Assembly (NCBI GenBank): GCA_027484125.1
Contig: JAIXUI010000012.1
Coordinates: forward strand, 1-35,860
Reading direction: 5' to 3'
DNA length: 35,860 nucleotides
DNA from: Bacteroidota bacterium
Lineage (GTDB): Bacteria; Bacteroidota; Bacteroidia; UBA7662; JAIXUI01
The position numbers were made by a program, and so were the translations under genes. This document shows positions 1 to 35,860 of this stretch, in pieces. Every line of letters starts with the position of its first letter. Position 1 is the stretch's first letter. The notes below the pieces were generated by a model, which saw only the letters and a program-made list of their open reading frames with translations, was not told the origin of the DNA and did not search any database.

Positions 1-24
1 AGCTAAATAACTTTTCGCAGCCAT
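1..24 (-). CDS. possible 5' end of a further gene of the oxidase operon, cut by the window edge
   Basis: An ATG at 24-22 on the minus strand opens a frame reading MAAKSYLA before the window ends. It lies two bases downstream of the stop of the CPMC-motif gene and in the same direction, so it could be the next gene of the operon. Eight codons are too few to identify a product or to prove coding. Confidence 0.25.
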
Positions 25-26
25 TG

Positions 27-257
27 TTAGTCCTGCTTGCGTTTGCGGGTCTTGAAATAATAAACCCCACCTACGGTTCCCACTGCTAAATAGGGAAGAG
101 AAAGCAGGTAGAGTATGCCTTTGTTAAGCCCATTACCTACTGTTTTTGACTGTTGTTGTTTTCGAGAAGCTTCCAAAGCGGTTTTACACATGGGACATTG
201 CGCCTCTACAACGTATGCAGAAAGTGCTAAAAAACTAACCAAAACAATCTTCTTCAT
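27..257 (-). CDS. small exported membrane protein with a CPMC motif, last complete gene of the aa3 oxidase operon
   Basis: A 76-residue protein that I cannot assign to a named family. It has an N-terminal signal peptide (about residues 1-19), then a CPMC motif (Cys21, Cys24) at the start of the mature protein, a polar linker, one membrane segment (about 47-68) and a basic tail ending RKRKQD. This suggests a periplasmic CPMC head with the tail in the cytoplasm. The CxxC with an internal Met resembles copper-binding or thiol-redox sites, but that is inference. It starts one base after the stop of ctaM, so it is almost certainly co-transcribed with the oxidase and its assembly factors. The signal cleavage context VEAQC is not a lipobox. 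A role in oxidase copper-site assembly is a guess from position. Confidence 0.8.
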   Translation of the reverse strand: MKKIVLVSFLALSAYVVEAQCPMCKTALEASRKQQQSKTVGNGLNKGILYLLSLPYLAVGTVGGVYYFKTRKRKQD

Positions 258-258
258 A

Positions 259-795
259 TTAAAACTGGTAGTAAGGTGAAATCATCAAGTAAACAACAAC
301 GCCGGTAATGGTTACGTACAACCAAATAGGAAAGGAAAAGCGAACAAGTTTACGATGCTTGTCCAGCTTTCCGGTAAGCCCATAATAAAATGAAATGAGC
401 ACCATGGGAAGAACAATTGCGGCTAGAAGAATATGAGTTAATAGAATAAACAAATAGACAGGCCTTATGGGATTATCTTCCGGAAAACGGGTTTCAACGC
501 CAAAGGCGTGAAAAGTAACGTAGGATAGCAAAAACAACGAACTCAATACGAAAGCAGCAAGATTGAGATTCTTATGTAACTCAATTTTCCGACGCTTGAT
601 GGCAACAAAAGAAACCATCAAAAGAAGCGCAGTGGTACCATTGAAAATGGCGTTTAATGCAGGTAAAAATCGGACGAAATCAGGCATGTTATCAGCCTTA
701 GGCATCATGAATAGCACCACTACAGCCACAAATACCAGCGCCGATACAATGTATATAGTACGCAGTGCTACTGTTTCGTTTACCGATTGAATCAT
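259..795 (-). CDS. ctaM: DUF420 (CtaM-like) integral membrane protein, oxidase maturation factor
   Basis: A 178-residue protein with about five hydrophobic segments, matching the DUF420 family by length, layout and features such as the HKNLNL and KLDKHRK loops. In Gram-positive bacteria the homologue CtaM is needed to mature aa3-type haem-copper oxidases; the biochemical step is not known to me. Here the start codon overlaps the stop of sco1 in an ATGA, which implies translational coupling. It sits among oxidase structural and assembly genes, which supports the same role. The family call is from recognition of the sequence; the function is transferred from Gram-positive homologues. Confidence 0.85.
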   Translation of the reverse strand: MIQSVNETVALRTIYIVSALVFVAVVVLFMMPKADNMPDFVRFLPALNAIFNGTTALLLMVSFVAIKRRKIELHKNLNLAAFVLSSLFLLSYVTFHAFGVETRFPEDNPIRPVYLFILLTHILLAAIVLPMVLISFYYGLTGKLDKHRKLVRFSFPIWLYVTITGVVVYLMISPYYQF

Positions 796-1496
796 TTGGA
801 TAGTTTTCTATTTTCAACCGCGGAAGCGATGTCTTTGTTTTCAACTTCTCGCTTCAACAAACGAATAGCGCCCATTAAATCGTCCACTTCTCGTTTATTA
901 GTTCCATCGAAAATGCCACGTATCCTTCTATCAGAATCGATAAGCAACATTTTTTCCGAGTGTATAAATTGACCGTCAGGTTGCGGATCAGGTGAAACCT
1001 GGGATAAGAACTGGCGCTGGATGACCTGATAAAGGCTATCCTTGTTGCCGGTTAAAAAAGTCCATTTTCCCGCAACAGCTTGATGCGCTACCCCATAAGC
1101 TTTCAACACGTGAGGGACATCCGTTTCCGAATCTACCGACATTGAAACCAATCTAACCTTAGGATTACCTTTGAAAGTATCCTGAATTCGCAGCATTTGT
1201 TTAGACATGTCGATGCAAATCGACTTACACGTGGTAAACATAAAATTTACTACCGTGAAATGTCCGTCAAAAAGGCGCTCTGTTTGAATTACACTATCCT
1301 GATCTAAAAAGGCAAACGGCCCTACCTGATGGTAGAGGGTATCTACCACGGTACGGCCGTTAAGCATAGTTTCAACAGGAATTTTCTCTCCGTAAATGGG
1401 AAGTTTAACGTAATGATTCTTGCCAAAACCAACATAAAGCCAATAAAGCATTACGGGAAGAACAAGAATAAAAAAGAGAATAAGTCCTTTTTTCAA
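792..1496 (-). CDS. sco1: SCO1/SenC family copper chaperone for the CuA site
   Basis: A 234-residue membrane-anchored thioredoxin-fold protein. One N-terminal membrane anchor (about residues 5-23) is followed by the SCO domain with the copper ligands visible: the CKSIC motif (Cys90 and Cys94, CxxxC) and a distant His179 in FIHSEKM. SCO proteins carry copper to, or reduce, the CuA cysteines of oxidase subunit II in the periplasm. The ligands here are intact, as is the CuA site of the subunit II encoded upstream in the same operon. The stop overlaps the ctaM start by four bases. It begins nine bases after the ctaF stop. No unusual features. Confidence 0.95.
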   Translation of the reverse strand: MKKGLILFFILVLPVMLYWLYVGFGKNHYVKLPIYGEKIPVETMLNGRTVVDTLYHQVGPFAFLDQDSVIQTERLFDGHFTVVNFMFTTCKSICIDMSKQMLRIQDTFKGNPKVRLVSMSVDSETDVPHVLKAYGVAHQAVAGKWTFLTGNKDSLYQVIQRQFLSQVSPDPQPDGQFIHSEKMLLIDSDRRIRGIFDGTNKREVDDLMGAIRLLKREVENKDIASAVENRKLSK

Positions 1497-1505
1497 TGTA
1501 TCGAA

Positions 1506-1820
1506 TTATCGGATGTTCAACCAGTAGTTACTCTCATACAACAAGGCAGCAATGATGCCGATGATGAAAACCAGTGGAACAATGATGCTGTAGATTAAAT
1601 TGATGCGCTCAAATTTTAAGTGCATAAAATAAGCTACGATGTAAAATGCCTTTAAAATCGTAAGCACGATGTAGATGACATTCTTGATAATCTGAGGCAT
1701 TACACTTTCAGGAATTGCAAGTGCGATGATAAATTCTACAACGGTAATCAAAAGGAGGACGAAGAATACTCTCCAGATTCCTTTGACATCCATGCTGCTG
1801 CCGTGTTCTGCGTTTGCCAT
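1506..1820 (-). CDS. ctaF: cytochrome c oxidase subunit IV (prokaryotic type)
   Basis: A 104-residue protein with three membrane segments, of the size and layout of the small subunit IV of bacterial haem-copper oxidases (COX4_pro). The second helix carries the family-like stretch AFYIVAYFMHLKFE. Its role is structural, packing against the oxidase core; it binds no cofactor. It lies between subunit III and sco1 with 9-12 base gaps, in the usual Bacteroidota order. The family is weakly conserved, so the call relies partly on position. Confidence 0.88.
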   Translation of the reverse strand: MANAEHGSSMDVKGIWRVFFVLLLITVVEFIIALAIPESVMPQIIKNVIYIVLTILKAFYIVAYFMHLKFERINLIYSIIVPLVFIIGIIAALLYESNYWLNIR

Positions 1821-1832
1821 GGTATTGATCTA

Positions 1833-2537
1833 TTAAACGAGGTAAAAGAAGGTAAATACGAAGACCCAAACCAAATCAACAAAGTGCCAGTAAAGTCCTA
1901 CTTTTTCAACCATTTCATAATGACCTCTACGCTCGTAGGTGCCCTTCATGGTATTGATTAGAATCACAACATTAATGACCACTCCGGAGAATACGTGGAA
2001 GCCATGGAAGCCTGTGATAGTAAAGAAAAGATTGGCAAATTGTTGTGCATAATCCTGAGAAGGATTACCTGCAAAGAATTCCTTCAAATGCTCTGCTGAA
2101 GGCGTACTACCCCACCAAAATCCATCATGATGGAGGTGTGTCCATTCCCAAGCTTGACATCCTAAGAATGCCAAACCACCTAGGATGGTCCATAACATCC
2201 ATTTAACTACTTCATTTTTCGCACCACGATGTCCTGCTTCTACCGCAAGCACCATCGTTACCGATGACATAATCAAAATGAAAGTCATGATTCCCACAAA
2301 AACCAGCGGAAGGTTTGCGTGGTCCATAAAAGGTACTCCTTTGAATACCAAGTCCGGGTCAGGCCATACCGGTGCAGAAAATCTTAAAGCACCATAAGCC
2401 AAGAGCAGCGATGAAAAGGTGAAAGCGTCTGACAGAAGGAAGAACCACATCATCAGCTTGCCATAACTGGCTCCGAAGGGCTCTGTGCCGCCGTCCCAGA
2501 TGGCTTTCGACTTTACCGAGAGTTGTTGTTGCGCCAT
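1833..2537 (-). CDS. ctaE: cytochrome c oxidase subunit III (copy nearer to subunit IV)
   Basis: A 234-residue integral membrane protein of the COX3 family with about six or seven helices. The diagnostic C-terminal segment GLYWHFVDLVWVFVF is present, as is the GFHGFHVFSG helix. Subunit III stabilises the oxidase core and the proton-uptake path of subunit I; it has no redox centre. It is the second of two adjacent COX3-family genes in this operon and is longer than its neighbour, with an extra loop containing a His-rich stretch THLHHDG. It starts ten bases after the stop of the other subunit III gene. Confidence 0.95.
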   Translation of the reverse strand: MAQQQLSVKSKAIWDGGTEPFGASYGKLMMWFFLLSDAFTFSSLLLAYGALRFSAPVWPDPDLVFKGVPFMDHANLPLVFVGIMTFILIMSSVTMVLAVEAGHRGAKNEVVKWMLWTILGGLAFLGCQAWEWTHLHHDGFWWGSTPSAEHLKEFFAGNPSQDYAQQFANLFFTITGFHGFHVFSGVVINVVILINTMKGTYERRGHYEMVEKVGLYWHFVDLVWVFVFTFFYLV

Positions 2538-2547
2538 TTATCGAAGT

Positions 2548-3126
2548 TTAAGCGTTGTAGTAGAGAAAGAAAAAGTAAAGGTAAATCCAAACAATATCAA
2601 GAAAATGCCAATAAGTGCCCGTCATCCGAATACTTACCAATGATTTTGAGTGAACTTTATATTTAAATGTACTAATTAGGCTTCCAATCACAGCTAAAAT
2701 TGCACTGATAATGTGTGCAAGATGAATACCTGAAATCAGATACACAAAAGAACTATTCGTGTTTTCACCTACTAAGAAAAAACCATTGCTAGTCATTTCC
2801 TGGTAGCCAAGTGCTTGAAAAGCGAAAAATACCAAGCCAAGCAAGAGCGTTAGAGTCAAATACACTTTGATTTGGCCAATTTCATTTTGCTTTGCTGAAC
2901 GATAAGCCATATGCATAGTTACAGAGCTCAACACAATGGCAATGGTTGACCACATGAAATTCTGAGGCATGGTAACCAACTGCCACGATTTATCGCCGTA
3001 TGCTACTATAAACGCACTTGTGAGACCCGCAAACAACATGCTTACAGAGCCCAAAAACAACCAAAGAAGTAGTTCCTTGGGGTTTACATTAAATTTTTGC
3101 TTTTGATCAATCGTTGTTGAAGCCAT
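2548..3126 (-). CDS. ctaE: cytochrome c oxidase subunit III, second paralogue
   Basis: A 192-residue COX3-family membrane protein with about five helices. It carries the same C-terminal signature in a variant form, GTYWHFLDIVWIYLY, and the helix motif SGIHLAHI. It is shorter than its neighbour and only moderately similar, so the pair is an old duplication rather than a recent one. Tandem COX3 genes are common in Bacteroidota oxidase operons. Both proteins may sit in one complex, but the sequence does not prove it. The gene follows ctaB by two bases. Confidence 0.93.
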   Translation of the reverse strand: MASTTIDQKQKFNVNPKELLLWLFLGSVSMLFAGLTSAFIVAYGDKSWQLVTMPQNFMWSTIAIVLSSVTMHMAYRSAKQNEIGQIKVYLTLTLLLGLVFFAFQALGYQEMTSNGFFLVGENTNSSFVYLISGIHLAHIISAILAVIGSLISTFKYKVHSKSLVSIRMTGTYWHFLDIVWIYLYFFFLYYNA

Positions 3127-3128
3127 GT

Positions 3129-4025
3129 TTAGATTTTACCAAATACTACTGCAAGTTGAACAAGAGGCAAGTAAAGAAAGGAGGCAAACATGAGTTTCTT
3201 TGCCCAAGTTTGATCACAGTTGAGATACAACTTCCATGCTATCCAAGCAAACCACAGGGAAGTTAATGTGCAAATAAGAGCGGCAACAATCCCGGTATGT
3301 CCAAAAACATAAAGTAATGGAGATATAGGAATCAAAACTACCGTATAAAGAAGTATTTGAATAGCTGTTTTACGAGTCGGGTTGTCTTCATTAGGAAGAA
3401 GCTTGATTCCAGCACGCTTATAATCATCATTGAGCAACCACGCAATCGCCCAAAAGTGAGGAAACTGCCAAAAGAATTGAACTGAAAAGAGTAGAATAGC
3501 TTCGAAATCTAACACCCCGGTGGCAGCGGTATATCCAATTAAAACCGGTAGTGCCCCTGGGAACGCTCCAATTAGTACGGCAATAGGACTAATTCGCTTC
3601 AAAGGAGTGTATAAAAATGCATAAGAGCAAAGAGCAAAAAATCCAAGCCATGCGCTTAAAGCATTCATCATCATAGCAAGCATGACTACTCCGCTCAAAC
3701 CCATTAATAAGGAAAGTGCAAGGCCTTCAGCAACTGACATCCTGCCGGTTGCCACTGGCCTATTGGAGGTCCTAACCATGAGTTTGTCTGACTCCCGTTC
3801 AATAATTTGATTCAATCCGTTAGAGGCACCAGTAATCAGGAAACCAGCTAACAAAAGCCACCCAAGTTGTGCAGGAGACGAACCCTGATGATAGCCCATC
3901 ATGTAGCCGATACCGGCACTGAAAACTACCAAAACAGACAGCCTAAGCTTAACAAACTGAACGTAGTCTGTCAGCTTGGACTTGGCGAGTGTAGAGATAG
4001 GGGCAGTCTTGACTGTGCTCTGCAT
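3129..4025 (-). CDS. ctaB: protohaem IX farnesyltransferase (haem O synthase)
   Basis: A UbiA-superfamily prenyltransferase of 298 residues that converts haem B to haem O with farnesyl diphosphate in the inner membrane. The first Asp-rich motif region reads NQIIERESDKLMVRT followed by NRP, and the second reads DDYKRAGIKLLP; both match COX10/CtaB. The first acidic position of motif one is Glu rather than Asp. A longer frame reaches 4160, but the extra 45 residues overlap ctaA and look unlike the family. The ATG at 4025 gives normal length and starts one base after the ctaA stop, so I chose it. It acts directly before CtaA in haem A synthesis. Confidence 0.95.
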   Translation of the reverse strand: MQSTVKTAPISTLAKSKLTDYVQFVKLRLSVLVVFSAGIGYMMGYHQGSSPAQLGWLLLAGFLITGASNGLNQIIERESDKLMVRTSNRPVATGRMSVAEGLALSLLMGLSGVVMLAMMMNALSAWLGFFALCSYAFLYTPLKRISPIAVLIGAFPGALPVLIGYTAATGVLDFEAILLFSVQFFWQFPHFWAIAWLLNDDYKRAGIKLLPNEDNPTRKTAIQILLYTVVLIPISPLLYVFGHTGIVAALICTLTSLWFAWIAWKLYLNCDQTWAKKLMFASFLYLPLVQLAVVFGKI

Positions 4026-4026
4026 G

Positions 4027-5001
4027 TCAATTAGAGTTCTGAATTTGATTAACCTCCTGCTTGGTCGTTCGAAGTAAGAGCCAAAGCTCCAATGACGCCC
4101 CGAACAAAAGGCTCGACAAAAATACGTGAAGAGTTTGAGGAATCGGACTAATTCCTGCATTTGCCATCCAATATCCCATCAACATTTGCAAAAAAAGTAG
4201 AATTACCACGGCCCAACTCATTCTTGAGACGTTTTTTCCCTTGTGGGGCTTTAGTCTTACTAACAGTAGCACACACCAAACAAGTAAAAGTTGTACAACT
4301 ATCTTGTGCAGGAAGTAAGAACTACCTTGTAAATAATCCAAGATTTTGGAAGGATCATCAATTCTTGTTTCTGCTTCATCAACTGCTTCTCTTACTTGCG
4401 TACCCAGTACTATTTGTATGAGTACTAAAACAGGTAATACAACTGATAATACACTTGTTAGGCTATCTCCGGTGGTTTCATCCTGAAAGTCAGGATCGAA
4501 TCGTCGTGCAGAAATACGTGCCTGTTGAAGTAACGCCACTACTGCAAGCGCTAAAACCATATGAATACTAATCAATACCGGCTTAAGGTTCGTGTTTACC
4601 ACCTGTCCACCAAGCCAACCTTGAAAAAGCACAACTACTAATGCTAAAATGCTCCAGTTGGCTACTGTTCTGTTCGATTTCCAATAGCTCTTTACGGAAA
4701 AGTAAGTAGTTAATAGGATGAAGAAGCCTGTTAGCACTCCGAAGAGCCTATTAAGATATTCAGTCCAGGTTTTAACCGCATTAAAAGTGGTGTCAGCATA
4801 GCCTCGATCATGGTAGAGCTGCTGATAATTGGCCGGCAACTCTGAAACATCGGTTGGTGGAACCCACCGATCGAAACACTTTGGCCAATCAGGGCATCCC
4901 ATACCAGCGCCGGAGCTTCTTACAATACCACCAATAAGAATTAAAGCAAAAACGACCCCGATGGTCAAGAGGCTGAATACTGCAAACAGTCTCTTGTTCA
5001 T
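4027..5001 (-). CDS. ctaA: haem A synthase, COX15/CtaA family
   Basis: A 324-residue membrane protein with eight predicted helices, oxidising haem O to haem A for the aa3 oxidase. Family signs are GGIVRSSGAGMGCPDWPKC near the N-terminus, with the paired Cys of the first external loop, and histidines in SIHMVLAL, FLHKIV and QTLHVFL. The segment normally written ExxHR, carrying the catalytic Glu and the first haem-ligand His, reads EYLNR here: Glu is kept and His is replaced by Asn. Three of the four expected haem ligands are therefore visible. It is followed one base later by ctaB, the preceding step in the pathway. Confidence 0.94.
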   Translation of the reverse strand: MNKRLFAVFSLLTIGVVFALILIGGIVRSSGAGMGCPDWPKCFDRWVPPTDVSELPANYQQLYHDRGYADTTFNAVKTWTEYLNRLFGVLTGFFILLTTYFSVKSYWKSNRTVANWSILALVVVLFQGWLGGQVVNTNLKPVLISIHMVLALAVVALLQQARISARRFDPDFQDETTGDSLTSVLSVVLPVLVLIQIVLGTQVREAVDEAETRIDDPSKILDYLQGSSYFLHKIVVQLLLVWCVLLLVRLKPHKGKNVSRMSWAVVILLFLQMLMGYWMANAGISPIPQTLHVFLSSLLFGASLELWLLLRTTKQEVNQIQNSN

Positions 5002-5038
5002 CGGAGTCGTTAAAGCTAATTAAATTCTAAAATAGGAA

Positions 5039-6937
5039 CTAGGAACGCTTCAGGCTAAGGAAAGCCAATAAGCGAGAGAAAAGCATGGTATCGGCACTGC
5101 TTTTTGCTGATGGGATTTCCTGATGACTTGGCGTCTCAATGGTTTTACTTCCTCCTAAACGTTCTTCTAAACCTTCATCAGAAATGTTCTGAGGAATAAA
5201 ATCAGTAGAGGCTTCCGGACGGCTGTAGTCATAAGGCCAACGGTGTACATGTGGAATGTCTCCCGGCCAGTTTCCATGAAGATGCTCTACAGGAGCGGTC
5301 CACTCTAAAGTGTTAGAGTTCCATGGGTTCTGTGGAGCACGTTTTCCTTTTAAAATATTTCCAAAGAAGTTGTAAAGGAATATTAACTGAGCCATAGAAC
5401 CGAGAATCGCTGACAAAGTGATGAACTTATTCATATTCACCCACTCGGTCATGTACTCAAAACCGGTAAAGCTATAATATCGGCGAGGAACACCATCAAG
5501 ACCCATGAAGTGCATAGGGAAGAATACACAATAAACAGCAGCAAAGGTGAGCCAGAAGTGGAGGTAACCCAATTTCTCGTTCATCATTTTTCCGAACATT
5601 CTTGGATACCAGTGATAGATACCTGCGAACATACCGAACATCGCTGCAGAACCCATTACCAGGTGGAAGTGCGCAACAACGAAATAGGTATCATGAAGGT
5701 TAATGTCGAGAGCGGCATTACCAAGGTAAATACCGGTTAGACCACCTGAAATAAACAAGGAAACAAGTCCGATGGCGAATAACATTCCAGGAGTGAATTG
5801 AAGATTTCCCCTCCACAGTGTAGCTAGATAGTTGAAGGTTTTCACCGCCGAAGGAACCGCGATCACCAAGGTTAATATCATAAAGACATTACCTAAGAAA
5901 GGATTCATACCGGTGATAAACATGTGGTGCCCCCAAACGATGAAAGAAAGAACTGAAATACCGAGGAGGGAACCAATCATCGCACGATATCCAAAAATAG
6001 GTTTGCGCGAATTGGTAGCAATAATTTCAGAGGTAAGTCCTAAAGCTGGCATTAAAATGATGTAAACCTCAGGGTGACCTAGGAACCAAAATAAGTGCTG
6101 GAACAGAATCGGGCTACCACCGGTTTGAGAAAGCGCCTCGTTACCAATGAAGATTTCACTTAAATAGAAGGCTGTTCCAAAAGAGCGGTCAAAAATCAAG
6201 AGAATAGCCGCTGCAAAAAGAACTGGGAATGAAAGTACACCCAAAATAGCGGTACAAAAGAATGCCCAGATGGTTAAAGGCATTCTGGTCATTTTCATGC
6301 CCACGGTACGCATGTTGAGGATAGTTGCGATGTAGTTCAGCGCCCCCATTAAAGAGGAAGCAATAAACAAAGTCATCGATACCAACCAAAGGGTCATACC
6401 CAAACCTGAACCTGGCATGGCTTTAGGAAGCGCTGATAGCGGTGGGTAAACAGTCCATCCTCCTGATGCTGGCCCCGTTTCAACAAATAGTGAAATTAAC
6501 ATCACTACAGAAGAAGTAAGGAAGAACCAATAGGAAAGCATGTTGATGAACGGAGAAGCCATGTCTCTGGCACCAAGCTGCAATGGAATTAACAAGTTCG
6601 AGAATGTACCACTTAATGCGGCAGTAAGTACAAAGAAAACCATGATGGTTCCGTGAATGGTAACCAATCCTAGGTAAAAGTTAGGGTCTAGCTTTCCGCC
6701 TTTACCCCATTTTCCAAGAACAGTCTCCATCCAAGGGAAAATCTCATCAGGATAAGCCAATTGGATACGGAAGATGAGGGATAGTAACATCCCAACGATG
6801 GCCATCACAATTCCAGTAATCAGGAATTGCTTGGCAATCATTTTGTGGTCCTGAGAAAATACGTATTTGGTCAGGAAAGTGTCGTGATGCTCATGATGAT
6901 CATGTCCATGAGCGTGTTCAGTAGCGCTGTGAGCCAT
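5039..6937 (-). CDS. ctaD: cytochrome c oxidase subunit I (aa3-type, haem-copper core)
   Basis: A 632-residue, twelve-helix catalytic subunit that reduces oxygen to water and pumps protons. All metal ligands can be read: His95 and His425 for haem a, His423 for haem a3, and His288, His337 and His338 for CuB. Tyr292 of the HPEVY motif is the His-Tyr crosslink partner. Glu290 in GHPEV marks an A1-type D-channel. The first 18 residues hold eight histidines (HAHGHDHHEHH), a possible metal-binding tail. The C-terminus extends about 50 polar residues beyond the last helices and ends in a short hydrophobic patch. It starts 13 bases after the ctaC stop. Confidence 0.97.
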   Translation of the reverse strand: MAHSATEHAHGHDHHEHHDTFLTKYVFSQDHKMIAKQFLITGIVMAIVGMLLSLIFRIQLAYPDEIFPWMETVLGKWGKGGKLDPNFYLGLVTIHGTIMVFFVLTAALSGTFSNLLIPLQLGARDMASPFINMLSYWFFLTSSVVMLISLFVETGPASGGWTVYPPLSALPKAMPGSGLGMTLWLVSMTLFIASSLMGALNYIATILNMRTVGMKMTRMPLTIWAFFCTAILGVLSFPVLFAAAILLIFDRSFGTAFYLSEIFIGNEALSQTGGSPILFQHLFWFLGHPEVYIILMPALGLTSEIIATNSRKPIFGYRAMIGSLLGISVLSFIVWGHHMFITGMNPFLGNVFMILTLVIAVPSAVKTFNYLATLWRGNLQFTPGMLFAIGLVSLFISGGLTGIYLGNAALDINLHDTYFVVAHFHLVMGSAAMFGMFAGIYHWYPRMFGKMMNEKLGYLHFWLTFAAVYCVFFPMHFMGLDGVPRRYYSFTGFEYMTEWVNMNKFITLSAILGSMAQLIFLYNFFGNILKGKRAPQNPWNSNTLEWTAPVEHLHGNWPGDIPHVHRWPYDYSRPEASTDFIPQNISDEGLEERLGGSKTIETPSHQEIPSAKSSADTMLFSRLLAFLSLKRS

Positions 6938-6950
6938 TTCCTCTGGATTT

Positions 6951-8384
6951 TTAATTATTAACGTTCAATTGGGCCGTCAGGTTTTCGGCAGGCTTAAAGT
7001 AAGTTTTCTGCTCTTTCAACCATTGTTGATATTCAGCCTCTTCTACTACCCTGATTTTCATTCTCATATTAAAGTGAGCAGCACCACAGATTTTGTTACA
7101 AGCAAGTTCGTAGTTGAAATCCATGTTGTTGAGTTTTTTACGCATCTGTTCTGTAGTAATGGTTGGAACCATGTAGAACTGCGTAGGCATGCCTGGAACC
7201 ACGTTCATTTGAGCGCGGAAATGAGGCATGTAAGCAGAGTGGATTACATCACGAGCTCTAAAACGGAAGAGTACACCTTTATTGACAGGAAGTACAATCT
7301 CCATAGGATAAAGGTCATCCTGTGCTTTAGGGTCGTTCTTATCGATACCCAAGTTATTGTCCTGACTGATCAAACGATAGTCAAAGCGTCCTAATGTATT
7401 GTCTGCACCTGTGTAACGGGCTTTCCAGCCAAATTGATAAGCGAAAAGCTCAATGGTATTTACATTTTCAGTAGGATGTAATTGGGTAATATCCCTCCAA
7501 ACTTTTGTTCCATATAAAACCAAAGCGGTGAGCACAATGGCAGGAACGATGGTCCAAAGACGCTCTAAGTTATGATTGTCAGGATAGTAATATGCTTTAT
7601 GGCCTTCTCTGGTACGGTAAAGGTAAGGGAAGGTAAACAACAGAATATGAGTAGCCACAAACACAATCATGGTAATCACCAAAGTGATCATAAACATTTG
7701 ATCGGTAATTACACCATGTTCTGATGCAGACTCAGGTAAGGTATGCTTACCATAAACCGCGAATTGATAGTAAACCAGATACAAGCCTACTACCAGAAAC
7801 ACGAAGAATAAAATGCCGTTGATAGCTGCCCAATCAAGAATTCTGATTCCTTTAGTTTTGAAGAAAGTACTGATGGTTTTAATCGCATATAAAAAGGATG
7901 CGAACAACAGTACAAACATCAACACCACCATGAAGAATTTCTGGGTAGCACTTAATGCGTTAGGATCGGCGGCGGCAGCGGCATCACCACCAGCCGCTTG
8001 TGCAGGAGCAGCAGCGGCCAATTTTCCTTCTTCTGCTTTGATGTAAGCGAGCACCGCTTTAACCTCATCATCTGAAAGATCGAACGCCGGCATTTGTACG
8101 TTATTCCATTTCGCATACAAATCTTTAGCGTATGGATCACCGGAATTGATAACTGCTTGGGAGTTCTTAATCCACTTTATCAACCAGGCTTCATCACGGC
8201 GCTCAGAGATTCCTTTGAGCGCAGGACCAACGAGGTCTGCATCGATTTTGTGGCAGGCTGCACAGTTGGCGCTGTAAATGGCAGCACCATCGGGTTGGGC
8301 CTGTGCGCTATTCCAGAGACCCGGAAGGCTCAGCAACACGGTTAATACCAGTGCGCGGAGTGCTGAGAGTAAATTCTTGGGCAT
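6951..8384 (-). CDS. ctaC: cytochrome c oxidase subunit II with an N-terminal cytochrome c domain
   Basis: A 477-residue fusion and the first gene of the operon. Order: signal peptide (about 1-29), class I cytochrome c domain (about 32-120; haem motif CAACH at 41-45, probable Met ligand in QMPAF near 98), an Ala-rich linker (121-145), four hydrophobic segments (about 150-170, 188-208, 228-252, 278-296), then the periplasmic CuA cupredoxin domain with His382, Cys429, Cys433, His437 and Met440. All CuA ligands are present. In well-known caa3 enzymes the cytochrome c domain is at the C-terminus; here it is at the N-terminus, and there are four rather than two helices. A frame open to 8414 would need a TTG start and places extra residues before the signal peptide, so the ATG at 8384 is preferred. 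Confidence 0.95.
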   Translation of the reverse strand: MPKNLLSALRALVLTVLLSLPGLWNSAQAQPDGAAIYSANCAACHKIDADLVGPALKGISERRDEAWLIKWIKNSQAVINSGDPYAKDLYAKWNNVQMPAFDLSDDEVKAVLAYIKAEEGKLAAAAPAQAAGGDAAAAADPNALSATQKFFMVVLMFVLLFASFLYAIKTISTFFKTKGIRILDWAAINGILFFVFLVVGLYLVYYQFAVYGKHTLPESASEHGVITDQMFMITLVITMIVFVATHILLFTFPYLYRTREGHKAYYYPDNHNLERLWTIVPAIVLTALVLYGTKVWRDITQLHPTENVNTIELFAYQFGWKARYTGADNTLGRFDYRLISQDNNLGIDKNDPKAQDDLYPMEIVLPVNKGVLFRFRARDVIHSAYMPHFRAQMNVVPGMPTQFYMVPTITTEQMRKKLNNMDFNYELACNKICGAAHFNMRMKIRVVEEAEYQQWLKEQKTYFKPAENLTAQLNVNN

Positions 8385-8411
8385 GTGCAAAGGGGTTTTC
8401 CTTATTCTCCG

Positions 8412-8419
8412 CAAATATA
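8412..8419 (-). promoter_or_regulatory. putative -7 box of the aa3 oxidase operon promoter
   Basis: On the minus strand this reads TATATTTG, an exact match to the Bacteroidota -7 consensus TAnnTTTG, ending 27 bases before the ctaC start. It lies between the terminator of the cbb3 operon and ctaC, where an independent promoter is expected. No good -33 TTG element was seen at the usual spacing. Confidence 0.55.
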
Positions 8420-8470
8420 GCCGCCTCTTTTCAAATTAGGTGGCAGACTTTAGGCATTTATTAACGGATA

Positions 8471-8500
8471 AAAAGAAAAAAAGCCTGAAAAATCAGGCTT
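8471..8500 (-). terminator. intrinsic terminator of the cbb3 oxidase operon
   Basis: On the minus strand, an 8-bp perfect stem (AAGCCTGA with TCAGGCTT, loop of four) is followed by a T-rich tract broken by one C. It begins 24 bases after the stop of the TauE/SafE-like gene and separates the cbb3 and aa3 operons. Confidence 0.85.
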
Positions 8501-8524
8501 TTAAATCAACAAATTTAAGCTATA

Positions 8525-9286
8525 TCAATGTGTTGGCTTGTTACAGCACTCCATTTGAGGCTGTTCCTGGGATGCTGTTGGTTTAATTTGTGGACTTATC
8601 ATCGGTATTCCTAAATCCATTCCCCTCAAGGTTATCAATAAACCCATCGTGAAAAGCAGGTATGGAACTACCCGCTGCATAATTGGCCTCAATTGATTGG
8701 AAGCTTTTAAACCAAGCCAAGAGACTATCAATAACACTGGAACTGATCCAAATCCAAATGATGTCATATAAATAGCTCCCCAAACTGGATTTGAACCCAC
8801 TAAACTACCAGCTAAGGCAATGTACACTAAGCCACAAGGTAAAAGCCCATTGGCTAATCCCATCAAAAAAAATCGAGCATAACCTATTCTTTTCCCTGCA
8901 TGTAGCATCAGTTTGCCACCAATTGAAAATTTAATGCGTTCTATGAAAGGCAACTTAATCTTTCCCGCAACATAAAAAGATGCAACAATCATGAGTGCTC
9001 CAAGGAATATAGAAATCCCTTGTTGCCAGCGGCCTAGAGACAATACGTTTCCTAATGCGCCACCTATTCCTCCTAAAGTTGCATAAACACTTACTCTTCC
9101 TACATGATAAACCAGTCGCTCTGTGAAAAAACGAAAGGTTGAATTCGAATTCACAGGCAAACTAAGTACCAGTGGCCCACACATTCCTAGGCAATGTAAG
9201 CTTCCTGCTGTTCCGATGAGCAATCCAGCTATCACCGCTTGCCCATAACTCGCTATTTCACCCATGTCTGTTGATGTTGGTACCAT
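8525..9286 (-). CDS. TauE/SafE-like (DsbD_2-type) membrane protein of the cbb3 cluster, possible copper handling
   Basis: A 253-residue protein with about six membrane segments. The first helix carries GSLHCLGMCGPLVLSLP, typical of the sulfite-exporter/urease-accessory-like transmembrane family found in many cbb3 clusters. His, Cys and Met in this segment, plus a C-terminal tail ending MECCNKPTH, look suited to binding a soft metal such as copper. A transport or assembly role in cbb3 maturation is inference. The first ATG at 9286 overlaps fixH by 34 bases; a second in-frame ATG at 9265 would cut the overlap to 13 and is also plausible. It is the last gene before the operon terminator. Confidence 0.85.
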   Translation of the reverse strand: MVPTSTDMGEIASYGQAVIAGLLIGTAGSLHCLGMCGPLVLSLPVNSNSTFRFFTERLVYHVGRVSVYATLGGIGGALGNVLSLGRWQQGISIFLGALMIVASFYVAGKIKLPFIERIKFSIGGKLMLHAGKRIGYARFFLMGLANGLLPCGLVYIALAGSLVGSNPVWGAIYMTSFGFGSVPVLLIVSWLGLKASNQLRPIMQRVVPYLLFTMGLLITLRGMDLGIPMISPQIKPTASQEQPQMECCNKPTH

Positions 9287-9681
9287 TTTCCTTGATACTG
9301 AAATCGCATCCTCACTTCCCAGCGCCCTGCTTTAAGCTCACCTACGGGTATAGCTGTAACTGCTTGTTTCATCTGGAAGTGCTGATCTGCGCCTAGATCA
9401 TCAGGGCGATACAGCTGAATTTTTCCACTTTCGATTTGCGCTATTTCAGGAATTGAAACTTGCAATTGATTGCCAATAAGTTCAAGTTTTGGCAATAATC
9501 CTTCTTCAATTGTTCGGTTGATTTCATCAATATCTTTCTGATAAAGCAACTCTTTTTGGTAGTAATCCTTGGAAACCAGTTCTACCGGTTGTGATTTGGA
9601 ATACACCGCAAAGGCGATCATGAAAGAACAGAAAATGATAAAGGCTACAATGATGCCTAATGGCCAAGGATGTATTTTCAT
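9253..9681 (-). CDS. ccoH: FixH/CcoH family cbb3 oxidase assembly protein
   Basis: A 142-residue protein with a single N-terminal membrane helix (about residues 8-28) and a periplasmic domain. The segment directly after the helix, LVSKDYYQKELLYQ, is characteristic of FixH. In proteobacteria FixH/CcoH is needed for stable assembly of the cbb3 oxidase. It starts six bases after the ccoG stop and its 3' end overlaps the next gene, so it is part of a tightly packed operon. Nothing appears missing. Confidence 0.9.
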   Translation of the reverse strand: MKIHPWPLGIIVAFIIFCSFMIAFAVYSKSQPVELVSKDYYQKELLYQKDIDEINRTIEEGLLPKLELIGNQLQVSIPEIAQIESGKIQLYRPDDLGADQHFQMKQAVTAIPVGELKAGRWEVRMRFQYQGKWYQHQQTWVK

Positions 9682-9687
9682 GTCTGT

Positions 9688-11088
9688 TTATTGGTTTGGA
9701 CCCGTAAAACGGGTTGAAATGGTCTCAACTTTTTTACCCTTCGCATAAACTTCGATGCTGAGTTTCATTCCGGGTGCTCGGTAATGGACTTTTGGAATAT
9801 CTACGAACATGGCCCCTTGCGCTAAGCCTTGCGGACTTAAGCTCAAGTTTGAGCCAACCATTCTGATTTTTGCTGAAGGAAACTCCTTGATTTTAAAGGT
9901 CACTTCTACTGGCTCGAAGGTTTTATTGATCGACTTAAGGGTATATAGGTTCGAGTAATAAATTCCTTGCTCGGTATAGAGTTGTCCTTTGGCTCTTAGG
10001 ATTGTGGTTTCTGTGTCAGGGCGTGAAAGGAGTAGGTAGAAAAAAAGTGTAAGCAAAAGCGATAACACAACCGTGTATGCTTTAACTCTTGTAGTGAATA
10101 CTTGACTGGTTTTCTCAACGATGTTGTTATAGGAGGTGTAGCGTATTAGCCCTTGGGGTTTATTCATAGCCACCATGATCTCATCACATGCATCGATGCA
10201 GTTGGTGCAGTTTACACATTCTAACTGTGTCCCATTTCGAATATCGATACCGGTAGGACAAACGGCCACGCATTTCTTGCAGTCGATACAATCTCCTGCA
10301 TCTTCCGGGCGATTTTTGATCTTTTTATCGCGCTTTTCTCCTCTTACAAAATCATAAGTAATATTGATTGAGTTTTTATCCAGCAATACGCCTTGCAGTC
10401 TTCCATAAGGGCAAACAATCAAACATGCTTGCTCGCGGAACCACCAATAAACAAAGAAGAAGATTCCGGTGAAAATGGTAATGGCAGCAAGGCCACCTAA
10501 ATGTTGACGCGGATCGTCAAGAATAATTTTAAATAAATCATCTGTACCTATGATATAGGCTAAAAAGGTATTGGCAATTAAAAAGGATAACGAAAAAAAC
10601 AGGAGGAACTTAGTAGAACGCTTTCTGATTTTTTCGGCATTCCAAGGCATTCCGGCTAGTTTTCGCTGTTGTGCAGCATCTCCTTCAATCCAGTATTCAA
10701 TCTTCCGGAATACCATCTCCATGAAAATAGTTTGTGGACAAACCCAGCCGCAGAACAATCGGCCGAATACTGCTGTAAACAGCACGATAAACACTATAAA
10801 TGCTATCACCCCCACCACCAACACATTGAAGTCTTGAGGCCAAAATGCCAACCCAAAAATGATGAACTTTCGCTCAAGTACATTGAATAGCATCAAAGGA
10901 TGGCCGTGAACCCGAATAAATGGGCCGGAAAACAATAGCGCCAGAAAAAACCAACTCAAGTAAGTGCGGTATTTGTAGAATACCCCTTTTACTAGCTTAG
11001 GATAAATCCATACTCGCTGACCGTCCTGGTCAACAGTTGCAATGGTATCTCTGAAAGATTGCGGTTTTTCTGGCGCTGCTGTTTCCAT
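9688..11088 (-). CDS. ccoG: CcoG/FixG/RdxA polyferredoxin-like protein, cbb3 oxidase accessory
   Basis: A 466-residue membrane iron-sulfur protein. It has several helices, two Cys-Pro motifs in membrane-adjacent loops (CGWVCPQ and CLIVCPYG), and a cytoplasmic bacterial ferredoxin domain with two 4Fe-4S motifs (CIDCKKCVAVCP and CVNCTNCIDAC). After a last helix comes an Ig-like periplasmic domain of about 120 residues. CcoG is reported to reduce Cu(II) to Cu(I) for cbb3 assembly, and is a standard member of cco/fix operons. It lies 29 bases after ccoP. All eight ferredoxin cysteines are present. Confidence 0.95.
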   Translation of the reverse strand: METAAPEKPQSFRDTIATVDQDGQRVWIYPKLVKGVFYKYRTYLSWFFLALLFSGPFIRVHGHPLMLFNVLERKFIIFGLAFWPQDFNVLVVGVIAFIVFIVLFTAVFGRLFCGWVCPQTIFMEMVFRKIEYWIEGDAAQQRKLAGMPWNAEKIRKRSTKFLLFFSLSFLIANTFLAYIIGTDDLFKIILDDPRQHLGGLAAITIFTGIFFFVYWWFREQACLIVCPYGRLQGVLLDKNSINITYDFVRGEKRDKKIKNRPEDAGDCIDCKKCVAVCPTGIDIRNGTQLECVNCTNCIDACDEIMVAMNKPQGLIRYTSYNNIVEKTSQVFTTRVKAYTVVLSLLLTLFFYLLLSRPDTETTILRAKGQLYTEQGIYYSNLYTLKSINKTFEPVEVTFKIKEFPSAKIRMVGSNLSLSPQGLAQGAMFVDIPKVHYRAPGMKLSIEVYAKGKKVETISTRFTGPNQ

Positions 11089-11117
11089 GTCTTAATTAGT
11101 ATAATGGATATACTACT

Positions 11118-11675
11118 CTAATTACTAACAAGTTCCCCTTGTGGTTCTTTTGGGTTGGCGGGATTACTTCCGTGCAAACTGTGGATGTAGCTCGCTACTT
11201 CAACAATTTGAGCAGGTTTCAGACTTGCTTCCCAAGGAATCATGCCTTTTTCTGGCACTCCTTTTTTAATTACACGAACCATTTCTTCAACGGTATTGCC
11301 ATGTAAGTAATAGTCGTCAGTAAGGTTGGGCCCTACCAAGCCTTCGCCATTCTGCCCATGACATGCGGCACAGTTGGCCGTAAATATTGCTTTGCCTTTT
11401 TCTAGAACAGCGCCATCGGAGCTGAATGCAAGTTGTACCATTCCTTGAGCTGCTTCTGCTTTCTTGCGTACAGCTTCCCCCTCTTTCATTTCAGCCACGT
11501 ATTCTTCTTCCTGTAAATCTCCGCTTCCGATCACATGGTATCGGGCAATGTACACCACAGAGAATAGAATGGTTACATAGAAGAGATAAATCCACCAAGG
11601 TGGAAGATCATTGTCAAACTCTTTGATGCCATCATAATCATGATCGAGCAATTCGTCTTTTACTTTCTTTGACAT
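11118..11675 (-). CDS. ccoP: cbb3-type oxidase subunit III, single-haem form
   Basis: A 185-residue membrane-anchored cytochrome c. The N-terminus has the CcoP-typical acidic DHDYDGIKEFDNDLPPWW stretch and one helix (about 27-45). A charged linker leads to one cytochrome c domain with haem motif CAACH (Cys102, Cys105, His106) and probable ligand Met145. Classical CcoP has two haem c domains; here only one is present, as in many Bacteroidota. It receives electrons in the periplasm and passes them to the CcoO part of CcoNO. Its start has an unusually strong Shine-Dalgarno sequence (11682-11688). Confidence 0.94.
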   Translation of the reverse strand: MSKKVKDELLDHDYDGIKEFDNDLPPWWIYLFYVTILFSVVYIARYHVIGSGDLQEEEYVAEMKEGEAVRKKAEAAQGMVQLAFSSDGAVLEKGKAIFTANCAACHGQNGEGLVGPNLTDDYYLHGNTVEEMVRVIKKGVPEKGMIPWEASLKPAQIVEVASYIHSLHGSNPANPKEPQGELVSN

Positions 11676-11681
11676 GGGTTG

Positions 11682-11688
11682 TCCTCCT
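11682..11688 (-). promoter_or_regulatory. strong Shine-Dalgarno sequence of ccoP
   Basis: The minus strand reads AGGAGGA, ending six bases before the ccoP ATG. This is a near-perfect anti-16S match at proper spacing, which stands out because the other starts I checked in this window show none. It lies between the ccoQ stop and the ccoP start and confirms the ccoP start. Confidence 0.7.
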
Positions 11689-11694
11689 AAAAAA

Positions 11695-11850
11695 TTAGTC
11701 TAGTGGGATGTTACGGTAGTAATCAATGTCGCTTTTCTTGGTCATGAATGCTTTAACTGAGTAAGCGATAAACACAGTCAGAAACAAGGTGAGGCCGATG
11801 ATTGGGAATACATCTACCCCTTGTATGGATTCTAAAACGTTCCGAATCAT
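11695..11850 (-). CDS. ccoQ: small CcoQ/FixQ-like subunit of the cbb3 oxidase
   Basis: A 51-residue protein beginning MIRNVLESIQGVD. It has one membrane helix (about 14-31), then a short tail with SVKAFMTKKSDIDYYRNIPLD. The location between ccoNO and ccoP, the single helix and the basic tail match CcoQ, the small stabilising subunit of cbb3 oxidases. It is five bases after the ccoNO stop and 19 before the ccoP start. Sequence conservation in this family is low, so position carries much of the call. Confidence 0.85.
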   Translation of the reverse strand: MIRNVLESIQGVDVFPIIGLTLFLTVFIAYSVKAFMTKKSDIDYYRNIPLD

Positions 11851-11855
11851 GGTGA

Positions 11856-13994
11856 TTAACGTTGAGCGGTTTCTTTTTTAGTTTGTATATCGGTACCAAG
11901 ACGTTGGAGATAAGCGATCAAGGCCACCATTTCCGATTCTGGCTTAGCTTTCAAGCCTGAAGTAGCCAAGTCGGCAACAATACCATCTGCTTGCATTTTC
12001 ATATCAGCGAGTGCCTGGTACTCATAGTTTTCAGGATAGGGCACTCCAAGGTTTCGCATCACCCTAATTTTGTTCGGTGTAACACTCCACTTCGCATCAT
12101 TTTCAACCAGCCAAGGATAAGGTGGCATTAATGAGCCAGGACTCATCGAACGTGGGTCAACCATGTGCTTATAGTGCCATGCTCTACCAGATCCTGAAGG
12201 ATATTTAGAGCCCACGCGGTGCAAGTCTGGTCCGGTACGTTTTGACCCCCATAGGAAGGGATGGTCGTAAACAAACTCTCCAGCTTTGGAATACTCTCCG
12301 TAACGTTCAGTTTCGGAACGGAACGGACGTACCATTTGTGAGTGACAAGAGTTACAGCCCTCTTTGATGTAAACATCACGACCAGTTAACTCAAGTGGTG
12401 TATAAGGCTTTACACTGGAAATGGTTGGAATGTTTGACTTAACTAAGAAAGCAGGGAAGAATTCAACCGCACCACCAATAAGAATCGCAACAGTTGTTAA
12501 AACAGTGAATAACACAGGTTTGCGCTCAAGCACTCGGTGACCATAGCCAACTTGAGGGTTATCATGATGTTCAGCAACTTTGACAACCACATGCTCGTTG
12601 GCAACCAAGCGTTTGCCTGCCATGGTCATTATCAGGTTATAAACCATTACAATGGCTCCAACCAAATACAGCGTTCCACCAATGCCTCGAATCACATACA
12701 TCGGAATAATCTGCGTAACGGTATCAAGGAAGTTAGGATATAACAGGTATCCATCAGGAGTAAATTGTTTCCACATCAACCCCTGGGTTACACCGGCCCA
12801 GTACATGGCCATAACCCAGAAAATCATCCCGATAGTACCAATCCAGAAGTGGAAATTAGCCAGCTTCTCAGAGTAAAGTTTAGTATTGAATAGTTTAGGT
12901 ATCAGATAATAAAGCATGGCAAACGTCATAAATCCGTTCCATCCTAAAGTGCCAACGTGAACGTGAGCAGGAATCCAGTCGGTAAAGTGAGAAAGCGCAT
13001 TAACGTTCTTCAGCGAGTGCATAGGCCCTTCGAATGTGGCCATACCGTATGAAGTAATGGCTACAACCAAGAACTTAAGCCTTGAGTCTTCTCTTACTTT
13101 ATCCCAAACTCCTCGAAGAGTAAGCAAACCATTGATCATACCACCCCAAGAAGGCGCAATCAACATAATAGAAAATACTACGCCTAAAGATTGAGCCCAG
13201 TCAGGCAATGCAGAATACAACAAGTGATGAGGGCCTGCCCAGATGTAAAGGAATATCAAAGACCAAAAGTGAATGATCGACAAGCGGTAAGAATAAACTG
13301 GCCGATCAGCCAATTTGGGAAGGAAGTAGTACATCAAACCCAAATAAGGCGTGGTGAGAAAGAATGCCACTGCGTTATGACCATACCACCATTGAACCAG
13401 CGCATCCTGTACACCCGCATACATAGAGTAGCTTTTGAACAGGTTTACCGGCATTTCGAAGGAGTTAACAATGTGCAATACGGCTACCGTAACCAAGGTG
13501 GCGATGTAAAACCAAATGGCCACGTACATATGCTTTTCATTGCGCTTTAGGATGGTACCAATCATGTTGATGCCAAAAACCACCCAAATCAGCGTGATGG
13601 CAATGTCGATTGGCCATTCCAATTCTGCGTATTCCTTAGAGGTGGTAATTCCCAAAGGCAAGGTCAATGCAGCAGAAACGATGATAAGTTGCCAGCCCCA
13701 AAAGTGAATGTTGCTGAGCAAGTCACTGAACATTCGGGTTTTACACAATCGCTGTAGCGAGTAATAAATACCCATGAAAATGGCATTGCCCACAAAGGCG
13801 AAAATCACTGCATTGGTATGCAATGGTCTTATTCTGCCATACGTCGTGTAAGGATTGCCCAAATTGAGCGATGGTTCCACAAGCTGGAAGGCGATGACGA
13901 CGCCGACCAACATGCCTACAATGCCCCAAAGCATCGTAGCGACCGCGAAGTTTTTCACGATCCGGTTGTCATAGGAAACGTTAAGTTCGGCCAT
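11856..13994 (-). CDS. ccoNO: fused cbb3 oxidase subunits I and II (CcoNO)
   Basis: A 712-residue fusion. Residues 1 to about 465 are CcoN, the haem-copper core, with His59 (haem b), His206, His256 and His257 (CuB), His344 and His346 (haems), and the segments QWWYGHNAV and WAGPHH. A linker (about 465-490) joins it to CcoO, which has one helix (about 494-517) and a monohaem cytochrome c domain with CNSCH at 547-551 and the CcoO-typical VRPFRSETERYG. The enzyme reduces oxygen with high affinity. The N-O fusion is common in Bacteroidota. All ligands appear intact. It is preceded by ccoS (21-base gap). Confidence 0.97.
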   Translation of the reverse strand: MAELNVSYDNRIVKNFAVATMLWGIVGMLVGVVIAFQLVEPSLNLGNPYTTYGRIRPLHTNAVIFAFVGNAIFMGIYYSLQRLCKTRMFSDLLSNIHFWGWQLIIVSAALTLPLGITTSKEYAELEWPIDIAITLIWVVFGINMIGTILKRNEKHMYVAIWFYIATLVTVAVLHIVNSFEMPVNLFKSYSMYAGVQDALVQWWYGHNAVAFFLTTPYLGLMYYFLPKLADRPVYSYRLSIIHFWSLIFLYIWAGPHHLLYSALPDWAQSLGVVFSIMLIAPSWGGMINGLLTLRGVWDKVREDSRLKFLVVAITSYGMATFEGPMHSLKNVNALSHFTDWIPAHVHVGTLGWNGFMTFAMLYYLIPKLFNTKLYSEKLANFHFWIGTIGMIFWVMAMYWAGVTQGLMWKQFTPDGYLLYPNFLDTVTQIIPMYVIRGIGGTLYLVGAIVMVYNLIMTMAGKRLVANEHVVVKVAEHHDNPQVGYGHRVLERKPVLFTVLTTVAILIGGAVEFFPAFLVKSNIPTISSVKPYTPLELTGRDVYIKEGCNSCHSQMVRPFRSETERYGEYSKAGEFVYDHPFLWGSKRTGPDLHRVGSKYPSGSGRAWHYKHMVDPRSMSPGSLMPPYPWLVENDAKWSVTPNKIRVMRNLGVPYPENYEYQALADMKMQADGIVADLATSGLKAKPESEMVALIAYLQRLGTDIQTKKETAQR

Positions 13995-14015
13995 AGTTTA
14001 AAGGTTTGTTCTTTG

Positions 14016-14174
14016 TTAGGGGTTGGTTTCTTCTTGCTGATCTTCGAAAAGCATTCTTACAGATGGAGTGTAATCGTCTTCATATTGGCCGCTCTTTACC
14101 GATTTGATAAAAGCATACAGGAAAAAAGCTGCCACCAGCAAGCTCACTCCCATCAGAAAAGCGATAATCTCCAT
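14016..14174 (-). CDS. ccoS: CcoS, cbb3 oxidase maturation protein
   Basis: A 52-residue protein starting MEIIAFLMGVS with one membrane helix (about 3-22), followed by the highly recognisable CcoS stretch SGQYEDDYTPSVRMLFED. CcoS is required for insertion of haem and copper into cbb3 oxidases in proteobacteria. It lies between ccoI and ccoNO, its usual place. The 90 bases between it and the ccoI stop are very AT-rich; a loose -7-like GATATTTG lies there, but the genes could equally be co-transcribed. Confidence 0.93.
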   Translation of the reverse strand: MEIIAFLMGVSLLVAAFFLYAFIKSVKSGQYEDDYTPSVRMLFEDQQEETNP

Positions 14175-14264
14175 CTTTGTTTAGGCTTATTAGATACAAA
14201 TATCTTAATTAAGAATTAGAATTTGGCATTTTATATATCTTTTTATCTATTTATCCTTTATAAT

Positions 14265-16706
14265 TTATCTAACTAACTGTTTATCAAGCTTTGAAGCCCG
14301 ATAATGCGCCTGACTTACTGCCAAAGTAACCACTGTAATGGTGCTCAAAGGCATCATAATAGCAGAAACCAACGGACTTAAAGAACCTGACAAGGCGAAA
14401 GACAAGCCAACTACGTTGTAAGCCAACGACATGAAGAGGTTGTTTCTTAGGATAATCTTGGAGCTTTTGGCATATTGAAGCAATGCTGGCAAAAATGGCA
14501 CCCTCGCTCCTTCTAATATGGCATCTGAAGCAGGACTAAATTGGGTACTGTCTTCGGCAACTGCCATCCCTACTTCTGCCTTCTTCAATGCTCCGGCATC
14601 ATTCAACCCATCGCCTACCATCAGCACTCGATGTCCAAGCGATTGTAACTGTTGAATTCTCTGGAGTTTGTCCGTAGGACTTTGGTTGAAGTACATCGTA
14701 GTTTGTGCACCAAACATTTGCCTTAACCGAGGCGCTTCAGAGTCGTTATCTCCCGAAAGTATAACAATGCGGTAATTGGCTGAAAGCTGAGCGGCGGCTT
14801 CTTCTAATCCTTTGCGCCATGCATTGGTAAAGCTCACATATCCTCGAACCACTTGGTCTATAGCGATGTAAACCGTGGTTAATCCAGGGCTTCCGGTTTG
14901 AGGTAATCCTTCCATCACAAAACTTCTGCTACCGATGGTTACCGCATGCCCATTGATAACTGCGCTAATCCCTCTTCCTTTGATTTCATCAAATAAATCC
15001 ACTTTAGCATTTCCCTTTCCACTTAAATGTTGGTAAAGCAACTTACTAAGTGGATGGGTAGAATTGCGACAAGCAGTTTTCACCCACTCCTGTTCCTCTT
15101 CATTCATATGAAGACGTGTACTGTCGATGGTTTGCAAATCAGTGTGCGTAAGTGTTCCGGTTTTATCCAATACAATGGTATCAATTCGGGTAAGCCGGTC
15201 AATTACATCGGGATTTTTTAGATAAAGATGCTGCAAACCGAAGCGGTGCATCATGGTACTGTAAGTAAAAGGAGCTGACAAAGCCAAGGCACAAGGGCAA
15301 GCAATGATGAGCACCGAAACCAGCACTGTGATAGCCACAGAGAAAGAGGTAAAAGACCAAAAGATAAACCCACCTATGGCCAACGACAGTACCAGTGGTG
15401 TAAAGACCTTGCTTATCCGATCTGTGATATTCTGATAATGCTGATTTGCAGCCTTTTTAAATGCCTCATCGTTCCATAGCTGGGTTAAATAACTCTGAGA
15501 AGATGGTTTTAAAACTTCCGCTTCAACGGCTCCTCCTATCACTTTCCCTCCGGCAAACAGAATATCACCTCGAAACTTCTCTACCGGATGACTTTCTCCC
15601 GTAACGAAGGAATAATCCATGAGTGTTTTATCAGAAACCAGCACAGCATCCGCCGGGATGATTTCTTCATTTCTTACTAAAACATGATCTCCCGGCACCA
15701 ATTGAGCAATGTTGACACTCTCTTCTTTTCCATCTACCAGCCTTAAACTGGCCAAGGGAAAAAAGGAGCGATAATCATGTTCAAAGCTTAAACGGTCAAA
15801 GGTTTTACGCTGAAGGTATTTGCCCAACATCAGAAAGAAAAGCAGTCCTCCAAGTGAATCATAATAACCAGGACCTATGGCCGAAATCGTTTCATACAGA
15901 CTCTGAAAGAATAAAGCAAGAATTCCTAAACTTATGGGCACATCGATGTTTAAAGTGCGCTGCTTTAATCCTGCCCAAGCAGACACGTAATAATCTTTGG
16001 AAACATACGTAACCACCGGAATAATGAGCAAAACATTGAGAATGCTGATAGCTCGCTCAATCATGGGGCTATTCAACCCATCATCAGCGAGGTATTCCGG
16101 AAAGCCCAAAAGCATGAGGTTTCCGAAGCAGAAACCAGCAATGCCAATGCGGTAAAGCATATGCCGACTTTCCTTGTCGGAAGCCTTCTTCTCATTCACC
16201 GCCATGTTCAACTGAGGCTCGTAACCGATAGCGGTCAGAGTTTCTACGATTGTGCGTACAGAGAGTTGACGAGGGTCGAAATCGAGCCTTAACTGACGGC
16301 GGGGAAAATCGACTCTGGAAACCAGCACACCGGGAACCAGTTTATGAAAATGTTCGAGCAAGTAAATACAGGCCGAACAATGCATTTGAGGCAAATGAAA
16401 GTTGACAACAGCACGCTCATTTGACTGGAAAGAAAGCAAAGAATTGGCAATCGCAGGTTCGTCTAAATAACCAAAGCGCAAGTCTGCTCGCATCTCAGCG
16501 AAACTTTGTCCTTGATGATCGTTGAGTTGGTAATATTGACAAAGGCCTTTTTCCTCTAGCAGTTCATACACAGATTTGCAGCCATTGCAGCAAAAATCTT
16601 TGTCCTTAAACAGCATAGACCTGATTGGTTCGTACTGAAATTGGTTGCCGCAGTGATAACAAGAATAAGCAGTAACAGCGGAGGGCGCATCAGAATAAAC
16701 AGCCAT
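14265..16706 (-). CDS. ccoI: P1B-type copper ATPase for cbb3 assembly
   Basis: An 813-residue heavy-metal P-type ATPase of the CcoI/FixI/CopA2 type. The N-terminal Cys-rich region (CYHCG at 16-20, FCCNGCKSVYELL from 38) is typical of CcoI. Next come a metal-binding domain with HCSACI (Cys110, Cys113), eight helices, the transport motif CPC (470-472), the phosphorylation site DKTGT (Asp514) and GDGLNDAGALKKAEVG. It exports Cu(I) to the periplasm for the CuB site of the oxidase rather than for resistance. It is the first gene of the cbb3 operon and is divergent from a cytochrome c gene. All catalytic motifs are intact. Confidence 0.95.
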   Translation of the reverse strand: MAVYSDAPSAVTAYSCYHCGNQFQYEPIRSMLFKDKDFCCNGCKSVYELLEEKGLCQYYQLNDHQGQSFAEMRADLRFGYLDEPAIANSLLSFQSNERAVVNFHLPQMHCSACIYLLEHFHKLVPGVLVSRVDFPRRQLRLDFDPRQLSVRTIVETLTAIGYEPQLNMAVNEKKASDKESRHMLYRIGIAGFCFGNLMLLGFPEYLADDGLNSPMIERAISILNVLLIIPVVTYVSKDYYVSAWAGLKQRTLNIDVPISLGILALFFQSLYETISAIGPGYYDSLGGLLFFLMLGKYLQRKTFDRLSFEHDYRSFFPLASLRLVDGKEESVNIAQLVPGDHVLVRNEEIIPADAVLVSDKTLMDYSFVTGESHPVEKFRGDILFAGGKVIGGAVEAEVLKPSSQSYLTQLWNDEAFKKAANQHYQNITDRISKVFTPLVLSLAIGGFIFWSFTSFSVAITVLVSVLIIACPCALALSAPFTYSTMMHRFGLQHLYLKNPDVIDRLTRIDTIVLDKTGTLTHTDLQTIDSTRLHMNEEEQEWVKTACRNSTHPLSKLLYQHLSGKGNAKVDLFDEIKGRGISAVINGHAVTIGSRSFVMEGLPQTGSPGLTTVYIAIDQVVRGYVSFTNAWRKGLEEAAAQLSANYRIVILSGDNDSEAPRLRQMFGAQTTMYFNQSPTDKLQRIQQLQSLGHRVLMVGDGLNDAGALKKAEVGMAVAEDSTQFSPASDAILEGARVPFLPALLQYAKSSKIILRNNLFMSLAYNVVGLSFALSGSLSPLVSAIMMPLSTITVVTLAVSQAHYRASKLDKQLVR

Positions 16707-16710
16707 GGCA

Positions 16711-16718
16711 CAAATTTA
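16711..16718 (-). promoter_or_regulatory. putative -7 box of ccoI
   Basis: Minus strand TAAATTTG, an exact TAnnTTTG match, with only four bases between it and the ccoI ATG. If used, transcription would start at or next to the start codon, giving a leaderless mRNA. No -33 element was recognised; the region upstream is AT-rich, which weakens the call. Confidence 0.4.
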
Positions 16719-16796
16719 GGTTTTTATACTTTTATATCTTTTTATTTAATAATCTTTTTTATCCGCCAATGAACATTAACCGCGCTTCAATTGTCA

Positions 16797-16804
16797 TAGA
16801 TTTG
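16797..16804 (+). promoter_or_regulatory. putative -7 box of the periplasmic cytochrome c gene
   Basis: Plus strand TAGATTTG, an exact TAnnTTTG match, 11 bases before the ATG of the cytochrome c gene in the divergent gap with ccoI. No clear -33 element is present. Confidence 0.45.
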
Positions 16805-16815
16805 CAACCTGAATT

Positions 16816-17190
16816 ATGAAAAGCATCTTCACCACACTTTTGATTGCGGCTAGTTTAACCGCAGCGGCGCAGGGCGAGTGGAAAGCACCCGCATCAGCCA
16901 AGAGTACCAAGAATCCAGTAAAAGCAGATGCCGCCTCGGTAGCACGTGGGAAGGCAGCGTTTACTAAAAATTGCGTAAGCTGCCACGGCGCAGCAGGATT
17001 AGGAGACACCCCAACAGGAAAAGCCGTTAAAGCAGCCAACCTGAAAGTGAAACTTCCTAAGCAAACAGACGGTGAAGTACACTGGAAACTGATGAACGGA
17101 AAAGGCGCGATGTTGAAAATCTCCACCTACAAGTTAACCGAAAAAGACGGTTGGGATTTAATCAACTATTTGCGAACTATTGCGAAATAA
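16816..17190 (+). CDS. small periplasmic monohaem c-type cytochrome
   Basis: A 124-residue secreted cytochrome c. A signal peptide (residues 1 to about 19, ending TAAAQ) is followed by one class I cytochrome c domain with haem motif CVSCH, and a probable Met ligand in the GKGAML segment. The last helix, GWDLINYLRT, is typical of cytochrome c. It is divergent from the cbb3 operon and ends at a strong terminator, so it is a single-gene unit. It could shuttle electrons to the cbb3 or aa3 oxidase; this is inferred from its location and not shown by sequence. Confidence 0.92.
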   Translation: MKSIFTTLLIAASLTAAAQGEWKAPASAKSTKNPVKADAASVARGKAAFTKNCVSCHGAAGLGDTPTGKAVKAANLKVKLPKQTDGEVHWKLMNGKGAMLKISTYKLTEKDGWDLINYLRTIAK

Positions 17191-17210
17191 TCCAACGCAG
17201 AGCCAAAAAA

Positions 17211-17236
17211 AACGCAGCAATCGCTGCGTTTTTTTT
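17211..17236 (+). terminator. intrinsic terminator after the cytochrome c gene
   Basis: A perfect 8-bp stem, AACGCAGC with GCTGCGTT, loop of four, followed by a run of eight T. It starts 20 bases after the cytochrome c stop. Confidence 0.92.
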
Positions 17237-17262
17237 GTTATTTGGATTCCCAATTATTTGAA

Positions 17263-17511
17263 ATGAACGAAGGACAACCAACAGGAAATACCCCAATCGG
17301 CTTAACCTTAGAAGCAGGCAAGTATTGGTACTGCGCCTGCGGCAAAAGCGCTAAGCATCCTTTTTGTGATGGAACCCATAAAGGAAGTGGCCAATCACCA
17401 ATCCTTTTTGAGTTAACTGAGGAAAAAAAGGTTTGGCTTTGCGCCTGTAAAGAGAGCAGCAAACAACCCTTTTGCGACGGAACCCATAAAAACATAGCCT
17501 CATCAATTTGA
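17263..17511 (+). CDS. double CDGSH-type iron-sulfur protein
   Basis: An 82-residue soluble protein made almost entirely of two CDGSH iron-sulfur motifs. Motif one has Cys24, Cys26, Cys35 and His39 (ending PFCDGTH); motif two has Cys60, Cys62, Cys71 and His75 (again PFCDGTH). Each should bind a 2Fe-2S cluster with three Cys and one His, as in mitoNEET-like proteins. The ATG at 17263 is chosen; a TTG upstream at 17242 would add seven unlikely residues. Its stop overlaps the start of the S41 protease in a TTGA, suggesting translational coupling. The exact role is unknown; electron transfer or cluster handling is a family-level guess. Confidence 0.9.
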   Translation: MNEGQPTGNTPIGLTLEAGKYWYCACGKSAKHPFCDGTHKGSGQSPILFELTEEKKVWLCACKESSKQPFCDGTHKNIASSI

Positions 17512-19148
17512 AACTGCTTTATCCCTTTCGTTTTCAGTGGAAGGAAATGCTTGCCGGCTGTGGCATAGCCGCCAGCTTGGCTTTCACAGACCAATACTTT
17601 GAACTTTCCAAGCAACTGGAAATCTTCTCTTCTATGTATAAAGAGGTCAATACCTATTATGTAGATGAAATAGAACCAGCTCGTTTTATGCGTTCCGGGA
17701 TTGATGCTATGCTGAAAAGTTTGGACCCATACACAGATTTCATCAGCGAATCGGAGATTGAAGACTTCCGCTTCATGACCACCGGACAATACGGGGGAAT
17801 TGGTGCAGTGGTTTCTAACCGAGATAGCATTATCGTAATTACTGACCCATACGAAGGCTTTCCCGCTCAAAAAGCAGGCATTTTAGCCGGAGATTTATTG
17901 CTGGAAGTGGATGATAAAAAGGTGGGAGGAAAATCCACAGAAGACATTTCCAAACTCCTGAAAGGCCAACCCAAAACGACCGTCAAACTCAAAATAAAAA
18001 GAGGAAACGACCCTGTAAAGGAGCTTGTTCTTACCAGAGAAGAGATTTCAGTTAAAAGTGTGCCCTATTATGAAATGCTTAATGCAGAAACCGGATACCT
18101 CAAATACACCGGATTCAAAAACCAAAGTGGGCAGGAAGTAGCGGAAGCCATCAAAGCACTCAAGGCGAAACAGATGAAAAAGCTGATTCTGGATTTGCGA
18201 GACAACCCTGGCGGTTCGCTCGATGAAGCTATTCGCATTTCCGGCTTTTTCATTCCAAAAGGCAGCTTGGTGGTGGACACCAAAGGCAAATACAAAGATT
18301 GGGACAAATCCTACAAAACCTCTGAAGAACCACTTGATCCGCAAATTCCAATGGTGGTTTTGGTGAATGAAAGCTCTGCTTCCGCTTCTGAAATTGTCTC
18401 CGGTGTGATGCAAGACTACGACCGTGCTGTAGTAATGGGGGTAAAATCGTTTGGAAAAGGACTGGTACAAACCGTACGCCCGCTGACCTATAACACCCAA
18501 CTAAAAGTAACCACCGCTAAATACTATACGCCTAGCGGAAGATGCGTTCAAGCCATCAGCTATTCCCAAAAAGGAAGAACCACCAGACCCGATTCGCTTA
18601 AAATGGCGTTCAAAACCAAAAACGGTAGAACCGTTTACGATGGTGGCGGCGTAACACCGGATGTAGAAGTCAAAGAATCAGAAACGCCCTTGGTGCTTCA
18701 AGCCCTCTATGAGAAAAGATTACTCTTTGATTTTGCTACCCTATACAGACAGCAAAACCCAACCTTACAGGGTGGAAAGGATTTTACAATCTCCAATGAT
18801 TTATTCTTTACCTTCAAAACATTCTTGAAAGAGAAGAAATTCGACTACCAAACTGAGAGCGAAAAGATGCTCGACAGCTTTAAGGAGAAAGCTAAAAAGG
18901 AAAATTACCTAGACGCAGTCAAGCAAGAGCTGGAAAAACTAAGAGAGAAATACCACCATGATAAAGGACTTGACCTCGATAAGCATCGTGCGATGGTTTC
19001 GCAGGCATTAAAAGAAGAGATTGTCTCCCGTTATTTCTTCCAAAAAGGCAGAATAGAAGCCTCCTTATCCAGCGATGTACAAGTCAAACAAGCTTTGGAA
19101 CTGCTGGCACAACCCGCACGTTACCAACAATATTTAAAGAGCAACTAA
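17508..19148 (+). CDS. S41 family C-terminal processing peptidase (CtpA-like)
   Basis: A 546-residue serine protease. An N-terminal hydrophobic segment (about 14-27) is likely an export signal or anchor. A helical region leads to a PDZ domain (about 95-170) and the S41 catalytic domain, with Ser292 in SASASE and Lys317 in FGKG as the Ser-Lys dyad and LDLRDNPGG before it. A C-terminal charged helical region of about 150 residues follows. It probably trims C-termini of periplasmic proteins. The start is TTG at 17508, overlapping the stop of the CDGSH gene; an ATG at 17547 would shorten the protein by 13 residues and break the overlap. Bacteroidota genomes usually carry several such proteases. 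Confidence 0.93.
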   Translation: MKLLYPFRFQWKEMLAGCGIAASLAFTDQYFELSKQLEIFSSMYKEVNTYYVDEIEPARFMRSGIDAMLKSLDPYTDFISESEIEDFRFMTTGQYGGIGAVVSNRDSIIVITDPYEGFPAQKAGILAGDLLLEVDDKKVGGKSTEDISKLLKGQPKTTVKLKIKRGNDPVKELVLTREEISVKSVPYYEMLNAETGYLKYTGFKNQSGQEVAEAIKALKAKQMKKLILDLRDNPGGSLDEAIRISGFFIPKGSLVVDTKGKYKDWDKSYKTSEEPLDPQIPMVVLVNESSASASEIVSGVMQDYDRAVVMGVKSFGKGLVQTVRPLTYNTQLKVTTAKYYTPSGRCVQAISYSQKGRTTRPDSLKMAFKTKNGRTVYDGGGVTPDVEVKESETPLVLQALYEKRLLFDFATLYRQQNPTLQGGKDFTISNDLFFTFKTFLKEKKFDYQTESEKMLDSFKEKAKKENYLDAVKQELEKLREKYHHDKGLDLDKHRAMVSQALKEEIVSRYFFQKGRIEASLSSDVQVKQALELLAQPARYQQYLKSN

Positions 19149-19151
19149 CCT

Positions 19152-19979
19152 GTGATCTTCACCTACGACCTCCTTATTTTATTGCTTGCAGGCCTTTCAG
19201 CAGGCTTTTTAGCAGGGCTCTTAGGAGTTGGGGGTGGAATTATCTTCGTGCCGGTACTTTCTTGGTATTTAGAGAAAACCGGTGTTGACAGCCACGTTGA
19301 AGTGGTGATGGTCATTGCCAATTCCCTTGCGCTGGCCTGTATCATGGGCATAAGCGGAACTTTAAGTCAAAAGAAGAAAGGCTACTTTTTCCCTAAGCCT
19401 ACTTTAGCGCTCGGAATGGGAGGCGCTATAACCTCTGTTGCAACAGCTTACTTAATCTCTCATACCGAAATGTATGATAAGCGGACCTTCGGGTTATTCT
19501 TTTCTATCCTTTTGATTCCGCTCATCGTGAAAATGTTTCGGGCTAAAGACACCTCAGGAGAGGTAGAAGAAGCAGAAGATAAAAATATTGACTTCCCTAA
19601 ATGGAGGCTGTTTTTAGTTGGTTTATTAACAGGTGTTGTTTCTGCACTAAGTGGGCTAGGAGGTGGAGTTATCATGATACCACTCCTAAACTCCTGGGCT
19701 GGATTGAGTATGAGAAAATCAGGGGCCATTTCACTGTCCAGCATCGTCATCATCGCCTTTTTCATGAGCATTTATTACATGACCACCAGTGCGATAGACG
19801 TCCCTAAAATGCCCTTGACATTTGGTTACATTCACCTACCTGTACTACTTCCCCTTGCGCTTGGGGTATCAGTTGCAGCTCCCTTCGGCGTGAAGATGGC
19901 CCACAAAATGAGCGGAACTACCATCAAATGGATTTTCGTCACTTTGTTCTGCTTGATATTAATCGAAATGAATTGGTGA
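19152..19979 (+). CDS. TSUP family membrane permease (sulfite exporter TauE/SafE-like)
   Basis: A 275-residue protein with about eight membrane segments in two homologous halves. Each half begins with a Gly-rich repeat, GLLGVGGGIIFVP and SGLGGGVIMIP, the signature of the TSUP (TauE/SafE, DUF81) family. Members move small sulfur-containing or organic anions across the inner membrane; the substrate here cannot be read from sequence. The start is a GTG three bases after the protease stop, so it is probably in the same operon as the CDGSH and protease genes. It is not closely related to the TauE-like protein of the cbb3 cluster. Confidence 0.9.
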   Translation: MIFTYDLLILLLAGLSAGFLAGLLGVGGGIIFVPVLSWYLEKTGVDSHVEVVMVIANSLALACIMGISGTLSQKKKGYFFPKPTLALGMGGAITSVATAYLISHTEMYDKRTFGLFFSILLIPLIVKMFRAKDTSGEVEEAEDKNIDFPKWRLFLVGLLTGVVSALSGLGGGVIMIPLLNSWAGLSMRKSGAISLSSIVIIAFFMSIYYMTTSAIDVPKMPLTFGYIHLPVLLPLALGVSVAAPFGVKMAHKMSGTTIKWIFVTLFCLILIEMNW

Positions 19980-20350
19980 CTTCCCTTCATTCATACTTGA
20001 AATACCCTTCGAATGAATTTCACTCTATAGTAATTAAATCAGGTTTATCCTGACTATTGAGCTACTAATTAAAATATTTCCTAGTCAAAATTGCGATCCC
20101 AACTTTGACTAGAATCATTCAATCAAATATGTACAAGTAGCACGTGAAGTGTAACGCCACCTTAAAAAATTGAAGTTTTAAAAGCATTAGCACAATCGAA
20201 AAGACCAAAAGACCAAATTGTTTCCTCAAAAGGTTGCGAGTTTGAAGCTTGCTACTTGGGAAGTTTGCTATGCTTAGTTGCGGAAAAAATGCCAGAAAGA
20301 AAGACTAGCACATAGTAGTTAAATGTATAAATATTAAAAGTAAACTGCTG
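19980..20350. other. 371-bp gene-free stretch between convergent genes
   Basis: AT-rich spacer between the TSUP gene (+) and the HAD gene (-). It contains three inverted repeats in series: TTCATTC/GAATGAA at 19986-20017, TCAGG/CCTGA at 20039-20053, and CTAGTCAAA/TTTGACTAG at 20081-20112. A direct repeat AAAAGACC lies near 20198-20213. No convincing gene, tRNA or T-tailed terminator was found. An open frame at 20166-20315 lacks a standard start codon until close to its end. Confidence 0.6.
20081..20112. repeat. perfect 9-bp inverted repeat with 14-bp spacer
   Basis: CTAGTCAAA at 20081-20089 is matched exactly by its reverse complement TTTGACTAG at 20104-20112. No T-tract follows on either strand, so it does not look like an intrinsic terminator. 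It may be a protein-binding site, a structured RNA element or a relic of a mobile element end. Confidence 0.6.
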
Positions 20351-20980
20351 CTACCCAAACACCTCCGGCAAATACGCTCGAAGTATGGGCAATGGATTAT
20401 CGTTGGTGGTGTGATCGGGAGCATGAATGCCCAGTTGTCTTGCGGTTGTTCGGTGTTGGGGAGAATCTTCAATAAACAAACAGTCTTGCGGACTAAGTTG
20501 GTGTTCTTCTAGCAAGAGTTGAAAGAAAGCTTCATCCGGTTTCCGAAGCCCACACTCGTAACTAAGATAGACTTTATTAAAGTTTGAAGGAAAGTCGTGT
20601 ATTCCTCTTTCCATCAAACCTTGATAAATGGTTTCTATATGAAGCTGGTTGGTATTAGATAGAAGAAAACAGTCGATTCCGGCTTGCTTCAGTTGTGGAA
20701 GCAACGCCAAGCGATCATCAGGCAAGTCGAGCAGAATGCTGTCCCAAGCTTGGCGAATTTGCTCATTACTGAGCGAAAGCCCGGAAAGCCTCCGCATTTC
20801 ATCATAAAATTGAGTGGCAGAAATTTTACCTGTTTCTAACCAATCGAAAACCTCCTGCTGCTCTGCCTGGCTGTAGCTATTACCAAAAGCTTGGTAGCCC
20901 AATGCTTCGAAAGCCAAACGCGGCGCTTGATAGTCGATGTTGATTAAGACGCCGCCAAAATCAAAAATGACAGCCTTCAT
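20351..20980 (-). CDS. HAD superfamily hydrolase (HAD-IA, YihX-like)
   Basis: A 209-residue hydrolase. Motif I reads FDFGGVL with the nucleophile Asp7; the usual second Asp two residues on is Gly, as in the YihX-type subgroup. Motif II is LLSNTN, the motif III region has a Lys in LRKPD, and motif IV is FIEDS. The helical cap sits between motifs I and II, as in HAD-IA enzymes. Likely substrates are small phosphate esters such as sugar phosphates; the exact one cannot be told. The start overlaps the stop of the upstream dehydrogenase by one base (TAATG), so the two are probably translationally coupled. Confidence 0.9.
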   Translation of the reverse strand: MKAVIFDFGGVLINIDYQAPRLAFEALGYQAFGNSYSQAEQQEVFDWLETGKISATQFYDEMRRLSGLSLSNEQIRQAWDSILLDLPDDRLALLPQLKQAGIDCFLLSNTNQLHIETIYQGLMERGIHDFPSNFNKVYLSYECGLRKPDEAFFQLLLEEHQLSPQDCLFIEDSPQHRTTARQLGIHAPDHTTNDNPLPILRAYLPEVFG

Positions 20981-21687
20981 TAATCAAAATCACCTTCAAT
21001 AGGACGCATCAACACTTCTTCTAACACAGCCGATGGGGATAAATCCCACGCATGAAGTACAATTTCTGCCACATCGGAAGGCTTCATAAAGCGCGATTCC
21101 GGCAACGAAGTTCCCGCCCAGGAGTTGGTTAAAGTAGCGCCGGGCAAAAGTGAGGTCACTGCTACTTGAGTAGTTTTCAGTTCTTCTCTCAAAACCCGAC
21201 TCATACCAAGTAATGCAAATTTGCTGATGCAATAAGAACCGCCGTTGACGTAAGCGGTGATACTAGCCGTGGAGCACATGTTTACGATAAGTGCTTTTTC
21301 AGCTTGACGAAGATTTGGAAGTATGGCTCGTGTAAGGTGATAAGCTGACGCCAAATTGGTGTTGATTTGAAGTTCAAAGGAACCATCTTCCTCTTCAGAA
21401 ATAGCGCCTGGACGAAAAACCCCTGCGTTGTTCACCAAAAGATGAACTTGCTGAAGCTTATTTAACGCTAACTCAGCAAACCGAAGCACTTCTGCCTTGT
21501 CAGACATATCAGCCGGAATCCCCCAAAAATCTTGTTGTGGATATTGTGCTTGAAGCTGACGCTCCAAAATCTGGAGATCATCAGCAGAACGAGCATTAAA
21601 TACAACCGAAAAACCGGCAGCCGCAAGCTTTTCCACGATGGCTTTTCCGATGCCTTTACCAGCACCAGTTACAATGGCGTGATGCAT
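20980..21687 (-). CDS. short-chain dehydrogenase/reductase (classical SDR)
   Basis: A 235-residue Rossmann-fold oxidoreductase. The nucleotide-binding motif TGAGKGIG is at the N-terminus, NNAG in the middle, and the catalytic Ser, Tyr and Lys are seen in CSTAS and YCISK. Its size and motifs are those of a classical SDR using NAD(P)H. The residue after the second strand (NARSADD) favours NADPH, by family experience. The substrate is unknown. It sits between a biotin carrier gene (8-base gap) and the HAD gene (one-base overlap) in what appears to be one operon. Confidence 0.93.
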   Translation of the reverse strand: MHHAIVTGAGKGIGKAIVEKLAAAGFSVVFNARSADDLQILERQLQAQYPQQDFWGIPADMSDKAEVLRFAELALNKLQQVHLLVNNAGVFRPGAISEEEDGSFELQINTNLASAYHLTRAILPNLRQAEKALIVNMCSTASITAYVNGGSYCISKFALLGMSRVLREELKTTQVAVTSLLPGATLTNSWAGTSLPESRFMKPSDVAEIVLHAWDLSPSAVLEEVLMRPIEGDFD

Positions 21688-21695
21688 GAGTCAGA

Positions 21696-22199
21696 TTAGT
21701 TGAAGCGGAGCATTAGGTCCCCTTTTTCTACCGTTTGACCGGGAGCAACCACCACCTTACCCACAACCCCTTGACCGGGAGACTTGATAACATTTTCCAT
21801 TTTCATTGACTCCAGCACCAAGAGTGGATCGTTTTTCTTCACTTCTTGGCCTTCAGCAACCAACAAACGCAATACTAAGCCCGGCATCGGCGCTTTCAGT
21901 TCATTAAGTTTCTTGTCGGCTCCACTATTCAGGCCCAACTTTTTCAGCCAGCGATCGGTTTCAGTAAGCACCTGAAGCGTATATACTCGACCTCTGAAAC
22001 TAAGCGACATAGACTTTTCTTCCGGTTGCTGGCTCACCACCTCTACCAAAAAAGACTTCTCGCCAATTAGTAGCGAATAAGTTCTAGGCTGGCCTGGAAC
22101 CGGTAAAAAAGAAACTGTAGCCGGATGGCCATTGAGGGACAATTCAGGAGCTAAGCCGGTAACCTCGAAGGAACGGCCATCAACCAGAGACTCTAACAT
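21696..22199 (-). CDS. biotin carboxyl carrier protein (biotin/lipoyl attachment domain)
   Basis: A 167-residue protein whose C-terminal 70 residues form a biotinyl domain, with the attachment site ESMKMEN (Lys133) and the flanking PMPG turn. The N-terminal part is a beta-rich domain of the sort seen in carriers of acyl-CoA or oxaloacetate carboxylases. Canonical sites read AMKM; SMKM is common in propionyl- or methylcrotonyl-CoA carboxylase carriers. No carboxylase or carboxyltransferase subunit lies nearby, so its partner must be encoded elsewhere. It is the first gene of a minus-strand group with the SDR and HAD genes. Confidence 0.9.
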   Translation of the reverse strand: MLESLVDGRSFEVTGLAPELSLNGHPATVSFLPVPGQPRTYSLLIGEKSFLVEVVSQQPEEKSMSLSFRGRVYTLQVLTETDRWLKKLGLNSGADKKLNELKAPMPGLVLRLLVAEGQEVKKNDPLLVLESMKMENVIKSPGQGVVGKVVVAPGQTVEKGDLMLRFN

Positions 22200-22298
22200 G
22201 GTGCGAATTTCGTCTTTACTTCGGAAGGCAGAAATGTTAAATAACGAATATTTACCGAAGGTTAAGTTTTTTTAATAACAAGCAGACCAATCAAATCT

Positions 22299-22306
22299 TA
22301 GTTTCG
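22299..22306 (+). promoter_or_regulatory. putative -7 box of the T9SS-exported protein gene
   Basis: TAGTTTCG, one mismatch from TAnnTTTG, 13 bases before the ATG at 22320. It is the best candidate in the divergent gap; no -33 element was recognised. Confidence 0.35.
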
Positions 22307-22319
22307 GGACGCAATTAAA

Positions 22320-23108
22320 ATGAAGAAAACCATTATTGTTGGCCTTATCGGTATTGCTGCAATTGCAATGACCAGCGAATTGACTTCAAACCCAACAGGA
22401 GCACCCTTGGGACGAACCGGATCACCTGCTGACGGTGCAACTTGCTCTTCAAGCGGCTGCCATTTTGGAACGCCCTCTCCATTAGCTAACGTTATCACCA
22501 GCAATATCCCTGCGAGTGGTTACGTGCCCGGCCAAACCTACACCATAACCGTAACCGTTCCAGGTTCAGGCAACAAAGGATTCCAAGTATCTCCCCAGAA
22601 AACCGACGGAACACAATTAGGAACACTCCAAGCGGGCCCTGGCACTCAGGTAAACGGAAAATACATCACCCATACCTCACAAAGAACCGGCACAGCCATT
22701 TGGACATTCAACTGGGTTGCACCGGCAGCAGGAACCGGAAACGTCACTTTTTACGGAGCCTTTGCTCAAAGCCGTCAAGTGACCCGTACCAGCACCCTGA
22801 GCGTAAGCGAAGCAGTGAGCACCAGCGTTTCAGAAATGCGCGCCTTCAGCAAGGTTAATGTGTATCCAAACCCTGCTTCGTCAGAGATCAACTTAGCTTT
22901 CAACCTAACCAGAAACAGCCTTACCGAAGTGCGCTTACTTGATCTAAATGGAAAAGAAATCAGCGTTCTGCATAATCAAACCTTAGAATCAGGCAACCAA
23001 ACGCTGCGTCTCAACCTTCCGGGCGGCCTCAACGGTGGTCATTATTTTGTTACGCTGAAAGCAGAAGGCCAAATGAAAACACTGCCTATTTTCGTAAAAG
23101 AACAATAA
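22320..23108 (+). CDS. secreted protein with CX4CH motif and T9SS type A sorting domain
   Basis: A 262-residue exported protein. A signal peptide (about 1-19) is followed by a segment with TGSPADGATC, then a Cys-SSSG-Cys-His motif (Cys42, Cys47, His48), a beta-rich middle domain resembling Reeler or choice-of-anchor domains (about 55-165), and a C-terminal sorting domain (about 183-262) starting with VNVYPNPAS, which directs secretion by the type IX system and attachment at the cell surface. CX4CH is a non-standard haem c attachment motif, so the protein may be a surface cytochrome; alternatively the Cys pair is a disulfide or metal site. It is a single-gene unit ending in a strong terminator. 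Confidence 0.88.
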   Translation: MKKTIIVGLIGIAAIAMTSELTSNPTGAPLGRTGSPADGATCSSSGCHFGTPSPLANVITSNIPASGYVPGQTYTITVTVPGSGNKGFQVSPQKTDGTQLGTLQAGPGTQVNGKYITHTSQRTGTAIWTFNWVAPAAGTGNVTFYGAFAQSRQVTRTSTLSVSEAVSTSVSEMRAFSKVNVYPNPASSEINLAFNLTRNSLTEVRLLDLNGKEISVLHNQTLESGNQTLRLNLPGGLNGGHYFVTLKAEGQMKTLPIFVKEQ

Positions 23109-23122
23109 ACCGCATGGTTTTT

Positions 23123-23157
23123 AAAAAAGCCCGTCAGGAACCTGACGGGCTTTTTTT
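23123..23157 (+). terminator. strong intrinsic terminator after the T9SS-exported protein gene
   Basis: A GC-rich stem (AGCCCGTCAG with CTGACGGGCT) with a four-base loop, flanked by A-run and T-run of six or seven bases. It starts 14 bases after the stop codon. Confidence 0.95.
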
Positions 23158-23188
23158 GATTTAATGCGATTCAAGTGAGGTTTGCCGT

Positions 23189-23196
23189 ATTTTCGC
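23189..23196 (+). promoter_or_regulatory. putative -7 box of aspS
   Basis: TATTTTCG, one mismatch from TAnnTTTG, with six bases to the first ATG of aspS at 23203. It lies between the preceding terminator and aspS, the only place a promoter could be. Its closeness predicts a leaderless or nearly leaderless mRNA. Confidence 0.45.
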
Positions 23197-23202
23197 GGTG
23201 CT

Positions 23203-24972
23203 ATGATGCGAACACATACTTGCGGAGAATTGCGGTCGGAGCATGTCGGCCAAGAAGTCACTTTATGCGGTTGGGTACAAACCCTCAGAGACAAAGGCGC
23301 TTTACTTTGGATTGACCTTCGCGATCGTTTTGGCATTACTCAATTGACGCTTGAAGCCGAAAACCTTGCACCAGAACTGATGCAACAAGCCAGAAGCTTC
23401 GGACGAGAATATGTGATTCAAGTCACCGGCACCGTAAAGCTGCGTCATTCGCCAAGTCCCAAGCTGGAAACCGGAGCCATAGAAGTGGTTCCATCGCAAC
23501 TCACCTTGTTGAATTCAGCCCAGCTCCCTCCTTTTCTCATCGAAGATGAAACCGACGGAGGTGACGACCTGCGCATGAAGTTTCGCTACCTCGACCTTCG
23601 CAGGAAACCCGTACGTGAGAACCTGATACTTCGCCATCGAGTAGCTCAAGCCACCCGCCGCTACTTGGATCAGCAGGGCTTTTTAGAAATTGAGACCCCT
23701 GTTTTGATTAAGTCCACCCCCGAAGGAGCTCGCGATTTTGTGGTTCCATCCCGTATGAATCCCGGTGAGTTTTATGCTTTGCCACAATCGCCACAAACCT
23801 TTAAGCAATTGCTGATGGTGAGCGGATTCGATAAATATTTCCAGATTGTAAAATGCTTCCGTGACGAAGACCTGCGCGCAGACCGTCAGCCGGAGTTCAC
23901 GCAAATAGACTGTGAAATGTCTTTCGTGGAGCAAGAAGATATTCTGAACACCTTCGAAGGACTCATTCGCTCTTTATTCAAAGAAGTAAAAGGCATAGAA
24001 TTGCCTGAAAAGCTCCAGAAAATGACCTATTCCGAGGCCATGTGGAGCTACGGCAACGACAAACCGGACATCCGCTTTGGGATGAAGCTGGTCAACCTTA
24101 AAGTAAGCCAACAACTTTATGCAGGAGTATCACTGGAAACCTTCCAAGTATTTGATGCAGCGGAAACCGTTATTGCGGTGAGCGTTCCCGGAGCAAGCAG
24201 TTGGACCAGAAAACAAATTGATGCCCTTACCGAATGGGTAAAGCGTCCTCAAATAGGAATGAAAGGCCTCGCTTGGATGAAAAGAGAAGAAGAGGGTTCG
24301 GTAAAAACTTCCTTCGACAAATTCTTCTCTCCGGAAGCATTGGCTCAATTGGCTGACTTCTGCGAAGCCAGTAACGGAAGCTTAACCTTCTTCTTAGCTG
24401 GCGACGAAAAAGCTACCCGCAAAGCTGCATCCGAATTGCGATTAGAACTCGGGAATCAGCTTGGCCTTCGTTCTAAAGACCAGTACTCGGTTCATTGGGT
24501 GGTTGATTTTCCCTTGTTGGAGCAAGACGAAGCAAGTGGTCGCTGGCATGCCATGCACCATCCCTTTACTTCTCCCAAAAAAGAAGACGAAGAATTTCTC
24601 TTCACCGATCCCGGAAAAGTACGTGCGAACGCCTACGACATGGTCATCAACGGCGTAGAAGTTGGCGGAGGTTCAATCAGAATCTTCGACCAAGCACTAC
24701 AAGCCAAAATGTTTGAGCGCCTTGGCTTTAGTCAAGAAGAAGCACAAAAACAATTCGGCTTCTTGATGGATGCTTTCACCTACGGCGCACCACCTCATGG
24801 AGGCATTGCATTCGGTTTCGACCGCTTATGCGCCCTCCTTGGAGGAAGTGAAATCATTCGTGACTTTATCGCCTTCCCGAAAAACAATTCCGGTCGAGAC
24901 GTCATGATTGAAGCGCCTTCTACCATTGATGCGCTCCAGCTCGATGAATTGAAGTTAAAAACGCTCGCTTAA
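23203..24972 (+). CDS. aspS: aspartyl-tRNA synthetase
   Basis: A 589-residue class II aminoacyl-tRNA synthetase that charges tRNA-Asp. It has an N-terminal anticodon-binding OB fold (from about residue 10), catalytic motif 2 with [16 protein letters not shown], a bacterial-type GAD insertion (about 280-400) and motif 3 GIAFGFDRL near the end. Length matches bacterial AspRS. Two ATG codons stand next to each other at 23203 and 23206, either of which could be used; a frame upstream to 23182 would need a TTG. It lies just after a strong terminator and probably leads the following methyltransferase gene. Confidence 0.97.
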
Positions 24973-24977
24973 GCACC

Positions 24978-25607
24978 ATGAACGACGCAGTTTTAGCCTA
25001 CACCGAAGCACACAGCCGAAAAGAGCCTGAGCTTTTGGCCAAACTGCGCCGAACAACTCATTTGCAAACGCTCAACGCCCGCATGTTGTCGGGTTGGACG
25101 CAAGGCCAATTGTTGGGAATGCTGGTACAAATTAGTGGCGCCAAACGAATGCTCGAACTTGGCACCTTTACCGGCTATTCAGCCCTTTGCATGATGATGG
25201 ATGCCGACTCTGATGCGACTCTCGATACGATTGAACCAAACCGTGAATTGAGTTATTTACATCAGGCATTCTTTCAGGAAGCCAACCTGAGTGAGCGAAT
25301 AAAGGTCCATTACCGGGAAGCAGACCAAGTACTTCCTAAATTACAAGGCCCTTACGACCTCATTTTCATTGATGCCGATAAAAAGCGAAACGAACTCTAC
25401 TATCAACTATGCCTTCCGTTGCTTCGTTCTGGCGGATTAATGCTGGTCGATAATGTGCTTTGGGACCAGAAAGTTGCTCATGAACAACATCAGGACCCCG
25501 ACACTGTTATAATCAGAGCCTTCAATCAACTGGTAGCATCAGATTCTAACGTAGATGTTTTGATGCTTCCCATGAGAGATGGCCTTTCTCTTATCAGGAA
25601 AAAGTGA
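24978..25607 (+). CDS. class I SAM-dependent O-methyltransferase (CCoAOMT-like family)
   Basis: A 209-residue methyltransferase. The SAM-binding motif I is LELGTFTGYSAL; the acidic motif LDTIEPN and the metal-site stretch FIDADKKRN, with a later VDNVLW, mark the cation-dependent O-methyltransferase family 3. Bacterial members methylate catechol-like small molecules or act in wobble-uridine tRNA modification (TrmR type); which applies here is not clear. It begins five bases after the aspS stop and ends 13 bases before the glucosaminidase gene. Position next to aspS gives slight support to a tRNA link. Confidence 0.9.
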   Translation: MNDAVLAYTEAHSRKEPELLAKLRRTTHLQTLNARMLSGWTQGQLLGMLVQISGAKRMLELGTFTGYSALCMMMDADSDATLDTIEPNRELSYLHQAFFQEANLSERIKVHYREADQVLPKLQGPYDLIFIDADKKRNELYYQLCLPLLRSGGLMLVDNVLWDQKVAHEQHQDPDTVIIRAFNQLVASDSNVDVLMLPMRDGLSLIRKK

Positions 25608-25620
25608 ATATTTGTCAACC

Positions 25621-27171
25621 ATGAAGTCCCCTCACTTCCTCATTTTACTCTTTGTGGCTCTCGCGACCCTCGGTAACGCACAAGCCCCAACCAAGAAACT
25701 TTCCAAAGCGGAATACGTAGAAACTTATAAAAACTTTGCGATTTTGAATATGCACAATACCGGCGTTCCTGCTAGTATTACACTAGCTCAAGGGTTGCTT
25801 GAATCGGGCATAGGCAATTCCGCCCTCGCGGTGAATGCCAATAACCACTTTGGCATTAAATGTCATAAAGAATGGACCGGTGAAACCTACACCATGGACG
25901 ATGACGCTAAGGACGAATGCTTCCGCAAGTATCCAACTGTTTACGAGTCCTATTTAGACCATGCCAACTTCATTAAAGGCAGACCGCGCTATGCCCCCTT
26001 GTTTCAACTCTCCCCTACCGATTACAAAGGCTGGGCACGTGGGCTGAAAGAAGCTGGTTATGCCACCAATCCCAAATACGCAGAACTATTAATCAACACC
26101 ATTGATGAGCTTAAGCTGCATCAGTATGATTTGGTGACCAAGTCTGAGTATGAGGCGTTGAATGGTAAACCTAAGGAGTCGAATGCAGTGGTAGATAGAG
26201 AGCCCGTCAATCGCCCACCTTTGATTGAAGAGGTGAATGGGCTTAAAGCTACTTATGTTCAACCGGGAGAAAGTATTTTTCAATTGGCTGAACGAGTAAA
26301 AATTGAAGCATGGAAGTTGGTAGCGTATAATGAGTTGAGCAAAGATTACCACTTCAAACCCGGAGACCGGATGTTCCTGGAGCGCAAGCATAAAAAAGCT
26401 GCCACTGATGTGTATGAAGTAAAAGTGGACGACAACTTACATGACATTGCGCAACAATTTGGAGTACGATTAGAAAGCTTGCGCTATCGCAACCGACTGG
26501 AAGAAGGAGAAGAGCCAGCTGAAGGTGAAGTACTCTTGCTTATCAAACGCAGAGAACTCAAGCCTAAAACCCGCCCGATCGCGGATATCGAAAGCCGCTA
26601 CCGCCTTAAAGCAGAAGCTGGCAAAGTTGCCGCTGCAAAAGCTTTTGACGATTCTGTAAAAGCATTAACGGAAAGTAAAGCAGAAAAAATCAGAAAAGAA
26701 AGCGCAGCAAAAATCAAGGAGAAAGACGAACAAATCGAATCTTTGACCATTGCCCGCGACAATATGTTGAAAGAGATAGACCAACTGCGTAAAGCAGTAA
26801 GATCGGGCACGAAGCCAAAAACCAACAAGAAAAGCAACCGAAGTGCAGCTGAAGAGGAGGAAGTTCCGGATGCTATTGAAGACCCTAATACCACTAGCAG
26901 TACAACCGGCGAACCCAATGTAAATGTAGAACCTATTAGGCCTGCTCCAAAAGATACTGTTAAAGAAGCCGTTCCAGCACCACAAGAAGTAGTAAACCCA
27001 GTCGTGGAAGAAACTACAAGCCCTGTTAGCAAAAAGTACAAAGTAGAAAAAGGCGACACCTTATTTAAAGTAGCTAGAAAGTTTGGTGTGAAAGTGGACC
27101 AAATCCGCAAGTGGAATCAGATGACCAACGACAATTTGAAAGCAGGCGAAGAAATCATCGTTGGCGAATAA
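25621..27171 (+). CDS. exported N-acetylglucosaminidase (GH73) with three LysM domains
   Basis: A 516-residue peptidoglycan hydrolase. It starts with a signal peptide (about 1-20), then a GH73 domain (about 30-170) with the probable catalytic Glu61 in GLLESGIG and the family stretch NNHFGIKCH. LysM domains follow at about 208-254 and 263-308, then a charged coiled-coil (about 330-400), a Pro/Thr/Glu-rich linker and a third LysM at the C-terminus (about 470-516). The LysM domains bind peptidoglycan. The frame extends back to 25579, but the ATG at 25621 gives a clean signal peptide. Seven bases separate it from hpt. Probable role: cell-wall remodelling. Confidence 0.94.
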   Translation: MKSPHFLILLFVALATLGNAQAPTKKLSKAEYVETYKNFAILNMHNTGVPASITLAQGLLESGIGNSALAVNANNHFGIKCHKEWTGETYTMDDDAKDECFRKYPTVYESYLDHANFIKGRPRYAPLFQLSPTDYKGWARGLKEAGYATNPKYAELLINTIDELKLHQYDLVTKSEYEALNGKPKESNAVVDREPVNRPPLIEEVNGLKATYVQPGESIFQLAERVKIEAWKLVAYNELSKDYHFKPGDRMFLERKHKKAATDVYEVKVDDNLHDIAQQFGVRLESLRYRNRLEEGEEPAEGEVLLLIKRRELKPKTRPIADIESRYRLKAEAGKVAAAKAFDDSVKALTESKAEKIRKESAAKIKEKDEQIESLTIARDNMLKEIDQLRKAVRSGTKPKTNKKSNRSAAEEEEVPDAIEDPNTTSSTTGEPNVNVEPIRPAPKDTVKEAVPAPQEVVNPVVEETTSPVSKKYKVEKGDTLFKVARKFGVKVDQIRKWNQMTNDNLKAGEEIIVGE

Positions 27172-27178
27172 AGACTAT

Positions 27179-27751
27179 ATGGAAAAAACACTCTGGTGCC
27201 ACGGAAGACCCTTTGTCCCACACATTCGATACGAAGTTATAAACCAGCGTTGCATAGAATTAGGCAACGTACTTCAGGCCCATTACCGCAATCAATGTCC
27301 AATTTTTCTGGTGGTTCTCAATGGTGCCTTCATGTTTGCGTCTGAACTCTTAAGACAATACCAAGGAGACTGTGAAGTTTCGTTTGTGAAGCTGGCCAGC
27401 TACTCTGGCACCACCAGCACGGGCAAAATCAAAGAACTAATTGGGCTGAACGAATCCTTGAAAGGGAGAGATGTGATTGTGGTGGAAGACATTGTGGACA
27501 CTGGCCATACCATGGCTCAGATTCTCAAGCAACTCGAAGCCATGCAAGTAGCATCGGTTGAAATTGCCACCTTGTTATTCAAACCGAAAGCCCTTGTAGA
27601 ACCTATCCAACCGCGATATGTGGGTTTTGAAGCAGAGAATCTCTTTTACCTAGGCTTTGGCTTAGATTACGACGGCTTAGGAAGAAACTGGCCTCATATT
27701 TATAAACTTGCCGAAGGCGAGATGGAAGCAGAGTCAAGCCTTAACAACTAG
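27179..27751 (+). CDS. hpt: hypoxanthine phosphoribosyltransferase
   Basis: A 190-residue purine salvage enzyme that joins hypoxanthine or guanine to PRPP. The PRPP-binding motif VVVEDIVDTGHT is near residues 100-111, and the earlier VVLNGAFMF segment fits the family. The length is typical. A frame open to 27161 would need a TTG inside the preceding gene, so the ATG at 27179 is chosen. The stop directly abuts an ATG at 27752, but the next gene probably begins at 27794. Confidence 0.95.
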   Translation: MEKTLWCHGRPFVPHIRYEVINQRCIELGNVLQAHYRNQCPIFLVVLNGAFMFASELLRQYQGDCEVSFVKLASYSGTTSTGKIKELIGLNESLKGRDVIVVEDIVDTGHTMAQILKQLEAMQVASVEIATLLFKPKALVEPIQPRYVGFEAENLFYLGFGLDYDGLGRNWPHIYKLAEGEMEAESSLNN

Positions 27752-27778
27752 ATGCTTGCTTCCACCGTTCTTGAAGCG

Positions 27779-27786
27779 TATTTTCG
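27779..27786 (+). promoter_or_regulatory. putative -7 box before the lipoprotein gene
   Basis: TATTTTCG, the same octamer as before aspS, one mismatch from consensus, seven bases before the preferred ATG at 27794. It suggests the lipoprotein has its own promoter and a leaderless or very short leader mRNA. Confidence 0.35.
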
Positions 27787-27793
27787 GGCTTCC

Positions 27794-28840
27794 ATGAAAC
27801 TCAAAGCCATTTGGGGATTTGCATTAGCGACCCTCCTCTCCGCCTGCTCCACTGATTTAGACATCAACAGCACTTGGAAAGAGATAACACTCGCTCATGC
27901 GCTACTCGATCCCAATGATACTACGCACTATATCAGAATCACCAAAGGTTTTTTGGACCCCAGCCGTTCTGCTTTGGAAATCGCCCGCATCGGCGACTCT
28001 ATCCGTTATAGCAGTCTCGATGTAATGGTGGAAAGATGGAAGAATGGAAACAGAGTCGATACTTTCCGTTGCCTTCCAGCCACTAACGTGCCTAAAGATT
28101 CCGGCGTTTTCGCCTTTCCGGAGCAAAATGTGTTCAGCTTTACCCATCTGCTCGACGCAGAGAGCGAGTACAGGCTGAAAGTAAAAACACCACTTGGCAA
28201 TCAGCTTTCTGCCAGCACCAACATTGTTCGTCCATTTAGAATCTATTCCCCACAACTACAGGGAAGAGTTTCTTTACTTCCAGCGGGTTCTACCCGTGTT
28301 GGATTTACAGCTCCTGTAGCAGGAAAAAGCTACCAACTTGTCGCTAGGTTACACTATTTAGAAGGCAATAGATTAGATTCTCGCCTTAATTACAAAAATC
28401 GTTGGGTTGATATGACTGTTGTTACCCAAGGTAACATCCGAGATGTATCCGGGACCGAGCGCATCGAACACAACCTTTTGGGGCGCTCTATCCTAAACGC
28501 ACTCAATGGTAGCTTGGCTAAAAGCGATACCATCGGGCGTATTTTTCTCGGTGTAGAATTTATTATTATTTGTGGAAACGAAACCCTCACCGACTACATC
28601 AACATCAATCAACCGGTACAAGCAGTTAATGACATTCGCCCAGTGTTTACCAACATTCAAAACGGAATGGGCATTTTCGCTTCAAGAACCACCTCGCCTA
28701 ACTTGAGAAACTTCATGGCTAGGCCTAATTATCCGGTGATGCCCAATATGGACCCTACCACTCAGTTCAGAGAAGTGGATGCAGGCCCAGGATACGACAC
28801 CTTGGTCATCAGCTTTCCACAGCTTGGATTCAGAAGGTAA
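27794..28840 (+). CDS. exported lipoprotein of unknown function
   Basis: A 348-residue protein with a lipoprotein signal ending LLSACS, so the mature protein should start at the lipid-modified Cys18. The rest is beta-rich with no membrane segment and no motif that I recognise; features include DTTHYIRITKGFLDP early and a repeated Asp/Ser-rich pattern. It resembles the general type of Bacteroidota outer-membrane-associated lipoproteins of about 350 residues, but I do not assign a family. A longer frame from the ATG at 27752 would put 14 residues before the signal peptide and is less likely. It ends at a strong terminator. Confidence 0.82.
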   Translation: MKLKAIWGFALATLLSACSTDLDINSTWKEITLAHALLDPNDTTHYIRITKGFLDPSRSALEIARIGDSIRYSSLDVMVERWKNGNRVDTFRCLPATNVPKDSGVFAFPEQNVFSFTHLLDAESEYRLKVKTPLGNQLSASTNIVRPFRIYSPQLQGRVSLLPAGSTRVGFTAPVAGKSYQLVARLHYLEGNRLDSRLNYKNRWVDMTVVTQGNIRDVSGTERIEHNLLGRSILNALNGSLAKSDTIGRIFLGVEFIIICGNETLTDYININQPVQAVNDIRPVFTNIQNGMGIFASRTTSPNLRNFMARPNYPVMPNMDPTTQFREVDAGPGYDTLVISFPQLGFRR

Positions 28841-28861
28841 TGCCCTAGCTCATAGCATTTT

Positions 28862-28895
28862 AAAGCCGCAGAAAAACCTATTCTGCGGCTTTTTT
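28862..28895 (+). terminator. intrinsic terminator after the lipoprotein gene
   Basis: A 12-bp perfect stem (AAAGCCGCAGAA with TTCTGCGGCTTT), seven-base loop, and a run of six T. It starts 21 bases after the stop codon. Confidence 0.95.
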
Positions 28896-29035
28896 ATGGC
28901 CAGACCCTGTTGAAACTCTTCAATGAATGTGAATATCTAACCTTCTCTATACGAGAATTGCCTTTCACAAAAGCAATTAACCAATGGTGTTATTTAGAGT
29001 AGGCTTTTTTTTAAGCATTAGTATTTTGTGGTAGA

Positions 29036-29055
29036 TTTTAATTGGACAATTAAAA
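29036..29055. repeat. perfect 9-bp inverted repeat upstream of the DUF1648 gene
   Basis: TTTTAATTG, two bases, then CAATTAAAA: a 20-base near-palindrome ending 49 bases before the ATG at 29105. The tight symmetry is typical of a dimeric repressor operator. No T-tract follows, and the two-base gap is too short for an RNA hairpin loop. The regulator is unknown. Confidence 0.5.
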
Positions 29056-29104
29056 CCAATCAGCTGCTGAGAAATTTCAAGAATCGACCATAAACACGAA
29101 AATC

Positions 29105-29623
29105 ATGAGTCAAATGAGCGCAGAAAGACCCATCATCCAGCTTGACAAAAGTGTTTTCGATAAGGCACTATCGCTAATTAGCTGGATTGGCAGCCTATTA
29201 AGTTTGATTTGGATAGTTAAGAATTATCCCCATTGGCCGGAAACGGTACCGGTACATTTCAATGCAGCCGGCCAGGCAGATGGTTATGGCCATAAAGCCA
29301 CCTTGCTGATGTTACCCATCATCATGTTTGGCCTCACTACCTTGCTCCAATGGATTTCCAACAAACCCCATTTGTACAACTATCCAACAGAAATAACGCC
29401 TGAGAACGCACTAAAAGAATACACTTTAGCCGCTAAGTTGATTCTTGTATTAAACGCCGTATTGGTGAGTTGTCTTACCGCTGTCATCGTAATAACGCAC
29501 GGTCCTGAAGGCGTTGACCCCAATGGACCCGGCATGTGGTTCTTACCGGTTCTGTTGATAGGGGTATTCGGAACCATCATTGGCTACTTCATTGCAAGAG
29601 GACGATCATCAACTACCTCATGA
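29105..29623 (+). CDS. DUF1648-domain integral membrane protein
   Basis: A 172-residue protein with four hydrophobic segments. The stretch between the first two, WPETVPVHFNAAGQADGYG, is the hallmark of the DUF1648 domain, also found in SdpI-type immunity proteins. This protein has the DUF1648 part without a recognisable SdpI C-terminal domain. Its function is unknown. It is a single-gene unit with an inverted repeat upstream and a terminator downstream, convergent with recF. Confidence 0.85.
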   Translation: MSQMSAERPIIQLDKSVFDKALSLISWIGSLLSLIWIVKNYPHWPETVPVHFNAAGQADGYGHKATLLMLPIIMFGLTTLLQWISNKPHLYNYPTEITPENALKEYTLAAKLILVLNAVLVSCLTAVIVITHGPEGVDPNGPGMWFLPVLLIGVFGTIIGYFIARGRSSTTS

Positions 29624-29638
29624 GCACATCTACCAAAG

Positions 29639-29664
29639 AGCCCTGAACTGTCGGGGCTTTTTTG
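29639..29664 (+). terminator. intrinsic terminator after the DUF1648 gene
   Basis: An 8-bp stem (AGCCCTGA with TCGGGGCT, one G-T pair), loop of four, then TTTTTTG. It starts 15 bases after the stop. The opposite strand lacks a good T-tract, so it serves the plus strand. Confidence 0.88.
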
Positions 29665-29682
29665 TTTTACTAAAGACATAAA

Positions 29683-30741
29683 CTACTTGCTACCAACCGG
29701 CAGGTGGTTGATTTCTTTTCCGATGGGCTCAAAGAGAGCGAATACTCGTTTGTAGTCGGTATCGGTGATGAATATTTGCCCAAACTGATCACGGGTAACA
29801 AGCTCCATGAGGTATTTCAGACGTTGCTGATCCAGCTTTTCGAAGATATCATCGAGTAATAAGAGCGGCTTCCTGGCTTTCACTTCCCAGAAGTAGTCGT
29901 GCTGAGCCAGTTTGAGCGCAATGAGAAATGACTTTTGCTGCCCTTGGGAAGCAAATTTTCTGAGCGATTGCCTGTTTAATGAAAAATCAACTTTATCCCG
30001 ATGAGGGCCTGAAAGTGTAAGACCAGCATTTTTTTCTTCTTGAAGTGGCCGAAGAGGCAGCTCCACAATCCCAAAACCAGGCAATTCATGAGCGCCTGCC
30101 ATGGTTTGATAATGAATTTGAAATGCCGGAAGCGCCTGATTAAGCAACCGGTTTCGATAAGAGCGAATCAACGCTTCTAATGGAGCACGTTGTAAATCAA
30201 TAATTTCAATCAAGTCATCATCCCAGCGCTGTAAAGATTGGCCTTGCTTGAGCAAAGCATTTCGTTGTTGAATAAGTTTGTTGTAAGCAAGCAGGGTTTC
30301 TAAATAATCTTGGTGGCATTGCGAGAGCCATCCATCGAAAAAACGACGGCGTGTTTCGGAACCTTCTGTGATGAGCAGTGTATCGGTTGGCGCAATCATC
30401 ACCACCGGAAACTGTCCAATATGGTCAGCCAACCTATTTATCGGTTGCCCTTGCTGTCGAAAGAGTTTCTTACCCGCTTGCCAACCAGCACTGATAACGT
30501 TTTTTGGGCTGTTTTCCAGCTCAAAATGCCCTTCAAGATAGAAAAATGAATGCCCAGAAGTGACTAACTGCGCATCTTGAAGACCGGAAAAACCTCTGGT
30601 CAAACACAAATAATAAATGGCTTCAAGGCGGTTCGTTTTACCGGAACCATTGGGCCCACTAAACAAATTGAGGCCATCCAACACGAGGCTGTCGCTTTCG
30701 ATATTTTTAAAGTTGCTGATTTCCAGCGACGACAGCTTCAT
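29683..30741 (-). CDS. recF: DNA replication and repair protein RecF
   Basis: A 352-residue SMC-like ATPase that helps load RecA at single-strand gaps. The Walker A motif GPNGSGKTN begins at residue 29, the ABC-type signature is LSGPHRDKVD, and Walker B is LLLLDDIFEKLD. Length and motifs fit RecF. In many bacteria recF is beside dnaA/dnaN; here it stands alone between DUF1648 and pdhA, as is usual in Bacteroidota. It is divergent from pdhA with a 59-base gap. Confidence 0.95.
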   Translation of the reverse strand: MKLSSLEISNFKNIESDSLVLDGLNLFSGPNGSGKTNRLEAIYYLCLTRGFSGLQDAQLVTSGHSFFYLEGHFELENSPKNVISAGWQAGKKLFRQQGQPINRLADHIGQFPVVMIAPTDTLLITEGSETRRRFFDGWLSQCHQDYLETLLAYNKLIQQRNALLKQGQSLQRWDDDLIEIIDLQRAPLEALIRSYRNRLLNQALPAFQIHYQTMAGAHELPGFGIVELPLRPLQEEKNAGLTLSGPHRDKVDFSLNRQSLRKFASQGQQKSFLIALKLAQHDYFWEVKARKPLLLLDDIFEKLDQQRLKYLMELVTRDQFGQIFITDTDYKRVFALFEPIGKEINHLPVGSK

Positions 30742-30769
30742 GAAATAATCAGGGTAATTGGTTTTTATC

Positions 30770-30777
30770 TATTTTAG
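30770..30777 (+). promoter_or_regulatory. putative -7 box of pdhA
   Basis: TATTTTAG, one mismatch from TAnnTTTG, 23 bases before the pdhA ATG, in the short divergent gap with recF. No -33 element recognised. Confidence 0.35.
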
Positions 30778-30800
30778 CGCCTCGAAAAAAGCGCGGCTAC

Positions 30801-31796
30801 ATGGCCAAAACAAAGATAACCAAAGAAACCTACATCAACTGGTACGAAAGCATGCAGTTGATGCGCAAGTTTGAGGAGAAATCTGCTCAGCTCTATGGTC
30901 AGCAGAAGATCAAAGGATTTTGCCATTTGTATATCGGACAAGAAGCAATTGTTGCCGGAACTTACTCGGTTATCCGCAAAGATGACCGCGTAATTACCGC
31001 TTATCGCGACCATGCTCATGCCCTAGCAGCCGGAATTTCTGCCAATGAAGTAATGGCCGAGCTTTACGGCAAAGCAACTGGCTGTTCAGGTGGAAAAGGC
31101 GGCTCTATGCACATGTTCTCTAAAGAGCATAATTTCTTTGGCGGACATGGAATTGTAGGGGGCCAAATTCCATTGGGAGCCGGGCTTGCTTTTGCAGACC
31201 AGTATCGCGGTGGCGACCAAGTAACTGTGTGTTACATGGGTGATGGAGCTTTGCGCCAAGGTGCATTGCATGAAACCTTCAACATGGCCATGCTTTGGAA
31301 ACTCCCGGTAATTTTCGTTTGCGAAAATAACTTTTACGCCATGGGAACCTCTCTTGAGCGAACTTCCAATGTACTTGACATCTACAAATTAGGGTTGGCC
31401 TATGACATGCCTTCTAAAGCGGTCGATGGAATGACCTGCGAAGAAGTTCATAAAGCCATGGACGAAGCAGTAGAGCGTGCTAGAAAAGGCGAAGGCCCCA
31501 CCTTCCTTGAAATAAGAACCTACCGCTACAGAGGCCACTCCATGTCGGACCCAGCAAAGTACAGAACCAAAGAAGAATTAGAAGAATACCGCTCTCAAGA
31601 CCCTATTGAGAAGGTAAAAAACACTATTCTCTCCAAGAAATATCTCACAGAAGCTGAATTGGAAGCAATTGATAGCCGAATTAAAGCGGTGGTCAATGAA
31701 TCCGTTGATTTTGCAGAAAACTCTCCGTGGCCGGCAGAATCAGAGCTTTTCACCGACGTTTACGTACAAAGCGATTACCCCTTCATCACTGACTAA
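30801..31796 (+). CDS. pdhA: pyruvate dehydrogenase E1 component, alpha subunit
   Basis: A 331-residue thiamine-diphosphate enzyme subunit that decarboxylates pyruvate in the pyruvate dehydrogenase complex. The cofactor-binding motif runs from GDGALRQGALHE to CENN, and the later RYRGHSMSDPAKYR is the conserved loop phosphorylated in mitochondrial enzymes. Length fits the two-subunit (alpha-beta) E1 type, so a separate beta subunit is needed and is not in the window. It could in principle be a branched-chain or acetoin E1, but the motif context favours pyruvate. It is followed after eight bases by a TPR membrane protein. Confidence 0.93.
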   Translation: MAKTKITKETYINWYESMQLMRKFEEKSAQLYGQQKIKGFCHLYIGQEAIVAGTYSVIRKDDRVITAYRDHAHALAAGISANEVMAELYGKATGCSGGKGGSMHMFSKEHNFFGGHGIVGGQIPLGAGLAFADQYRGGDQVTVCYMGDGALRQGALHETFNMAMLWKLPVIFVCENNFYAMGTSLERTSNVLDIYKLGLAYDMPSKAVDGMTCEEVHKAMDEAVERARKGEGPTFLEIRTYRYRGHSMSDPAKYRTKEELEEYRSQDPIEKVKNTILSKKYLTEAELEAIDSRIKAVVNESVDFAENSPWPAESELFTDVYVQSDYPFITD

Positions 31797-31804
31797 GCAC
31801 ATTC

Positions 31805-32524
31805 ATGAGTCAAAAGGAAAAAGAAGCAGGTTCAACGAAACCTGTTCAACAAGACGAAACCTTCGCTGATACCCTTGATCATCAGCTTGAAGAAACCATT
31901 TCACGCTCTGAGGCCTTTATTGAAACCTATAAAAACAAGCTCCTTGCAGGTCTGGGAATTCTGTTGTTGGTTTTTGGCGCATATTACTATGTTTGGCATA
32001 TCTACCTGCCAGGCCAAGAGCAAGAGGCTCAGGAGCAAGCCTACATGGCGCAGCGCTGGTTCGAAAATGACTCTCTTGACCTAGCCATCAAAGGCAAAGG
32101 GCAGTATGCAGGTTTCGAAACTATTGCTGATGAGTATGGCATGACCAAAATTGGGAAACTTTCTCACTACTACCTCGGAATCGCTTACCTCCGCAAAGGC
32201 AAATTTCAAGAAGCTATTGATGAGCTTGACAAATTCAGCTCTGACGATATGATGCTTGCAGCTGTTGCTCTTGGAGCAAAAGGAGATGCCATGCTAGAAT
32301 TAGGTCAAAAAGAAGATGCGCTTGCTCAGTATGAAAAAGCAGCAAGCACCAACGAAAACCGCTTTACAACCCCAATCTATCTTCAAAAAGCAGCAGAACT
32401 TGCTGAAAACTTGGGACAAAAAGAAAAAGCATTGGAAATCTTTAATCGCCTCAAAGACGAATACAAAGAAACTAACGAAGGCATGAACGCTGAGAAATAC
32501 ATCGCTCGCATTCAAGCTAAGTAA
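31805..32524 (+). CDS. membrane-anchored tetratricopeptide repeat protein (YfgM-like)
   Basis: A 239-residue protein with a charged N-terminus, one membrane helix (about 41-58) and about four TPR-like helical repeats, such as YYLGIAYLRKGKFQEAIDEL and AKGDAMLELGQKEDALAQYE. The layout resembles YfgM, a periplasmic-facing partner of the SecYEG translocon and chaperones, but this is similarity of architecture only. It follows pdhA after eight bases. Its stop overlaps the ATG of the next gene by one base (TAATG), and a perfect terminator hairpin begins 20 bases after its stop. Confidence 0.88.
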   Translation: MSQKEKEAGSTKPVQQDETFADTLDHQLEETISRSEAFIETYKNKLLAGLGILLLVFGAYYYVWHIYLPGQEQEAQEQAYMAQRWFENDSLDLAIKGKGQYAGFETIADEYGMTKIGKLSHYYLGIAYLRKGKFQEAIDELDKFSSDDMMLAAVALGAKGDAMLELGQKEDALAQYEKAASTNENRFTTPIYLQKAAELAENLGQKEKALEIFNRLKDEYKETNEGMNAEKYIARIQAK

Positions 32525-33684
32525 TGGTTCCATTAACCTTCCTGAAAAACCCCGTTCATACCTTGACCGGGGTTTTTCTTTTTGTACTATCGGTGATTGG
32601 TGGGTTAAAAGCAGGGGCACAGACTGTTGAACCTTCGCCATTGGCCTTGTTTGAAACAGATCAAGGACCGGCATGGATGCATACCTCCAGGACCTTGAGA
32701 TTGCATGTCTCCATTGTGAGAAAATCTGATGGTTCCGGAAACTTTGACGACAGTACTGGAATTGCCTACGTGAAAGACCTGATTCGGATTGCCAACGATA
32801 TGCTAAGGAGCAATCAACACATGAATTTACCTGTAGGAAAACCAGCTAGGGTGTTGCCCATAAACCTTCAGTACGTATTAGTAGCTGACTCGGGAGCAGA
32901 CGAAGGCGTAAGCTTCATCCATGACGACAGCGTTTTTGTATTTGCACGGCGTACCAACTTTCAAACCGTTTTCGATGATCGCATCTACAAGAAGTATGGA
33001 AAGAAAAAAGAGTCTGTATTAAACGTTTTTCTTCTTGAAAACACCGATTCATCCGAGGAAGGTGGAGGTGTGGGCATGCCCCTATTTGTGAAGATGGGTG
33101 CTTGCTATTACCATTTTAGCAAGTATCAACGCGGCGCTTGGTTCATGGCCGGATTGCTCAATCATGAAATTGGACACACCTTAGGACTAGCCCATAGCTG
33201 GCAAGGCGATGGCTGCGATGATACACCCGACCATGCCAACTGCTGGAACATCGACTCCACCCAAGCTGCTTGTAGGGTGATTTCTAATAATGTGATGGAC
33301 TATAACGTCTATATGAATGCCTGGACACCCTGCCAAATCAGCATCATTCACCAAAACTTCTATGATCCATACTTTCCAGCGCGAAGATTTCTTAGGAAAG
33401 ATTGGACTTTAGTGCAACCAGGCATGGAAGTTCGCATTAAGGCTGGTGACACCATCACCCTCAATCGGCCGGTTGAGCTTAAAGGTAACCTCACTTTAGA
33501 ACGAGGAGCCGTGCTTCAGGTGAATCATCAACTGAGACTTCCCGCTGATGGACGACTCACCATAAACAAAAAAGCCATTGTAGTATTAGGTCCAAAAGGA
33601 GGACTTTTTTCTTCCACCAAAGAAGGATTAACGCCTCTTAAAGTGTTACGGAAATACTTAAAAAGGGTTAAAAAAAGCTCCTGA
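32524..33684 (+). CDS. secreted zinc metalloprotease, M43 (pappalysin)-like
   Basis: A 386-residue exported metzincin. A signal peptide occupies about 1-33. The zinc site is HEIGHTLGLAH (His214, Glu215, His218, His224), followed by SWQGDGCDDTPDH, a pattern typical of M43 peptidases, and a Met-turn at NNVMDYN (Met258). The last 100 residues are beta-rich with GNLTLERGAVLQV-type repeats, like a short beta-solenoid. There is no T9SS sorting domain. The ATG overlaps the preceding stop, but the codons for the signal peptide include a full intrinsic terminator. No other start preserves the signal peptide. Confidence 0.88.
   Translation: MVPLTFLKNPVHTLTGVFLFVLSVIGGLKAGAQTVEPSPLALFETDQGPAWMHTSRTLRLHVSIVRKSDGSGNFDDSTGIAYVKDLIRIANDMLRSNQHMNLPVGKPARVLPINLQYVLVADSGADEGVSFIHDDSVFVFARRTNFQTVFDDRIYKKYGKKKESVLNVFLLENTDSSEEGGGVGMPLFVKMGACYYHFSKYQRGAWFMAGLLNHEIGHTLGLAHSWQGDGCDDTPDHANCWNIDSTQAACRVISNNVMDYNVYMNAWTPCQISIIHQNFYDPYFPARRFLRKDWTLVQPGMEVRIKAGDTITLNRPVELKGNLTLERGAVLQVNHQLRLPADGRLTINKKAIVVLGPKGGLFSSTKEGLTPLKVLRKYLKRVKKSS
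32545..32583 (+). terminator. intrinsic terminator embedded in the metalloprotease signal-peptide codons
   Basis: A perfect 10-bp stem, AAAAACCCCG (32545-32554) with CGGGGTTTTT (32568-32577), extended after a one-base mismatch by TCA/TGA, loop of five. The T-tract reads TTTTTCTTTTT. It starts 20 bases after the TPR gene stop, the normal place for that gene's terminator, yet it lies inside the next reading frame. Translation through it from the coupled ATG could prevent hairpin formation. Confidence 0.85.
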
Positions 33685-33725
33685 TAGCGAATGAGTTAAG
33701 AAAATAAAATGGTCTCATTCAAATC

Positions 33726-33744
33726 AGCTGTATATTTGACAGCT
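33726..33744 (+). promoter_or_regulatory. putative -7 box within an inverted repeat, upstream of the transglycosylase gene
   Basis: TATATTTG at 33731-33738 matches TAnnTTTG exactly. It is flanked by AGCTGT (33726-33731) and its reverse complement ACAGCT (33739-33744), so a dimeric repressor could cover the box. If used, the leader would be about 90 bases. No -33 element was recognised. Confidence 0.4.
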
Positions 33745-33831
33745 TCCTAATGTTCTGTATTTTCCGGAAATGTAGCACCAATTCTTCAATTGCAACGTTA
33801 GTAAGTTGAACCTTCAAACCACACCACGCCC

Positions 33832-35424
33832 ATGCTAAAAAGGACGCTTTTACTGCTTACCCTGGGTTGCTCCATCTTGATTGGCTCAGTTAGAGCACAA
33901 GACGTAACCTATCCGGAGATGAATGAGGAGAGTGAGGCCATTCTATCTACCCTAGATAGCCTTACCAATCTTCATTACTTCGATATCAAGAAGAGAAATC
34001 AGCAGATAAAACGTCTTAACAAGTATGGCTTTCGTCCGGATGACGTACCCACTTACGATGACTCTATCTATAACTATAGAATTGAGTTCCTAGAGCGGGA
34101 TATGCCCTTCACCTACAACGAATACGTAAAAGGATACATCAATCTATACGCGGTTCGCAAGCGCAATCTCACCGAGAAAATGCTCGGCCTTTCCCAGTAC
34201 TACTTCCCTATTTTCGAAGAAGCGCTTGAAAAAGCCGGCCTTCCTCATAGCTTAAAGTATCTTGCTGCGGTAGAATCGGCATTAAATCCCAATGCGGTTT
34301 CGCCGGCAGGAGCCACCGGAATCTGGCAGTTTATGTACGGCACCGCACGCATGTACAACCTAAAAGTAAACTACTACTACGATGAGCGCCGAGATCCTTA
34401 TGCAGCAACTCAAGCCGCTGTAGCGTTCTTCAAAGACCTCTACTCGATTTACAAAGACTGGATGCTAGTGCTTGCCGCTTACAACTGTGGACCAGGAAAT
34501 GTCAATAAAGCTATTCGTAAATCAGGTGGAAAGCGTGACTTCTGGTCAATTCGCCCTTACTTACCGGTAGAAACTAGGGGATATGTGCCAGCTTTTATCG
34601 CGGTTAGTTATGTAATGAACTTTGCGGCTGAGCACAACTTGTACCCTACTCCAATGATTACCCTGCCTACTGTAACCGATGTGGTTGCTGTTCAAGGTCC
34701 GGTTTATATCAAAGACATCACCCAGCACCTCGAAGTAGAAGAAGAAACCCTTACCATTCTCAACCCTGCGTTGAAATTGCGTTATGTGCCACAAAGCCAC
34801 GACTTCTATAACCTGAGATTACCTGCTAAACTGGTTTCAGTTTTCGAACGTAAACGAGATAACATCGTAACTTCTGTTCGTAAGCCTGAAATCTCCAATA
34901 TCGCCAGTTCAGAAAACAACAGCGCTCCTGTCTCAATTGCTAGCAACGAACCTAAAGAAAACACTACCGCCAATTCAGGTAAAGTTCCAGATGAGAAAGT
35001 TGCCAATGGCTTGTACAAAACCAAGCATACTGTTGAAAAAGGCGATAACCTCCGCAGAATAGCAGAAAAATACAATGTTACCATTGCAGAAGTTAGAGAC
35101 TGGAACAACCTCCCTAACAACATTATACGAGTTGGACAAGACTTGGAAGTTTATGTGAAACAGCTTCCAGAAACTCAGGTAGCTCAAAACAATGAGCCGG
35201 AATCTGAAGATCGTTCTATCTTTTCCAGACATCGTAAAAACAAAAGAGAAAAGAAAGAAAGTAAAAGAGAGAAGTACAAGTTCTACACTGTCAAAAATGG
35301 CGATACACTCTGGGACATCGCACAGCGTACCGGCCACGGCGTGGATGAGCTTAAAAAGCTTAATGGAATAAAGAAAAACTCCAACCTTAAAAAGGGACAA
35401 AAGCTTAAAGTGCCAAAAGCATAA
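33832..35424 (+). CDS. mltD: membrane-bound lytic transglycosylase D-like protein with two LysM domains
   Basis: A 530-residue peptidoglycan-cleaving enzyme. A signal peptide (about 1-22) is followed by a helical region and an SLT (GH23) domain (about 125-235), with catalytic Glu148 in AAVESALNP, GATGIWQFM and the AAYNCGPGNV motif. After a linker, two LysM domains follow: one at about 400-445 (VEKGDNLRRIAEKYNV) and one at the C-terminus (about 483-530, VKNGDTLWDIA), separated by a highly basic stretch rich in Lys and Arg. There is a Cys at position 13 of the signal region, but no convincing lipobox. Probable role: wall remodelling. The gene has a 147-base upstream gap with a candidate promoter. 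Confidence 0.94.
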   Translation: MLKRTLLLLTLGCSILIGSVRAQDVTYPEMNEESEAILSTLDSLTNLHYFDIKKRNQQIKRLNKYGFRPDDVPTYDDSIYNYRIEFLERDMPFTYNEYVKGYINLYAVRKRNLTEKMLGLSQYYFPIFEEALEKAGLPHSLKYLAAVESALNPNAVSPAGATGIWQFMYGTARMYNLKVNYYYDERRDPYAATQAAVAFFKDLYSIYKDWMLVLAAYNCGPGNVNKAIRKSGGKRDFWSIRPYLPVETRGYVPAFIAVSYVMNFAAEHNLYPTPMITLPTVTDVVAVQGPVYIKDITQHLEVEEETLTILNPALKLRYVPQSHDFYNLRLPAKLVSVFERKRDNIVTSVRKPEISNIASSENNSAPVSIASNEPKENTTANSGKVPDEKVANGLYKTKHTVEKGDNLRRIAEKYNVTIAEVRDWNNLPNNIIRVGQDLEVYVKQLPETQVAQNNEPESEDRSIFSRHRKNKREKKESKREKYKFYTVKNGDTLWDIAQRTGHGVDELKKLNGIKKNSNLKKGQKLKVPKA

Positions 35425-35439
35425 TTGAATTCCAGTTCA

Positions 35440-35860
35440 ATGACCAACATTTTAATTCTAGGATCGGGCGGGCGTGAGCACGCCCTTTCTATTTCTTTGG
35501 CGTCCAGCAAAAACTGCGGACGCCTTTTTATTGCTCCGGGAAATGCCGGAACGGCAGAAGTAGGCGTTAATGTCGCATTAAACCCGCTCGATTTCACATC
35601 TATAGCCGCTTTTGTTAAAGAAAAAGAGATTGGCCTTGTGGTATGTGGCCCCGAAGAACCTTTGGTTAATGGACTACGGGATTATCTAGAGTCAGACACT
35701 CAGTTAGCTCACTTGCCTATAATAGGACCTGGAAAAGCCGGTGCTCAGTTGGAAGGAAGTAAAGACTTCTCGAAACGTTTCATGCAGCGTCATCAGATTC
35801 CGACTGCTTCTTACCAAACTTTCAATCAGTCACAACTTGAAGAAGCATTGGCTTATGTGG
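35440..35860 (+). CDS. purD: phosphoribosylamine-glycine ligase, 5' part (cut by window edge)
   Basis: The first 140 codons of an open frame starting at the ATG at 35440. It begins MTNILILGSGGREHAL, the N-terminal motif of GAR synthetase, with APGNAGT and GPEEPLVNGL further on, all conserved in PurD. The enzyme makes glycinamide ribonucleotide from phosphoribosylamine, glycine and ATP in purine synthesis. The frame is open to the end of the window. It starts 15 bases after the transglycosylase stop. Confidence 0.95.
   Translation, partial: MTNILILGSGGREHALSISLASSKNCGRLFIAPGNAGTAEVGVNVALNPLDFTSIAAFVKEKEIGLVVCGPEEPLVNGLRDYLESDTQLAHLPIIGPGKAGAQLEGSKDFSKRFMQRHQIPTASYQTFNQSQLEEALAYV

Follow-up and report, generated by a model that had tools for sequence, protein, structure and literature searches.

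In Escherichia coli, terminators within the first 100 bp of open reading frames (ORFs) are efficient, and translation of a second ORF cost a terminator placed 30 bp into it only about 10% of its efficiency (PMC4824070). With a terminator 17-18 bp from a stop codon, efficiency was ~0.12 or 0.8 depending on sequence context (PMC4824070), indicating that partial repression by ribosomes is possible. A phylum-level list for runaway transcription does not include the Bacteroidota (PMC13323073).

We describe here a natural hairpin in a Bacteroidota-like genome, found in a window of 35,860 nucleotides (the whole stretch of DNA analysed), which follows the stop codon of a tetratricopeptide (TPR) gene and lies within the coding sequence of the next gene, a secreted metalloprotease. 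Several described systems resemble this arrangement in part. The partial terminator of secA-prfB in Bacillus subtilis (PMC8073009) likewise stands between co-directional genes, and incomplete read-through would lower expression of the second; the hairpin studied here is instead inside the coding sequence of the second gene, where it doubles as signal-peptide codons, and partial termination is predicted. The terminator tR2 in the second ORF of plasmid W48 (PMC4824070) is likewise ~30 bp past the start codon of the downstream ORF, although W48 is an engineered construct in E. coli, whose second ORF is served by a ribosome-binding site of its own and lacks the TAATG overlap. The leaders of pyrBI and of amino-acid operons (PMC4824070) also carry a terminator within translated sequence or immediately beyond it, where the position of ribosomes could matter; in contrast, our locus has no leader peptide, identified pausing codons or competing antiterminator, and the translated stretch is the N-terminus of the protease itself. 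Finally, RNA 3' ends inside ORFs of E. coli, taken as premature termination or processing (PMC7815308), similarly fall in coding sequence; those ends were mapped experimentally, whereas the hairpin here is known from sequence alone. A full-text literature search for terminators within signal-peptide codons found no paper.

Structure of the TPR/metalloprotease junction

The features of the region are as follows.

30801 to 31796, plus strand: pdhA-like E1 component of a 2-oxo acid dehydrogenase (Pfam E1_dh, 2.1e-95)
31805 to 32524, plus strand: TPR gene, tetratricopeptide protein with a hydrophobic segment (Pfam TPR)
32522 to 32526, plus strand: TAATG, TPR stop and metalloprotease start with a one-base overlap (from the sequence)
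32524 to 33684, plus strand: secreted M43-like zinc metalloprotease, 386 aa (Pfam Peptidase_M43, 25.5 bits, cut-off 23)
32544 to 32554, plus strand: 5' arm of the stem, GAAAAACCCCG, metalloprotease codons 7-11
32555 to 32567, plus strand: loop, 13 nt
32568 to 32578, plus strand: 3' arm of the stem, CGGGGTTTTTC
32573 to 32584, plus strand: U-tract, TTTTTCTTTTTG, the V-F-L-F codons of the signal-peptide core
33832 to 35424, plus strand: downstream SLT/LysM gene

The pdhA-like gene, likely the first gene of the transcription unit, is separated from the TPR gene by 8 nt. As an earlier note on this DNA had stated, the metalloprotease ATG (32524-32526) overlaps the TPR stop TAA (32522-32524), and the hairpin begins 20 nt past that stop (32544 against 32524, with 19 bases between), inside the signal-peptide codons (codons 7-20 of the metalloprotease). 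The perfect stem with a T-tract that it reported is present, with 11 bp rather than the 10 bp given. Six of the pairs in the hairpin (32544-32578) are G-C, the 13-nt loop has room for 3 more pairs, and the U-tract starts at the base of the G+C core of the stem. Its minimum free energy is -20.5 kcal/mol, against a mean of -7.8 in dinucleotide shuffles (z -5.7; 0 of 200 shuffles equally stable). The site thus combines a stable, G+C-rich stem-loop, an adjoining U-tract and the usual position after a stop codon, as in intrinsic terminators. No Rfam family matched in the window.

The metalloprotease frame is coding by hexamer score, and its product contains the M43 zinc motif pattern HExxHxxGxxH (HEIGHTLGLAH, residues 214-224) and a VMDY Met-turn (257-260), identifying a metzincin-type, M43-like protein. 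Residues ~1-33 are built like a signal peptide, comprising the core GVFLFVLSVIGG and an AGAQ cleavage region. The T-tract comprises the codons of GVFLF, and the U-tract encodes part of the core (V-F-L-F), bearing out the proposal that it specifies the hydrophobic centre of the signal.

We found no match to the strict Bacteroidota-type -7 box TAnnTTTG in 32000-33700, and no Bacteroidota-type promoter between the hairpin and the remaining metalloprotease gene or just 5' of the protease; an unrecognised promoter for the protease is possible. An internal sigma-70-like site at 32563-32590 was rejected, promoter-like sites being no commoner than in shuffles (19 found, 26 expected). A promoter-like TTG-spacer-TATGTTTG match occurs upstream of the hairpin, early in the TPR gene among its membrane-segment codons (31988-31995); matches of this type are scarce in coding sequence (0.03 per kb). 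Since the protease start lies 5' of the hairpin, any mRNA begun upstream and carrying that start must pass the hairpin, and since no Bacteroidota-type promoter was found beyond it, protease mRNA with an intact start must arise by read-through. The SLT/LysM gene, ~150 nt beyond the metalloprotease and with a TATATTTG box at 33731 in the gap, is probably its own unit. Two further terminator-like stems (35470-35485 and 35499-35524) were seen at the start of purD (window 35440-35530), the first encoded by its GSGGREHA codons.

Pairing of the arms with the protein sequence held fixed

We compared the hairpin with synonymous versions of the same amino-acid sequence drawn at genome codon usage. A T-tract alone appeared in 15% of these, and one accompanied by a stem of 6 bp or more in 9%, whereas stems of 11 bp or longer together with a T-tract arose in only 15 of 20,000; none of 3,000 matched the hairpin in folding stability. 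Thus, the T-tract is expected from the residues, and what stands out is that the arms pair. Codons 7-20 are themselves ordinary for the genome (log-likelihood -15.4, against -16.4 expected).

Distribution of similar hairpins in the genome

Genes were called in a 1.5-Mb sample of this genome by a simple hexamer method. The distance from stop codon to stem in 90 intergenic terminators was sharply peaked (median 20 nt, quartiles 17-26), so that the 20-nt spacing at our locus is the genome norm and the hairpin reads as the terminator of the pdhA-TPR unit. Few terminators (8/90) stood less than 10 nt from the stop, consistent with ribosomes closely trailing the polymerase. Overlapping junctions in the sampled part comprised 23 of TAATG and 92 of ATGA type.

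Hairpins were then counted, under one definition throughout, in the first 120 nt of genes. At tight junctions, where a same-strand upstream neighbour ends no more than 30 nt away, 9 of 454 genes had one. Synonymous shuffles at the codon usage of gene 5' ends gave an expectation of 0.6, and no more than 3 in any of 100 shuffles. Larger upstream gaps gave 1 of 317 genes, opposite-strand neighbours 0 of 245, and mid-gene control windows none. Gene starts in this count were called by us, and the true start of one of the nine (L129) is probably further 3'. The nuoK-nuoL pair (L078) belongs to an operon that the polymerase must read through, indicating that not every such hairpin need be a strong terminator. 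Seven of the nine fall in hydrophobic N-termini (0.4 expected); as this split was chosen after the hits had been seen, its p-value against other tight-junction genes (Fisher p 0.008) is only descriptive. In 400 kb of the relative G002, tight-junction genes with a hydrophobic N-terminus numbered 46, of which 2 had a hairpin (0.13 expected), a count too small to carry weight by itself. The placement of a hairpin within the next gene is therefore not isolated, and the excess across the class is more interesting than the single site.

Individual sites illustrate the arrangement, the closest parallels to the TPR-protease junction being L149, L107 and L180, whose gene names are our reading of the sequences. 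At L149:6042-6160 (plus strand; genome G000, contig C77), a C1-peptidase-like gene is joined by TAATG to a gene for a secreted protein, whose signal peptide (MNFIKCTLIPAVFLLPVFFGPVAAQ) contains a 10-bp stem and T run 25 nt past the stop; no homologue of this gene was found in the relatives searched. At L107 (minus strand, ~1126-1176; G000 contig C35), dnaJ is followed after 8 nt by a yhhQ/VUT-like transporter gene, in which an 11-bp terminator-like stem spans codons 6-17, 25 nt beyond the dnaJ stop; the residues of this hairpin align with homologues in relatives from residue 3 or 6. Similarly, at L180 (minus strand; G002 contig C13), a TolC-like gene precedes an HlyD/RND-adaptor-like gene with a 12-bp stem 20 nt after the TolC-like stop, in the first membrane segment of the adaptor. 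The sole hit of the main count outside tight junctions, L144 (minus strand; G000 contig C72), has a hairpin and T run in a signal peptide (MKNTLRIILIACLLTGFFSAIHAQ) behind an upstream gap of 124 nt.

Orthologues and history of the junction

TPR orthologues were identified in 57 of 60 relatives. In those read, ribH is often the next gene, sometimes with the same TAATG overlap, and no comparable hairpin follows the TPR gene. In the analysed genome ribH is found away from the TPR gene on another contig, at L069:783-1274 (G000 contig C97), a separate location that marks a rearrangement at the TPR junction. None of 20 relatives from the order has the same TPR-protease junction. Given the frequent, hairpin-free TPR-ribH order in relatives and the displaced ribH of this genome, the junction of TPR gene and protease is a novelty of this lineage. 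Another assembly of this species (L047, 99.7% identity) begins 3' of the hairpin.

Only G001 and G003 yielded protease orthologues, at 45% identity; that of G001 overlaps by ATGA an upstream gene read from its sequence as alpha-L-fucosidase-like. A comparison of orthologues, which the earlier note had proposed as a check on joint conservation, gave a divided answer: both have signal peptides with FLF from T-rich codons, and the stem is absent from both, in part the outcome that the note had named as refuting its reading. In the alignment the orthologous signal peptides are shorter, and the 5' arm of the stem is held in a six-residue insertion, LKNPVH, of the window protein, with gap placement within signal peptides uncertain. 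On the simplest reading of these three sequences, the T-rich core appears to be older, and the stem to have been gained later. An attenuator would be expected to be conserved with the gene that it regulates; given the two orthologues without a stem, the hairpin is not a conserved attenuator of this gene family. A lineage-specific function is possible, considering how far the orthologues have diverged.

Interpretation of the hairpin

We consider it rather probable that the hairpin is the intrinsic terminator of the pdhA-TPR unit, lineage-specific and partial, through which the protease mRNA is read. On this model, transcripts of pdhA and TPR would mostly end in the U-tract, and a minority reading through would give the protease mRNA, keeping the secreted protease well below pdhA and TPR. 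As similar sites exceed chance at tight junctions, the protease probably comes only from RNA that escapes the stop signal, and attenuation by the position of the hairpin is likely. Because its start overlaps the TPR stop, the protease is probably translated by re-initiating ribosomes, which would usually arrive too late to influence termination; to do so, such a ribosome would have to translate several protease codons while the polymerase is still at the U-tract, which we judge a minority event. By analogy with the E. coli constructs, a ribosome resting at the TPR stop, 20 nt away, could repress the hairpin. The T-rich codons of the hydrophobic core, apparently older in the three sequences, would have supplied a ready-made U-tract, and the pairing 5' arm would have come with the lineage-specific insertion.

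The earlier note had suggested a different role for translation, in which TPR ribosomes re-initiate at TAATG and enter the 5' arm, so that the polymerase passes and protease output follows TPR translation. The TAATG overlap, with the hairpin from codon 7, suits this proposal, as do the overlap of the G001 orthologue with a different upstream gene, the near confinement of overlapping hairpins to tight junctions, and the scarcity of terminators close behind stops, which is consistent with ribosomes closely behind the polymerase. We nonetheless regard it as unlikely: the E. coli terminator inside a translated second ORF was hardly impaired, the stem stays free when a ribosome rests at the TPR stop, the orthologues lack the stem, and the sole antiterminator candidate falls 3.4 kcal/mol short of the terminator fold in stability. 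That candidate, ACAAAAAGAAAAA in the TPR gene (window 32416-32428), is a perfect 13-nt complement of the U-tract (32573-32585); it was rejected because of this cost of forced pairing, and because 7.5% of synonymous shuffles also contain a complement of this kind.

It is still less probable that the inverted repeat is a coincidence of coding, which the polymerase passes normally, leaving TPR and protease as an ordinary translationally coupled pair. The amino-acid sequence does favour short hairpins with a T-tract, the codons concerned are not unusual, and purD in the window has a similar stem; against this, an 11-bp stem is rare among synonymous versions, the 20-nt spacing is canonical, and the genome-wide excess is confined to tight junctions, with none in mid-gene controls. 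A misassigned start, with the protease beginning 3' of the hairpin from its own promoter and the hairpin an ordinary terminator in a 3'-UTR, would fit the shorter signal peptides of the orthologues and the failure of homology search to align residues 1-44. We hold it to be very improbable, as the U-tract codons are required for the core and AGAQ cleavage region, a protein begun further 3' would have no signal peptide, and the TAnnTTTG box is without a match in the region.

Implications

Extending partial termination by the hairpin to the class as a whole, we tentatively propose, with considerable doubt, a recurrent architecture in which, at tight junctions, the terminator of the upstream gene draws its U-tract from T-rich codons for the signal peptide or first membrane helix of the next protein, and an in-frame attenuator sets, and may tune via re-initiating ribosomes, the dose of an exported or membrane protein relative to the preceding gene. 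If true, one stretch of DNA would carry three layers: a transcript would end there, the next protein would begin, and the export signal of that protein would be encoded. Terminator searches restricted to intergenic regions would miss such sites, and start calls may shift away from them. The excess at tight junctions before hydrophobic N-termini provides a countable prediction for 3'-end mapping across the phylum, and bears on how closely ribosomes trail RNA polymerase in these bacteria.
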